Source of the DNA: Emcibacteraceae bacterium
GTDB lineage: Bacteria; Pseudomonadota; Alphaproteobacteria; Sphingomonadales; Emcibacteraceae
Length of the DNA: 64,000 nucleotides
Assembly: GCA_021774795.1 (NCBI GenBank)
Contig: JAJFIR010000031.1
Coordinates: 496,001 to 560,000 of the forward strand
Direction of reading: 5' to 3'
In this document: positions 1-64,000 of the stretch, in pieces
Numbering within the stretch: position 1 is the stretch's first letter
Layout: each line of letters starts with the position of its first letter
The notes under the pieces: generated by a model
Databases searched by the model: none
What the model saw: only the letters and a program-made list of their open reading frames with translations
What the model was told of the DNA's origin: nothing
Translations under genes and position numbers: made by a program

Positions 1-963
1 TGCAATAAATGCCATACCGCCGCCAGCACCGCTTGCAAGTATTGCGATGCCAATGGCGGATAATAATACACAAATCATTGCCACTCTTGGTGCAAAGTAT
101 TTATCAAGCAATAGCCCTATACTTGCTCGTGATACGATAATGGTTATTCCCAATGTAGAAAAAACAAGTGCGGCGGTGGCGGCGTCCATACCCCGATCAT
201 TGAGCAACGGCACAAAATGAGGCATTAATCCGTAAAGGCAAAGAGAAAGTAGCACAAAAATCAAATAGAGTAGCCAGAATGTTTTTAGCTTTAAAACCTG
301 GGACAAAGTTAACGTTATATCTTCATCTTGTGTTATCACTTCACCTTCGGTATCACCATCTTGTCGTAAATTCATGTCTGCCGGTTTATTGCGTACCACT
401 AGTAATATAAGTGGCATAGACAAAACCAGTACAATTGCAGCGAGGGCGTAATACCCATACCGCCAACCAAAATCATCAATTAAGTACTGAAGCATTGGCG
501 GCACATAGGTATAACCAAGGCCACCACCGGCCATGGTTATTCCAAAAGCGAGACCCCGCCGTTTGTTAAACCACGCGCTTATGATACGCAAGTAGGAGAC
601 GGCTGCGGATCCGGCGGTCAAAGAGCCAATCAGAAAAAAGATAAAATAGAGATGCCAAAGCTCCGAGACAAAAAGTGGAATGGTGGCGAGCAGAGAACCA
701 AAAATTAAAATTGACGGGATTAATATTTCCTTAGCACCGTAACGGTCAACCATTCTGCCGACAACGGGCGTAGCGAAGAACTGGACTACCGTGAATATTA
801 AAAGAGCGAGGCTGATTTGTGTTCTATCCCAGTTAAACTCGACGGATAGTGGTATCATAAAGAGGCTCATAGCCCCGAATGCGAATTGGCCAGGGCTGGC
901 TGAAAAACCAATGATAGAAGCGGCGACGACCCACCAACCATAAAATAATTTGGGAATTTTCAT
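1..963 (-). CDS. MFS transporter (truncated by window start)
   Basis: Reverse-strand translation begins MKIPKLFYGWWVVAASIIGFSASPGQFAFGAMSLFMIPLSVEF and has multiple TM helices plus a VGRMVDRYGAK loop typical of MFS. Open to the window edge. Confidence 0.85.
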   Translation of the reverse strand, partial: MKIPKLFYGWWVVAASIIGFSASPGQFAFGAMSLFMIPLSVEFNWDRTQISLALLIFTVVQFFATPVVGRMVDRYGAKEILIPSILIFGSLLATIPLFVSELWHLYFIFFLIGSLTAGSAAVSYLRIISAWFNKRRGLAFGITMAGGGLGYTYVPPMLQYLIDDFGWRYGYYALAAIVLVLSMPLILLVVRNKPADMNLRQDGDTEGEVITQDEDITLTLSQVLKLKTFWLLYLIFVLLSLCLYGLMPHFVPLLNDRGMDAATAALVFSTLGITIIVSRASIGLLLDKYFAPRVAMICVLLSAIGIAILASGAGGGMAFIA

Positions 964-1144
964 TGTTTTTCCAGTTTTTATTATATTTCCCGTATCCATT
1001 TTTTTTAGCACGCCGTTTTAATGACTACAAGTAATCAATAATTGCGCGCCATTTGAAATATTTTAAACTTGCCACATCGTGTTTATATGGTGATGATCAA
1101 AATATAGATCGCAACAACAATGAGGGCTGACTTTCAGGGAAAGA

Positions 1145-4100
1145 ATGCAGGAAAATCAATTTCATCTATTTAAGACAAAAAGATTTATGCCACTTTTTAT
1201 AACGCAATTTCTTGGTGCATTTAATGATAATGTATTCAAGAATGCTCTGGTCGTTTTGATAACCTACGATGTTGGTATTCGTGCCGGACTGGATCCTGCT
1301 CTTTTGGTTTTGATCGCGGCAGGTATTTTCATTTTGCCTTTTTTCCTCTTTTCGGCGATGGCGGGCCAATATGCTGACAAGCTAGAAAAATCAGCCATGA
1401 TCAGTAAAATAAAGCTTGTAGAAATAGTTTTGATGTTGCTTGCCACAGCGGGCTTCTTTATCGGTAACCTCTATTTATTGATGATGGTCTTGTTCTTAAC
1501 GGGTGTTCAATCGACTTTTTTTGGCCCCATTAAGTACGGTATTTTGCCCGATCATTTGGAAGAATACGAACTTATCGGTGGTAATGGGCTTATTGAAATG
1601 GGGACTTTCCTCGCCATTCTTCTAGGTACAATATTAGGGGGGCTGCTCATTCTAACGGACTATGGGATTGAAATCGTTTCATTGCTATTGTTGCTAATGT
1701 CAGTCACCGGTTACTTGGCCAGCAAAAAAATACCCGAGGCGCCTGGTGCGGCACCTGACTTAAAGATTAATTATAATTTTTTCAATGAGACAATAAACAT
1801 AATTGGTAAAGCACATGCGAAAAGCCGGGTGTTTCTGTCGATATTGGGTATTTCGTGGTTTTGGTTATACGGTGCTACTTATCTGGCACAGTTTCCAACC
1901 TTTGCCAATGAAGTGCTAGGGTCAAACGAAGAAGTCGTGACATTATTGCTTTGCACTTTTTCAATTGGTATAGGCATTGGATCGCTTATTTGTAATAAGC
2001 TGGTGAAGGGAATGGTGACAGCACGATTTGTGCCGCTTGCGTCCCTGATGATGACCATATTTAGTGTTGATCTTTATTTCGCGAGTCTGGATGTGGTAAA
2101 GCCGATATTAAGCGTGGTCGGTGAATTAAATGGAGCGAGAGAATTTCTCTCTGAACCAAGAAATTGGCGGGTTGTAGCTGATTTGCTGGGGATCGCTGTG
2201 GCAGGCGGTATATATATCGTTCCACTTTATACGATAATGCAAACCGAAAGTGATGTTAAGGAACGTTCGCGGATTATAGCTGCAAATAACATCCTAAACG
2301 CATTATTTATGGTCGGGTCTGCCATCGGTAGTATGTTGCTTTTAATGCTGGATTTTTCGCTTCCGGAAATATTTTTGACCATCGCCATCGCAAATGGCTT
2401 TGTGGCACTTTATATATGCCAATTGCTGCCGCAAGATTTGGTTCAATCAATTATTCGTGCGATATTAAGAACACTTTACCGGGTTGAAATAACGGGTCTT
2501 GAAAATTACCGAAATGCTGGTTCAAAAACAGTAATAATAGCCAATCACACTTCTTTTCTGGATGGGCTTTTGCTTGGTGCCTTTCTGCCGGACACATTAA
2601 CCTTTGCCATCAATACGCATATTGCTGAAAAGTGGTGGGCAAAGCTTGCCTTTGCGTTCTTTGATCTGTTCGCCATCGATCCCACCAATCCTATGGCGAC
2701 AAAAGCCATGGTGAGGACCGTTCAGAGCGGGCGACGCTGCGTCATCTTTCCTGAAGGTCGGATAACCATGACGGGGGCGTTGATGAAAGTATATGAAGGC
2801 CCGGGCGCGATTGCTTACCTCGCGGGGGCACCGCTTCTACCTATTCGTATTGAAGGCGCGGATAAAACACGTTTTTCAAGACTTAAAGGTATCGTCCGTC
2901 AGCGCAGGTTTCCAAAAATTACACTAAACATTCAAGAGCCGGTGATATTTGACGTACCGGAAGGCTTAAATGCGCGTGCCCGCCGCGCGTGGATCGGTCG
3001 TGAAATGTATGACGTAATGTCCAATGTCATATTTAACACCAGCAATACCGATCAAACATTGTTCCATGCGTTGCTTGACGCGAATGAAATGCATGGGGGG
3101 AAGCATGAAATACTGGAAGATGTCGAGCGCGCGCCAATCAACTATAAAAAACTGATTTTGGGAAGTTTTGTTATGGGGCGTAAAATAGCGCAGGTAACTG
3201 AGCACGGTGAGAAAGTTGGCGTTATGTTGCCCAATTCGGTTGGTGGGGTGGTCACGTTCTTTGCGCTGCTCGCTTACGGAAGGGTTCCGGCAATGCTTAA
3301 CTTTTCGACAGGCCCTGGTAATATGATTACGGCATCAAAAGCGGCTGTGATAAAAACAATATTAACGTCAAAACGTTTCATTGAACTTGGTCAGTTAGAA
3401 GAAAGTGCAGAAGCACTAAAGGAGCATGCTCAAATAATTTATCTTGAAGATGTTCGCGAAGCCATCGGATTTAAAGATAAACTATTTGGGTTTTTCGCAG
3501 CACTTTGGCCGCATTTTATTCATAATCAATTGGCAAATAAACCAAAACCACATGATGACGCTGTTATTTTATTTACCTCTGGCTCCGAAGGAACGCCAAA
3601 AGGGGTGGTGTTAAGTCATAAAAACATTCAGTCCAATCGCTATCAGCTCAGCGCACGTGTGGATTTTACGCCCAGCGACCGCGTATTTAATGCGCTTCCA
3701 ATCTTTCATTCGTTTGGTTTAACCGGCGGTTTGTTATTACCCATATTGTCGGGTCTTAAAATTTTTCTATATCCGTCGCCCCTTCACTACCGAATTGTGC
3801 CTGAATTGGTCTATGATACCAATGCGACCATAATGTTTGGTACAGATACATTTTTGGGCGGGTATGCACGCTTTGCACATCCCTATGATTTCTATTCTAT
3901 GCGGTATGTTTTTGCCGGTGCGGAAAAACTAAAACCGGAAACCAGAACTCTTTGGGCAGAACGTTTCGGGGTTCGCATATTAGAAGGTTACGGTGCCACA
4001 GAAACGTCGCCGGTGCTTTCCACCAATACCGCCATGCAAGCCAAAGGCGGCACCGTTGGCCGCCTGATGCCGGGTATTGAATATAAACTGGAAGATGTCC

Positions 4101-4585
4101 CTGGTATTGATGAGGGCGGCAAACTTGTCGTACGGGGACCGAATGTGATGACAGGTTACCTGCGTGCCGAAAATCCGGGGGTTATAGAAGAGCCGGAGGA
4201 TGGTTGGTATGATACAGGGGATATTGTTGAAATTGATGAAGAAGGATATATCAAAATAGCGGGCCGGGTGAAACGGTTTGCCAAGATTGCCGGTGAGATG
4301 GTATCGCTGACAGCGGTAGAAGTTGTAGTCGACGGCCTTTGGCCGGATGCCGAGCACGCGGTTGTAGCACTCCCTGACCCCAAAAAGGGTGAACAACTTA
4401 TTCTTGTGACTACATATACTCAGGCTACAAAAGAAGAGGTGCGGGAAGCCATCAGAGCGGATGGTCATTCCGATCTCCTAACACCAAAAACCATCATATT
4501 TGTTGATAAAATGCTGGTACTTGGAACTGGAAAAACTGATTATGTTAGCGTCCGGACAATGATTGAGAACCAGGGGAACGGATAA
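1145..4585 (+). CDS. aas: Aas-type fusion: MFS (LplT-like) + PlsC acyltransferase + AMP-binding acyl-ACP/CoA synthetase
   Basis: 1146 aa. N-terminal MFS helices, PlsC motifs NHTSFLDG and FPEGR, AMP-binding motif LFTSGSEGTPKGV. Confidence 0.88.
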   Translation: MQENQFHLFKTKRFMPLFITQFLGAFNDNVFKNALVVLITYDVGIRAGLDPALLVLIAAGIFILPFFLFSAMAGQYADKLEKSAMISKIKLVEIVLMLLATAGFFIGNLYLLMMVLFLTGVQSTFFGPIKYGILPDHLEEYELIGGNGLIEMGTFLAILLGTILGGLLILTDYGIEIVSLLLLLMSVTGYLASKKIPEAPGAAPDLKINYNFFNETINIIGKAHAKSRVFLSILGISWFWLYGATYLAQFPTFANEVLGSNEEVVTLLLCTFSIGIGIGSLICNKLVKGMVTARFVPLASLMMTIFSVDLYFASLDVVKPILSVVGELNGAREFLSEPRNWRVVADLLGIAVAGGIYIVPLYTIMQTESDVKERSRIIAANNILNALFMVGSAIGSMLLLMLDFSLPEIFLTIAIANGFVALYICQLLPQDLVQSIIRAILRTLYRVEITGLENYRNAGSKTVIIANHTSFLDGLLLGAFLPDTLTFAINTHIAEKWWAKLAFAFFDLFAIDPTNPMATKAMVRTVQSGRRCVIFPEGRITMTGALMKVYEGPGAIAYLAGAPLLPIRIEGADKTRFSRLKGIVRQRRFPKITLNIQEPVIFDVPEGLNARARRAWIGREMYDVMSNVIFNTSNTDQTLFHALLDANEMHGGKHEILEDVERAPINYKKLILGSFVMGRKIAQVTEHGEKVGVMLPNSVGGVVTFFALLAYGRVPAMLNFSTGPGNMITASKAAVIKTILTSKRFIELGQLEESAEALKEHAQIIYLEDVREAIGFKDKLFGFFAALWPHFIHNQLANKPKPHDDAVILFTSGSEGTPKGVVLSHKNIQSNRYQLSARVDFTPSDRVFNALPIFHSFGLTGGLLLPILSGLKIFLYPSPLHYRIVPELVYDTNATIMFGTDTFLGGYARFAHPYDFYSMRYVFAGAEKLKPETRTLWAERFGVRILEGYGATETSPVLSTNTAMQAKGGTVGRLMPGIEYKLEDVPGIDEGGKLVVRGPNVMTGYLRAENPGVIEEPEDGWYDTGDIVEIDEEGYIKIAGRVKRFAKIAGEMVSLTAVEVVVDGLWPDAEHAVVALPDPKKGEQLILVTTYTQATKEEVREAIRADGHSDLLTPKTIIFVDKMLVLGTGKTDYVSVRTMIENQGNG

Positions 4586-4624
4586 CGTAATTATCGATAA
4601 TTATTTGTGAGCTATTTTGAGTAA

Positions 4625-4658
4625 ACCCTGTTAGGGTCCGACAAAAGAAAAACAGGGT
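4625..4658 (+). promoter_or_regulatory. Candidate 5'UTR switch with mutually exclusive hairpins
   Basis: ACCCT-GTT-AGGGT (4625-4637) competes with ACCCTGTT (4625-4632) pairing to AACAGGGT (4651-4658), which overlaps the only SD-like AGGG before ATG 4667. Confidence 0.35.
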
Positions 4659-4666
4659 AAAGCAAG

Positions 4667-5866
4667 ATGGACGAAATAAACGCCAAGAAATCAAAGTTGG
4701 CTCTGCTCTATATGGCTATTATTATGGCTTTCGTGTTCTCAGGTTGGAATGCGATGCTCAATAATTTTACTGTTGAAAAAGCCTTCTTTACAGGATCAGA
4801 TATGGGCGACCTTCAGTCTGTTCGTGAAATTCCGGGTTTTTTAGCGTTTTCAGCGGTGTTTGTTTTATTTTTTATCCGCGAACAAACTTTTGCGACCATC
4901 TCGCTGGCACTCCTGTGTATCGGCGTGCTCGTTACAGGGTATTTTCCAACGAAGTATGGTTTGATCGCGACGACTTTATTAATGTCTATCGGGTTTCATT
5001 ATTTTGAAACCATTAACAGCAGCCTTAGCCTGCAGTGGCTTGCCAAAGAAGACGCCCCTGCATTTTTAGGGAAGGTCATCGGATACGGTTCATTCGCGTC
5101 TCTGGTTGCGTATGGAACTATATGGCTTCTCTATACACAACTTCAGTTCGATTACGTTGTTTTATACAGCGTTTTTGGTGCTGTTGGGTTGGCGATGGTT
5201 GTGCATCTATGGTGGCTATTTCCAAAATTTGAAACCGTTATTCCGCAGCGAAAGCACCTGTTTCTAAAGAAAAGATACTGGGTTTATTATGTTCTAACTT
5301 TTTTGAAAGGTGCTAGAAGGCAGATATTTATGGTATTTGCGGCCTTTTTACTGGTTGAGAAATTTGGTTATAGTCTTGATGAAGTGGTGGCGCTGTTGCT
5401 TGTCAATAAAGCGGCGAACTTATTCATAGCCCCTCTCATCGGGAAAATAATTGAAAAAGTTGGTGAGCGCAGAGCCCTGACAATTGAATATATCGGTCTT
5501 GTAGGGGTTTTTGTCGGTTATGCGGTGGTTGAAAGTGCGCTGGTGGCTGCCGGTTTATTTATCCTGGATCATTTATTTTTTGCCATGGCCATTGGCATAA
5601 AGACTTATTTTCAAAAAATTGCCGATCGCGAGGATATGGCAGCGACAGCGAGTGTTAGCTTCACAATAGATCATATTGCGTCGGTAATCATTCCGGTGAC
5701 ATTTGGTTATGTCTGGATGTATGACCCGTCGCTTGTGTTTTATGCTGGCGCGGGATTTGCAGTCCTGTCTTTGGTTGCATCCAACTTAATCCCGAGATCG
5801 CCTGCTCCCGGGAACGAATTTATTTGGTCAGCAAAAAAACGAACTTCTGAAACTATTGTTCCATAA
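4667..5866 (+). CDS. MFS-type membrane transporter
   Basis: 399 aa, about 12 predicted TM segments. Confidence 0.75.
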   Translation: MDEINAKKSKLALLYMAIIMAFVFSGWNAMLNNFTVEKAFFTGSDMGDLQSVREIPGFLAFSAVFVLFFIREQTFATISLALLCIGVLVTGYFPTKYGLIATTLLMSIGFHYFETINSSLSLQWLAKEDAPAFLGKVIGYGSFASLVAYGTIWLLYTQLQFDYVVLYSVFGAVGLAMVVHLWWLFPKFETVIPQRKHLFLKKRYWVYYVLTFLKGARRQIFMVFAAFLLVEKFGYSLDEVVALLLVNKAANLFIAPLIGKIIEKVGERRALTIEYIGLVGVFVGYAVVESALVAAGLFILDHLFFAMAIGIKTYFQKIADREDMAATASVSFTIDHIASVIIPVTFGYVWMYDPSLVFYAGAGFAVLSLVASNLIPRSPAPGNEFIWSAKKRTSETIVP

Positions 5867-7355
5867 CGATGATTTTTAAACGCTGACCATTTGTTAATTT
5901 CTGCCCTTCTTTAAGGCCGTTTAGAGCAACAAAACGTTCAACTTTATAGTCTTCAAAAGCCATTATATTTGCAATGCTTTCAATAGTGTCATTTGATTGG
6001 ACCGTTACAATTCTTAATTTGCGGCCTTTTATCTGGTCGGCTTCAGTCTGGCTGATTTTATCGAAGCTATAAGACATGCGTTGGAGGCTTGCGGAAAGGC
6101 TCTCATATTTGGATTGTGGCGTAAGCATAAGGAATTGGTAGGCATTTTCACCTGAATGTTGGATCGCGACAAGCCGCGCAATGTAGTTGACATTGTTGAT
6201 GGTTGTGGTTGCGTATCCGGTCACGGCATTCATATCGTTCACTTTGATATCCTGAACACCTTCCATCGGTTTTTTGATTTCATAGGCTTCCCAAATCTTT
6301 CTGCCGTATTCACGAATTGTCATATCTTTCATACTAGCACCAGAAAAAATGACGACACTGCCTTCTGCGGCACCTGTGCCTTTGGCCAAAACAGCTTCGG
6401 CTGAGTTCTGTAATACGTAATTCTCTGGGGCAGTGAATTTTAATTTCATCACGGGATGAACAAACTCGCGTCCTTTAATAACGCCTTGTTTCGGATCATC
6501 GCCCCACATCATGCCATCAATGGTATTATAAAATACACTTTGATTGCGGTTGCGCGAATTTTGCGGGATTTGAGTTTGTGATGCGGCACTGAACGCTCTT
6601 GTCACCCTGTCTTGGGTATTTGGATGGGTAGAAAAAAAATCAGACTGCACCGGCTCTCCAGCCCGGTCGGCCAGTATTAATTGCAATTTATGGTCGGCGT
6701 CGAGCGAACTTAACATATCCGCCGCCGCATACGGATCGTACCCTGCGCGACTTGAATAGCGAACACCCAGTTCGTCAGATTGGTATTCCTGATTACGGGA
6801 ATAGCTCATAAGATATACTTGAGCACCCTGATTTAAGCTGTTGGCAACGGCACTATCACCGGACGCGACCCCTAAAACAGCGGCACCAAGCCCGGCCAAC
6901 ATTTGATTATTATATCTTTTTGCGGAGTGGCGAGCCGTGACATGTCCGATTTCATGGCCGACGACTGACGCCAAGGCAGATTCGCTATTGACCATAGATA
7001 ATATACCACGTGTGACGTATACATAACCGCCAGGTAGCGCGAACGCGTTAACAAGTGGTGTATCAAGCACCGTAAAAGTAAATGGATAGTCCTTTAATTC
7101 GGAATTGGCGACAAGTCTTTGACCCAAATTATTAACATACTGGTTTACTTTTTCATCCTTATAAGTGCCACCATTTTGTTGCAAAATGCCCGGATGAGCT
7201 TCCTTCCCAATTGATAGTTCTTTTGCCGGGCTCATAAAGGGTGTGAAGTCCCGTTGACCAGTAGCAGGGTTAATCGTGGTGCAGCTTTGCAAGAAAAGTG
7301 GCATAATAATTAGCAATGCTGTGGAAAGTGACTTATTGTATATTTTAGACCACAT
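5853..7355 (-). CDS. M48 family metalloprotease lipoprotein with C-terminal LysM-like region
   Basis: Lipobox LFLQSC, zinc motif GHEIGHVTARH, C-terminal VQSNDTIESIANIMAF...LNGLKEGQKLTNGQRLKII. Confidence 0.88.
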   Translation of the reverse strand: MWSKIYNKSLSTALLIIMPLFLQSCTTINPATGQRDFTPFMSPAKELSIGKEAHPGILQQNGGTYKDEKVNQYVNNLGQRLVANSELKDYPFTFTVLDTPLVNAFALPGGYVYVTRGILSMVNSESALASVVGHEIGHVTARHSAKRYNNQMLAGLGAAVLGVASGDSAVANSLNQGAQVYLMSYSRNQEYQSDELGVRYSSRAGYDPYAAADMLSSLDADHKLQLILADRAGEPVQSDFFSTHPNTQDRVTRAFSAASQTQIPQNSRNRNQSVFYNTIDGMMWGDDPKQGVIKGREFVHPVMKLKFTAPENYVLQNSAEAVLAKGTGAAEGSVVIFSGASMKDMTIREYGRKIWEAYEIKKPMEGVQDIKVNDMNAVTGYATTTINNVNYIARLVAIQHSGENAYQFLMLTPQSKYESLSASLQRMSYSFDKISQTEADQIKGRKLRIVTVQSNDTIESIANIMAFEDYKVERFVALNGLKEGQKLTNGQRLKIIVMEQ

Positions 7356-7359
7356 TTAA

Positions 7360-8181
7360 TTACTCCCTTATATCTATGACCAATTGTTCCGGATGGGTTA
7401 GATTGATGGACGGGCCATTATAATATTTTAGCCAGCCACGAACAATTATATTTTTACCTTTTAAATTAGCCAAATTTATGTCCTTTTTTTCGAACATTTT
7501 TTTAACTCGGCCGGACACAACAATCGTGAAGTCAGTCTTATAATCTTCTCCAAAATTAAGATAAGTATTACTTCTTACGGTGGCGACATCAACAACTTTC
7601 CCGGAAATTAATTGAAAACTATTGGTAAATCTGCCGCTATTTTCCTGCGGCTTTATTTCGTAAAAATTTAACCTCCAAATGCCTTGTAATTGTTCTTTCG
7701 CCTCATTTTCTTCTGCGAGCATTTCATGAACAATGGCTCTATTGTCATCGAAACTATACACGCGTGCCATACCGTTTTTTAGCATTTCACCCTGTATCCA
7801 AGTGCCATCATTTAAAAATAGATGCGCTAGCACTCGACCATATCGATCCATTTTTCGCCCGCCGTAATATAACGTCACCTCTTTGTTCAGCACCATATCG
7901 CTTAAGGCATTTTTTGCTTCGTAACCAAGGGGCCACTCTTTGAAGTCTTTGCGGCTCAAAGCTATTTTAGGTGACTGAATACCGACAAGGCGTACTGTTA
8001 TCTTGTTATCGAGAACCAGAGTATCGCCGTCAATAATTTCTACTACTTTCGAATTGAAGAAATCTTCTTTTTCAGGTTTCAATTGGTTTTTGATTTGCTC
8101 AACATCATAAGCCAGGGATGATTTCACTTGCCCCAGAAACATCAATATAAAAAGCAAAAATAGTCGCATGCCCTTTATCAT
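7360..8181 (-). CDS. Thermonuclease (SNase-like) family protein
   Basis: Signal peptide; VVEIIDGDTLVLDNKITVRLVGIQSPK; YGRVLAHLFLNDGTWIQGEMLKNGMARVY. Confidence 0.88.
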   Translation of the reverse strand: MIKGMRLFLLFILMFLGQVKSSLAYDVEQIKNQLKPEKEDFFNSKVVEIIDGDTLVLDNKITVRLVGIQSPKIALSRKDFKEWPLGYEAKNALSDMVLNKEVTLYYGGRKMDRYGRVLAHLFLNDGTWIQGEMLKNGMARVYSFDDNRAIVHEMLAEENEAKEQLQGIWRLNFYEIKPQENSGRFTNSFQLISGKVVDVATVRSNTYLNFGEDYKTDFTIVVSGRVKKMFEKKDINLANLKGKNIIVRGWLKYYNGPSINLTHPEQLVIDIRE

Positions 8182-8499
8182 AATGGTTCATTAAAAAAGA
8201 GCAATAATTTTGCATCACCTCTCAACTATTAAGAAAGATTACGGGCTTGTCTTCCTGCTGAAAATTCAGAAAAAGGTACCCAACTCACGGTCTGACCGTT
8301 AGCCCGGCTTAACGTTAGCTCTCCTTTCTTCTGTGGTTCTCAGCCGTTACCGGCATAAATAATGTTAATAATGATTATCAGAACGATTATTAAAAATTAA
8401 GGCTTTTATTTATATGGACCGATATTACGGAAATCTATACGATCTAATCTTGGTAATGGGCGAACACTCGATATATTTAACAGGAATTATGTAAGGAAT

Positions 8500-9399
8500 T
8501 TGGAATTGATTAGATCATTGATGAACATGATAGCGGCAATAACAATATGCTTTATTGTAACTGCCCCAAACGCATATAGCGCAGATACTAAAGAGGAGTT
8601 TTTGAAATTTCAACAAGCGGCTATGGCAAGCAGCGTCGTAAATAAAGATACTACTAATGAATTTTATAAGCGCTCATTCGAGTATTGGATGGCAAATACG
8701 ATAGCCTATAACGACTCGCCACAAGATTTTAAGGAAATTATGGAACTTTACCATCAGAACCAGGCGAAATACAAACGAGACAGAGCTATAAGAATAGACC
8801 GCTTTGAAAGCACAATTGAAAATTATCGAAGGTTTGATAAGAGAAATAGTTTAGCGCAAAATCCAATTCTTTTTGTCGGAAGTTCCAGCATTGTTTTTTG
8901 GGAAACATCGCAGTCTTTTCCTGAATATCCAGTTATCAACAGAGGGTTTGGCGGCGCAAGTCTTCCGGAAGTTCTTCATTATTACGATGATGTTATTAAA
9001 AAACATAACCCGTCCATCCTTGTGGTATACTGCGATATAGATGTCGAGCGGGGGGAAACACCCGAGTTTGCTGTGAATGCCTTTAAGCAACTGGTAAATA
9101 GGGTTGAATCGGATTTTCCTGAAATTGAAATAATGCTGCTTTCAATGAAACCGACGCTTATTGATGATGTGCTTGGCAAGACCGTCAGAAAGAATAAATT
9201 TATTACCAATGACCTGCTCGCGGCTTATTGCGCGGAGCAGGAAAACCGCCACTATGTTGATATTACCAGCGTGATGATCGAAGAAGGCGCGCGTTTGAAA
9301 GACGAAATTTTTATTGCTGACGGTATGCATATGAATAATCTTGGTTATACATTATGGAACCCGATTATTAAGGATAAAATTTCGAATATATTAAAATAG
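8500..9399 (+). CDS. SGNH/GDSL hydrolase family protein (TTG start)
   Basis: Signal peptide; FVGSSSIVFWE block I; terminal DGMHMNNLGYTLW (D..H). Confidence 0.78.
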   Translation: MELIRSLMNMIAAITICFIVTAPNAYSADTKEEFLKFQQAAMASSVVNKDTTNEFYKRSFEYWMANTIAYNDSPQDFKEIMELYHQNQAKYKRDRAIRIDRFESTIENYRRFDKRNSLAQNPILFVGSSSIVFWETSQSFPEYPVINRGFGGASLPEVLHYYDDVIKKHNPSILVVYCDIDVERGETPEFAVNAFKQLVNRVESDFPEIEIMLLSMKPTLIDDVLGKTVRKNKFITNDLLAAYCAEQENRHYVDITSVMIEEGARLKDEIFIADGMHMNNLGYTLWNPIIKDKISNILK

Positions 9400-9437
9400 G
9401 GACTAGACAATCTTAATTAATATAATCGCTAATCTAT

Positions 9438-9465
9438 TTGACAAACTTTGATTTAATGATACGGT
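9438..9465 (+). promoter_or_regulatory. Putative promoter P1 for micro-ORF 1 (TTGACA-N16-TACGGT)
   Basis: TTGACA 9438-9443, 16 nt spacer, TACGGT 9460-9465. The same layout is repeated at 9647-9674. Confidence 0.5.
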
Positions 9466-9507
9466 TTTTAGTTCATAAGTATTGTAATTAAAGTATAGGA
9501 GGCATAC

Positions 9508-9531
9508 ATGAGCGGCGCACAACCAGTATAA
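9508..9531 (+). CDS. Heptapeptide micro-ORF 1: MSGAQPV
   Basis: ATGAGCGGCGCACAACCAGTATAA, followed in frame by TAATAA. SD AGGAGG at 9497-9502, 5 nt spacing. Paralogous to micro-ORFs 2 and 3. Confidence 0.6.
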   Translation: MSGAQPV

Positions 9532-9568
9532 TAATAAGGCAAAATAATTTCGTATTTTAAATCAAAAT

Positions 9569-9617
9569 ATACATCCCGGATAAGTCGAGTGCGAAACTTG
9601 ATTTTTCCGGGATGTAT
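9569..9617 (+). terminator. Hairpin/terminator after micro-ORF 1
   Basis: Perfect 12-bp inverted repeat ATACATCCCGGA (9569-9580) / TCCGGGATGTAT (9606-9617), followed by TGTTTT. Confidence 0.65.
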
Positions 9618-9646
9618 TGTTTTGGAGGTTAAATTTATCCGTCAAT

Positions 9647-9674
9647 TTGACAAATATATAAAAAAGGCTACCCT
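9647..9674 (+). promoter_or_regulatory. Putative promoter P2 for micro-ORFs 2 and 3 (TTGACA-N16-TACCCT)
   Basis: TTGACA 9647-9652, 16 nt spacer, TACCCT 9669-9674. Distance to the ATG is 69 nt, against 70 nt for P1. Confidence 0.5.
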
Positions 9675-9715
9675 TTTAGAACGATAAATTACAATTTCAA
9701 TTATGGGAGTTTAAT

Positions 9716-9739
9716 ATGAGTGGTGCAAATGACGGCTAG
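9716..9739 (+). CDS. Heptapeptide micro-ORF 2: MSGANDG
   Basis: ATGAGTGGTGCAAATGACGGCTAG. SD GGGAG at 9705-9709, 6 nt spacing. Confidence 0.58.
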   Translation: MSGANDG

Positions 9740-9805
9740 GTTTGCCAAGATGATAATTTTATCATTTAAATAAAAGTATTTATAACAATAGTAGAGGAGA
9801 GTCTT

Positions 9806-9829
9806 ATGAGCGGCGGCAATAAAATATAA
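9806..9829 (+). CDS. Heptapeptide micro-ORF 3: MSGGNKI
   Basis: ATGAGCGGCGGCAATAAAATATAA. SD GAGGAG at 9794-9799, 6 nt spacing. Confidence 0.58.
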   Translation: MSGGNKI

Positions 9830-9875
9830 ATCAATAGGAAATCGGTTAAAGAATCGATTCTAAAGCTAAAAAAAC

Positions 9876-9928
9876 ACATCCCAAAAAATGTCGAAATTAT
9901 TTTTCTGATGTTATTGGGATGTTTTTTT
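9876..9928 (+). terminator. Intrinsic terminator after micro-ORF 3
   Basis: ACATCCCA (9876-9883) / TGGGATGT (9915-9922), ending in a 7-T run (9922-9928). Confidence 0.7.
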
Positions 9929-10068
9929 ATGCGCTACTTTGTTTATAAAGAAATATATTGTATCATTTTAAAACAAGTTTTTAAGGATAATTTAATTTAA
10001 GCCTGCTATCTAAAATATCGATGAAAATATAATAACTATATATAAATTAAGCAGAAATCTTTTACGAT

Positions 10069-11505
10069 ATGAACAATAATAATCTCATTTTTGTGGATCT
10101 TGACGGTACGCTAATCAAAACCGATTTGCTGTTCGAGTCTGCTTTAAAATTTATTAAGAAAAACCCCCTCAATATTTTTCTTATCTTTATCTGGTTGTTG
10201 GGGGGAAAATCAAATCTGAAACATAATCTGGCCAACCGTATCGAAATCGATCCGGAAAGCTTGCCATATCAAAATCAATTGTTGGGCTATCTCAAGGAGC
10301 GCAAGAGTAATGGCGCATCCCTTATCCTTGCAACAGCGTCCCACGCAAAATATGCGAATAGTATTGCTCAGCATTTGGGTATTTTTGACAACATTATTGC
10401 GACGGATGCGCAACATAATATGAAAGGCACCCGCAAACTTGAAGAAATAAAGATTGTAGCAAAAGGGTCCTCTTTTTCTTATGCCGGAGACAACAAAGCT
10501 GACCGCCCCATTTGGCAGGCGGCGACAGGTAATATATTTGTTAATGCGCCAAAGTCAGACATTGAGCACGCAAATGCCAACAACAAAACAGAAAAAATAA
10601 TTGAAACACGTGATGTGCGCCCTTTTAACGCATTTGTAAAAGAAATGCGGCTGCATCAGTGGGCCAAAAATGCGCTAATATTTGTTCCTCTTTTTGCCGC
10701 CCATGAATATGGAAATCCGGCATTATTCTTAAACGTTGTTCTTGCATTTATTAGTTTTAGCCTATGTGCGTCAGGTGTGTATTTTCTGAATGATCTTTTG
10801 GATATAAGTGCAGACCGTCAACATAAAACCAAGAAAAACAGGCCGCTGGCATCGGGTGATTTATCAATACCCTTGGGTGCCGTTGGTGCGTTGCTGTTGC
10901 CCATTGTAGCGTTTCTCATCGCAATAGTATTTTTATCAACCAATTTCGTAATAGTATTGGGCATATATCTTTTAATTACTAATGCGTATTCCTTCTTTTT
11001 GAAAACTGTTTCCACAGCTGATGTTATGACATTGGCCGTTCTGTATACGATGCGCGTCGTTGCCGGATCTGCTGCTACAGGCATTATACTATCATCATGG
11101 TTGATGGCTTTTTCAATATTTGTTTTTGTCAGTCTCGCATATCTAAAGCGCTATATAGAACTTTCTGCCTTGCAGGGGGATGGTAACCAGACGCATGGTC
11201 GCGGTTATTCGGCCGCTGATAGCGAAACGATGTTCGCGCTCGGTATTTCAAATGTAACGGCATCTGTACTGGTGCTGGCATTCTATATAAATGATGATGA
11301 AGTGACAAAACTTTATAGCACACCTGAAATATTATGGGCCCTGTGTTTACTCATACTATATTGGGGTAACCGTATATGGGTTGGTGCCCGACGGGGAAAG
11401 ATATCCGATGATCCAGTGGTATTTGCGATTAAGGATAAAGTAAGTAGGATGGTTGTTATATTATTTGTACTGGTCGCGGTTGCTGCCAAGTTTGTCAAAC
11501 TTTAA
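10069..11505 (+). CDS. HAD-domain + UbiA-family prenyltransferase fusion (DPPR-synthase-like)
   Basis: N-terminal FVDLDGTLIKTD (HAD motif I); UbiA helices with NDLLDISADRQHKTKKNRPLASG. Confidence 0.85.
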   Translation: MNNNNLIFVDLDGTLIKTDLLFESALKFIKKNPLNIFLIFIWLLGGKSNLKHNLANRIEIDPESLPYQNQLLGYLKERKSNGASLILATASHAKYANSIAQHLGIFDNIIATDAQHNMKGTRKLEEIKIVAKGSSFSYAGDNKADRPIWQAATGNIFVNAPKSDIEHANANNKTEKIIETRDVRPFNAFVKEMRLHQWAKNALIFVPLFAAHEYGNPALFLNVVLAFISFSLCASGVYFLNDLLDISADRQHKTKKNRPLASGDLSIPLGAVGALLLPIVAFLIAIVFLSTNFVIVLGIYLLITNAYSFFLKTVSTADVMTLAVLYTMRVVAGSAATGIILSSWLMAFSIFVFVSLAYLKRYIELSALQGDGNQTHGRGYSAADSETMFALGISNVTASVLVLAFYINDDEVTKLYSTPEILWALCLLILYWGNRIWVGARRGKISDDPVVFAIKDKVSRMVVILFVLVAVAAKFVKL

Positions 11506-11517
11506 GGGAGTTTTTTA

Positions 11518-11892
11518 ATGTCTTATCTGGTTCTGGGATTAATCCTATTGACGGTTACTTTATCGGCTTGCGCGCAACTGGCATTGAAGATTGGCGTAGA
11601 AAAACCACAAATGGCGGCGGCGATGCAGGCAGGCATTGTTGATTCATTAATAGGGGCGATGGTGTCGCCTTTTATATGGGTGGGACTAATAATTTATAGC
11701 TTAAGTGTCGCAATGTGGCTTTGGGTATTGGCTAAAGTGGACTTGTCGGTCGCTTATCCTTTTGTTGGGGTTAGCTTTCTGATAACTATGGCTTTTGGTT
11801 ATTTTCTGCTTGACGAAAATGTCACGCCAATGCGTATTTTAGGAACAGTCCTCATAGCATCAGGGTGCGTACTTGTCGGGAAATCAGCTTAA
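11518..11892 (+). CDS. Small EamA/SMR-like membrane protein
   Basis: 124 aa, four TM segments, LSVAYPFVGVSFLITMAFGYFLLDE. Confidence 0.7.
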   Translation: MSYLVLGLILLTVTLSACAQLALKIGVEKPQMAAAMQAGIVDSLIGAMVSPFIWVGLIIYSLSVAMWLWVLAKVDLSVAYPFVGVSFLITMAFGYFLLDENVTPMRILGTVLIASGCVLVGKSA

Positions 11893-11918
11893 TATAATTA
11901 AACGAAAGGTTTAATTCG

Positions 11919-13184
11919 GTGATCAAGGCATTTTTAAATAGTGAGAAACTAGTGCTGGTTTCACTTTTGCTGCTTGCTTTTGTGCTGCAGTTGAGCACTG
12001 TGATCGTCTTAGATCTGGAACAGCTAACTGATTTTGTTGGTTATTTGAATATGGCAACTTCCATGCTCGAAACAGGACATATGCAAGATGGTCAGGGCAA
12101 TGTAGCATTTTATAGCGCTGGATGGCCGTTATTTCTTGTTCCTTTTTTTGCGCTTTTTGGTTCGACAATGGAAGTGGCGCAATATGTCAACGTCCTTCTG
12201 GGAACAGCAAGTGTTTATTTGGTTCATTTATGTACCAAGGAAATATTACCTAATTGGAAATGGGCCGCGGTTTCAACTTTTATTTGGGTAACATACCCAC
12301 CAACAATTTTATATACAGAATATATTGCAAAAGAAAATCTGATGGTACTGCTGATGCTTTTGCAATTATTGTTGGCTTTGAAATATACTAATAGTAAGAA
12401 TAAAATTGTTTCTTCAATCTTACTTGGTGTTGTATTTGGGTATCAGCTTATCGTCGGACCGGCGGTGATTCTAACCGGTGCGATCATTGGCATCATAATT
12501 CTAAACATTCATCTCAAGAATAATTTCTGGACAGTACTTTATTGGCGGCCTGCGTTCATTTTTCTATTGGCAACATTTATTACATTAATACCCTGGTTGA
12601 TTTATACGGATAGTGAATTGGGGGAACCAGTGCTGAACACTAATGGTTCGTTCAACCTCTATATAGGTAACAATCCCAACGCAGAGCCATTTTTTATTAA
12701 TATTGATGAAACACCGATCGGAGATGGCTGGCACGAATTAAAAAATACCCAAGGCGGGGAACTTGGCATCAGTAAATATCTTAAAAAAGAAGCGTTAAAT
12801 TATATATTTGAAAATCCCGGCCGAACGTTCCTTTTGTCCGTACAGAAAGTTATTTATTTTTGGATGCCGCCCTTTCACGAAGGAAAAGAAGGAAATCAAA
12901 GTCTTCTTGAAACTTTGGTCAGGATCGTTTGGGCGATTTCATATTGTATTATTATGTTATTCGCTCTCATTCCATTATTCTTTTACCGTAATCTCAATCG
13001 TTCTCATCTAATTCTCTATGGTACAGCACTTATGTATTGCGGCATTCACGCGGCAGCATACGTGATCTTCCGCTACAGGCTACCTATTATGCCTATTATG
13101 TGTATTTTGGCGTCGCAAGGTTTATATTACTTATATATTTGGTGGTCGAATAAGAAAGATAATGGTACCACCGAGCTGGCTTAG
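11919..13184 (+). CDS. GT39/PMT-like polytopic glycosyltransferase
   Basis: 421 aa, many TM segments, GWPLFLVPFFALFG, extended luminal loops. Third gene of the UbiA cassette. Confidence 0.65.
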   Translation: MIKAFLNSEKLVLVSLLLLAFVLQLSTVIVLDLEQLTDFVGYLNMATSMLETGHMQDGQGNVAFYSAGWPLFLVPFFALFGSTMEVAQYVNVLLGTASVYLVHLCTKEILPNWKWAAVSTFIWVTYPPTILYTEYIAKENLMVLLMLLQLLLALKYTNSKNKIVSSILLGVVFGYQLIVGPAVILTGAIIGIIILNIHLKNNFWTVLYWRPAFIFLLATFITLIPWLIYTDSELGEPVLNTNGSFNLYIGNNPNAEPFFINIDETPIGDGWHELKNTQGGELGISKYLKKEALNYIFENPGRTFLLSVQKVIYFWMPPFHEGKEGNQSLLETLVRIVWAISYCIIMLFALIPLFFYRNLNRSHLILYGTALMYCGIHAAAYVIFRYRLPIMPIMCILASQGLYYLYIWWSNKKDNGTTELA

Positions 13185-14020
13185 AAAGTTTTATTTAAGT
13201 TCCAGTCATAGGAAAGAAATCTAACTCTAAAGTCACCCGATTTAATTAAATTAATTTCGTCATCAGATAAATTAAGCAGAGATGCGTGTTTAGCGAAATA
13301 TTCCTTTAGATTATTGATATTTTCGTCACTCTTCTCAAAATCAGAACGGTACCATCTAAATATGGTCGAAACTCTAAGTTGATTATCATCCAGATAATTT
13401 TTTTCTTTATCACTAAGAAAATTTCTCATTTGTTCGTTTAATTGATCCTCTAATTTATCACCCTCATAGGCTTCTTGGCGCAGGGCTGGACAGCTAATAC
13501 TGGCGCAATTAAGGGCAAAATGCACACGAGATTCGTTATACCGATCTGATTTTAATATCAGTTTTTTTTCAATATCGTCGAGCGAAATTTGATTTCCAAA
13601 TAATGAAACAATGTCTTTACCGAATGCGGTGAAAATAAAATTCCCTAAATCACGAACAGACTCTATATCCGGATACCCCGTTAGAACCAGTTCAATGGTC
13701 CAAGCATTATAGGCATTTATCAGAAAAGCCAGCTGGTCGGGTTTTGGCCAACTATCAAACTCATCCTGTGTTATTTTTGCCAGATTGTTACGGTATGTTT
13801 CTAGCTTTGCGCGGTCATTAACGAAGCCGTCATAATCAACTTGGCTTGATTTTCCGCCATTTAGCACGCGCACATGTTGATTTAATAAGCTGGTCCATTC
13901 ACTGTGATTGAAAGTTTGCGCAACGCTGTGGTTACTGACAAATAGCGCGAAAATTAAAACGAGCGGTAATTGATACATATTGGTTCCATTAAACGATATT
14001 GATATTAAAACTGATATCAT
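13181..14020 (-). CDS. DUF547-family secreted protein
   Basis: LAFLINAYNAWTIELVL and HFALNCASISCPALRQEAY motifs. Likely real start is the internal MYQLPLVLIFALF. Confidence 0.8.
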   Translation of the reverse strand: MISVLISISFNGTNMYQLPLVLIFALFVSNHSVAQTFNHSEWTSLLNQHVRVLNGGKSSQVDYDGFVNDRAKLETYRNNLAKITQDEFDSWPKPDQLAFLINAYNAWTIELVLTGYPDIESVRDLGNFIFTAFGKDIVSLFGNQISLDDIEKKLILKSDRYNESRVHFALNCASISCPALRQEAYEGDKLEDQLNEQMRNFLSDKEKNYLDDNQLRVSTIFRWYRSDFEKSDENINNLKEYFAKHASLLNLSDDEINLIKSGDFRVRFLSYDWNLNKTF

Positions 14021-14098
14021 GAATACACTACGTAATGAAATCTGCCAGTAAAATTAACTCACTAATCTGTGATAGGATGAAATCGCCGTTTATCGACC

Positions 14099-16147
14099 CT
14101 AGAATGAGCCTTTAAGCCTGATGCGGAACCTTTTATCAAAATGTTGATCTCTGCTTTCTATAAAACTGATCATACCGCTTGCACGTGATGGATTATAAAG
14201 CGTACGAATGCGCCCTTCATTTGCATTTACCAAATTATCTACGGATGCGATTAGGACCATGTTTTTAAAGATTTTATAGTTGATGCTTAAGCTCAGATAA
14301 AGACTATCATGGTCCACATCAGTAAGTTGATCGATGGAATGCACTTTGTTTGGCCCGTAATACCAGAATTGAAAACTATAACTTAATCCGTATTTTTTCA
14401 TATCATGCCTTAAAATTCCGGTTGACGAATAACTTCGCTGATTATTAAAGGCTCTGTCTATACCTGTGAAAGGATCGGCTGTATTTGTGTCAAATAATTC
14501 GAAACTTCCGTCTAGGACAACATTTTCGAGACCTATAAATCCAAACCTAAGGCTCGTGCTGATGGTTGCGACGTTTCGTGATGCCTGACCAACATTACCA
14601 ACACCCGCAATGCCAGGTGCTACTTCCACCAATTCGATATGATCTGATATTTCTTCGTGTTTTAAACTGAGTTTTACGTGACCTTGATCATCCATAAAAC
14701 GATGCTCGACAGAAGTTTCAAAACCCCAAGCCTTTTCAGGAACCAGATTTTGATTACCCCCAAAAAAAATATTATCTTTGTCGACAGAAGCAGCAAAATC
14801 ATTAAAATCAAGTTGTGAAATAGTACGGCGAATTGAGAACTGAAATTGGTTCTGCGGGTTTATATCGTAGCGTAAATCGACGCTCGGTTTTATGTAAGAG
14901 AAAGCTTCGGATCGATCACGTGTTATACTCATCTGCGAAATTTTTGAATATTCATATTTTAATTCACTATCCAATCGTAGCCTACTATTCATTTGCCATG
15001 CGTAATTTATGAAACTATCTGACCTGATTTCCTGCACGATGACCAGTGTATTTGGGTCAAGTCCTGCTTCAACCCTGTTATAGGCTATTTCTGTTCCCAA
15101 ATTTAATTCACTCCCGCGTGTTGTTTTGTAGGTAATCGACGGTCTTAATATTGCTTCTTTGGCGTTACTGAAGAAAACCGTATCACTGTCATATATTAGC
15201 GGGCTTTCAGTTATGAGGGCGTCTCGTTTTTGAATGGTTTTAGCGTTACTTTTGGAATAAAGACCTACAATTTTATAATCCAGATTGGGCGAAAAATTTC
15301 CGATATAGTCTCCGCTTACTTCAAAGCCAGGCGTGTCGGTTACAAAGTTTTGAATAGCTCTTCCGCTGGATAAAAAAATGCCGCCAGGAGAATAGTTGAT
15401 GACATTGCCATTCCAATCCGTCTTTGATTTGCTATTCGTTAAACTGGCATTGAAGTGAATTTGATCATTATTCGCGAGCTTATATGTTGCATTGGCTGAA
15501 ATAGAACGATCATGAAAATACTGATCACCCCTATCTGTCAGAACACTTTCTGTTATTGCGTTAGAGTTAGTCACCGTATCAATACGATTATAATCGGTAA
15601 TAAATCCTGATTGCGCGACCTCGACGAAATAACCAAGACGACCTTTGGAGCCGCTATATGATATTGCCCCGAGCGGGAAAAGGCGGCCGCTGGGAAGGAT
15701 GCGTGATCCGATATCAAAAGTCGCGCTACTGGATGATTTATCTTCCTCCAGGACGATATTCATCATCGCTTCCTGACTTGATATTTTAATATCCGGTGAC
15801 GCACCGCGAATTATCTCTATTCTGTTTACTTGAGAAATAGATATTCGTCCCAAAGCAGCCTCACTGCTATTGTTTTTTCCAGACAGTCTTTTGCCATTGA
15901 TTAATATGCCGTCATCATTACTGGTAAATCCACGGGCGGCGTTATCGCGCCGGCCAAGAATGACTTGCCCGCCGGGTATTTTAATAGCGAGATCAAGCGC
16001 CGTCACAGCGTTAGTTATATTTGAAAGATATTCTTTATCATAAACAGTGACGCTGCTTTCATTTGCGCCCACTGTTTGTGCGTCGCTAGAACTGGTCGAC
16101 ACTATAAACAAGCCTATGATAAGCACAAATCTTTTCATTTTAAGCAC
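14099..16147 (-). CDS. TonB-dependent-receptor-like outer membrane protein (plug + beta barrel)
   Basis: Signal peptide; plug-like GGQVILGRRDNAARGFTSNDDGILINGKRLSGKNN...RIEIIRGASPDIK; alternating barrel strands; ends in F. Confidence 0.75.
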   Translation of the reverse strand: MLKMKRFVLIIGLFIVSTSSSDAQTVGANESSVTVYDKEYLSNITNAVTALDLAIKIPGGQVILGRRDNAARGFTSNDDGILINGKRLSGKNNSSEAALGRISISQVNRIEIIRGASPDIKISSQEAMMNIVLEEDKSSSSATFDIGSRILPSGRLFPLGAISYSGSKGRLGYFVEVAQSGFITDYNRIDTVTNSNAITESVLTDRGDQYFHDRSISANATYKLANNDQIHFNASLTNSKSKTDWNGNVINYSPGGIFLSSGRAIQNFVTDTPGFEVSGDYIGNFSPNLDYKIVGLYSKSNAKTIQKRDALITESPLIYDSDTVFFSNAKEAILRPSITYKTTRGSELNLGTEIAYNRVEAGLDPNTLVIVQEIRSDSFINYAWQMNSRLRLDSELKYEYSKISQMSITRDRSEAFSYIKPSVDLRYDINPQNQFQFSIRRTISQLDFNDFAASVDKDNIFFGGNQNLVPEKAWGFETSVEHRFMDDQGHVKLSLKHEEISDHIELVEVAPGIAGVGNVGQASRNVATISTSLRFGFIGLENVVLDGSFELFDTNTADPFTGIDRAFNNQRSYSSTGILRHDMKKYGLSYSFQFWYYGPNKVHSIDQLTDVDHDSLYLSLSINYKIFKNMVLIASVDNLVNANEGRIRTLYNPSRASGMISFIESRDQHFDKRFRIRLKGSF

Positions 16148-16250
16148 CCAGAAATTATCGACTAATATTCAAATTAATCGTCAGGACTCGTTAATGAAAT
16201 GCGGTTGCAGGGAAACGACCTTTAAATGCAGTTAAACAGTAAGCTAGTGA

Positions 16251-17087
16251 CTAATTATCCAATATTTGTTGCAATTTTTGACGACCAGATTTGCTAATGG
16301 CACGTTCAATTCCGTTTCTTAGGTGGACGATATGTTTTCTGTTTTCGACTTTTTCGATCAACTCAACTTGTTTAATGTTAACGATCGTTGATCTGTGTAT
16401 ACGTAAAAACTGGTCTCCGGGTAGCGACATATCGAAAGAATTTAAGGATTGGCGGACCAAGTAATTATTTGAATTTGTATGCACGCGGCAACAATAATCT
16501 TCTGCTTCTATCCAGAGAATGTCCTTGGTCGCTACGGAAGATTGCCTTCCTGTTGTTTTTAAAAGCAGGTAATCCGCTCGCACTGATTTTTCATTATTGT
16601 CTACCGGTGAAATACTGAGCAGTTGACGCAAGGCAAATATACCGAGCAACATCCAATAGAACAGAAAATCACATATTGCCCACATGATGAAAAAGAACAG
16701 GAATGCTCCATACCGCGTATTGTCTGCTCCGAGGAAAGGGCTAAAATTGCTGCTGATAACAAAAAACCATCCTCCATGAACGACCATCAACATTACGCAC
16801 GCTGAAATGTGTCTTAATATCCAGTGGAATACTAATTGCTCAACTATTGGGAAACGATGATCCAGGATATTTATAAATTGCCCGAATATCAACCACGGTG
16901 ACCATACTAGCATTTGCCACCACAGGACATTTATAAAAGAAGCGGCATAAGGCGCATCAAGAACACGTGCATATATTATGACTGAAAACGCTAAAATGAT
17001 AACGATCGTGCCCAGCAATATAATGTGAATTCGTTTCACTTTATTTATCCTTTTTCCACAGAATCTCCTGAATAGAGCCTGCCTCAC
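16251..17087 (-). CDS. Membrane-anchored LytTR-domain transcriptional regulator
   Basis: N-terminal TM helices; C-terminal LWIEAEDYCCRVHTNSNNYLVRQSLNSF...FLRIHRSTIVNIKQVE. Confidence 0.85.
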   Translation of the reverse strand: MRQALFRRFCGKRINKVKRIHIILLGTIVIILAFSVIIYARVLDAPYAASFINVLWWQMLVWSPWLIFGQFINILDHRFPIVEQLVFHWILRHISACVMLMVVHGGWFFVISSNFSPFLGADNTRYGAFLFFFIMWAICDFLFYWMLLGIFALRQLLSISPVDNNEKSVRADYLLLKTTGRQSSVATKDILWIEAEDYCCRVHTNSNNYLVRQSLNSFDMSLPGDQFLRIHRSTIVNIKQVELIEKVENRKHIVHLRNGIERAISKSGRQKLQQILDN

Positions 17088-17160
17088 AGACTTTACTGAG
17101 CTTCAATCACCTTGTCTTTATAAAAATAAAAAAGTAAACTTCCCAAGCAGGAGCGCTGAA

Positions 17161-18132
17161 TTGAAAAAAAAGACAAGAGAAAAATTCGTACCAAGTGACG
17201 CCCAAATGGCGTTGATGCCCGACGTATCAGGCAACGATATTAATGGTCTTGGTGAAACAACAATTCGACGCCCTTCCCCCATCTACTGGCAAACACCGGA
17301 ACTCACACCATTTGGGCCGCTGATGAAGTTTTTCGAAGATAACGCCCCGCCGGATGAGCAGCTTTATAAAACTCAAATGGATACAAATAAGATTAGAGAG
17401 ACAAAAGTTATGCCAAAATCATCAGTCCGGATTGATAATTTTGCTTCCGAATGGTCGAAATTGGTCAAGAAGGTTGGTACTGATGCTGGGGCTGTGGCTG
17501 TGGGTATCACAAAGATGCGCCCGGAATGGGTAATTGATACATTTGAAGTGCCCTACGAAAACGTCATCACCGTTGGGGTTGCAATGGATTTTGAAAATCT
17601 TAAAACGGCGCCGAACGTGCCTTCCGCGATAGAAGTTATTAAACAATATGGTCGCGCTCATTTTGTGACGCATGAGATTGCTAATTGGATACACGGAAAT
17701 GGCTGGAACGCCATTTCTTACGGTGGTTCAAATAACGTTCCAATTCTACTCATACCCCCTGCTCTTGAAAGCGGGCTAGGGGAACTTGGTAAGCATGGAT
17801 CACTCATTAACCGCGAAAATGGCTCTGTATTAAGGCTTGGTGGGCTCATTACAGACATGCCGCTCAACTACGATAGCGTTGATGAATTTGGCGTAGATGA
17901 TTTTTGTCTTAACTGTAAAGCCTGCCAGAATGCTTGTCCGCCGGAAGCGATTCATTCAGACAAGAAAATGGTTCGCGGTGTCGAAAAATGGTATGTGGAT
18001 TTTGATAAGTGTCTTCCGTTTTTTAATGAAAATACCGGCTGTGGTATTTGTCTTGCCGTTTGCCCGTGGAGCAGACCCGGTGTACCAGCGAACCTAATAG
18101 CAAAGCTCGCAAAGAAGAAAAGCACCGGCTAA
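17161..18132 (+). CDS. Reductive-dehalogenase-like protein with two 4Fe-4S motifs
   Basis: CLNCKACQNACPPEAI and C-x7-GCGICLAVCPWSRP; upstream ELGKHGSLINRENGSVLRLGGLITDMPL typical of RdhA-like proteins. Confidence 0.72.
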   Translation: MKKKTREKFVPSDAQMALMPDVSGNDINGLGETTIRRPSPIYWQTPELTPFGPLMKFFEDNAPPDEQLYKTQMDTNKIRETKVMPKSSVRIDNFASEWSKLVKKVGTDAGAVAVGITKMRPEWVIDTFEVPYENVITVGVAMDFENLKTAPNVPSAIEVIKQYGRAHFVTHEIANWIHGNGWNAISYGGSNNVPILLIPPALESGLGELGKHGSLINRENGSVLRLGGLITDMPLNYDSVDEFGVDDFCLNCKACQNACPPEAIHSDKKMVRGVEKWYVDFDKCLPFFNENTGCGICLAVCPWSRPGVPANLIAKLAKKKSTG

Positions 18133-18145
18133 TTATTTTATTTGT

Positions 18146-19465
18146 CTAGACTTTAATAGTGGCGATTAAAATAGAAGCCAAAAGAACCGGCAGTGCAAAT
18201 ACCGTAAATAACGAATACATGCTGAAATTTAATGCAACCAGATAGCCTGCTATAATTGGTGCGGCGATTGCGCCCGTGCGCCCTAACCCGGCACACCACC
18301 CAATACCGGTCGATTTAATAGAAGTTTCGTATGTACGTGCGGCAACAGCGTACATAGCACTAAAGGCACCATTAAGAAAGATACCGATTAAAAATATCAA
18401 AATATATAACATCATTAGTTCGGTTGGTTTTGATAGAGTAAAATAAACCATCAGGATGCCGGTAGCCGCAAAAAATGTGCTAATGGGCCATCTTAATTTA
18501 TAGCGCGTTGTGATGAGGCCGATACAAGTTGTTCCGAATACCGCTCCCAAATTACTTATTGTTAAGGCATAAATGCCTTCACGCATTGTCCAGCCACTGT
18601 TGACAAAAAGTGAGGGAATCCAGGAAATAATAAAATAAATCCCTAGAAATCCCATGAAGAAAATAATCCAAAGTTTTATAGTAGTCACCATAAGTTCGGC
18701 GGATAAAAGGCTTTTGACATTAGCGGCCTTGATTTCTCTGTGCCCTTCTAAAGTGGGCAGCTGGTCAATTGGCTGACGTTTAATACGCTTCAGAACCTTA
18801 TTTATAGTCCTCATTTTAACATCACTATCTTGGTTACTGCTTGCTATATATTGCACTGATTCAGGTAGCAACCAATAAGTAACAATAAATAAAACAAGTG
18901 TAGCAACCCCGCCGAAAATAAACAACATTTGCCACCCCAATGCCGGTAAAATAACGGCGGCAATTGGTCCGACAATCATTGCGCCAAATGGATATCCTGA
19001 AATAATTACAGTGACCGCCAGATTTTTAAACCGTTCCGGAGTAAATTCGCTGCCAAAAGTAGCGGCACTGGCAAAAATAGCCCCTATTCCGAGGCCGGAT
19101 ACGGCACGAACGAATATCATAAGCTCTACAGACCGGTCAATAAACCCGGTTACTATCATCGAAATTCCGGTGAGGAACATAGAAAAAAGAACTATTTTTC
19201 GACGACCGTAGACATCACTTAAAGGTGCTAAAAACATCGCACCTAACGCCATACCAATAAGGGCCGCACTTAAAATATAACCAACCTCAACCGGTGATAT
19301 ACCCCAACTTTGGCTTAGAGACGGGGCTGCTACAGATATGGCAATCACATCAAAACCGTCAACACAATTTAATAAAAAACCCAGAGAAACAATCGACACC
19401 TGCGCAAATGTCATTGGTCCATTATTGATGCGGTCCCTGATAAGGTCAGACTGTTGATTATGCAA
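18146..19465 (-). CDS. MFS transporter, AAHS (aromatic acid:H+ symporter)-like
   Basis: NCVDGFDVIAISVAAPSLSQSWGI and PLSDVYGRRKIV. Confidence 0.8.
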   Translation of the reverse strand: MHNQQSDLIRDRINNGPMTFAQVSIVSLGFLLNCVDGFDVIAISVAAPSLSQSWGISPVEVGYILSAALIGMALGAMFLAPLSDVYGRRKIVLFSMFLTGISMIVTGFIDRSVELMIFVRAVSGLGIGAIFASAATFGSEFTPERFKNLAVTVIISGYPFGAMIVGPIAAVILPALGWQMLFIFGGVATLVLFIVTYWLLPESVQYIASSNQDSDVKMRTINKVLKRIKRQPIDQLPTLEGHREIKAANVKSLLSAELMVTTIKLWIIFFMGFLGIYFIISWIPSLFVNSGWTMREGIYALTISNLGAVFGTTCIGLITTRYKLRWPISTFFAATGILMVYFTLSKPTELMMLYILIFLIGIFLNGAFSAMYAVAARTYETSIKSTGIGWCAGLGRTGAIAAPIIAGYLVALNFSMYSLFTVFALPVLLASILIATIKV

Positions 19466-19505
19466 GCTAAGATTATCCCTTGTGGTGAATATTTATTATT
19501 ATGAA

Positions 19506-20054
19506 TTACTGTGGCGGCGGGTTCAGACTAAACGAATCTATAACGATTTTCCAGCCATTATCGGGTTGCCGTTTCCAGACAGAAGCATATTTACCGTGCT
19601 GTTTGCTTACCGATCCGTCAGCTTTGATTGTGTTGATAGAAAAAGGACCCCACGTATAACCAAGATCGCCGGAAATATCGCCTGCCTCTGGCTCCCAGGT
19701 TACGGTGGTATTTGGTTTGTCACCGGCATCTTTCAATATTGCTGCTAGCCCTACTTTTGGTGCTTCTCCGGGCGGCAATGTCACTGCATCATCAGCAAGA
19801 TATTTGGCAAAAGCCTTATAAGTACCGTTCTTTAGTCGGTATTGAACGAATTCCCGATCAAGTGCAAATAGCGTTTCGATGTCATCCTTTTCTTGTGCAA
19901 GCGCAGCGAAGGGTGTGACGAATATGAGTACCAGTATAATTTTAAAGAACTGCATTTTTTTCTCCAATTTCAATTTACGATTTGAAGGTACCATAATTGC
20001 TGGTTCAAACAACAAACGAATTTTTGAAGCCAAATGTGACATTATGGTTAGCAC
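19506..20054 (-). CDS. SnoaL/DUF4440-like secreted protein
   Basis: FALDREFVQYRLKNGTYKAFAKYLADDAV...GKYASVWKRQPDNGWKIVIDSFS. Likely start at the internal MQFFKIILVLIF. Confidence 0.72.
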   Translation of the reverse strand: MLTIMSHLASKIRLLFEPAIMVPSNRKLKLEKKMQFFKIILVLIFVTPFAALAQEKDDIETLFALDREFVQYRLKNGTYKAFAKYLADDAVTLPPGEAPKVGLAAILKDAGDKPNTTVTWEPEAGDISGDLGYTWGPFSINTIKADGSVSKQHGKYASVWKRQPDNGWKIVIDSFSLNPPPQ

Positions 20055-20164
20055 CAGTTTTTTTAGGTGCCTTTTTATGTTTACGATGAATTAGTAACGC
20101 CCGTTTGACATGTGACTTGTTTCCCGCATATTGTCTACTCGTATATATAATTTAGGAGAGCGAT

Positions 20165-22375
20165 ATGTCCGCTTTAAAACAACGTCTTTTTACATTACTC
20201 ATTTTGATCACGGTCTCGGCATGTAGTTCTGAGCAGGTGACGGGGCCTTCTTCGGATGAGGTGATATCGAGCCAAGCTCAAAATGTAACCATTTATCGCG
20301 ATGCATACGGCGTACCGCATATACACGGTAACACTGACGGTGATACCGCTTTCGGTATGGGATACGCGCAAGCGGAAGATAATTTCAATCAGCTTGAGCT
20401 TGGTTTTATTATGGGCATTGGCCGTTCAGCCGAAGTTCTCGGCGAAAAAGCGGTGCTCGCAGACTGGGTGGTTCATTCCTTTGAAAATACGATGCTCTCA
20501 AAAAGGGATTACGAAAATGCGACACCTGCTGTAAAAGCGTTACTCGATGGCTACGCCGCGGGCATTAATTATTATATTGAAACGCACCCTGAACTGGAAG
20601 TTAGATTACTTGATCACGTTGAACCCTGGTATTCACTCGCGCTTATTCGTCGCTGGTATCATCTGGGTGGTTTTTTGGGACGTCTCAGGTTCACTATGGA
20701 GGAACGGACAGCGGCCTTTGAAGCCATTAACGGCGAAACATTGAAAATGGCTCAGCTGGAAATCCCCAAATATGATCCAGAAGACAGAAAAGAATTTGGC
20801 TCAAACTCCTGGGCGGCAAACGGATCAAAAATAGATGACACAGGTTCATACCTGTTTATTAATCCGCATCTTCCTGCTTTTGGCATTGGGCAAACATATG
20901 AAGCACATATGATGTCGGCCGAAGGATGGAATTTTACCGGTTACGCAAGGTTCGGTTATCCGGTTCCTTATATTGGTTTCAATGAAAATCTTGGTTGGAT
21001 GAGTACAGATAACTTCAGCAATCAGGAAGATAGCTGGATTGAGCATTTTGACGATCCGGAAAACCCGCTTTCATATACTTATGGTGACGGTACACGCGAT
21101 GCAACCGAATGGACGGGTGAGATTAAAATCAAAGGTGGAGAAGTTCGCACCGTAAAGTACCGCAGAACCCATCATGGTTCCGTGGTCGCCATGCGAGATG
21201 GGAAATTTTTATCAGGGATGATGGCGCGTATGGATGAACCGGGCTGGCTTGATCAATGGTATAATATGGGGCGTGCTAATAATATCGATGAATTTACCAA
21301 AGCGATTGAACCGCAAGCTATGCAGTTCGGTAATATTATGTATGCGGATCGCGATGCTAATATCTGGTATATTTATAACGGTGCCGTTCCTATAAGAACA
21401 GAAGGATTTGACTGGAACACGGCGGTTGACGGAAGCAATCCTGATACAGATTGGAAAGGCTATCATACACTTTACGATTTACCACAAGTGAAAAATCCGG
21501 TTTCCGATATGATGCAAAATACCAACACCAGCCCATTTATGGTGAGCATGTCAGAAAGCGATGCCAAGGAAGAAAACTACCCGACTTATATGGTTCGCGA
21601 GGGCGACAATGCAAGAAGCCGAAATGCAAGACGCATATTAAATAAACACGACAAATTTGACTTTGCGACCTGGGAATATGAAAGCCTTGATACGACAATG
21701 ACAGAATGGCCGGTTTCAAAACCGATCATCATGGACGCATATACTGCTACATCCGCTGAAAATTCTGAACGCGCTACGAAGCTAGCACCCGTTATCGAAA
21801 TGCTCGAAGCATGGGATGGTGTCGCGTCACTTGAGACACCGGAGCCAACAATTTATGTAGATTGGTATGAAGGTCTATATCGTCCGCAACCACGTGGGTA
21901 TGAAGCATCGAACGAGGAAATAATTGTAGCTCTTGAGCAAGCGATGGATAAACTAGTGGGAGACTGGGGAACTTGGCAAGTGGCGTGGGGTGAGATGAAT
22001 AGGTCGCAAAGACCTCCTCTTGATGCAAGCGGCAATCCAATTTTTGATGATAATGCTGACAGTATTGCGACGCCGGGTGTGCCAAGCTGGTCTGGCGGCA
22101 GTCAAATTACCTTTAACCTTCGGCGCGACGGCTTGAAAAAGCGCTATAAAACGGGTGGAAATAGTTATACGGCCATTGTTGATTTTCCAAATGATCGGAA
22201 TCAAAGGACCCAATCAAAATCTATCCATGTATTTGGTGCAAGTGCCGATCCAGGTTCACCAAATAATATGGATCAGGCAGCAATGCTTGCAGCTAAAAAA
22301 TATAAAAATGCATGGTTATATCTTGACGATGTGAAAGCAAATGCGTCAAGATTCTACCATCCGGGGGAGGAATAA
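20165..22375 (+). CDS. Penicillin acylase family (Ntn hydrolase) lipoprotein
   Basis: Lipobox ILITVSACSS; YRDAYGVPHIHG; nucleophile region FGSNSWAANGSK. Confidence 0.88.
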   Translation: MSALKQRLFTLLILITVSACSSEQVTGPSSDEVISSQAQNVTIYRDAYGVPHIHGNTDGDTAFGMGYAQAEDNFNQLELGFIMGIGRSAEVLGEKAVLADWVVHSFENTMLSKRDYENATPAVKALLDGYAAGINYYIETHPELEVRLLDHVEPWYSLALIRRWYHLGGFLGRLRFTMEERTAAFEAINGETLKMAQLEIPKYDPEDRKEFGSNSWAANGSKIDDTGSYLFINPHLPAFGIGQTYEAHMMSAEGWNFTGYARFGYPVPYIGFNENLGWMSTDNFSNQEDSWIEHFDDPENPLSYTYGDGTRDATEWTGEIKIKGGEVRTVKYRRTHHGSVVAMRDGKFLSGMMARMDEPGWLDQWYNMGRANNIDEFTKAIEPQAMQFGNIMYADRDANIWYIYNGAVPIRTEGFDWNTAVDGSNPDTDWKGYHTLYDLPQVKNPVSDMMQNTNTSPFMVSMSESDAKEENYPTYMVREGDNARSRNARRILNKHDKFDFATWEYESLDTTMTEWPVSKPIIMDAYTATSAENSERATKLAPVIEMLEAWDGVASLETPEPTIYVDWYEGLYRPQPRGYEASNEEIIVALEQAMDKLVGDWGTWQVAWGEMNRSQRPPLDASGNPIFDDNADSIATPGVPSWSGGSQITFNLRRDGLKKRYKTGGNSYTAIVDFPNDRNQRTQSKSIHVFGASADPGSPNNMDQAAMLAAKKYKNAWLYLDDVKANASRFYHPGEE

Positions 22376-22381
22376 AATATT

Positions 22382-22813
22382 ATGAAAATGACGGCTATAA
22401 TAAAATTATTTTTTGTCGCGGCAGGTTTCTCTCTAGTGACTATTACGAATCTTATTGCGCAATCAACCGGTGTTGCAACGGGGCATAAACCTGGATCGCA
22501 TGTTTTAACCAAGGATATGATGCCAAATTTTCCGGGCAATACGGTAACTTCTATGACGATTGAATTAAAAGCAGGGCAGGTTTCTTTACCGCATCGTCAT
22601 GCGGGTTTTCTATTTGTTTATGTGCTCGAGGGTGAAGTAAATTCACAGCTCGGCGACGGGCCAGTGACACTTTATAAAGCGGGTGAAAGCTGGATCGAAA
22701 CACCGGGAATATTTCATGGTGTCGCTGAAAGTGCCAGTAAGACGAAATCCGCCTATATTCTTGTTGTATTTGTTGGGCCGGACGATGAACCCCTTACGAC
22801 AGGTGTGAACTAA
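22382..22813 (+). CDS. Secreted cupin-domain protein
   Basis: Signal peptide; LPHRHAGFLFVYVLEGEVNSQL. Confidence 0.82.
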   Translation: MKMTAIIKLFFVAAGFSLVTITNLIAQSTGVATGHKPGSHVLTKDMMPNFPGNTVTSMTIELKAGQVSLPHRHAGFLFVYVLEGEVNSQLGDGPVTLYKAGESWIETPGIFHGVAESASKTKSAYILVVFVGPDDEPLTTGVN

Positions 22814-22824
22814 TTAAATTAGTT
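22808..22824. terminator. Palindrome shared by two convergent gene ends
   Basis: AACTAATT-A-AATTAGTT spans the TAA of the + gene and the TAA (TTA) of the - gene. Confidence 0.4.
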
Positions 22825-23262
22825 AACTTTCATTAGGCCCACGGTTGCCATACATTCAATTTCAACGACGGCTGTTCCCGCTAGAATCAAGTTGCCTACA
22901 CCACTTCTTGCAGGGGGATTTTCACCAAAGTAACTGCGGTAAGCTTTGTTTAAAGCGGCGCGGTCATCCGGATTTGCCATAAAGATCGTGCATTTTACAA
23001 CCTCACCCATGGACGAGCCGTACTTCTCCAACGTTGCTTTCATATTTTTCATAATCTGGTGGGTCTGCGCCTCTATGCCTTCGGGCATTTCTCTCGTTTT
23101 CGGATCTCTGCCTGTCATCCCGGAAAGATAAAGCATGTTGCCAACTCTTACTGCGGAAGAAAGAAGCGAAGTTGGGTTGCTCGTGTAATATTCAACGGTA
23201 TCTTGATCCTGTGCCCAGCTGAGCTGGCTGAAGATTGAGGTACTGAGTACGATGATAATCAA
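22819..23262 (-). CDS. RidA family protein with signal peptide
   Basis: GNMLYLSGMTGRDPKT...NMKATLEKYGSSMGEVVKCTIFMAN. Confidence 0.83.
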   Translation of the reverse strand: MIIIVLSTSIFSQLSWAQDQDTVEYYTSNPTSLLSSAVRVGNMLYLSGMTGRDPKTREMPEGIEAQTHQIMKNMKATLEKYGSSMGEVVKCTIFMANPDDRAALNKAYRSYFGENPPARSGVGNLILAGTAVVEIECMATVGLMKVN

Positions 23263-23291
23263 ACTTATTTTTTTTATAATTAGTCTACTTT

Positions 23292-24575
23292 TTAATCGAC
23301 TATTGCCTGATAAATTAATGCGCGTAATTTCCCCGTATCATCGATATCATTAGCGGGTATTAATTGGGTAAGATAAACGACAACCAGTTTTTCCTTTGGG
23401 TCAATCCAGTATGTTGAATGATAGGCACCGCCCCATCCGTATTCACCAAGTGTTCCCATCTGACCGAATTCCCCCAAATCGGTAACCACTTGAAAACCAA
23501 GACCAAACCCTACTCCGCCTATGCCGAATAGGGAAATATCGCCAATGTGGTTTTGGGTCATTAGTTCAATTGATTTTCGGCCCAGTATCCGCGTGCCATT
23601 AAGCTCACCACCATTTAGGACCATTTGCAAAAATGTGCCGTAATCCCGCGCGGTGGATACAAGCCCTGCGCCACCAGCGAAGCTTTTACGCGGACCACTG
23701 GTATACTGTCCTTGACCAATATGACTGCCATTCTCGAGCTGGCCCGGATCGGCGGCACGTGTTATTTTATCTCCTTTTTTGGAATAAACGGTTGCAACAC
23801 GATCTGCTTTATCCTCAGGCACGTAAAAGTAAGTATCGTGCATATGAAGTGGGTTTAAAATGTTTTCACTTAAAAACTGGTCAAGTGGTTGGCCGGATAC
23901 CACCTCAATCACAGCACCTAATATGTCTGTGTTATATCCATATACGAAATTCTCACCGGGCTGGGAGTTTTGCGGCAGTGCGGCGATACGCCTGACAGTT
24001 TCCCTAATGGGTTCATCACGGTCAGCAAAATACCATCCTTGTATACCTGCCTCTTCCCATTCTGCTTTGGCGGGGCCAAGCCCATAATCAATTCCCGCGG
24101 TATGTGTGAGTAAGTCCCGAAGGGTTATTTTTCGGTTCGCCGGCACGACATTATATCCGCCATTGCCATCTTCTTCAGCGACAGTGGTTTCCATATATTC
24201 CGGTAAATATTTCCCTACCGCATCATTTATCAGTAATTTGCCTTGCTCCTGCAAAATCATGATCCCGACACTGGTTATCGCTTTGGTTTGTGAAGCAATC
24301 CTGAACATGGCGTTTCTATTCATTGACACTTCCGCCTCTACATCGCGCATACCAAAAGATTTATAATATACGGGCGTGCCGTTTCTCGCTACATATACGA
24401 CGTTCCCGGCAAGCTTTTCCTGGTCAATATATGTCTGCATAACGCTATCAATACGGCTTAATCGTTCAAGAGACATTCCCTGATTGATTTGCGCTTCGCT
24501 GATATTTGTAAAAGCAATAGTGAATAGAAATATACTAAAAAACTTAGTGCCATTATTGAAAATTATATTGATCAT
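23292..24575 (-). CDS. Serine hydrolase (beta-lactamase-like, class C fold)
   Basis: SxxK FRIASQTKAITS; YxN YGYNTD. Confidence 0.87.
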   Translation of the reverse strand: MINIIFNNGTKFFSIFLFTIAFTNISEAQINQGMSLERLSRIDSVMQTYIDQEKLAGNVVYVARNGTPVYYKSFGMRDVEAEVSMNRNAMFRIASQTKAITSVGIMILQEQGKLLINDAVGKYLPEYMETTVAEEDGNGGYNVVPANRKITLRDLLTHTAGIDYGLGPAKAEWEEAGIQGWYFADRDEPIRETVRRIAALPQNSQPGENFVYGYNTDILGAVIEVVSGQPLDQFLSENILNPLHMHDTYFYVPEDKADRVATVYSKKGDKITRAADPGQLENGSHIGQGQYTSGPRKSFAGGAGLVSTARDYGTFLQMVLNGGELNGTRILGRKSIELMTQNHIGDISLFGIGGVGFGLGFQVVTDLGEFGQMGTLGEYGWGGAYHSTYWIDPKEKLVVVYLTQLIPANDIDDTGKLRALIYQAIVD

Positions 24576-25034
24576 GAATTGTCCTGAATTTTGCGATTAA
24601 GTTTTATAGATTACGATACTGGCCTATTTTAATTAATTCCGCAACTGCTTAACACATCACGTCAACAATAATCCAGCGGTTAGACGAACGGGAAACGAGA
24701 TCAAGGTACGTCGAAAAGATGTAGAAAAAATATTGTCACAAGATGTCTAAATTTAAACGGTAGGCGGCGGGGTTTGCTCTGCCCCTCGCATCGCATTTTC
24801 GGTCGCCAGAAATAATATTTTTTTGTGTATTTTATTTGTTTTCACCTGATTTAAGCTGAAAAAAAAGGACCAATGAAAGGCCCTTTCTGAATGAACGTGA
24901 ATATTCAGACAGACCAGTTTAAAACCATCGCTTCACAACTTAGCTCACGAATGATGCGTTCACTTTTATAGCCGCGCCTTGCAGTTTCAGAATTGATATG
25001 CCATTGTTTAATAATAATTTGAAGGAGAAGATTA

Positions 25035-25829
25035 GTGAAATCATTTTTAAAATTAACGTTCTGTTTGGCGGGTGGAGTGTTTCTAATAATGACCGCCGCG
25101 TCAGCACAGGAACTTGATATAGAAGTCAAAGGATTTGGACTTCATAAATTAGAGGTTACCCATCCCGACGGTACATTACAAAGATATATTATTAACATCC
25201 CGCAAGGCTACGACGGCAGTAAGCCTGTTCCGTTGATATTAGGACTTCACTACGGTTTTCAGCGCGTAGAAGGATCCGAGAGGCCTGAACCATATTGGAC
25301 GGAAGGCTTTTTCACGAAGATTTATCAGCAAGCCTTTAAGCCGCTCAATGCCATATTTCTTGCGGCAGATTCGGTTAATGGAAATTGGTCGACGCCGGAA
25401 AATGAAGCAGCGGTACTTCGCCTCATGGATAGTGTTATCGCGACATACAATATCGATGACAAAAAGACCATTGTAACAGGTTACAGTATGGGGGGCTTCG
25501 GCACATGGCATATGGCGTCAAAATATCAAGACCGTTTTGCGGGCGCCGTGCCAATTGCAGGCATGCCGGTTGCGATGGATACGTTCCGGGAAGACAGGGA
25601 GTTTATAGATGTGGACTGGCATATTCCGCTATACGTCATTCATTCGAAAGTTGACGGACTTATCGATATCGGGCCGACAACAGAATATGTGAAAAAACTA
25701 AAGACGGATGGAAAAGACGTCACGTTCCAGGTATTAGAAGTTTTAACACATCATCAGGAAAACATGCTTCCTGAACCGATGGGAAAAACGGTACCCTGGA
25801 TCAAAAGAGTTTGGCGTAACGCCGAATAA
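25035..25829 (+). CDS. Secreted alpha/beta hydrolase (esterase/PHB-depolymerase-like)
   Basis: Nucleophile elbow GYSMGGFG; signal peptide. Confidence 0.82.
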   Translation: MKSFLKLTFCLAGGVFLIMTAASAQELDIEVKGFGLHKLEVTHPDGTLQRYIINIPQGYDGSKPVPLILGLHYGFQRVEGSERPEPYWTEGFFTKIYQQAFKPLNAIFLAADSVNGNWSTPENEAAVLRLMDSVIATYNIDDKKTIVTGYSMGGFGTWHMASKYQDRFAGAVPIAGMPVAMDTFREDREFIDVDWHIPLYVIHSKVDGLIDIGPTTEYVKKLKTDGKDVTFQVLEVLTHHQENMLPEPMGKTVPWIKRVWRNAE

Positions 25830-25845
25830 TGGTGCATCTTAAATC

Positions 25846-26580
25846 ATGACTTGGGCGTTGCTTGCTATTGCAACATTCTTTGCGTCTTCTGTTCAATCGG
25901 CAACAGGTTTTGGCTTTGCTTTAATAGTTGTACCGGCATTTTTGATTTTGCTGAATTCTGCTGATGCGATCCAAATAGTAATTATTATTTCTGTGGTTAT
26001 GTCTTGTGCCCATTGGCTAAAACTTAGACATTTGACCCCTTATCCTTTACTTAAGTGGCTGATCATCGGTGGTGTGGTCGGGTTCCCGTCTGGTATAGCG
26101 ATTTATAAGACCGTTGATCTGAATGCGATAAAAATGGCGGTTGCAGCATTCATTATTCTAATCAGCTTGCAAAATGGTTGGAATTTATTTCGAAAGAATA
26201 ATCAGCACGAAGCGAAAACCGACAATAAGGGAATTTTAGCGGCTGTCGGTGTAGTTTCCGGGATATTGGGGGCCGCCATGGCAATGCCGGGTCCTATCTT
26301 AATGTTATATTTATCACGCACGTCGCTTCGTAAAAACGAAATTCGCGCTGCGATGATGACCTTTTTTGTGTTCGCTTATAGTGGCGCATTGATAATGCAG
26401 GTTTCTGTAGTGGGCATCGAAACGGACACGTGGATCACCAGTGCAATTTTACTTCCGGCAGCATTGATTGGTGTTTATGCCGGTCATTTAGTCTCAAACA
26501 AGATAAATGACAAACTGTTCAAAGGATTGGTATTGATCATACTGATTCTAACGGGCATCTTTATGATACTAAATCTCTAA
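25846..26580 (+). CDS. TauE/SafE family sulfite/anion exporter-like protein
   Basis: 244 aa, two TM repeats; SVQSATGFGFALIVVPAFL and GVVSGILGAAMAMPGP. Confidence 0.83.
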   Translation: MTWALLAIATFFASSVQSATGFGFALIVVPAFLILLNSADAIQIVIIISVVMSCAHWLKLRHLTPYPLLKWLIIGGVVGFPSGIAIYKTVDLNAIKMAVAAFIILISLQNGWNLFRKNNQHEAKTDNKGILAAVGVVSGILGAAMAMPGPILMLYLSRTSLRKNEIRAAMMTFFVFAYSGALIMQVSVVGIETDTWITSAILLPAALIGVYAGHLVSNKINDKLFKGLVLIILILTGIFMILNL

Positions 26581-26600
26581 ACCAATGGGGGCATCTCAAC

Positions 26601-27611
26601 ATGTTAACTGACAAATATCCGCGAGCTTTATTAGCTCACACACCGACGCCAATTGAAAGTTTAACAAACCTGAGCAAGAAACTTGGCGGTCCGCATATAT
26701 GGGTTAAAAGAGATGATTGCACAGGACTTGCATTTGGTGGAAATAAAGCCAGACAACTGGAATATTATCTTGGTGAAGCGGTAAGAGATAACGCAGATAC
26801 CATTTTGATCACCAGTGCCGTTCAATCGAACTATTTACGTTCAGCGGTATCTGCTGCCCGAAAATACGGTATGGAAGTTGAGGTTCAGCAGGAAGAGCGG
26901 GTACCCAATAGGCCATACGAATATTATCATTCTGGAAATCCGTACCTTCTTAAATTAATGGGGGCGAAAATTCATAGTTACCCTGTGGGTGAGGACGAGG
27001 AAGGTGCTGACCACGCCCTTTATGAACGCGCCGAAATACTAAAAACTGAAGGAAAATGTCCCTATGTTATTCCTCTCGCCGGAAAACATATACCGCTTGG
27101 TTCTCTTGGCTATGTCGATTGTGCGGAAGAACTTCTTGAACAACTAAAGGATCTACCTTTCACGGTTGACGGTATTGCTATAGCATCAGGTAGCGGGACA
27201 ACACATGCCGGTTTGGTTGCCGGGCTTCGTGCGCTCGGAAGCAATATAGCGGTTTATGGTATTTGTGTGCGGCGTGATAAAAAATCACAAAGTGAAAGAG
27301 TATTTGAAAAAACTAAAATTGTGGCGGAAATGATTGGTCATGCGGGCATTATCAAGGAAGATGATATTATCATTGATGATCATACTTTACTTCCGGGCTA
27401 CGGGCAATTGAACGAAAACGTCACCGAAGCAATTGATTTGGCAGCAAAATATGAAGGACTATTGGTTGACCCGGTATATAGTGGCAAGGCACTCGCCGGG
27501 CTTATTCATTTGATAAGGAATGGCCGGTTTAGTGATGATCAAAATATTCTGCTTGTTCACACTGGCGGTGCCCCTGCGCTCTTTGGGTATCCAGAACTGA
27601 TAGAAAAATGA
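26601..27611 (+). CDS. PLP-dependent D-cysteine desulfhydrase / ACC deaminase family
   Basis: WVKRDDCTGLAFGGNKARQLEY; VDGIAIASGSGTTHAGLVAGL. Confidence 0.85.
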   Translation: MLTDKYPRALLAHTPTPIESLTNLSKKLGGPHIWVKRDDCTGLAFGGNKARQLEYYLGEAVRDNADTILITSAVQSNYLRSAVSAARKYGMEVEVQQEERVPNRPYEYYHSGNPYLLKLMGAKIHSYPVGEDEEGADHALYERAEILKTEGKCPYVIPLAGKHIPLGSLGYVDCAEELLEQLKDLPFTVDGIAIASGSGTTHAGLVAGLRALGSNIAVYGICVRRDKKSQSERVFEKTKIVAEMIGHAGIIKEDDIIIDDHTLLPGYGQLNENVTEAIDLAAKYEGLLVDPVYSGKALAGLIHLIRNGRFSDDQNILLVHTGGAPALFGYPELIEK

Positions 27612-27705
27612 AGGCATTATAGGCGGCAATAAAAATCGTTAGTTGTTCCTGATTTTCTGATTTATGTTTTATAATCCTAAGAAGTAGGTTATTTAAAAGA
27701 GGAAG

Positions 27706-27722
27706 GCTTAATTTAATTAAGC
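27706..27722. promoter_or_regulatory. Palindromic candidate operator upstream of cyanophycinase
   Basis: GCTTAAT-TTA-ATTAAGC, 7-bp perfect arms. Confidence 0.35.
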
Positions 27723-27792
27723 GGATGATGACGAATAAGTCGTGATCAAACGGGGGGAATTTTAGCCAATAATAGTAAGGTTTTAACAAAGA

Positions 27793-28644
27793 ATGTGTCC
27801 AGCCAATGTGGAAGACGGACATCAAAGGGGTTTTATCGTTCCCATTGGTGGTGCCGAAAATAAGGAAACAAATCCTTCAATTTTAAGAAAATTTACGGAA
27901 ATATCCGGTGGCAAGAATGCTACGATCGTAATCATTCCGACCGCGTCAAGACTTGACGATACAGGTGACCGCTACGAAGAAGTTTTTAAAGAACTTGGTG
28001 CGCGGGAAGTCAGTCATATGCCTATTACAAGCAGGGAAGACTGTAATAATCCCGAATTTGTTGAACGGATTGAAAAAGCAACGGGGATATTCATTACGGG
28101 CGGTAACCAGCTCCGATTAGCGACAGTTCTTGGTGGCACAACCGTTTCACAAGCCATAAGAACGGCAAATGCGCGCGGCGTTCATATCGCGGGCACGTCA
28201 GCCGGCGCGTCCATCATGTCTGAACATATGATAGCAGGCGGAGATTCCAACGAGCCGCCGAAAGAAGGCGGCGCGACATTAGCCCCTGGGCTTGGCCTGA
28301 CTAATGCGATGATTATTGATCAACATTTCTCCGAAAGAAACAGATTAGGTAGATTGTTATCGGCTGTTGCCTTCAACCCGTTTTTAATGGGCATAGGGAT
28401 TGATGAAGATACAGGGGCATTCATTGGCCCGGATGACATTTGCGAAGTGGTTGGTAGTGGCACCATTACGGTTATTGACGGCGGGGAGCTTACTTATTCA
28501 TCGGCGTACGGAACCGATACCGGTAAGGGACTTGGTTTGCTTGGGTTAAAACTGGATATTTTGCATGAAGGATGTTTTTATGATTTTAACATCCGTGAAG
28601 CATTTCCACCGGTTGAAGATCGGCAAAATATTTGCAAAATATAG
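27793..28644 (+). CDS. cphB: Cyanophycinase
   Basis: FIVPIGGAENK, GIFITGGNQLRL, GTSAGASIMSEHMI (serine nucleophile), immediately upstream of cphA. Confidence 0.92.
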   Translation: MCPANVEDGHQRGFIVPIGGAENKETNPSILRKFTEISGGKNATIVIIPTASRLDDTGDRYEEVFKELGAREVSHMPITSREDCNNPEFVERIEKATGIFITGGNQLRLATVLGGTTVSQAIRTANARGVHIAGTSAGASIMSEHMIAGGDSNEPPKEGGATLAPGLGLTNAMIIDQHFSERNRLGRLLSAVAFNPFLMGIGIDEDTGAFIGPDDICEVVGSGTITVIDGGELTYSSAYGTDTGKGLGLLGLKLDILHEGCFYDFNIREAFPPVEDRQNICKI

Positions 28645-28684
28645 TTGATATCACTTCAGATAAATAAAGAGAAAGAGGGCCTAA

Positions 28685-31486
28685 ATGAAAATATTGAAAA
28701 CGAACCTTTATTTAGGGCCCAATCAATTCGCCAAATTTCGGGTAATTCGTCATGTTCTCGATATCGGTGTGCTCGAAGATTGGCCTTCCGTTAAATTAGG
28801 AGCCAAATTTATCGATGGCCTTATTCTGGCACTTCCCGGCCTCGAAGAACATGGCTGTTCCTACCGTGAACCGGGTGGATTTATAAGACGCCTTAGGGAA
28901 GACGAGGGCACGTGGATCGCCCATATCACCGAACATGTGGCGTTGGAATTACAATGTGTGGCAGGTAATGAGGTAACCTTTGGCCGCACACGGTCAGCCG
29001 GCGAGGTTGGCCATTATAATATGGTCTATGCTTATATTCACAAAGATGTAGGGTTAGCGGCGTGTGAACTGGCTATTAAACTCCTAATTCACTTGATGCC
29101 TAAAGAAATACAGGATCAAACCGGATATGAGATTGATGACGAATTTGACTGGGACGAAGAGCTAAGAAAGTTCATCCGGGAAGCGCAAAGGCACGCTTTT
29201 GGTCCGAGTACGGCGTCTCTCGTTGCAGCAGCGGAAGAAAGAGACATCCCCTGGCTTCGCCTCAACAAATACAGCCTCGTTCAATTTGGACATGGTAAAT
29301 ATCAGAAAAGAATTCAAGCCACAATTACCAGTGAAACCAATCATATTGCCGTTGAAATATCGTGTGATAAGGAAGACACTCATAATCTGCTGAATGATCT
29401 GGGACTTCCTGTCCCGCAACAATACATGATTTATGGTGCTAAAGATGCCATTAGAGCGGCGCGTAAAATGGGATATCCTGTTGTATTAAAGCCGCTAAAT
29501 GCCAATCATGGTCGCGGCGTATCGATCAATCTGACCACTGATGAAGAAGTCGAAACCGCGTTTGATGTTGCAAAAGAACAAGGAACCAGCAGGGCGGTTC
29601 TGGTTGAAAGTTATATGACCGGATTTGATCATCGGATGCTGGTGGTTAATAATGAATTAGTCGCTGTCGCCAAGCGGGTGCCGGGTCATATCGTTGGCAA
29701 CGGAAAAAATACTATTTCTGAGCTGATCGATATTGTTAATGAAGATCCAAGGCGCGGTGTTGGGCATGAAAAAGTGCTAACCATTCTTGAAATAGACAGC
29801 CAAGCAACCAGGTTGATGGATAATGCAGGCTATAATGCGGAAACGGTTCTTAAAAAAGATGAAACTTTTAATCTAAGAGACACCGCCAACCTTTCAACCG
29901 GTGGTACCGCCATCGATTTAACCGATGTCGTGCATCCGGATAACCGTGAAATGGCTATTCGGGCGATTATGGCGGTCGGACTTGATATTGGCGGTGTTGA
30001 TTTTTTAACCGATGATATAAGTCAATCCTATAAGGATATTGGCGGCGGAATTGTTGAAGTAAACGCCGCACCCGGATTTAGGATGCATGTGGCACCTAGC
30101 GAAGGTGAGCCAAGGGATGTATCGGGTAGAGTTATGGAAATGCTATTTCCACCTTCCACACCGACAAAGATACCAATTGCCGCAATAACCGGTACTAACG
30201 GTAAAACGACAACCTCCAGAATGCTTGCCCATATCATTAAGACATGCGGTCATACGGTTGGGTTAACGACCACAGACGGTATTTATGTTGACGGGAAATT
30301 AAGTGTTAAAGGGGACACTACGGGTCCAAGATCTGCGCAAATGGTTCTTCGTGATCCAACGGTCGATTTTGCTGTCCTTGAAACGGCGCGCGGTGGTTTG
30401 GTACGTAACGGTCTTGGTTATGCAAGCACAGATGTTTCCGCGTGTCTAAACGTTGATTCGGATCATCTGGGCCTTGGTGGTATTGATACGTTGGAAGAAT
30501 TAGCGAAAATCAAACGTGTGGTCATCGAAGCGGCAACAAGAACCGTCGTGTTAAACGCCGATGATAAGAATTGTTTACTTATGGCAGATTATGCAGATGC
30601 GGAGCATATTATGTATGTCACCATGCATCATGATCATGCATTGGTAAAACAACATATTGATGCGGGCGGCAAAGCATGTGTAATTGAAAAAGGCATGAAC
30701 GGCGATTTAATTACCATTTACGATAACCTTACCCACATTCCAATATTATGGTCCCACCTTATCCCGGCAACCATCGAAGGAAAAGCGCTTCATAATGTGC
30801 AAAACGCCATGTTTGCAACCGCTATGGCCTATAGTTTTGGTCAGGACCTTGATCAAATAAGGCAAGGGCTTCGAACATTTAACACGACTTTCTTCCAGGC
30901 ACCGGGCCGGATGAATGTTTTCGATGAACACCCGTTTCGGGTTATTCTTGATTATGCGCATAATGCAGCGGCTTTTAAGGTTCTTACTGATTTGGTTGAT
31001 AAGTTGGACACACATAACCGTAAAATGATTGTTGTATCCTGCCCTGGTGACCGAAGAGACGAGGATATTGCGGAAGCAGCGGAAGTGCTTGCTGGTCATT
31101 ATGATCACTATTATGTCAAGGCTGATGATAACAGGCGCGGTAGAGGAGATGATGAAATCCCGCAACTTATAAAAGCCGGTTTAATTGGAAACGGTGTTGG
31201 CGAAGATACCATAACCGTTATTCCTGATGAGGTTTCAGCGATTGAGGCGGCACTTGCGAATGCTAAAGAGAAAGATCTTTTGGTTGTCATAGGCGACAAT
31301 GTTACACGTTCCTGGAAACAAATAATCAATTTTGGTGGGGATGGTGATAATCCTACAGAATCTAATGCAGATAACGAACCGCAAATGGCAGTCGCATATG
31401 ATGATTTAATAGACGATACTCAGCAAATTATCAGTGATGAACGCGGCGTTCGACTGGCCCGTGACGATGATGAAGATGGTGATTAA
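28685..31486 (+). CDS. cphA: Cyanophycin synthetase
   Basis: 933 aa. Cyanophycin N-domain, ATP-grasp (GYPVVLKPLNANHGRGVSINL), Mur ligase (AITGTNGKTTTSRMLAHI). Confidence 0.95.
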   Translation: MKILKTNLYLGPNQFAKFRVIRHVLDIGVLEDWPSVKLGAKFIDGLILALPGLEEHGCSYREPGGFIRRLREDEGTWIAHITEHVALELQCVAGNEVTFGRTRSAGEVGHYNMVYAYIHKDVGLAACELAIKLLIHLMPKEIQDQTGYEIDDEFDWDEELRKFIREAQRHAFGPSTASLVAAAEERDIPWLRLNKYSLVQFGHGKYQKRIQATITSETNHIAVEISCDKEDTHNLLNDLGLPVPQQYMIYGAKDAIRAARKMGYPVVLKPLNANHGRGVSINLTTDEEVETAFDVAKEQGTSRAVLVESYMTGFDHRMLVVNNELVAVAKRVPGHIVGNGKNTISELIDIVNEDPRRGVGHEKVLTILEIDSQATRLMDNAGYNAETVLKKDETFNLRDTANLSTGGTAIDLTDVVHPDNREMAIRAIMAVGLDIGGVDFLTDDISQSYKDIGGGIVEVNAAPGFRMHVAPSEGEPRDVSGRVMEMLFPPSTPTKIPIAAITGTNGKTTTSRMLAHIIKTCGHTVGLTTTDGIYVDGKLSVKGDTTGPRSAQMVLRDPTVDFAVLETARGGLVRNGLGYASTDVSACLNVDSDHLGLGGIDTLEELAKIKRVVIEAATRTVVLNADDKNCLLMADYADAEHIMYVTMHHDHALVKQHIDAGGKACVIEKGMNGDLITIYDNLTHIPILWSHLIPATIEGKALHNVQNAMFATAMAYSFGQDLDQIRQGLRTFNTTFFQAPGRMNVFDEHPFRVILDYAHNAAAFKVLTDLVDKLDTHNRKMIVVSCPGDRRDEDIAEAAEVLAGHYDHYYVKADDNRRGRGDDEIPQLIKAGLIGNGVGEDTITVIPDEVSAIEAALANAKEKDLLVVIGDNVTRSWKQIINFGGDGDNPTESNADNEPQMAVAYDDLIDDTQQIISDERGVRLARDDDEDGD

Positions 31487-31500
31487 GACGAGGCGGTCAA

Positions 31501-33249
31501 ATGACAATAAATATTGAAGAAATCGAAGATTTCCTTGAGATATCAATACCATCATCTGACAAACTTGTGCTTGAAAGCAGCCGCAGGGTGACAGGGCCGG
31601 GATTATTGTGGGAAAAACCGGGTGCTATACTCGATGTTTTCACAGATCATTTTGACAAACAACATATTGTTGATGTTTGGCTTACAGAAATTCAAAAAGT
31701 TCTGGATGCTGTTGATTGGCCGGATAGTTTAACAAAAGTACGTATTTTCGATACGGGTGTTAATCTCGCAATTTCCGCTTCAATAGACCTTTTATATTCC
31801 GCCGTTTTTGTTGTTGAGACAAGTTGGCACTTAACCGCAAATAAATTATTGGATAAAAAACCCGAGGATTTCGTGACTCTTATTTCTGATCTTAAAACAG
31901 TTATAAATATGGAACAGAACCCCCCTGTTTTAAAATTGCAGCAAACCGCCAAAAAGAAACAAATTGATGTTTTATGGGACGATGATTTTGTATCAATAGG
32001 ACACGGGAAAGGATCGGAAAAATGGGAAATAAATGAAATTCCAGATCCGCAGGACGTTAACTGGCAAATGCTTCATAATGTGCCTGTAGCACTTATCACA
32101 GGAACCAACGGCAAATCAACCAGCGTTCGTCTTTCAACGGCTATAGCGGAGGCCGCAGGGTTAGTTGGGGGATCAACATCAACGGATTATGTAAGACTTG
32201 GCGACGAAATTCTTGATTATGGGGATTATTCCGGTCCGGGCGGAGCGCGTATGCTCCTTCGTGATAAAAGGCTTGAAATAGCATTTTTGGAGGTCGCACG
32301 CGGGGGAATTTTGCGGCGCGGTTTGCCGCTCACCGAAGCGACAGCGGCAATGGTCACCAATATTGCTGCTGATCATTTAGGAGAGTACGGCGTTAATACA
32401 GTCAAACATCTTGCTGATGCGAAGTTTGCGGTAGCTGGCACCTTGTCGAAGGATGGTGTGCTGGTGCTCAACGCTGATGATGACCTTGTCGTAAATAATG
32501 GTTTAAAATCTTCAAGCAACATATGCTGGTTTTCACTTGACCAAAATAATAAGCAAATATTAGACGCAAAAAAGAAAGGCAGTCTGTGTTGTTGGTCCGA
32601 TGGCGGCTCAATTAATTATTTCGATGGAAAAACCATTTCATTAAAAGTGCTTATCAACGAAATTCCCATTACAATGTCCGGCGCGGCGCGTTTTAACGTG
32701 CAAAACGCAATGGGAGCTTTATGCCTTGCTAAAGCAATGAATATACCTGACGAAGCGATAATTAAGGGACTTACGTCCTTTACCAGTACACCGGAAGATA
32801 ACCCGGGACGGTGCAATGAATTTATCGTAAAAGGGGCGAGAATATTTGTAGACTTTGCACATAACCCGCATTCGATTAATGCCATATCCGATATGCTTGA
32901 TAATATTCCGGCGGGGCATAAGTATTTACTTATCGGACAGGCAGGCGATCGTTCGGATCAGGATATTATTGATCTTACGAAGGGGGCTTTAAAATTTGAC
33001 CCTGATACTGTTATCACAATAGACCTTATCGAATATCTACGGGGGCGCGAAATGGGTGAAACCGCCGAAATCATCAAGAGCGAATGTATAAATCATGGTA
33101 TATCTGAAACGTCTATTCATTATTTCTCGTCACCTCCCGAGGGTGCAAAATATATCATCGACAGGTTAAAACCCGGTGATCTGGGATTGCTTCTTGCCTT
33201 GGCAGAACGAGACAAAATTTTTCAAATGCTAAAAGACGCGAGTATTTGA
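31501..33249 (+). CDS. CphA-like Mur ligase protein lacking ATP-grasp domain
   Basis: GTNGKSTSVRLSTAIA; GGARMLLRDKRLEIAFLEVARGGILRRGL parallels CphA's Mur half; no ATP-grasp motif in the first ~180 aa. Confidence 0.85.
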   Translation: MTINIEEIEDFLEISIPSSDKLVLESSRRVTGPGLLWEKPGAILDVFTDHFDKQHIVDVWLTEIQKVLDAVDWPDSLTKVRIFDTGVNLAISASIDLLYSAVFVVETSWHLTANKLLDKKPEDFVTLISDLKTVINMEQNPPVLKLQQTAKKKQIDVLWDDDFVSIGHGKGSEKWEINEIPDPQDVNWQMLHNVPVALITGTNGKSTSVRLSTAIAEAAGLVGGSTSTDYVRLGDEILDYGDYSGPGGARMLLRDKRLEIAFLEVARGGILRRGLPLTEATAAMVTNIAADHLGEYGVNTVKHLADAKFAVAGTLSKDGVLVLNADDDLVVNNGLKSSSNICWFSLDQNNKQILDAKKKGSLCCWSDGGSINYFDGKTISLKVLINEIPITMSGAARFNVQNAMGALCLAKAMNIPDEAIIKGLTSFTSTPEDNPGRCNEFIVKGARIFVDFAHNPHSINAISDMLDNIPAGHKYLLIGQAGDRSDQDIIDLTKGALKFDPDTVITIDLIEYLRGREMGETAEIIKSECINHGISETSIHYFSSPPEGAKYIIDRLKPGDLGLLLALAERDKIFQMLKDASI

Positions 33250-34143
33250 TTACCTGCATGGCGCAAAAGTTGTTGCCATAACCTCAGACGTATTTGATAC
33301 GGAAGCGCGCTTCATTCCATCAGAATTATAGGCCATGGCGATCTCACCCTTATTAGTGACCGCAATTAGACCGCCGTTGCCGCCTAATCTTTCAACCTCA
33401 TCTAACATTCTCCATAATGCTTCTTCCAATGTATCACCAGAAAGCTCGTATCCATTGACTGTAGTTAGCGCGCCACCTGCCCGAATGAAAAATTCACCGG
33501 TGCCGGTGCAGGAAATGGCGATTTGATCATCGGCCCATGTACCAATGCCTATCATTGGTGTGTCACCAACACGACCAGCGGGTTTACCGAAAACCCCGCC
33601 CGTCGAAGTACCGGCTGCCAGATTCCCGTGACAATCAAGGATAACGGCACCAACGGTGCCATGCATCATTTCATATTGTTCGATATCTTGTTGAGTGACA
33701 CCAACGGGAAGGACGTAATAGTTTTTTGGATCGTCCACCATTTCCAAGCCTTCTGAACTTGCAAATTTATCTGCGCCGTCCGCGGTTAACATAACACACG
33801 GCGATTTTTGCAAAACGGCTTTGGCAACATATATAGGATGCACCGCATTTTTCAGAGCTGCGACGGCACCTGCTTGCCTTGTGTGCCCTTGCATTATACT
33901 GGCATCCAATTCAACTTGACCGTCAATATTGGGGGCGGAGCCTTTTCCGGCAACATAAAGCCCTGATGCTTCTAACTCAGCAATTAATTTTGCAACGACA
34001 TCTAACGCCGTATCACCGTTTTCAAGCATTTCTTCGCCGCGCACCGCAAGTTCGCCAAGGTGCTCTTCAACAATTCGGTAATCTTCACCAGCCTTTGGAC
34101 CAGCACCCCCATGAAGGGCGAGGGCGTATGTTTCTGACATCAT
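33250..34143 (-). CDS. Isoaspartyl peptidase / L-asparaginase (Ntn type)
   Basis: [36 protein letters not shown] with the autocleavage Thr; convergent with the cph genes. Confidence 0.9.
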
Positions 34144-34203
34144 TTATTTCCTCAATGAAAAAGCGTCACGCTATATGGCAAATTTTCTGCTCAAAGTATA
34201 TAA

Positions 34204-35025
34204 TTAATTAGTAGGGCATTTTCCATCGTCGTTGGCTTCGCCAATGGTCTGCGCATCTAAAAATGTTAGTGTGGCGTATGTAGCGATGCCTGGCACTCCC
34301 TGAAAGGTTTCTACATCAGCTGTCGCCTGTTCAACAATCAACGAATAAGCAATTCCCGGTTTTAAATCGTCAGCGGCGATTGTGAAACTACTATCTTCAT
34401 AAGTTAAATACGGCGTGCCCTGATAAGGTCTGCCGCTGTGGGCAATGTTGTTTCCAAAACAATCAAAAGCAAGAACGAAAATCAAGTCGGCCAGTTCGCT
34501 ATTCGGTGATTTCATATTCCCTTTCATGGCGGTCCAGGAAATTGTCAAATTGGCGCCGGAATTAACTTCCTCTGCTGAAATTATGTTACCGTTTTGACTA
34601 AGGCTTAATGTGGCAGGTTCCGGCATCACATCCGTGGTGTCACGTCGGTTTAGGGTGAGTGGTTGGTTGTTCATTTTCCCGTTTTTCGTTTGATAAGAAA
34701 AAAGGTATGTGCCGTCAGGGTGCCTCTGATGCAGCTCTTCCGCCACCATAACGCGTTCACCATGCGCCAGGAATTGCCTTCCTTCGGGGGTAAATGATAG
34801 GTTAAAATTTGGATCCTCTTCACTTGTAAGGGTGCCGCCCAATATTTCACCTGTTTCTTTTGGCATAATTTCAGCTACAAAATGTTGATCCCTTAATGTG
34901 TGGCCTCCATCAGGGTCTTGAATATAAATTGACATTTTCCCAAGAACGAGAAACAAAACATCTTCAGCTACGGGGCTGACATCATCTTTCGAACTACAAG
35001 CAGTTGCCATCAGCGCGCTAAACAA
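34204..35025 (-). CDS. Lipoprotein of unknown function
   Basis: Lipobox ALMATACSS; no recognised family. Confidence 0.6.
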   Translation of the reverse strand: MFSALMATACSSKDDVSPVAEDVLFLVLGKMSIYIQDPDGGHTLRDQHFVAEIMPKETGEILGGTLTSEEDPNFNLSFTPEGRQFLAHGERVMVAEELHQRHPDGTYLFSYQTKNGKMNNQPLTLNRRDTTDVMPEPATLSLSQNGNIISAEEVNSGANLTISWTAMKGNMKSPNSELADLIFVLAFDCFGNNIAHSGRPYQGTPYLTYEDSSFTIAADDLKPGIAYSLIVEQATADVETFQGVPGIATYATLTFLDAQTIGEANDDGKCPTN

Positions 35026-35061
35026 GAAAATAAGTTTGTTAATTTTCCAATCCTTTATTTG

Positions 35062-35613
35062 TTAAACTCCACTTAATTCACATAACTTAAATACGGTTTT
35101 TATATTACGTGTGGTTGCAGTTACCTTTAATTTATTTTCAATAAATGCATTAGATAATTTCGTTTTACCGTACCCATTTGGACAGTGAAGATAAATAACT
35201 TGATTATCCAGGACTAATTTTTCGGGCGCGACGACATGTTCTTGTAATTTTATGATATCACTTTCCTCTGGTACTCCCGAGAGAAAGGTGATTAAAATTT
35301 TAGTACCCTCTTGTTCAATATCAATATTCTTAAAAGGTAAATTATTTAATATAGCTCTATAATCTTCAGCTCTACGTACATTTACAGGTACAATAAAATT
35401 GTATTTTTTCTCAATTGCGGTTTCTATCGCGTTTTTTAAGTCCTGAATATTTTCGGAGGCGTTTTCAAAAATAACGTTTCCACTTTGAATATATGTGGCG
35501 ACATTTGAAAACCCCAAATGTTCGTATAAAACTTTTAGATCGGACATGATAATCTTCTTTTGTCCAGATACATTGATCCCACGTAATATGGATATATATT
35601 TGTCTTTTGCCAC
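35062..35613 (-). CDS. DUF1697 family protein
   Basis: YISILRGINVSGQKKIIMSDLKVLYEHLGFSNVATYIQSGNVIFE. Confidence 0.88.
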   Translation of the reverse strand: MAKDKYISILRGINVSGQKKIIMSDLKVLYEHLGFSNVATYIQSGNVIFENASENIQDLKNAIETAIEKKYNFIVPVNVRRAEDYRAILNNLPFKNIDIEQEGTKILITFLSGVPEESDIIKLQEHVVAPEKLVLDNQVIYLHCPNGYGKTKLSNAFIENKLKVTATTRNIKTVFKLCELSGV

Positions 35614-35618
35614 GTCTT

Positions 35619-36017
35619 CTATTCTTCTTCCACAACGGCTGTTGTTTCAATTTCAATTTTGGCTTTATCTTCCATCAATGCAGATACTTCTACGCAAGCC
35701 ATGGTCGGAAAGTTTTTGCCCATGACGTCGCGGTAGGCAACTCCTATTTCTTTTAAGCTGCTTAAATATTCTGCTTTGTCGGTGATGTACCAGGTCATGC
35801 GGACAATATGTTCAGGGCCTGCACCATCTTCTTTTAATACAGCAAGTGTGTTTTCCAGAGTTTTCTTAAATTGACCGACCAAATTATCGCTTTCTATAAT
35901 TTCCTGATTGTTCCAGCCGATCAAGCCAGCAATGTAAATAGTACGACCATTTTTCACACTGATACCATTTGAATATCCTTTTGGTCTTGGCCAGCCCTCG
36001 GGGAGAAGATATTTCAT
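35619..36017 (-). CDS. RidA family protein (candidate enamine/imine hydrolase)
   Basis: YSNGISVKNGRTIYIAGLIGWN...ENTLAVLKEDGAGPEHIVRMTWYITD. Confidence 0.83.
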   Translation of the reverse strand: MKYLLPEGWPRPKGYSNGISVKNGRTIYIAGLIGWNNQEIIESDNLVGQFKKTLENTLAVLKEDGAGPEHIVRMTWYITDKAEYLSSLKEIGVAYRDVMGKNFPTMACVEVSALMEDKAKIEIETTAVVEEE

Positions 36018-36032
36018 ATAAATTGTTCTTTC

Positions 36033-37217
36033 TTATTTATTTTCTTCGTATTCTTTAAGCAACTGCTTGGCAATGATTACTTTCTGTACTTCCGTTGCAC
36101 CTTCATATATTCGCAGTGCCCTTATATCCCGGTAGAGTTCTTCGACTTTAACGCCCTTAACCACGCCCATCCCGCCAAATATTTGAACGGCCTTATCTAT
36201 AACTTTCTGCGCACTTTCTGTCGCGTGCGTTTTGGCCATTGCTGCTTCGCGGGTTATGTGTTTTCCTGTTGTATCGCGTGTCCAGCCTGCGCGATAAATA
36301 AGCAGCGCACTTGCGTCTATGTCTAGTGCCGATTCAGCCAACATAGCCTGCACCAATTGAAGTTCATGAAGCGGTGCTCCAAATAAATGGCGTTCTTGCG
36401 TGCGCGCAGTTGCTTCTGACAAAGCACGTCTCGCGAAACCAAGTGCTGCCGCGCCGACCGATGTTCTGAATATATCGAGTGTGGCCATCGCGGCTTTAAA
36501 TCCGCTTCCCGGCTCACCAAGCAGTTTGTTTTCACTGATCGGGCAATTATTAAAAGCAAGTGTAGCAAGTGGATGCGGTGCAATCGTTTCGATGCGCTCC
36601 GTAACTTTAAACCCGTTAACTGTCGCGTCCAAAATCATTGCAGATATTCCCTTTGCGCCCGGAGCTTCGCCTGTTCTGGCGAATAGAATATAATAGTCAG
36701 CAATCCCACCATTGGAAATGAGTGTTTTTGAACCATTCACCACATATTGATCGCCCTCTTTTATAGCGGTCGTGGTCATATTGGCAACATCGGAACCTGT
36801 TTCCATCTCCGTTAGTGCGAAGGCCGCAATTTTTTTGCCAGTGCATACATCAGGTAGGTAAGTTTGTTTTACTTCTTCGCTTCCAAACAGAGTGATGGTG
36901 CCACTGCCCAAACCTTGCATTGCAAAGACAAAATCGGCCAATCCATCGTGCCGGGCTAGAGTTTCTCTTACAATGCAAAGGGAGCGGACATCCAGTTCAT
37001 CAAAAATTCCGCCGTATTTTTTTGGTACGACGTATTTTAACCATCCTCCTTCTGCTAACTTTGCAAGTATGTGCTTGCACGCTCTATCGACATCCGAATG
37101 CTCTGGTTCATTCAAATTTTTCTGACACCAGATTTCCAAATCCAAGGCGAGTTTTCGATGATGATCTTCAAAAAAAGGCCAACTGAGATAGCTTTTATCA
37201 ACCACTATTTTTGTCAT
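36033..37217 (-). CDS. Acyl-CoA dehydrogenase
   Basis: [52 protein letters not shown]. Confidence 0.92.
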
Positions 37218-38050
37218 CAGTCGCCCTCAAATTCTGGTTTTTCTTTGTTCACAAACGCATGATACGCTCGCTCAAAATCTTTAGTCTGCATACAAATTGC
37301 TTGGGCCTGGGCTTCTGCTTCAATGGCGGTGTCGATGCTCATGTTCCATTCATGATTAAGTTGGTTTTTTGTTATACCATTTGCAAAAGTAGGACCAGAT
37401 AAAATCTTTTCTGCATAACGTAGTGCGGCTGCCATTAGATCTTTTGATTCTGCAATGCTATTAAAATACCCCCATCTTTCACCTTCTTTGCCGGACATGG
37501 AACGACCCAAAAATAAAAGTTCACAGGCGCGCCCCTGGCCAATGATGCGCGGCAAAATAGCGCATGCCCCCATATCACAGCCCGCAAGCCCCACTTTATT
37601 AAAAAGAAATGCCGTTTTACATTCAGGGGTGCCGATGCGAAGATCACTGGCCATAGGGATGATGGCGCCGGCACCGACAGAAATACCATCAACGGCAGCG
37701 ATGACTGGTTGAGGGCAAGATCTTATAGCTTTAACAAGATCGCCGGTCATTCGGGTGAAATCCAACAGCTCAGTCATATTCATTTTTACCAATGGACCGA
37801 TTATATCGTGTACGTCGCCGCCCGAGGAAAAATTACCACCGTTTGGGGCAAATATAATAACTTTAACGTCCTTTGTGTAAACCAGATCGCGAAATGTGTC
37901 GCGCAGTTCAGCATAGCTTTCGAAAGTAAGCGGGTTTTTTCTTTCGGGTCGATCAAGCGTGATTGTGGCGATGCCCTCATCATATGACCAACAAAAATTT
38001 TCCGGCTTAAACGTTTCTGGGTTCATTTTTAGTCCTTCAAGTCCCATCAA
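37217..38050 (-). CDS. Enoyl-CoA hydratase/isomerase family
   Basis: [37 protein letters not shown]. Confidence 0.9.
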
Positions 38051-38786
38051 TTACTATTGACTGTCCATTGATAATATCATTCGTCGGCTCGCATAGCCTT
38101 ATAACTTCTTCTGCAATTTCGTTTGGTTCAACCAAACGCTTTTGTCCTGCACTGGAAAGCATTCCGTTTAACGCTTCTTCTTTGGTTCGTCCGGTTTTTT
38201 CCATTATATTCTTTATGGCCACCGTTACAATATCCGTGTTGGCGAAACCAGGACAAATAGAATTTATGGTGGCATCTGTACCCTTTAGTTCCAGAGCAAG
38301 CGATTTTGTCAGACCGATGACACCATGCTTTGCGGCGCAGTAGGCTGATGTGTACGCGTACCCTTCTAATCCGGCCGTGCTTGCAATATTTATGATACGA
38401 CCATGATTTGCAGACTTAATGTCTTCGAACGCACTATTTATTGTAAGATAAACGCTGGTTAAATTTACATTTATCATTTGTTGCCATGCTTCATAACTGG
38501 TTTTATGAAATGGTGAAGATAGTGCAGCACCCGCATTATTAACCAGTATCGAGATTGCTTCAACTTTTGATGTTTCACTAAAAGCCTCTTTTACGCTTAC
38601 TTGATCTGTAACGTCGACGACTTGAATGTTCATTCGGGGCTTGTTCTTAGCCGCTTCAGCAAGGCGATCTTCATTGCGTCCCATGATCGTGACCATAGCA
38701 CCCTCCGCATAAAGTGCATTTGCAATTGCCAGGCCGATGCCCGAGCCTCCCCCGGTGACCACCGCATGTTTGTTTGATAGTGACAT
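38037..38786 (-). CDS. SDR family hydroxyacyl-CoA/hydroxybutyrate dehydrogenase
   Basis: [37 protein letters not shown]. Confidence 0.9.
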
Positions 38787-38884
38787 ATACGTCCTTTTGA
38801 AAGAAATATTATCTGTAAAGTAAAAAGAGAACCCTCAAGTGGCAAGTAAATTAATTTCCAACATTAAATACAGAATTATTTGCA

Positions 38885-38898
38885 AAATCAAATGATTT
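38885..38898. promoter_or_regulatory. Candidate operator in the divergent SDR / cyclase promoter
   Basis: AAATCA-AA-TGATTT inverted repeat. Confidence 0.3.
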
Positions 38899-38944
38899 AT
38901 GTCTATATAAAATTATCTTTATTATTTTAACGGGGAGATATCTT

Positions 38945-39724
38945 ATGACTAACGTATTAAATGACCTGGCAACCGGCCTTCTGGGAGGTGACGTCAAAGT
39001 GATTGATCTGACACAAGTGTTAGGGCCCAATACACCGATTATTCATTTACCGGAAGAAATTGCCGTAAATTCACCTCCCTTTTCTATGCAGGAAATTTCA
39101 AAATATGATGATAATGGCCCCGCTTGGTACTGGAATACAATTACATTGGGTGAGCATACTGGTACCCATTTTGATGCACCAATACATTGGGTTAGCGGAA
39201 AGAATTATTCTGATGGCGGCACTGATACAATTCCGGTACAAAATTTGGTTGGTCCTGCTTGTGTGATTGATTGTTCGGCTGAAACTGCCGCTGACAATGA
39301 CTTTCTTCTTAGCGCTGAATTAATAAAAAAGTGGGAAGAAGAGCACGGCAATATTCCGAAAGGCGCATGGGTATTAATGCGTACGGATTGGTTGAAGCTG
39401 ATGGGTATAAACAATTTTCTAAATGCCGATGATACAGGGCCGCATTCCCCCGGACCAACAGATTGCTGTATTAATTACTTAATAGAAAAAGATGTTCTCG
39501 GCTGGGGTGTTGAAACCGTTGGCACGGACGCCGGGCAAGCGGCAATGTTTGAAACGCCTTTTCCTGCCCATTCGATGATGCATGGCGCCAATAAATATGG
39601 ACTTGCCAGTTTGACTAATCTGGATCAATTGCCACCCACGGGCGCGATTGTTATTGCGCCGCCGTTAAAAATTGAAAATGGCTCAGGAAGTCCGCTCCGC
39701 GTGCTAGCCATGACGATGGCTTAA
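38945..39724 (+). CDS. Cyclase-family metal hydrolase (isatin hydrolase / kynurenine formamidase-like)
   Basis: HTGTHFDAPIHW metal-binding motif; 259 aa; 5-bp gap to the IorA-like gene. Confidence 0.82.
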   Translation: MTNVLNDLATGLLGGDVKVIDLTQVLGPNTPIIHLPEEIAVNSPPFSMQEISKYDDNGPAWYWNTITLGEHTGTHFDAPIHWVSGKNYSDGGTDTIPVQNLVGPACVIDCSAETAADNDFLLSAELIKKWEEEHGNIPKGAWVLMRTDWLKLMGINNFLNADDTGPHSPGPTDCCINYLIEKDVLGWGVETVGTDAGQAAMFETPFPAHSMMHGANKYGLASLTNLDQLPPTGAIVIAPPLKIENGSGSPLRVLAMTMA

Positions 39725-39729
39725 GCCAA

Positions 39730-41859
39730 ATGGCCGAGCGTTCTTTTAAAAAAGAAGTAGAAAAATTAAGACTAGGTGATGGAGAGGAATTTCGCGGCGA
39801 GGGTATTCTTGCCGTGACCAAAGCCCTTCTTCAATCTGGCGTTTCTTACGTCGGTGGTTACCAAGGCTCTCCTATTTCTCATTTAATGGATGTACTCGCC
39901 GACGCAGAAGACATTATGAACGAACTTAATGTTCATTTTGAAACGTCAGCAAGTGAAGCGACAGCCGCCGCGATGTTAGCGGCATCTGTTAATTATCCTC
40001 TTAGGGGGGCTGTAACATGGAAATCTACCGTGGGAACGAACGTTGCCAGTGATGCGCTTGCTAATGTGGCATCTGGTGGGGTAACAGGCGGCGCATTAGT
40101 GATCGTCGGCGAAGACTACGGCGAAGGCTCATCGATCATGCAGGAACGTAGTCATGCGTTTGCGATGAAGTCTCAAATGTGGCTTCTTGACCCACGACCA
40201 AATCTGACATCAATAGTTGATGCAGTCGAAACGGGATTTGAACTGTCCGAAGCGTCAAATACGCCGGTAATGCTAGAGCTTCGAATAAGAGCGTGCCATG
40301 TGTATGGTCGGTTCAAAGCAAAAAATAACAAAATTCCTGAGTTTTCATTGCAGGACGCGATGGAAAACCCGACACGCGATACATCCCGAATTGTTTTACC
40401 GCCTGCCAATTATCTGCATGAACATGAAAAATTAAATGAGCGGTGGCCGGCGGCAGTTAATTTCATAAAATCAAATAAATTAAATGAACTTATGGGCCCC
40501 AGCGAAGGTGATATCGGTATAATTGTTCAAGGCGGTCTGTTTAATAGTCTAATTAGAGCCTTGGAACTGCTTGGTTTAAGCAACAGTTTTGGTGACGCGG
40601 ACATACCCATCTACGTAATGAATGTTACATATCCAGTGATCAACGATGAAATTCTTGGTTTTATGGATGGCAAGAAAGCTGTTTTGCTGGTTGAAGAAGG
40701 CCATCCCAATTATATTGAGCAGGAATTAAACACCATATTACGCCAAGCGGGGTGTGATACTCCTCTGTATGGCAAGGATATGATTACAGAGATTGGCGAA
40801 TATACCAGCGACGTGATTAAGAGCGGATTGGAAAAATTTCTTGCGCCGCATGGATTATCAAACACTGAAAAAAATAATCTTCCGGCGGCGGCGGCCATTG
40901 ATGTGCCGCCTCGTCCCGCTGGATTTTGCACGGGATGCCCGGAACGTCCTATGTTCACGGCCATCCAACTCGTAGAAAAAGACATCGGCCCTTTCCATGT
41001 AAGCTGCGATATAGGATGCCATTTATTTTCCATATTGCCTCCCTTCAATATCGGTAATACGACAATGGGGTATGGCCTTGGTTGGGCAGGTGCGGCGGCC
41101 TTTAATAAAAAGGCGGAACAAAGAACTTTATCGATTATGGGCGACGGTGGCTTTTGGCACAACGGTCTTACCAGTGGCGTTGGTAATGCGGTGTTTAATA
41201 AAACCGACCATGTTTTAATGATCGTTGATAATAATTATTCGGCTGCAACAGGTGGTCAAAATCTACTGTCATCTGCGGGTGAGCATAAAAAACGAAGCAC
41301 TCAACATGATATTGCAGATGCGGTTAAAGGCATTGGTGTAACCTGGGTAAAAACAGTCCACACTTATGATTTAGTTGAAATGCATAAAACGCTCCTCGAA
41401 GCGATGACGACTTCCATTCGTGGTCCCAAAGTTATAATCGCGCAAGGTGAGTGCCAGCTAAATAGGCAGCGCAGAGTAAAACCAGAATTTAACAGGCAGG
41501 TAAATGCGATGAAGCGCATGGAGCGGGACCGTTTTTATGTCGATAGCGATACCTGTACAGGAGATCACAGCTGCATTCGCATGTCGGGTTGTCCTTCACT
41601 GACATTAAAAGAAAACCCTGATCCGCTGAAATCTGATCCGGTCGCCTATGTGGATAATAGTTGTGTGGGTTGTGGCCATTGTGGCGAAGTTGCACACGCA
41701 GCCGTTTTATGTCCGTCTTTTTCAAAAGTAACGCTCATCTATAATCCCAATGGTTGGGATAAGTTTAAGGACATAATACGTTCCAGTTTCATCGGATGGA
41801 TTCAGGTTGGTGCAGAAAATAAGCGCCATCAAAGGCTTAAGAAAGCGGGGCTTGCATGA
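39730..41859 (+). CDS. iorA: Indolepyruvate ferredoxin oxidoreductase alpha-like (TPP/Fe-S 2-oxoacid oxidoreductase)
   Basis: YVGGYQGSPISHLMDVL; FCTGCPERPMF; GDGGFWHNGL...DNNYSAATGGQ; C-terminal ferredoxin-like CVGCGHCGEVAHAAVLCPSF. Confidence 0.85.
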   Translation: MAERSFKKEVEKLRLGDGEEFRGEGILAVTKALLQSGVSYVGGYQGSPISHLMDVLADAEDIMNELNVHFETSASEATAAAMLAASVNYPLRGAVTWKSTVGTNVASDALANVASGGVTGGALVIVGEDYGEGSSIMQERSHAFAMKSQMWLLDPRPNLTSIVDAVETGFELSEASNTPVMLELRIRACHVYGRFKAKNNKIPEFSLQDAMENPTRDTSRIVLPPANYLHEHEKLNERWPAAVNFIKSNKLNELMGPSEGDIGIIVQGGLFNSLIRALELLGLSNSFGDADIPIYVMNVTYPVINDEILGFMDGKKAVLLVEEGHPNYIEQELNTILRQAGCDTPLYGKDMITEIGEYTSDVIKSGLEKFLAPHGLSNTEKNNLPAAAAIDVPPRPAGFCTGCPERPMFTAIQLVEKDIGPFHVSCDIGCHLFSILPPFNIGNTTMGYGLGWAGAAAFNKKAEQRTLSIMGDGGFWHNGLTSGVGNAVFNKTDHVLMIVDNNYSAATGGQNLLSSAGEHKKRSTQHDIADAVKGIGVTWVKTVHTYDLVEMHKTLLEAMTTSIRGPKVIIAQGECQLNRQRRVKPEFNRQVNAMKRMERDRFYVDSDTCTGDHSCIRMSGCPSLTLKENPDPLKSDPVAYVDNSCVGCGHCGEVAHAAVLCPSFSKVTLIYNPNGWDKFKDIIRSSFIGWIQVGAENKRHQRLKKAGLA

Positions 41860-43379
41860 GAAGGTCCCGAATATCAATAGCCATATCGGCTCTTGGTGGC
41901 CAAGGCGGCGGCGTATTAAGCAACTGGATTGTAGAGCTCGCAGAAGCAAACGGCTATGCGGCCCAATACACTGCTATTGCCGGGGTCGCGCAAAGAACCG
42001 GTTCAACCATATATGCTATCGAGCTTTTTCCACAAGAACTTATTGAAGCAGAGGGGCGTGATCCTGTACTTTCACTTATGCCCGTAAAGGGAGACGTGGA
42101 TATTTGTCTCGCGTCGGAATTAATGGAAGCAGGGCGTGCCGTCAACAGGGGCATAGTGACACCTGATAAAACGACATTGATAGCATCTGATCACCGTGTT
42201 TACGCCATTTCTGAAAAAGAGAATATGGGTGATGGTCGCATTGAAAGTAACGGTGTCAAAGACGCTATCGCGAAAGCAGCAAAAAAACTCGTTTTATTTG
42301 ATATGAACGCGGCCGTTCTAAAATCATCCAGCGTAATATCAAGTGTTTTGTTTGGTGCCTTGGCGGGGTCCGGGACACTTCCGTTTGAGCGCGTAGATTA
42401 CGAGCAAACCATTCAAAATTCGGGCCGAGCCATTGAAACTAATTTGGCAGGTTTCGCGCTCGGATATGATAACACCAGAGGTGCAATAAGCGATAATACG
42501 GAACCCGAATGTGGGTTAGGTTTCACATCCGCTTCGGCACTTATGGCGCAAATTGAAGAATTGCCTGATAACGCAAAGATTATTGCTACTTATGGAGTTC
42601 ACCGCCTTGTGGATTATCAGGATGAACAATATGCACAGCTCTATTTGGATCGATTGGCAGAATTCGCTGACTTTTCCCCGGAACTGGTCGGTAATATTTC
42701 CCGTTATCTGGCTTTATGGATGGGATTTGAGGACGTAATTAGAGTAGCAGATTTAAAAACTAGAGCCGATAGGACCGTTAAAATAGCGGATGAAATTAGA
42801 GCCGCTGATGGTCAGATCTGGTATGGGCATGATTATTTTCACCCGCGATACGAAGAATTCACCGATATTTTGCCAGCGTCCATCGGGTCGGCAATGGCCA
42901 ATTCAAAAATGTGGGAAAAATTATGTTCACCGCTATTTAATAAAGGCCGTATCCTTCGTCCGAAAACAATAAGTGGGTTTTTGCTGTTGCGGTTTATAGC
43001 AAATTTGCGCTTTATTAGGCTGAAAAGCTTACGTTATAAAACGGAAAATAAGCGCATTATGGCTTGGCTAGCCTTAATTAAAAAAGTAGCACTAGATAAT
43101 CCGGACCTGGCGATCGAGCTGGCGCAATGTCCGCTACTTATTAAAGGATACGGTGATACCCATGCAAAAGGTATAAACCGCTTTTCACGTATCATGGCAG
43201 TTGCTGTGCAAAAGCGTGATGATCCGGAAATCGTACAGATAATTGCAGAACTTCGTGATGCGGCTCTATTGAGTGACGCTGGAACAGAATTTAACAGCAG
43301 TTTAAAAGATCATAACACGGAAGGACTAACCGGCGATGACGCACAAGAAGGTGAGTTTAGTTGGGCCGGATCATCCTGA
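41856..43379 (+). CDS. iorB: Indolepyruvate oxidoreductase beta-like (2-oxoacid OR gamma domain + DUF6537-like)
   Basis: SALGGQGGGVLSNWIVELAEANGYAAQYTAIAGVAQRTGST; overlaps iorA by 4 nt. Confidence 0.82.
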   Translation: MRRSRISIAISALGGQGGGVLSNWIVELAEANGYAAQYTAIAGVAQRTGSTIYAIELFPQELIEAEGRDPVLSLMPVKGDVDICLASELMEAGRAVNRGIVTPDKTTLIASDHRVYAISEKENMGDGRIESNGVKDAIAKAAKKLVLFDMNAAVLKSSSVISSVLFGALAGSGTLPFERVDYEQTIQNSGRAIETNLAGFALGYDNTRGAISDNTEPECGLGFTSASALMAQIEELPDNAKIIATYGVHRLVDYQDEQYAQLYLDRLAEFADFSPELVGNISRYLALWMGFEDVIRVADLKTRADRTVKIADEIRAADGQIWYGHDYFHPRYEEFTDILPASIGSAMANSKMWEKLCSPLFNKGRILRPKTISGFLLLRFIANLRFIRLKSLRYKTENKRIMAWLALIKKVALDNPDLAIELAQCPLLIKGYGDTHAKGINRFSRIMAVAVQKRDDPEIVQIIAELRDAALLSDAGTEFNSSLKDHNTEGLTGDDAQEGEFSWAGSS

Positions 43380-43803
43380 TTTTATTCTCGATGATTATCC
43401 GCTTTATAATTTAAACCGCACGTCGGCGACTTACATTGAAAATATGTCTCGGCAGCTTAGAAGGTTTAATATGGATCAACCAAGTTGGCGGATATTGATG
43501 TTGCTTGGTGATAAAAACCCAAGCACCGTGGGTGATCTTTCGCGTAGATCCGTGACCAAAATTTCAACAATCACACGTATTTTAATGAGAATGGAAAAAG
43601 AAAATCTAGTAAGGCGAATCCCGTTTCCGGAAGATAACAGGGTAATTGAGGTGTTTATTACTGATAAAGGGAAAGAAATACTGGTAAAACTCAGGATGCT
43701 TGCGGACAATGTTTATCAAACAACCTTTGATGGAATTGCCGAAAACGATATGATAACCTTCACTAACATTTTAATGCAGATGAGAAAAAATTTAAGCGGA
43801 TAA
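43336..43803 (+). CDS. MarR family regulator
   Basis: QPSWRILMLLGDKNPSTVGDLSRRSVTKISTITRILMRMEKENLVRRIP. Confidence 0.87.
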   Translation: MTHKKVSLVGPDHPDFILDDYPLYNLNRTSATYIENMSRQLRRFNMDQPSWRILMLLGDKNPSTVGDLSRRSVTKISTITRILMRMEKENLVRRIPFPEDNRVIEVFITDKGKEILVKLRMLADNVYQTTFDGIAENDMITFTNILMQMRKNLSG

Positions 43804-43812
43804 CAAATATTT

Positions 43813-45396
43813 ATGAATAATAGTGCCCATATAGATACTTTCGCCAAAGATAGGTTACCTGATCCTGAAACCTGGCCTGATTTTATATTTGGTGAAGATG
43901 TGCCTTCCTATCCGGATTATCTTAATGCGGCTGATGAATTACTTGGCGGTGCCATTAAGTCAGGTTATGGCAACAAACCTGCAGTAATTATGGGGGATGC
44001 GAGTTGGTCTTATGAAGAACTCAATAGAAAATCAAATCAAATAGCCGCCTTGCTCGTCGAAGAATATCAGTTGATTCCCGGCAACAGGGTATTATTGCGC
44101 GGTAATAACACTCCGCTATTAGCTGCACTTTGGTATGGAATTTTAAAAGCGGGCGGCATCGTGATAACCACGATGACCATGTTAAGGCAAAAAGAACTTG
44201 ATGCCATAATAGCAGTAGGCAAACCCGATATCATTATCATTGAAGAAGGTTTGCCAATAGATGTTATTGAAACATGTGCAGGCAAAGCAAGTCATTTAAT
44301 TCTATGCGGGGAAATAGAGCAGCGCATGCCGGATAAAGGCGAGATGTTTGATGCGGTCAATACCGCTACAGATGACATCGCCCTACTTGCTTTTACATCC
44401 GGCACCACAGGGCTGCCAAAAGCGACCATGCATTTTCACCGTGATATCCTTGCGATGGCGGATAGTTTTGCACGCCACGTATTAAAACCGGAACCTGATG
44501 ACGTATTTTGTGGTTCACCGCCACTTGCGTTTACATTTGGGCTTGGCGGCCTTTTGGTTTTTCCGGCGCGATTTGGTGCAAGTGTTGTATATTTTGAGGG
44601 TGGTGGGCCGGAAGTGTTGCTCAACATGATTGAACAACACCGGGTCACAACTTTATTCACCGCACCAACGGCTTATAAAGCCATCATCCAACATCTTGAT
44701 GGTCGGGATATAACCAGCCTTAAAAAATGTATTTCGGCGGGCGAAAATTTACCCCTTACTGTTTCAGACAGTTTCCATAAACGGACTGACATTAGGCTGA
44801 TTGATGGCATTGGCGCGACCGAAATGATCCATGTTTTTATTTCAGCTTCCGGCGATGAAATAAGGCCCGGTTCAACGGGCAAGATGGTACCGGGCTATAA
44901 AGCAGAAATTTGGGGAGAAGATAATAATCCTCTTGCGGACGGGCAGGCCGGCCGCCTCGTTGTCAAAGGCCCGACCGGATGTCGATATTTAAATGGTGAT
45001 CGACAGGAAACATATGTTGTTAATGGTTGGAACGTTACCGGAGATATTTTTAAGAAAGACACCGACGGTTATTTCTGGTTTGTGGCACGCGGTGACGACA
45101 TCATTATATCAGCAGGATATAATATTGCCTCACCCGAAGTGGAGCAAGCTGTCATCAAACATGAAGCGGTTAATGAATGTGCCGTAATTGGCGTTCCGGA
45201 TGAAGATAGAGGAATGATTGTAAAAGCTTTTATTGTCCTTGAAAGCGGTGTAAAGCCGAACGAGAGCTTAATCAAAGATATTCAAACTTTTGTTAAATCA
45301 AATATAGCCCCGTACAAATATCCCAGAGCCATCGAGTTTATCGACCAACTTCCTAAATCAGCGACCGGAAAACTTTTAAGAAAAGACTTAAAGTAA
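43813..45396 (+). CDS. Benzoate/2-aminobenzoate-CoA ligase-like AMP-binding protein
   Basis: LLAFTSGTTGLPKATMHFHRD; IISAGYNIASPEVEQAV; PKSATGKLLRKDLK. Confidence 0.88.
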   Translation: MNNSAHIDTFAKDRLPDPETWPDFIFGEDVPSYPDYLNAADELLGGAIKSGYGNKPAVIMGDASWSYEELNRKSNQIAALLVEEYQLIPGNRVLLRGNNTPLLAALWYGILKAGGIVITTMTMLRQKELDAIIAVGKPDIIIIEEGLPIDVIETCAGKASHLILCGEIEQRMPDKGEMFDAVNTATDDIALLAFTSGTTGLPKATMHFHRDILAMADSFARHVLKPEPDDVFCGSPPLAFTFGLGGLLVFPARFGASVVYFEGGGPEVLLNMIEQHRVTTLFTAPTAYKAIIQHLDGRDITSLKKCISAGENLPLTVSDSFHKRTDIRLIDGIGATEMIHVFISASGDEIRPGSTGKMVPGYKAEIWGEDNNPLADGQAGRLVVKGPTGCRYLNGDRQETYVVNGWNVTGDIFKKDTDGYFWFVARGDDIIISAGYNIASPEVEQAVIKHEAVNECAVIGVPDEDRGMIVKAFIVLESGVKPNESLIKDIQTFVKSNIAPYKYPRAIEFIDQLPKSATGKLLRKDLK

Positions 45397-45401
45397 AATA
45401 T

Positions 45402-45851
45402 TCATTCAATGGATGTACGGGCAGTGTTTAAAAATTTGGTAAAATCCGACATGCTTTTAATATCGATGGAATTTAATGCCTCAGCAACCCATTTTGCGTT
45501 GTCTTCCGCCATATCATGAAAAAGAACTTTACCTTTGCTCGCGATTTTGATCTGAAAACTTCGACGGTCCCCTGGTTTGGCATGCTTTGTTATCAATCCA
45601 TCTTTCTGCATTCGGTCTAGAAGTCCCGTTATATTACCTTTCGATGCAATCAGCCTACCTGCAAGCTCACCGACGGTCAAACTATCTTCCCTGTCCAATT
45701 GGGATAACACGTCAAAACGGGAAATGTTTTGCCCATAATTTTGTCGAAGTTTGTCGTCAATAATCTGCTCCAGCTTGCTGGAATAACGGACAAGTTCAAT
45801 CCATAGCTTAAGACTTTCTTTTTGTCTTTCGGTATAGTGGATTTCAAACAT
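45402..45851 (-). CDS. MarR family regulator (start revised from the ORF track)
   Basis: MFEIHYTERQ...LTVGELAGRLIASKGNITGLLDRMQKDGLITKH. ATG at 45851 is preceded on the minus strand by AGGAG; the longer ORF start at 45986 would overlap the divergent gene. Confidence 0.82.
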   Translation of the reverse strand: MFEIHYTERQKESLKLWIELVRYSSKLEQIIDDKLRQNYGQNISRFDVLSQLDREDSLTVGELAGRLIASKGNITGLLDRMQKDGLITKHAKPGDRRSFQIKIASKGKVLFHDMAEDNAKWVAEALNSIDIKSMSDFTKFLNTARTSIE

Positions 45852-45918
45852 GTTTATATTATCTCCTTGCAATGCACTATATCCGGCAAGTTTAAAACTG
45901 CAAGGGGCTAAAAATAGT

Positions 45919-45928
45919 TTACATGTAA
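45919..45928. promoter_or_regulatory. Candidate MarR operator
   Basis: Perfect 10-bp palindrome TTACATGTAA between the MarR start and the divergent monooxygenase gene. Confidence 0.45.
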
Positions 45929-45973
45929 GATAAATCGAGCTAGGGTGAATTTCCAATTGGCGGGAGGAAAAGC

Positions 45974-48319
45974 ATGAAAATATCAATCATTGGTGGGGGT
46001 CCCGGGGGACTTTATTTTGCATTACTTACAAAAAAAGCAAAACCAAATTGGGATATCGAAGTTTTCGAGCAAAATAAACCGAATGACACATTTGGATTTG
46101 GCGTGGTTTTCTCGGATGATACTTTGGACGAATTCCTCAGTCGTGATCCAGAATCGTACGAACTGATCCGGGATCAGTTTGCTTACTGGGATGATATTAT
46201 TATCCGTTATAAAGGTGAGGAGGTCAGGTGCGGCGGGAATGGTTTTGCGGGTTGTTCACGATTAAACTTGTTAAAAGTGTTACATAACAGATGTGAAGCA
46301 CTCGGCGTAAAACTAACTTTTGGAACGCGGGTTGACGTTGAGAATCTGGAAAAGCAATTTGCGTCATCAGATGTAATTCTCGCAAGCGACGGTATTGGGT
46401 CTGCCATACGTGAACATTACTCTGAATTTTTTGACCCAACCATAAGCTTAAAAAGTAATCGGTTTACCTGGATGGGTTCGTCTCGAAAAGTAGAAGATTT
46501 TACATACTTTTTTAAAGACACAGAATATGGTCCTATTTGTGCGCATACATACCAATATGAAGCAGGGACGTCGACTTGGGTTTTTGAAATGTCTGACTAC
46601 TGCTGGCAAGAATTACAATTTGACGAATTTGATGAACAAAGTTCCGCAGATAAACTGGAAAAAATATTTGCGGAGGAGCTTGAAGGTCATAATTTAATTA
46701 TCAACCGTTCCATGTGGCGACAGTTCCCCCGTATTTATTGTAACAACTGGTATCATAAAAATATCGCTATACTGGGAGACGCTAAGGCTTCGGCTCATTT
46801 CTCCATTGGCTCTGGCACCAAACTTGCTATGGAGTGCGCTATCGCGCTTTCTGATGCGGTCGTTGAAAAAGCAGAAACTTCCGTTGAAGAAGCGTTTAAA
46901 GATTATGTGAAAGAGCGCGAAACACCGGTTCAAATACTCCAACATAACGCGGATGTATCAATGTCTTGGTTCGAACATATGGACCGTTCATGGGATATGG
47001 ATTTGATGCAATTTGCCGCTGTCGTAATGTGTCGTTCAAAATCAGTGACTTATGATAATTTAATTTTGCGTGACCCGGAATTTACCGAGAAACTGGATAC
47101 AGCATGGTATGAGCGTTACTTTCGGGATACCGGTTATGATTACCGAAAAAGTCGTCCAACGCCAATGTTTACCAAGTTTAAATTAAAAGGCCTTGAATTA
47201 CGAAACAGGGTCGTTATGTCACCGATGGCTCAATATTCTGCCGACGAGAACGGAAACGTTACTGACTGGCATATGGTTCACTACGCTGGCTGTGCTAAAG
47301 GCGGTATGGGGCTCATCTATGTGGAGATGACCTGTCCTTCACCGGAAGCACGTATCACCTTGGGTTGTCCGGGATTATGGACCGATGAACATGAAATGGG
47401 CTGGAAAAAAATTGTTGATTTTGTTCATGAAAATACAGAAACAAAAATTTGTATGCAGCTGGGACATGCGGGCCGTAAAGGATCCACTCAACTCGGGTGG
47501 GATAAAATGGACTATCCCATTGAAGATGGGTCTAAAAATTGGCCGTTGTTATCCGCGTCTGCACTACCCTATTTTGATGGTATATCGCAAACACCTAAAG
47601 CCCTCGACCGCGCAGATATGGACAAGATTATCGCAGATTTCAAACAAGCAACTATTCGTGCAAACCGCGCCGGGTTTGATATGATTGAAATGCATGCTGC
47701 ACATGGGTATTTAATAGCTTCATTCTTATCGCCGTTGACCAACATACGGTCTGACGAATACGGTGGAGACATAGAAGGCCGGGTAAAGTTTCCGCTTGAA
47801 ATATTTAGAGCCATGCGGGAAGTTTGGCCAGAAGAAAAACCGATGTCAGTGCGGATTTCTGCTTCCGATTGGTTAGACGGAGGTATAACCGAAGAAGATA
47901 CATTTTATATTGCCAATATATTCGAAGATGCCGGTGTTGATTTGATTGATGTTTCGGCGGGGCAAACGGTACCGGACCAGAAGCCCATATACGGTCGTAT
48001 GTTTCAACTCGGTTTTGCAGAAGCAATACGCAATGTTCCACATGTTGCGACCATGGCTGTGGGCAATATCACGGAACCCGCACAGGTTAATACCATTTTA
48101 CATACTAGAAGGGCTGACCTTATCGCAATTGGTCGGCCTCACCTTTGGAACCCTTATTTTACACGCGATGCGGCCGCCTGGTACGGCGCCCTACTTCCCG
48201 ATAATGATTGGGAAAAGCAATATCTTGCTGGAAAACAACAAGCCTATAGCTTAAAAGAGAAAGCGCGGCTGCAACAACTCGAATGGCAAATTAAAGCCAA
48301 ACCAAGTCGTCATAATTAA
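45974..48319 (+). CDS. 2-aminobenzoyl-CoA monooxygenase/reductase-type fusion (FAD monooxygenase + old yellow enzyme)
   Basis: N-terminal IIGGGPGGLYFALLTKKA and GDAKASAHFSIGSGTKLAMECAIAL; C-terminal OYE domain MSPMAQYSADENGNVTDWHMVHY. Confidence 0.9.
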   Translation: MKISIIGGGPGGLYFALLTKKAKPNWDIEVFEQNKPNDTFGFGVVFSDDTLDEFLSRDPESYELIRDQFAYWDDIIIRYKGEEVRCGGNGFAGCSRLNLLKVLHNRCEALGVKLTFGTRVDVENLEKQFASSDVILASDGIGSAIREHYSEFFDPTISLKSNRFTWMGSSRKVEDFTYFFKDTEYGPICAHTYQYEAGTSTWVFEMSDYCWQELQFDEFDEQSSADKLEKIFAEELEGHNLIINRSMWRQFPRIYCNNWYHKNIAILGDAKASAHFSIGSGTKLAMECAIALSDAVVEKAETSVEEAFKDYVKERETPVQILQHNADVSMSWFEHMDRSWDMDLMQFAAVVMCRSKSVTYDNLILRDPEFTEKLDTAWYERYFRDTGYDYRKSRPTPMFTKFKLKGLELRNRVVMSPMAQYSADENGNVTDWHMVHYAGCAKGGMGLIYVEMTCPSPEARITLGCPGLWTDEHEMGWKKIVDFVHENTETKICMQLGHAGRKGSTQLGWDKMDYPIEDGSKNWPLLSASALPYFDGISQTPKALDRADMDKIIADFKQATIRANRAGFDMIEMHAAHGYLIASFLSPLTNIRSDEYGGDIEGRVKFPLEIFRAMREVWPEEKPMSVRISASDWLDGGITEEDTFYIANIFEDAGVDLIDVSAGQTVPDQKPIYGRMFQLGFAEAIRNVPHVATMAVGNITEPAQVNTILHTRRADLIAIGRPHLWNPYFTRDAAAWYGALLPDNDWEKQYLAGKQQAYSLKEKARLQQLEWQIKAKPSRHN

Positions 48320-48343
48320 TAAAAATTATAAAGGGACAAGGGA

Positions 48344-48760
48344 TTGGCCATATTTAAAGTAACACGCAAAATTCGTTTTGGTCAAACTGATGCGGCGGGA
48401 ATAACTTATTACCCCCGTTTGGTTGAAATGATCAGTGATATCGTCGAAGATTTTTTTGCAAATGCCATTAAGTTTAGCTACAAAGAAATGATCGTTAAAA
48501 CGGATTGCGGTGTGCCAACCGTAAATTTAAATGTGACGTTTAAACGCCCAGCGGAACTGGAAGATTATGTCGACTGGTATTTAAAAGTAACCAGAATTGG
48601 GCGATCATCATTCACCGTTGACATTGATGCAAAGGTGGGAGAGAACGAAATTCTTAACGCCATCGTTACGCTCGCGTACGTAAAAGGGAAAGGTGCCATA
48701 ATGAAAAGTCATCCTTTGCCGGAACATGTAAAGGCCGTCATGCAAGAATATATGGATTAA
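48344..48760 (+). CDS. Acyl-CoA thioesterase (4-hydroxybenzoyl-CoA thioesterase-like hotdog)
   Basis: RKIRFGQTDAAGITYYPRLVEMISD. Confidence 0.87.
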   Translation: MAIFKVTRKIRFGQTDAAGITYYPRLVEMISDIVEDFFANAIKFSYKEMIVKTDCGVPTVNLNVTFKRPAELEDYVDWYLKVTRIGRSSFTVDIDAKVGENEILNAIVTLAYVKGKGAIMKSHPLPEHVKAVMQEYMD

Positions 48761-48770
48761 GGATGCACAA

Positions 48771-50831
48771 TTGAACCCGGTTTCAACTAAAATTATTGGT
48801 AAAATAGCGATTGTTGTAATTGATAATCCGCCGGTAAACGCGCTTTCACATGCGGTGAGATCCGGTATTCTGGAGCAAATAGAACTCTTAGACGAAAATG
48901 ATAATATTGAGGTGATCATATTAAGGTGTGAAGGACGCACATTTTGTGCGGGGGCTGATATTTCTGAATTTGGTAAACCGCCGATGGATCCTGGTTTGCC
49001 GCATCTGATAAACGAAATAGAGAAAATAAATAAACCCGTAATAGCCGCTCTTCACGGTACGGCCTTGGGAGGTGGTTTCGAGCTCGCGTTGAGCTGTAAT
49101 TACAGGATCATGAATGAAAGCGCAAAAGTCGGTTTGCCGGAGGTCAATTTAGGATTGATTCCTGGCGCAGGAGGAACGCAAAGATTACCGCGCCTCATCG
49201 GGGTTGAAGCCGCATTAGATATGATTTGTAACGGGAAACCAATTTCCGCGCCCGTGGCTGAGAAAATTGGTATTGCAGACCGCATAAGTTCTGGTGATCT
49301 TGAAACAGATGCCATCCATTATGCTGAAGAAGTTCTACTTCAAAATAAGCCTCATAAACGCATAGCGGACATGATGGTAACGGCTAGCGCAGATATATAT
49401 GATAGCTACCGTAAAAAGATCGCCCGCAAAACAAGAGGTTTTTTAGCACCATATGCGGCGATCAGGGCAATTGAGGCTGCGGCACTTCCCCTTGATGAGG
49501 GATTAAAAATTGAAAGAGAAGAATTTTTAAAACTTTTATCCTCCCCACAGTCAAAAGCGCAAAGACATCTATTCTTTGCGGAACGGGCTGCCGGCAAAGT
49601 TCCCGGCATTGATAAATCGACACCGGTTAACGCTATTAATCAAGTTGGTGTTATTGGCGGTGGCATTATGGGATGCGGCATCGCTGTTAATTTTTTAAAT
49701 AAGAACATCCCGGTTATTTTATTAGATATTTCGGAAGAGGCTTGCGCGAAGGCCAAATCAACGATTGAAAATATCTATATGTCATCGGTCAAAAAAGGTC
49801 GGATATCGGAAGATCAATTTAATAGCCGTATGAATGACCTAACTGTAACAAGTTATTACGACGATTTAAATGACATGGATTTGATCATCGAAGCTGTTTT
49901 TGAAGATATCGAAATTAAGAAGGATGTGTTTAAAAAATTGGACCTTATAGCGAAACCCGGGGCTATACTTGCCACCAATACGTCTTTTCTGGATGTAAAC
50001 GAAATTGCCAGTGTGACATCGCGCCCTGACGATGTGATTGGCCTTCACTTTTTTAGCCCTGCTCATATTATGCCACTGCTTGAGATTGTTCGTACTGAAA
50101 AAAGCAGTTTAACCGCAGTTGCGACTGCATTAAATATCGGTAAATTAATCGGGAAAACTTCGGTTGTGTCGGGCGTTTGTTACGGGTTTATAGCCAATAG
50201 AATGTCATCCTGTTATGGCCGTGAAGCCGGGTTGCTATTACTAGAAGGGGCATCGGTTGAACAAGTTGATAAAGCTATGTTTGATTTTGGTATGCCAATG
50301 GGTATGTTTTCGATGTTGGATATGGCAGGCATTGATATTGGTGTTATGGCAAGGCAAAAAATGGTGCCAGGAAGTTACGATGAAAACGCATTCTCGGTTC
50401 ATGCAGAGCTTGTCGCCAACGGGCAAAAGGGAAAGAAAACAGGAACAGGGTTTTATATTTATCATCCTGAAACTGGTGCTAAATTGATCAACCCAGATGT
50501 TCAGTCTATAGCAACTCAAATTGCGGATAAGCTCGGCATTCAAAGGCGAGAGATTGACGAAACAGAAATTCAGGAAAGATGTGTCCTCGCATTGATAAAT
50601 GAAGGTTTCAAAATCGTAGAAGAAGGTATCGCCCTGCTCTTGAGTGACGTCGATGTGGTGTATGCGCTGGGATTTGGATTTCCGAGGTATCTGGGTGGAC
50701 CCCTTCATTATGCACAGCAGAACGGACCTAAAAAAATACTGGATAAAATAAATAGGTTGGTTGAACAAAAAGGACCAAGATGGTGGACACCTTCTAAACT
50801 GCTTGTGAAGCTTGCCAAAGAGAACGAATAA
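48771..50831 (+). CDS. FadJ-like enoyl-CoA hydratase / 3-hydroxyacyl-CoA dehydrogenase
   Basis: ALGGGFELALSCNYRI; VIGGGIMGCGIAVNFLNKNIPVILLD; GLHFFSPAHIMPLLEIV. Confidence 0.93.
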   Translation: MNPVSTKIIGKIAIVVIDNPPVNALSHAVRSGILEQIELLDENDNIEVIILRCEGRTFCAGADISEFGKPPMDPGLPHLINEIEKINKPVIAALHGTALGGGFELALSCNYRIMNESAKVGLPEVNLGLIPGAGGTQRLPRLIGVEAALDMICNGKPISAPVAEKIGIADRISSGDLETDAIHYAEEVLLQNKPHKRIADMMVTASADIYDSYRKKIARKTRGFLAPYAAIRAIEAAALPLDEGLKIEREEFLKLLSSPQSKAQRHLFFAERAAGKVPGIDKSTPVNAINQVGVIGGGIMGCGIAVNFLNKNIPVILLDISEEACAKAKSTIENIYMSSVKKGRISEDQFNSRMNDLTVTSYYDDLNDMDLIIEAVFEDIEIKKDVFKKLDLIAKPGAILATNTSFLDVNEIASVTSRPDDVIGLHFFSPAHIMPLLEIVRTEKSSLTAVATALNIGKLIGKTSVVSGVCYGFIANRMSSCYGREAGLLLLEGASVEQVDKAMFDFGMPMGMFSMLDMAGIDIGVMARQKMVPGSYDENAFSVHAELVANGQKGKKTGTGFYIYHPETGAKLINPDVQSIATQIADKLGIQRREIDETEIQERCVLALINEGFKIVEEGIALLLSDVDVVYALGFGFPRYLGGPLHYAQQNGPKKILDKINRLVEQKGPRWWTPSKLLVKLAKENE

Positions 50832-51918
50832 AAAATATAATGGAAATAAGATGTCTGAAGAAAAACTCGAATATATAGTCGAAAATAAACCATGCCTTGT
50901 TAGTCTGAAAGCAGGTAAAAAATATGCGTGGTGTACATGTAAACATAGCAAAGAGCAGCCTTTTTGTGATGGCTCCCATAAAGGAACGGATATGAAACCA
51001 AAGGTCTTTACCGCGGACAAAGATGAAGACGTTCTTCTTTGCGCGTGTAAAGCAACACAGTCCGGTCCTTACTGTGATGGTGCCCATAATAATCTTGAAG
51101 AGGTTTATGCGGAAGCCACACAAGTAGAAATTGAATCTATGAAATCATCCCTTTTTGTCGAGCGTTCGAAAGGCGAATTCGGAAAAGCGAACCTTGACAG
51201 CGGAGCTTATGTGTTGACGCCCTCAGAAAATGATAATAAAACCGTGGGCAACTTATCCTACCAGCCGGTCATAGCAAAAGAAGACGGAGCGAGTAAGCTC
51301 AGTTTGCACCGAATGACTATATCAGAAGGCACCACACCATGGCTTCGATATTCAGATGTCGATACAGTGCTCTATATTGTTGACGGAAAGGGTCATGTTG
51401 ACATTGCTGGAACCAAAATCGATATTTCAAAAGAAACAGGTGTGTATATCCGGCCTGACGAAGCCTTCAGGATAACGGCAAATAGTGACATGACCTTATT
51501 TGCGGCGGTGTGCCCCATGAAAACGGAATTATTAATTACAGATGATAACAGGACTTCGTTTCAAAATGATTATCCTGACCGTAAAGTTGAATTTGATATG
51601 GCCAAAACAAACGTAATGGCAAACCGTTTTTATCAAGAACTTGTTGATAAGAAAATTGGTTCAAACGAAGTCACGCAATTCATTGGCGAAGTTCCGCTTT
51701 CTCGCGCAGCGATGCACCGCCATCTATACGAAGAAGCAATTGTTATTTTAACGGGTTATGGCCGGATGTGGACGGGGACGAAATGGGCTGATGTTAAAGT
51801 CGGTGACGTCCTGTTTCTACCGCATCGCCAAGGCCACTCACTTGAATGTACCGCAGAAGAAGGCATGCGCTTGATGGGCGTATTTTACCCGTCCGGTAGC
51901 CCGGCAATAAATTATTAG
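50812..51918 (+). CDS. Double-CDGSH iron-sulfur domain fused to bicupin
   Basis: CTCKHSKEQPFCDGSH and CACKATQSGPYCDGAH; C-terminal cupin MHRHLYEEAIVILTGYG...LPHRQGHSLE. Confidence 0.85.
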   Translation: MPKRTNKKYNGNKMSEEKLEYIVENKPCLVSLKAGKKYAWCTCKHSKEQPFCDGSHKGTDMKPKVFTADKDEDVLLCACKATQSGPYCDGAHNNLEEVYAEATQVEIESMKSSLFVERSKGEFGKANLDSGAYVLTPSENDNKTVGNLSYQPVIAKEDGASKLSLHRMTISEGTTPWLRYSDVDTVLYIVDGKGHVDIAGTKIDISKETGVYIRPDEAFRITANSDMTLFAAVCPMKTELLITDDNRTSFQNDYPDRKVEFDMAKTNVMANRFYQELVDKKIGSNEVTQFIGEVPLSRAAMHRHLYEEAIVILTGYGRMWTGTKWADVKVGDVLFLPHRQGHSLECTAEEGMRLMGVFYPSGSPAINY

Positions 51919-51924
51919 TGTGAT

Positions 51925-53076
51925 TTGGGATATATAATGAAATCTATGGCAGATTATAGGGAACACTTCCCTATCTTTGAAAATAAAATCTATATCAATA
52001 GTTGTTCTTATGCGGCACTTTCAAATGAAGTGGAAAATGCTTTTTTAAGATATTTAAAAGATCGCCATACTCTTGGCGCGGATTGGATCGATTGGTGTGA
52101 TCGGCTAGAACGGGTGAGGGCATTATTTGCTGAATTATTATCTGCAAAATCAGATGAAATAGCGGTCACCACGTCCGCCTCAGCGTCGTTAAGTGCGGTC
52201 TCAAGTAGCCTTGATTTCTCTGGACCTCGCAAAAAAATCATTACGACCGATCTTGCATTCCCGACCGAAGCACAAGCATGGCACGCGCTTAAAAAGCATG
52301 GTGCTGAAGTTGTGCATGTCAAGGAAAAAAATGGCCTGATTGATTTGGATGATTTAACCAAACTTGCGGATGAGAGAACATTGCTTGTCGCGGTGCCGTT
52401 GGTTTGTTACCGAAATGGTGCCTTGACAGATATTCCCGCCATTAGGAACATCGTGCGAAAAGCCGGGGCGATGATTTTAGTTGATGCTTATCAAGGCGTG
52501 GGCGCGGTGCCTATCGATGTTGCTGAGTGGGATGTTGATTTTATTGTCGGCGGATCTCTTAAATATTTATTATCTACTGCGGGCGTTGGCTTTCTTTATG
52601 TGAGAGAGGCCATTATTAAAAAGTCTCAGCCAACACAAACTGGATGGTTTGCGCAGGAAGATATTCATGCCATGCTCATTCATGATAACATACCGGCCGG
52701 TACGGCACGCCGGTTCGAGCAAGGAACGCCTTGTGTGCCTAATCTTTATGCGGTGGAGGCCGGTCTTCAATTTATTTTGGAAGTTGGCGTTAAAAATATT
52801 CGTTCTCATGTGGCCGCATTAAACGAACGGTTAAAAGTAGGTGTTAGCAAAATTGGCGGGAAATTAATGTCACCTCTAAATCCTGATCATCATGGTGCCA
52901 TGATTACTGTCGCCTCCACTGATGACTATGCACTTGTTGAGCGGCTCGCAAAGCAAAACATCATTGCGTCTTGCCGCGACAGTAACTTGCGTATTTCCGC
53001 CCATTTTTATAATAATAATGCCGATATCGATGCTGTTATTGAAGCTTTAAGCGAAAATAAAGATTTGCTGGCTTGA
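51925..53076 (+). CDS. Aminotransferase class V-fold PLP enzyme
   Basis: YINSCSYAALSNEVENAF; VDAYQGVGAVPIDVAEWDVDFIVGGSLKYLLSTAGVGFLYV (PLP Lys in GGSLKYL). Confidence 0.85.
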   Translation: MGYIMKSMADYREHFPIFENKIYINSCSYAALSNEVENAFLRYLKDRHTLGADWIDWCDRLERVRALFAELLSAKSDEIAVTTSASASLSAVSSSLDFSGPRKKIITTDLAFPTEAQAWHALKKHGAEVVHVKEKNGLIDLDDLTKLADERTLLVAVPLVCYRNGALTDIPAIRNIVRKAGAMILVDAYQGVGAVPIDVAEWDVDFIVGGSLKYLLSTAGVGFLYVREAIIKKSQPTQTGWFAQEDIHAMLIHDNIPAGTARRFEQGTPCVPNLYAVEAGLQFILEVGVKNIRSHVAALNERLKVGVSKIGGKLMSPLNPDHHGAMITVASTDDYALVERLAKQNIIASCRDSNLRISAHFYNNNADIDAVIEALSENKDLLA

Positions 53077-53119
53077 ATTTTAATTGACTTCATTGCATTT
53101 AACACTAAAATGTAAAAAT

Positions 53120-53135
53120 GTTACCAATCGGTAAC
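53120..53135. promoter_or_regulatory. Candidate TetR-type operator
   Basis: GTTACC-AATC-GGTAAC upstream of the E1-like gene. Confidence 0.45.
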
Positions 53136-53175
53136 CATATTTATGAGATAGCATAAACCTGCAAACGGAACGATT

Positions 53176-55503
53176 ATGGCATTAAGCAAAGCAGATTTGG
53201 AAACGTTAAGACTTCTTGAAAAGAAAGTATTGTGGCTCGCGAGTTATATGATTCACAATGCAAATCATTTGCGCCCGTCTCGTGATGGCTTGAAAGTTGG
53301 CGGACACCAGGCGTCTAGTGCCTCGCTTGCCACCATAATGACAGCACTTTATTTTCATACGATGAATGCAGAGGACCGGATTGCTGTTAAACCACATGCT
53401 TCGCCGATCATGCACGCCATCATGTATTTAATGGATAGGCAGTCTCAGGAAAAAATGGAAAACTTCCGTGGTTTTGGCGGTGCGCAATCGTATCCTTCTA
53501 TGACCAAAGACACGACGGATGTTGATTTTTCCACCGGTTCCGTGGGTATGGGCGTGGCTGCTACATTGTTTAATACAATCGTTCAGGATTACATGGTGGA
53601 TCATGAATGGCATGATAAAAAATCCATGGGCCGTATGATTGCTTTGGCAGGTGATGCAGAATTCGATGAGGGTAATATTTTTGAAGCACTTCTTGAAGGA
53701 TGGAAACACCAGGCAAGAAATTTGTGGTGGATTATTGATTATAACCGTCAAAGCCTTGATGCGGTGGTTGATGATGCGTTGTTCGAGCGAATTTCAGGTG
53801 TATTTGACAGTCTCGGTTGGAAAGTATCATCCCTGAAATATGGGCGAAAATTACAGGCGGCAAAAGAAGGTCCAGCGGGGGAAGCCATCCTTAACTGGAT
53901 CGATCACTGCCCGAATCAGGTATATTCTGCTTTAACTTATCAGGGCGGGGCAGAATGGCGGAATAACTTAAAGCAGGATTTAAAAGGAACTTCCGGAATT
54001 GGTGAATTTCTTGATAACCATGATGATCACTCGCTTGCAGATGTAATGACCAACTTGGGCGGTCATGATCTTGAAACGCTAACAGAAGCATTTGCTGAGG
54101 CTGGCGATAGCGAGCAACCACAATGCTTCATTGCCTATACCGTAAAGGGCATGGGATTGCCGCTCGCAGGTCATAAAGATAATCACGCAGGGTTAATGAG
54201 TGTCGCACAGATGTCGACATTTCAAGAAAGTCAAAAGGTGCCTGCCGGAGCAGAGTGGGATAAATTTGGTGGAATTGAAAAAGAATCTCAAAAATTACAA
54301 TATTTTATTAATAATTGTGCTTACCAAAAACGTCGCAAAAATAAGCTATCTGCCGCTAAAATTGATATACCCTCTATAGCCCCTCCCGCTGATGATAATC
54401 AATCGACGCAGGAAGCATTTGGTAAAATCATGTTCGAACTTGCTAAAACCGACAGTGAACTGGCAAATCGGATCGTGACGACCAGCCCCGATGTGACATC
54501 GTCAACCAATCTTGGCCCGTGGGTGAACCGGCGCAGGTTATATGACCGCGATGTCGTGTCCGATGTTTTTAAAGATAAACAAATTCCAAGCTCCCAAATC
54601 TGGCGCAAAGGTCCGGCTGGGCAACATATTGAGCTTGGGATTGCAGAGAATAATTTATTTTCGTTGCTTGGACAGTTGGGTTTAACCAACGTCAACTTTG
54701 GCGAGCGGTTATTTCCGGTGGGAACGCTTTATGATCCGTTTATCAATCGTGGCTTGGATGCGCTAAATTATGCCGCTTATCAAGGTGCCCGTTTTATGTT
54801 GGTGGCAACGCCTTCCGGTGTAACATTAGGACCAGAAGGAGGCGCACATCAATCGATAGGGACACCACTGGTTGGGCTTTCGCAACCAGGGCTGGCGTCT
54901 GTTGAACCCGCTTACGCAGACGAGCTTGCCGTTTTAATTGAGTGGGGCTTTGATCATATGCAAAAAGAAGATGGCGATTCCGTTTATCTTCGGCTTTCAA
55001 CCCGAAAAATTGAGCAACTTCCCCGTACTTTAACGGATGAAGATAAAAACAATATTGTTCAAGGGGCTTATTGGCTTAGAAAGCCGACAAGCGGCACGAC
55101 GCGGGCGATCGTTTATTGCGGTGCGATTGCACCTGAAGTAATGGGTGCGGTGCAGGATCTGCAACAAGAAAATAAAGATATGGCGGTATTAGCAGTAACT
55201 TCATCAGATATTCTGTACCGTGATTGGTCATCTGCGCGTCGGAAAAGTGCCGTTGAAAAAATGAATAAACCATCCCATATTGAGAAGTTAATGGGACAAC
55301 TGGCCCGTGACTGCGTCGTTGTTACAGTATGCGACGGACATCCCTTAAACCTTTCCTGGCTCGGCAGTATCCACGGTAATCCTGTAGTACCGCTCGGCGT
55401 AGAGGTTTTTGGACAAACCGGTGATTTAATTGACCTTTATGAAAGTTATAAAATCGATAGTGCCGCGATCGTTGCAGCTTATGGCCGTTTAAAAAGGCAC
55501 TAA
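53176..55503 (+). CDS. Transketolase-superfamily / homodimeric PDH-E1-like TPP enzyme
   Basis: KPHASPIMHAIMYLMDRQSQEKMENFRGFGGAQSYPSMTKDTTDVDFSTGSVGMGVA; AGDAEFDEGNIFEAL. Confidence 0.87.
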   Translation: MALSKADLETLRLLEKKVLWLASYMIHNANHLRPSRDGLKVGGHQASSASLATIMTALYFHTMNAEDRIAVKPHASPIMHAIMYLMDRQSQEKMENFRGFGGAQSYPSMTKDTTDVDFSTGSVGMGVAATLFNTIVQDYMVDHEWHDKKSMGRMIALAGDAEFDEGNIFEALLEGWKHQARNLWWIIDYNRQSLDAVVDDALFERISGVFDSLGWKVSSLKYGRKLQAAKEGPAGEAILNWIDHCPNQVYSALTYQGGAEWRNNLKQDLKGTSGIGEFLDNHDDHSLADVMTNLGGHDLETLTEAFAEAGDSEQPQCFIAYTVKGMGLPLAGHKDNHAGLMSVAQMSTFQESQKVPAGAEWDKFGGIEKESQKLQYFINNCAYQKRRKNKLSAAKIDIPSIAPPADDNQSTQEAFGKIMFELAKTDSELANRIVTTSPDVTSSTNLGPWVNRRRLYDRDVVSDVFKDKQIPSSQIWRKGPAGQHIELGIAENNLFSLLGQLGLTNVNFGERLFPVGTLYDPFINRGLDALNYAAYQGARFMLVATPSGVTLGPEGGAHQSIGTPLVGLSQPGLASVEPAYADELAVLIEWGFDHMQKEDGDSVYLRLSTRKIEQLPRTLTDEDKNNIVQGAYWLRKPTSGTTRAIVYCGAIAPEVMGAVQDLQQENKDMAVLAVTSSDILYRDWSSARRKSAVEKMNKPSHIEKLMGQLARDCVVVTVCDGHPLNLSWLGSIHGNPVVPLGVEVFGQTGDLIDLYESYKIDSAAIVAAYGRLKRH

Positions 55504-55617
55504 AGAACCTAAACACTTTCTTTTGCAAAAGGGCTACAGCTTAACCAGGATGTGATATTGCGCGCTATTCATTTTTATGTTTTGGTTCAACTATAATAAT
55601 TAACCGGAAAATAAATT

Positions 55618-56658
55618 ATGAAAGCAGTTCTGTTCGACGCATTTAATGCTCTTCCAAAGATTTGCAACATGCCTGATCCAATAGTTGAAAATCACGGTGT
55701 TGTGGTGAAAGTTATGGCCACCGGCGTATGTCGCAGTGATTGGCACGGTTGGGTAGGACATGACTTGGATATCGAACTTCCCCATGTGCCGGGGCACGAG
55801 CTTGCGGGCATTATTGACGCGGTGGGCAGAGACGTAAAAAAATGGAAAATTGGTGATCGCGTCACTGTTCCCTTTGTAGGTGGATGTGGCACCTGCCCCC
55901 AGTGCGATAGCGGCAATCATCAGGTTTGTGATAATCAATTCCAACCAGGGTTCACCCATTGGGGTTCTTTCGCAGAATATGTGGGTATTCATTACGCAGA
56001 TATAAACTTGGTGAAACTTCCGGAAAATCTTGATTTTGTTACCGCGGCAAGTCTTGGATGCCGGTTTATCACGTCATTTCGTGCTGTAGTGGATCAGGGG
56101 CGGGTTAAGCCAGAGAACTGGGTTGCGGTTCATGGATGCGGTGGAGTGGGTCTTTCTGCCATCATGATCGCAAAGGCCTATGGTGCGCGGGTGATAGCAA
56201 TTGATATTGATGATGAAAAGCTAACCTTCGCAAAATCATTAGGTGCTGACGAAACCTTGAATGGAGTAACTGTTCCACGTGTGGCAAAAGCCATTCATGA
56301 TATTACAAAAGGCGGCGCTGATATTTCAATTGATGCGCTTGGTCATCCGGTAACTTGTTTTAATTCGATAAAGAGCTTAAAAAAACGCGGCAAACATATT
56401 CAGGTTGGATTATTGGTTGCGGAAAATAGCACGCCAAATTTGCCAATGGATATTGTTGTGGCGAATGAGCTTGAAATTATCGGCAGTCATGGAATGCAGG
56501 CGCACCGCTATCCGGAAATGATGGAGATGATCACCGCAGGTAAACTGGTGCCAGAAAAGCTGATTGGTAAAACCATTAAATTAGAACAATCCATCGACGC
56601 ACTCGTAAATATGGATAAATTTGAAGCGACCGGTGTGACTGTTATCAATGAATTTTAA
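55618..56658 (+). CDS. Zinc-dependent alcohol dehydrogenase family
   Basis: [14 protein letters not shown]...[16 protein letters not shown]; structural-zinc [17 protein letters not shown]. Confidence 0.9.
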
Positions 56659-56922
56659 AGTGTTGATGCCAAATGCATTTAGGAATACATATAGCGAATC
56701 GGGTGGAAAATTACATAAAATTTTAAGTATTTCTTATTAAATCACTGTTTTATTTCGCATTTTTTATGGTTAACGAACATAGTTAATTTATAACTAATTG
56801 TTTTAAAAAGAAAAAATGGCGACGACTCCATTTGCGGGTTGAACCAGTTTCATTGTATAATCTGTCTTTGAAAAAAAACCAGATAATTTGGGCATTATCG
56901 GTGTCTGGGAGTAAGTTTAGAG

Positions 56923-57549
56923 ATGAGTATCTTACGGCATGGAATAACGAAAACGATGGCAGTGATTGTCACTGCTTTTTTTGTCTTTTCGTCAATCGGT
57001 CGCGCAGCAACTATTCCGGTGAATATCAACGTTGGTGACGTAGATGAATTTGTTGGATCGTGCGTTGGCGTACCGTCCGGTGATCAGGATGAAATCAATT
57101 GCCTAAATGATAAAGGAGTTGGTTTATCATTGGTATTAGGCGACACGGCGAAAGTCGAAGGTGGTGATTTAAGCCCGGTATTGGTTGATGGAACAGAGAG
57201 CACTTATGCGCAGGCTTTACCGGTTGGATTTACCGGCGAATATTTTTTACTTAAAACGGGGAATTTAACACCGGAAGTGAAGGGCCCGCCTACAATTCTA
57301 TTTTATATATTCCGTAACCTCGCTGAGGCGGCTTATGCAGTGGTTGATCTTGATGGAGCTCCAAATGATGAATTTCCCGATGGTTACCCTTTTCCATTTG
57401 ATAATGTCGGTCAGATAAGCCATTTCACTGGGATTAGATCTGCTACCCTTGTGACCCCACTTCCTGCCGCAGCATGGATGATGATCAGCGCGCTAGCTGG
57501 CATGTTCGGCTTTAAACGCCTCTCATTACGTCGCCGCAAGCAAGCTTAG
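56923..57549 (+). CDS. VPLPA-CTERM-like sorted surface protein
   Basis: Signal peptide; C-terminus TPLPAAAWMMISALAGMFGFKRLSLRRRKQA (PLPA motif, TM, basic tail). Confidence 0.75.
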   Translation: MSILRHGITKTMAVIVTAFFVFSSIGRAATIPVNINVGDVDEFVGSCVGVPSGDQDEINCLNDKGVGLSLVLGDTAKVEGGDLSPVLVDGTESTYAQALPVGFTGEYFLLKTGNLTPEVKGPPTILFYIFRNLAEAAYAVVDLDGAPNDEFPDGYPFPFDNVGQISHFTGIRSATLVTPLPAAAWMMISALAGMFGFKRLSLRRRKQA

Positions 57550-57562
57550 AAACTGATTTTAT

Positions 57563-58933
57563 TCAGGCATTTACCGTTATTGGCTCTTCGTTGGTTGCGT
57601 TTGGCTTAAGAAGACTTAAAGCCGCAACAACGACCATCCAAAGTCCTGCAAGAAGTCCGACGCCGGAAATGGAAAAAGTCAGAAGCATTGGCACAACGGC
57701 TTCTGATTGTTCGTAAAAATCTTCCCATTCTGTAAAGGCTTCCATGGAGCCCGCAACCATAAGCGCGCTTAAGAAAACGAGCAAGGAAAGATTGCTTACC
57801 CAAAATCCCTGATTGGCCCATTTTTTGGTCCATCCTTTAAATCTCTCCCCCGCAAGCTCTTCAACAATTAAAAATACTGATCCCATCAGAATCATCGTAT
57901 TAATACCAATGGTCGTTCCCATCGCATGGGCCACAGTTATATGTGTGCCATGCGAAAATAGATTAAATGCCGGGATGGATATTAAAATCGCCAGAATGAG
58001 ATTTAGAAACACCCAGATATCAGCTGCAAAAATAAAACGATACGATTGCAAATGTGCGTGTTTCTGATCAGGAGTGAGTGACGCACGCCATTCCCAAATA
58101 ATTTTCATTAAAATTGCCAGTTCAGCCATACTAATAATATAAGCGGTCATGCGCACCCAAGGGGCTGACGGCACTGCATATACATGATGAGCCCAGCCAA
58201 CCATAAGTGCTATAAAACTAAGTGTATAAAGAAGGAATGCCTGATTTGAGTGGGCAAGTTTTTTATCGCCGCTAATGCGTTCCATTACGAACATGGCAGT
58301 GCCGTAGACAAGCATATTCCATGACCCTACCAAAGCACCATATGATTTCCATTGAATAGTGGTTTCACGCACAATATTTTCATTGAAAAATGGAATAAGA
58401 TAAAGGTGAGCTTCGCTAAATGTGATTAAGAAAAATATGATACCTGTCATCCACATCCAGTAATAAACGGGCCATGGGCCCTTTTCTTTTTTCATGGTGA
58501 AGACAATGTTTACGCCAAACAATATCCATGTGGCGAAAATAGGTGCTGATAATGCCGGTGGGTAGGCCCAATATTCGCGGCCACCAAAATTACCCATCAG
58601 ATAAGCCGTTAAAATAGCAATTCCTGTAATCACAAAAATCCAGAAATGCACCTGCATGGCTTTTGGCCACGCGAGCGTAAGACCACGATAATTTGGCAAA
58701 TAATGATAAATACCGCCAATAGCAGCAAGAAATATCCATGCAACAGCGAGGCTAACATGGATAGGACGAAGTTGATGAAATTCGAAACCACTTAATGTTT
58801 CGGGGTATAAATACTTAAAAGCCCCAAGTACGCCCATAAGCACACATGCGCCAAGGGACAACAATCCGAGGATGATAAAGTTTATACCGGAGCGAGCATC
58901 TCGATTATTCGCGGTCATATTCGACTGTTCCAT
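57563..58933 (-). CDS. Divergent haem-copper oxidase superfamily subunit I (NorB/CcoN-like)
   Basis: RPIHVSLAVAWIF, GWAHHVYAVPSAPW, THITVAHAMGTTIG; partner cytochrome c gene upstream. Non-canonical ligand set (see findings). Confidence 0.8.
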   Translation of the reverse strand: MEQSNMTANNRDARSGINFIILGLLSLGACVLMGVLGAFKYLYPETLSGFEFHQLRPIHVSLAVAWIFLAAIGGIYHYLPNYRGLTLAWPKAMQVHFWIFVITGIAILTAYLMGNFGGREYWAYPPALSAPIFATWILFGVNIVFTMKKEKGPWPVYYWMWMTGIIFFLITFSEAHLYLIPFFNENIVRETTIQWKSYGALVGSWNMLVYGTAMFVMERISGDKKLAHSNQAFLLYTLSFIALMVGWAHHVYAVPSAPWVRMTAYIISMAELAILMKIIWEWRASLTPDQKHAHLQSYRFIFAADIWVFLNLILAILISIPAFNLFSHGTHITVAHAMGTTIGINTMILMGSVFLIVEELAGERFKGWTKKWANQGFWVSNLSLLVFLSALMVAGSMEAFTEWEDFYEQSEAVVPMLLTFSISGVGLLAGLWMVVVAALSLLKPNATNEEPITVNA

Positions 58934-59330
58934 ACCAGGTTACCTTTCCCTTTTTAGGATTATAATTGCCTGCTGCGCCGGCGTGCTCAAGATAAGCGAT
59001 GATGTCATCTACTTCTCGTGTGTTAAGTTCGAAATTTGGCATGCGGTCAGTACCCTCTTCGATAAATAACCGGGCGTAGTCCGGGCCAAGATCGGGATTA
59101 ATCACAATATTCGTAAGGTCAGGCCCCATATATCCGCCCAGACCATAAATTTGATGACATGCCCAGCAGTTATTTTCCCGAAATAAAGCCTGGCCGCGGT
59201 GCACGCTGTCACTCGCAGACGGAGCATCAATCAATGCGGTGCCAGATGTATAAACGCCAGCCGAATAGAAAAAGAAAGAAACGAATAATGCGATAAACAG
59301 CATACGCCTCCATGGTTGTGGCTCTGTCAT
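58905..59330 (-). CDS. Membrane-anchored mono-haem cytochrome c (NorC-like)
   Basis: N-terminal TM; RGQALFRENNCWACHQIYGLGGYMGPDLTNI; distal Met in RMPNF. Confidence 0.85.
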   Translation of the reverse strand: MTEPQPWRRMLFIALFVSFFFYSAGVYTSGTALIDAPSASDSVHRGQALFRENNCWACHQIYGLGGYMGPDLTNIVINPDLGPDYARLFIEEGTDRMPNFELNTREVDDIIAYLEHAGAAGNYNPKKGKVTWYGTVEYDRE

Positions 59331-59479
59331 TTTTTGTAAGTTCCCTATTCACAAGTCCCGTACTTTGTAAAGTCAGTATACTACAAAAAAGCGGATAAAT
59401 TATTTCGAATTGGCCAAATTGCGTGCTAATAATAGAATATAATTCTACTAAGGTTTAGGTTATTATAATAAATTGACCT

Positions 59480-60745
59480 CTATTTTTTTACGAAATATGG
59501 CTTCCATAACCGGATGCCTAGCGGTACGGAAATGTTCATGAAGAAAGCGGTTACCATGAGAGTATAGAAAGCTGCATCGTTTAAAATATCATTTTGCACA
59601 TAGGCGATATTCATAACAACGAAGGCAAGTTCGGCGCGACCCAACATGCCTAACCCTATCATGACGCTTTCCTGAAAATTAAATCCACCAGTATACCTCG
59701 CTGCCAAACCGGCAGATAGAATTTGCACGACAATTAATGTGGATGTTAATGCCACAACAAAAGGGACAACAGAAACAAGTAAATCCCAATCGAAGATGAT
59801 CTTAGCCCCAAGATCAACGAAGAAAACGGGCCCAATCCAGACGAAAGCAACATTGTCTATTAATCTCTTGATGCTTTTGAAATCTTCCGGCGCGTCACCA
59901 TTTTCTTCGACACCAGCAATAGCGGTTGGTGCATTCCTAAAATATTCTTCTCGTAAAATTAAACCCGCCATATAAGCGCCGATCGCTGGATGAAGTCCCA
60001 GCGCGTGAGAACATATGGCGACCAGCATGACAAAGATTAAGATGACTAAAGTTCGTTGACCGCGTGTTAATGCGAATATGTGACTTATTCCAAAACGCCC
60101 GAGACCCGGAATGAAGTAGAGTGGCCCTTTTGCTTCAGTGGGAAGTACCCACATGGATAAGACCGTTACGACGGCGAAGAACCCTAATGCTTTGATCACG
60201 ATAAATCCGACGCTGGCAATTCCGACGGCTGCTGCACCACTAGCGATGGGGATGATGATGGCAACCATTGCCAATGAAGCAATATCATCGAGCAGCGCAG
60301 ATGTCATAATACCGGTGGCCGCAGGTGTTTTATTAAGACCTTCACTTTTTAATGACATTAAAGTAAGCGAAACTGCGGTGGCTGCCATTGCGAGGCCAAC
60401 CACCAAAGCCATATTACCATCACCCCAAAAATATAACGCGAGGAGATAAGCCGTCAAGAACGGAGAAACGCCGCCGAAAAATGCAATGCCCCAACTTCGC
60501 TTTAAACCAGTGACAAAATTATCTGTGCTTTCTTCAAATCCAAGCGCAAACATTATAAGTATAATGCCCACTTCTGCGAAAACACGTATAAATTCGCCCG
60601 GCTCAACCGGCAACAATCCGGTATTTACATAAACTGCACCCATAAATAAGTAAAATAAAACCGGCGTAAGGCGAGTGGCTCTCGCCATAAAATGTGCAAG
60701 CAAGACACCCATCCAGATGATAGTTAAGTTTTCCAATGTGTGCAT
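59480..60745 (-). CDS. Cation:proton antiporter (CPA2-like)
   Basis: 421 aa polytopic protein; LLDDIASLAMVAII and GLGMLGRAELAFVV motifs. Confidence 0.86.
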   Translation of the reverse strand: MHTLENLTIIWMGVLLAHFMARATRLTPVLFYLFMGAVYVNTGLLPVEPGEFIRVFAEVGIILIMFALGFEESTDNFVTGLKRSWGIAFFGGVSPFLTAYLLALYFWGDGNMALVVGLAMAATAVSLTLMSLKSEGLNKTPAATGIMTSALLDDIASLAMVAIIIPIASGAAAVGIASVGFIVIKALGFFAVVTVLSMWVLPTEAKGPLYFIPGLGRFGISHIFALTRGQRTLVILIFVMLVAICSHALGLHPAIGAYMAGLILREEYFRNAPTAIAGVEENGDAPEDFKSIKRLIDNVAFVWIGPVFFVDLGAKIIFDWDLLVSVVPFVVALTSTLIVVQILSAGLAARYTGGFNFQESVMIGLGMLGRAELAFVVMNIAYVQNDILNDAAFYTLMVTAFFMNISVPLGIRLWKPYFVKK

Positions 60746-61008
60746 GGTCTATTTTCTTTGTGAAGTACTGGTTATGCCCGATCTCTGTATTATATATAGA
60801 TATGAACAGGAAAATGGAATTCTATTTTACCATCTGTTTCTTTAAGTTCATTAATTTATATTATTTCTCGCGTGTTTTATATTTCACTTGCCTCAATCAA
60901 AGTGATGTTTAAAGATAATCTTTACAAACCGAAGATTTTGTAGTCCAATATGCGCCATAAGAGTGGGGACTCTCTAATAAACATAAAATATTAAATAAGG
61001 AGGAATCT

Positions 61009-62061
61009 TTGATGAGAATAAACAAAAAAGTGGCAAAAGTACTTTTTGCAACCGGGGCAATCGCGGCGGCGTTTTCAACGTCCGCATTTGCGCAAGGTAA
61101 TCCATATGAGCCTATACAGGGTGAATGGATCGAATTACCCGATGGGCGTATATGGGGTGCGACAAGCACAGTCTATTATGCCGGTGACGGTAACATTTGG
61201 GTCGCGGAGCGTTGCGGTGACAATACAAATTGCCTCGATACGCCTGATATTGATCCAATAATGTTGGTTGATGTCGATGGCAAAATTTTAAAAAGCTTTG
61301 GTAAAAACATGATCGTTTGGCCGCATGGTATTCACCTTGCACCTGACGGAAACCTGTGGATCGCAGATGCACGCGGTGATGAAGCACGCGGCAAAGGCCA
61401 CCAGGTTCATAAATTTAGCCCTGACGGTGAGCATCTTATGTCAATTGGTACTGCTGGCGTCGCTGGTAAAGGCGAATATATCTTTGATCAGCCGAATGAT
61501 GTCGCAGTAGCACCTAATGGCGACATCTTTGTTGGTGATGGTCACTCCGCAAATGGCAACAACCGCATTGTGAAATATAATAGTGAAGGTAAATATTTGA
61601 TGGAATGGGGCGGTACCGGTGCTGAAGCCGGTGAATTTCGCGTTCCACATACTCTGGCCATCAATTCAGAAGGTAAATTGTTTGTTGGCGACCGTGCAAA
61701 CAGCAGGGTGCAAATTTTTGATTTGAATGGTAAACATATCGATACCTGGACACAGTTTGGTCGTCCGAGCGGCTTATATATTGATGGGAATGATATATTA
61801 TATTCTGCGGATTCAGAATCGAATACAGGCTACCAACGCAATCCTGGGTGGGAACGCGGAATCCGAATTGGGAGCTCAAAAACAGGTTGGGTAACCGGAT
61901 TTATTCCTGATCCAAACCAAGGCTATATGGCGGGTACAAGTGTTGCCGAAGGTGTGACTGCCGATGAAGCAGGAAATATTTATGGTGCCGAAGTGCGCCA
62001 AAGAAGAATGCGTAAATATGTTCCAAAAACTTATCGCGGCGAGCCGCGCCAAAGAAATTAA
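61009..62061 (+). CDS. Secreted NHL-repeat beta-propeller (peptidyl-hydroxyglycine-lyase-like)
   Basis: Signal peptide; repeats WPHGIHLAPDGNLWIADARG, QPNDVAVAPNGDIFVGDGH, VPHTLAINSEGKLFVGDRANSRVQIFD. Confidence 0.85.
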   Translation: MMRINKKVAKVLFATGAIAAAFSTSAFAQGNPYEPIQGEWIELPDGRIWGATSTVYYAGDGNIWVAERCGDNTNCLDTPDIDPIMLVDVDGKILKSFGKNMIVWPHGIHLAPDGNLWIADARGDEARGKGHQVHKFSPDGEHLMSIGTAGVAGKGEYIFDQPNDVAVAPNGDIFVGDGHSANGNNRIVKYNSEGKYLMEWGGTGAEAGEFRVPHTLAINSEGKLFVGDRANSRVQIFDLNGKHIDTWTQFGRPSGLYIDGNDILYSADSESNTGYQRNPGWERGIRIGSSKTGWVTGFIPDPNQGYMAGTSVAEGVTADEAGNIYGAEVRQRRMRKYVPKTYRGEPRQRN

Positions 62062-62082
62062 ACTGATTTCCCGTAATTAACA

Positions 62083-62121
62083 AAAAAAGTCTTCATATGA
62101 ATTATGTGAGGGCTTTTTTTT
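62083..62121 (+). terminator. Rho-independent terminator
   Basis: AAAAAAAGTCTTCATAT...GTGAGGGCTTTTTTTT after the NHL-repeat gene. Confidence 0.7.
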
Positions 62122-62205
62122 GCGGACACAGGCACGGAACATGTGGCTCATCCCCGGGGGCGAAGCGGGAATATTGGTCGTTGAAAAAGAAGGCAACGTT
62201 TAAAA

Positions 62206-62877
62206 ATGAAATTAAATGCTGATTTTACAAAAAATATAGTCATCAGACCGGATGATTATAAGTGGGTTCCTTCTCCGATGCCGGGCGTTGAACGAATGAT
62301 GCTGGACAGGATAGGCGACGAAGTGGCACGTGCAACAACCATCGTACGCTTCGCTCCCAATAGTGAATTTAGTCAGCACGATCACGATGGCGGTGAAGAA
62401 TTTTTCGTACTCGAAGGTGTGTTTTCCGATGAACATGAAGATTATCCCACCGGAAGTTATATTCGAAACCCGATTGGTACAGCCCATACTCCACGAATAG
62501 GAAGCGAAGGCGCAACCATATTTGTAAAGCTTTATCAATTTGAAAAAGAAGACCAAAAACACTTTAGTATTAATACCAATGAAGCCCCGTGGCTTCCCGG
62601 GTTGGTTTCCGGTTTATCAGTAATACCACTTCATGAATATGGAACCGAGCATGCCGCGTTGGTAAAATGGGCGCCGGATACGCTTTTTAGCCCCCATCAA
62701 CATTGGGGAGGCGAAGAAATTTTTGTGCTAGAGGGCACATTTTACGATGAACATGGTATTTATCCAAAAGGAACATGGATAAGAAGCGCGCATCTAAGTC
62801 GGCATCATCCTTTTACGAAAGAAGACGGGGCACTTATTTATGTAAAAACTGGCCATTTATATATGAAAGATAAATAA
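62206..62877 (+). CDS. Bicupin protein (ChrR-like cupin domain)
   Basis: Two repeats: FSQHDHDGGEEFFVLEGVFSDEHEDYPTGSYIRNP and FSPHQHWGGEEIFVLEGTFYDEHGIYPKGTWIRS. Confidence 0.85.
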   Translation: MKLNADFTKNIVIRPDDYKWVPSPMPGVERMMLDRIGDEVARATTIVRFAPNSEFSQHDHDGGEEFFVLEGVFSDEHEDYPTGSYIRNPIGTAHTPRIGSEGATIFVKLYQFEKEDQKHFSINTNEAPWLPGLVSGLSVIPLHEYGTEHAALVKWAPDTLFSPHQHWGGEEIFVLEGTFYDEHGIYPKGTWIRSAHLSRHHPFTKEDGALIYVKTGHLYMKDK

Positions 62878-62962
62878 TTTTTAAGTTCTTGTCGAATTCT
62901 GTTATTGCCGTTCGTTATACTGATGTAATCTGAAACACAGGTTATTTTACTTAAAAAAATTA

Positions 62963-63334
62963 ATGATGGAGAATAACATGAAATATATAGCACTAATTTA
63001 CTCAAACGAAGCTAAGGATCCCACGCCGGGATCTGATGAATTCTCAGCAATGATCACTCAATACCAGAGTGCTACTAATACTTTCATCAATGATGGTGTT
63101 ATGGTCGCTGGTGATCCGCTTGAATCTGTAAATACGGCAACTACATTGCGTTCCAGAAATGGTAACCTGGATACAATTGATGGTCCATTCGCTGAAACAA
63201 AGGAGCAACTTGGCGGGTATTATATTTTTGAATGTGATAATCTTGACGACGCCCTTAAATATGCGGCGATGATTCCAAGTGTAAAGCATGGTTCTATCGA
63301 AGTAAGACCAATTATGAACATCCCTGAAGGATAA
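62963..63334 (+). CDS. YciI/DGPF family protein
   Basis: NLDTIDGPFAETKEQLGGYYIFECDNLDDALKYAAMIP. Confidence 0.9.
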   Translation: MMENNMKYIALIYSNEAKDPTPGSDEFSAMITQYQSATNTFINDGVMVAGDPLESVNTATTLRSRNGNLDTIDGPFAETKEQLGGYYIFECDNLDDALKYAAMIPSVKHGSIEVRPIMNIPEG

Positions 63335-63343
63335 TATAATTTT

Positions 63344-64000
63344 ATGCCGTCCCCATCTTCCACCCCGATATATTTTGAAGTAGCCATACAAAAAATTGTT
63401 AGGGAGGAGTGGGGATATCTTGTTTCATCGCTTATCAGTTTGCTTAGAGATTTAAATTTAGCTGAAGATGCACTTCAAGACGCGGTTGAAGCGGCACTGC
63501 TGAACTGGAAAAAAGATGGACTTCCGAAAAGCCCAAAAGGATGGCTTCTTAAAACAGCAAAAAGAAAAGCCATCGACCGAATAAGACGCGACAAGAATTT
63601 TGCATCCAAGGCAAATGATATCAAGTTGCTTTCAGAACAGAATAATTTACCAAAGGAAAGCGAGTTCGCCGTTCCGGACGAAAGGCTTAGGCTTATATTC
63701 ACGTGCTGTCATCCCGCCTTGGATCATAAAATATCAGTTGCACTTACCCTGCAATTGTTAGGGGGATTATCAACCGCGGAGATTGCCCGTGCATTTTTAG
63801 TCAAAACCGAAACGATGGCACAACGTCTGGTGCGGGGTAAAAGAAAGATTAAGCAAAGTGGCATTCCCTATATAGTTCCGGAGAAAGAAATATTTGCGGA
63901 AAGATTGGACGCCGTTTTAAGCGTTCTCTATCTGATTTTTAACGAAGGTTATTCCGCGACTTCCGGACGAAAGCATATTCGTATTGAACTTTGCCAGGAA
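63344..64000 (+). CDS. ECF sigma factor of the DGPF-linked type (truncated by window end)
   Basis: Reads MPSPSSTPIYFEVAIQKIVREEWGYLVSSLISLLRDLNLAEDALQDAVEAALLNWKKDGLPKSPKGWLLKTAKRKAIDRIRRD...CCHPALDHKISVALTLQLLGGLSTAEIARAFL; open at the window end. Confidence 0.88.
   Translation, partial: MPSPSSTPIYFEVAIQKIVREEWGYLVSSLISLLRDLNLAEDALQDAVEAALLNWKKDGLPKSPKGWLLKTAKRKAIDRIRRDKNFASKANDIKLLSEQNNLPKESEFAVPDERLRLIFTCCHPALDHKISVALTLQLLGGLSTAEIARAFLVKTETMAQRLVRGKRKIKQSGIPYIVPEKEIFAERLDAVLSVLYLIFNEGYSATSGRKHIRIELCQE

What the first reader, a model, noticed from the sequence alone, without database searches (positions are those of the whole stretch)
9430..9930. Tandem heptapeptide gene family: MSGAQPV / MSGANDG / MSGGNKI
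Seen directly: within 325 nt there are three ATG-initiated ORFs of exactly seven sense codons. All encode Met-Ser-Gly-(Ala/Gly)-x-x-x, and each has a strong SD at 5-6 nt (AGGAGG, GGGAG, GAGGAG). ORF 1 ends in three in-frame stops (TAATAATAA). The first three residues are constant, with Ala/Ala/Gly at position 4, while the last three differ completely (QPV, NDG, NKI). That pattern fits a constant recognition head and a variable tail. Ser and Gly codons differ between copies (AGC GGC vs AGT GGT), so peptide identity is kept across some nucleotide drift. The only very short bacterial peptide gene I can compare is mccA (microcin C7, heptapeptide MRTGNAN). No MccB-like adenylating enzyme is recognisable here and none of the peptides ends in Asn, so this is not a standard microcin C locus. 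Possible roles (inference): secreted or formylated signalling peptides, precursors of a modified small molecule, ribosome-acting regulatory peptides, or dual-function sRNAs. The downstream HAD-UbiA / EamA-type / GT39 cassette is a neighbour but not a proven partner.
Basis: partly seen in the sequence, partly recalled or inferred. Interest (0 to 1): 0.86.

Follow-up and report, generated by a model that had tools for sequence, protein, structure and literature searches.

The report
Free-standing tandem genes for tiny peptides
Three species of one bacterial genus carry small stand-alone genes, complete with promoter and terminator, that seem to encode nothing but one or two peptides of six or seven amino acids starting Met-Ser-Gly, which would be among the smallest genes known.

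Summary
Window 9438-9930 contains two compact transcription units. Unit A (promoter, one 7-codon ORF, terminator) lies upstream of unit B (promoter, two 7-codon ORFs, terminator). Two of 13 other genomes of the genus carry the tandem unit: MSGAIN/MSGAVT and MSGDKV/MSGAQV. Four-fold sites in flanking genes are only 27% and 37% identical between these species, so the surviving features are under selection. In all seven ORFs these are GGAG, exactly six variable bases, ATG-AGY-GGY-G, and an in-frame stop at codon 7 or 8. The last two or three residues vary freely.

The unit stays inside one gene cluster, but its slot and its downstream gene differ, so it is not a leader or attenuator. No copy was found elsewhere in GTDB species, phages or plasmids at the sensitivity used. 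Seven genus members tested have no CsrA, and the three carriers have no MccB, only a MoeB-type protein.

Best reading: free-standing tandem minigenes that are translated, probably repeatedly as shown for mccA, giving short formyl-Met-Ser-Gly peptides. What the peptides do, and whether peptide or ribosome traffic is the selected product, is open. Five of five Ala codons are GCA, which hints at an extra RNA-level constraint.

The parts
9438..9465 (+). Unit A promoter: TTGACA, 16 nt, TACGGT, then T-run
   Evidence: Same spacing and TTGACA-N16-TAYNNTTTT form in all four units of three species; TTGACA, TA and TTTT columns invariant. The generic promoter scan did not list it because its -10 departs from TATAAT.
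9497..9502 (+). SD AGGAGG of mini-ORF 1
   Evidence: GGAG invariant in 7 of 7 copies, always 6 nt before ATG
9508..9531 (+). Mini-ORF 1, MSGAQPV, TAA followed by two more in-frame TAA
9564..9631 (+). Terminator hairpin of unit A (arms 9564-9590 and 9596-9622, then T-rich)
   Evidence: inverted repeat I1, fold
9647..9674 (+). Unit B promoter: TTGACA, 16 nt, TACCCT
9705..9709 (+). SD GGGAG of mini-ORF 2
9716..9739 (+). Mini-ORF 2, MSGANDG, TAG
9794..9799 (+). SD GAGGAG of mini-ORF 3
9806..9829 (+). Mini-ORF 3, MSGGNKI, TAA; ATG is 90 nt after that of mini-ORF 2, as in relative G010
9870..9930 (+). Terminator hairpin of unit B (arms 9870-9887 and 9911-9928, T-run)
   Evidence: stem shared with both relatives, with 4 of 14 pairs showing a two-sided change

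Best explanation
This is a family of free-standing tandem minigenes. A sigma70-type promoter makes a short RNA of roughly 160 nt (unit A) or 255 nt (unit B) that ends at an intrinsic terminator. The RNA carries one or two 6-7 codon ORFs, each with its own strong SD. Ribosomes start at each ATG, stop after 6-7 codons and, because the ORF is so short, probably restart on the same SD many times, as measured for the 7-codon mccA message. The result would be a large amount of short formyl-Met-Ser-Gly-(Ala)-x-x peptides. I think the peptides are the product: intracellular or exported effectors, or precursors of a small modified molecule, with a fixed head and a diversifying tail. Shown by conservation: promoter form, SD, spacing, start, Ser-Gly, stop position, terminator. 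Inferred: that transcription and translation happen, repeated initiation, peptide function, export or modification.
For: Three clustered hits and no others in the genome. Orthologous tandem units in G010 (JAUIDN010000007.1) and G011 (JAGREE010000012.1). Seven of seven copies share GGAG, a 6-nt spacer with no invariant base, ATGAGYGGYG, and a first in-frame stop at codon 7 or 8. In the other two frames the stop lies anywhere from 0 to 53 codons away. With the local stop frequency the in-frame result has p about 1e-6 if copies were independent, about 4e-4 counting four units. Flanking genes are saturated at four-fold sites, 27% and 37% identical, so this is selection rather than recent descent. 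MSGAQPV and MSGAQV differ by one whole codon. Between the islands the transcript is poorly conserved and, apart from the terminator, no shared fold was found. Codons 2-3 are AGY GGY, not the A-rich codons that favour initiation alone (general knowledge). In the mcc system 7-codon precursor genes with a strong SD have unconserved sequence but conserved length, and the mRNA is translated about 71 times before dissociation in vitro (PMC6495379).
Against: No RNA-seq, Ribo-seq or peptide data. Tails are not conserved even between orthologous positions, so peptide specificity, if any, rests on three or four residues. No dedicated modification, export or receptor gene always accompanies the unit: congeners such as G004 and G005 have the same neighbours without it. 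Ala codon 4 is GCA in 5 of 5 cases, while orthologous GCA codons in flanking genes stay GCA in only 7 of 38, which points to some nucleotide-level constraint. Folding predicts ATG partly paired in several copies (0.16-0.71 unpaired). Only seven copies in three species, from draft assemblies.
Confidence: 0.45

Rival explanations
1. Regulatory or dual-function RNA in which translation of the mini-ORFs is the device and the peptide is incidental: ribosomes loading and unloading protect, expose or position the RNA, or hold initiating ribosomes, and the RNA acts in trans, perhaps by pairing through AUGAGYGGYGCA.
For: Tail residues are free to vary while SD, start, length and terminator are kept. 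Variation at the two synonymous sites is only C/T, which G in a partner RNA could pair with either way. GCA kept in 5 of 5 Ala codons against 7 of 38 in flanking genes. Known minigenes can act through ribosome occupancy (PMC8708949).
Against: No target is known; complements of the 12-mer in the window are at chance number (15 against 15.2 expected). No conserved fold except the terminator. A spacer of fixed length but free sequence fits an RBS better than a pairing seed. Known minigenes of this type act in cis on a downstream gene, which is not constant here.
Confidence: 0.33
2. Pure non-coding small RNA; the SD, ATG and stop are not used by ribosomes (for instance a mimic of translation start regions that titrates anti-SD small RNAs).
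For: Stand-alone promoter-terminator RNAs of 160-255 nt in alphaproteobacteria are usually small RNAs; GGAGG is the natural partner of anti-SD loops (general knowledge).
Against: Stop at codon 7 or 8 in frame in 7 of 7 copies but not in the other frames; exact 6-nt SD spacing with free bases. No Rfam match. A CsrA sponge is excluded because none of 7 genus members tested has CsrA.
Confidence: 0.1
3. Cis-acting leader ORFs (attenuator) controlling the downstream gene.
For: Mini-ORF followed by a terminator is the classic attenuator layout; in the window and in G010 a same-strand gene follows.
Against: The downstream gene differs: HAD-UbiA in the window, penicillin amidase with its own TTGACA in G010, a convergent TPR-like gene on the other strand in G011. 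No alternative antiterminator fold is shared. No run of one amino-acid codon.
Confidence: 0.04
4. Precursor peptides of a microcin C-like nucleotide-peptide antibiotic.
For: Same size, same strong SD, unconserved sequence with conserved length (PMC6495379).
Against: No MccB: the only ThiF-family protein over the cut-off in each of the three genomes scores over the cut-off of an NCBIfam MoeB model and lies beside a coaBC-like gene. Six of seven peptides do not end in Asn.
Confidence: 0.03

Closest known systems
mccA of microcin C (MRTGNAN) and its 7-codon relatives (PMC6495379)
   Same: Seven-codon ORF, strong SD, length under selection while sequence varies, termination after the mini-ORF, short enough for repeated translation without dissociation.
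   Different: mccA heads an operon with mccB and is defined by a C-terminal Asn that MccB modifies. Here there is no operon, no MccB, a fixed N-terminal Met-Ser-Gly, and ORFs mostly come in tandem pairs.
Regulatory minigenes in leaders (axe-txe mg2, the six-codon LEE4 leader minigene; PMC8708949)
   Same: Two- to six-codon ORFs with a strong RBS in AU-rich RNA; ribosome traffic can be the function.
   Different: Those influence a downstream cistron; here the RNA ends at a terminator with no fixed downstream gene, and residues 2-3 are conserved.
rnTrpL / peTrpL dual-function leader RNA of Sinorhizobium meliloti (PMC7298713, PMC10117765)
   Same: Alphaproteobacterial small RNA with a tiny ORF whose peptide acts in trans.
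   Different: 14 codons, leaderless, derived from trp attenuation; here 6-7 codons, SD-led, tandem, own promoter.
Toxic minigenes acting through peptidyl-tRNA release (PMC8708949)
   Same: Very short ORFs with strong SD.
   Different: Toxicity is highest for two-codon ORFs and depends on the last sense codon, which is not constant here (GTA, GGC, ATA, AAT, ACT, GTT, GTT).

Membership tests
Microcin C precursor (mccA) | Adjacent MccB-type ThiF-family adenylyltransferase | tested here: not met
   None among the flanking genes scanned in the window; the only ThiF-family protein over the cut-off in G000, G010 and G011 is MoeB-type
Microcin C precursor (mccA) | C-terminal Asn | tested here: not met
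   Last residues V, G, I, N, T, V, V; only MSGAIN ends in Asn
Microcin C precursor (mccA) | 7-8 codon ORF with strong SD | tested here: met
   6-7 codons, GGAG 6 nt before ATG in all seven; relatives are one codon shorter than the norm
Leader / attenuator minigene | Fixed downstream cistron controlled in cis | tested here: not met
   Three different downstream genes in three species, one convergent
Dual-function small RNA | Stand-alone transcript with promoter and intrinsic terminator | tested here: met
   Conserved promoter form and terminator stem, by sequence only
Dual-function small RNA | Base-pairing activity on target RNAs | tested here: inconclusive
   Complement of the conserved 12-mer is at chance level in the window; genome-wide targets not tested
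CsrA/Rsm sponge RNA | CsrA present in the organism | tested here: not met
   PF02599 absent from 7 of 7 genus members, control positive
Known Rfam RNA | Match at gathering score | tested here: not met
   No match in the window
Translated small protein gene | Ribosome occupancy or detected peptide | not testable with these tools
   No expression data available

The most novel reading that the evidence does not exclude
A gene class in which the entire transcript, promoter to terminator, exists only to make one or two six- or seven-residue formyl peptides with a constant Met-Ser-Gly head and a diversifying tail: a peptide signalling or effector system of minimal size in alphaproteobacteria, below the length cut-offs of genome annotation.
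Probability: 0.4. Interest if true: 0.9.

Novelty: new variant of a known kind. Interest (0 to 1): 0.72.

Why it matters
Genes this small are invisible to annotation and normally cannot be told from noise. Here orthologous copies at saturated synonymous divergence show selection on the start site, Ser-Gly and the stop position, so the claim that free-standing 6-7 codon genes exist becomes directly testable. If the peptides act, it would extend the lower size limit of independent protein-coding genes beyond mccA, which belongs to an operon, and suggest a search rule (SD, exact spacer, ATG, short conserved head, in-frame stop, terminator) for others.

Tried and rejected
Attenuator: downstream genes differ. 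CsrA sponge: no CsrA in seven genus members. Microcin C: no MccB. Known RNA family: none. Phage or plasmid element: none in phages, one 39-nt chance-like match in plasmids, and none of 9 viral-contig pattern hits has two mini-ORFs. Wider distribution: in a sample of 401 genomes of the order the tandem pattern hit three genomes outside the genus, whose matched sequence reads on without an early stop and which were not followed up; a class sample gave none; in a scan of one genome per GTDB species with the promoter pattern only the two congeners have the unit (most other hits lead into longer ORFs; a Chitinophagaceae MSGRILI lies within what reads as a protein-coding gene, and a Brevibacillus MSG has three codons). 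A sequence model of promoter plus ORF 1 found no further convincing copy in the family. Candidate copies in congeners G004 (MLTGNK) and G005 (MSGLYIS) lie antisense in ordinary genes and were dropped. A tree of the linked penicillin amidase does not put the three carriers in one clade, with modest support, so losses or transfer are likely; the SGNH tree in the same call used wrong reading frames and is ignored. One composite pattern was badly built and is ignored.

Full report
Observation. The three ORFs exist as described: 9508-9531 MSGAQPV, 9716-9739 MSGANDG, 9806-9829 MSGGNKI. The pattern RGGAG-N6-ATGAGYGG occurs in the 3.93 Mb genome only at these three places, within 320 nt, and never for the reversed control. 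In the whole window only six GGAG-led ORFs of 3-12 codons exist on both strands; the other three are MPC, MHFN and MRLKD.

Anatomy. The region between an SGNH/GDSL hydrolase gene (ends 9399) and a HAD-UbiA gene (starts 10069) holds two units. Unit A: TTGACA at 9438, TACGGT at 9460, SD, mini-ORF 1, hairpin with arms 9564-9590 and 9596-9622 and a T-rich tail. Unit B: TTGACA at 9647, TACCCT at 9669, SD, mini-ORF 2, SD, mini-ORF 3 (ATGs 90 nt apart), hairpin with arms 9870-9887 and 9911-9928 and a run of T. The generic promoter and terminator scans did not pick these up; the case for them is that the same elements recur in other species.

Relatives. A search of 60 related genomes found tandem units in two congeners: G010, MSGAIN and MSGAVT, ATGs 90 nt apart; G011, MSGDKV and MSGAQV, 75 nt apart. 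In the scan of one genome per GTDB species they are JAUIDN010000007.1 and JAGREE010000012.1, both titled only Alphaproteobacteria bacterium. Each has TTGACA-N16-TAYNNTTTT, the SD, two mini-ORFs and a terminator whose stem is shared with unit B; 4 of 14 pairs show a change on both sides. The other 11 genomes of the genus, 19 of the family, samples of the order (401 genomes) and class (395), phages, plasmids and viral contigs gave no convincing copy.

Setting. In all three species the unit lies inside the same gene neighbourhood: SGNH hydrolase, reductive-dehalogenase-like 4Fe-4S protein, TonB receptor, LytTR regulator, MFS transporter, DUF4440 protein, penicillin amidase, in part rearranged or reduced. 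The slot differs: after the SGNH gene in the window, before the amidase in G010, after the 4Fe-4S gene and facing a TPR-like gene in G011. The downstream gene therefore differs, which removes the attenuator reading. Other congeners have parts of the neighbourhood without the unit, so no neighbour is an obligate partner.

Is it translated? In flanking genes the window species shares only 27% (G010) and 37% (G011) of four-fold sites with its relatives, so silent sites are saturated. Against that background, all seven copies keep GGAG, a spacer of exactly six bases none of which is invariant, ATG, AGY, GGY and G, and a first in-frame stop at codon 7 or 8. In the other two frames the first stop falls anywhere from 0 to 53 codons on. 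With the local stop-codon frequency of 0.088 the in-frame result has a probability of about 0.14 per copy, 1e-6 for seven independent copies and 4e-4 if only the four units count. The copies are related, so these numbers are guides. MSGAQPV and MSGAQV differ by one codon. I take use of these ORFs by ribosomes as likely (about 0.85), though no expression data exist.

A complication. Ala at position 4 is GCA in five of five cases, whereas orthologous GCA codons in flanking genes remain GCA in 7 of 38. Variation at the Ser and Gly third positions is C/T only; for Ser that is expected, for Gly it is weak evidence (in flanking genes 66 of 111 orthologues of GGY codons are GGY). So part of the conservation may be at RNA level. 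Complements to the 12-mer in the window are no more frequent than chance.

Mechanism. The elements conserved within the RNA are the mini-ORFs with their SDs and the terminator. The closest studied case is mccA: seven codons, strong SD, length kept while sequence varies, about 71 rounds of translation per binding in vitro (PMC6495379). By analogy the units would be efficient sources of short formyl peptides. I put 0.45 on the peptide as the selected product, 0.33 on ribosome traffic in a regulatory RNA, 0.1 on a non-coding RNA, and small values on attenuation or a microcin C relative.

Membership. Microcin C is not met on enzyme and C-terminal residue. CsrA sponge is not met. Leader minigene is not met. 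Dual-function small RNA remains possible but its pairing part is untested beyond the window. The finding is best called a new variant of the minigene / small-mRNA kind, with a fair chance of being something not described before; the literature search was limited to open papers.

Noticed in passing
window 9541-9552 and 9892-9903: A perfect 12-nt complement links RNA A just after mini-ORF 1 (AAAATAATTTCG) with the loop of the unit B terminator (CGAAATTATTTT). It is A+T-rich, about 0.1 such pairs expected by a rough estimate, and cannot be checked in the single-unit relatives.
   Followed up: partly
window 9508-9640: Unit A may be a tandem unit that lost the stretch between its two mini-ORFs: its peptide MSGAQPV resembles the second peptide of G011 (MSGAQV) while its upstream part resembles first-ORF regions.
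   Followed up: partly
window 8500-22375: Gene neighbourhood shared in the genus (SGNH hydrolase, TonB receptor, LytTR regulator, reductive-dehalogenase-like protein, MFS, DUF4440, penicillin amidase) with frequent reordering; looks like an uptake and hydrolysis cluster for an unidentified amide or ester.
   Followed up: partly
window 27793-31486: Proteins of 283 and 933 aa that, by eye, look like cyanophycinase and cyanophycin synthetase lie next to each other; no family search was run on them.
   Followed up: no
   Followed up: no
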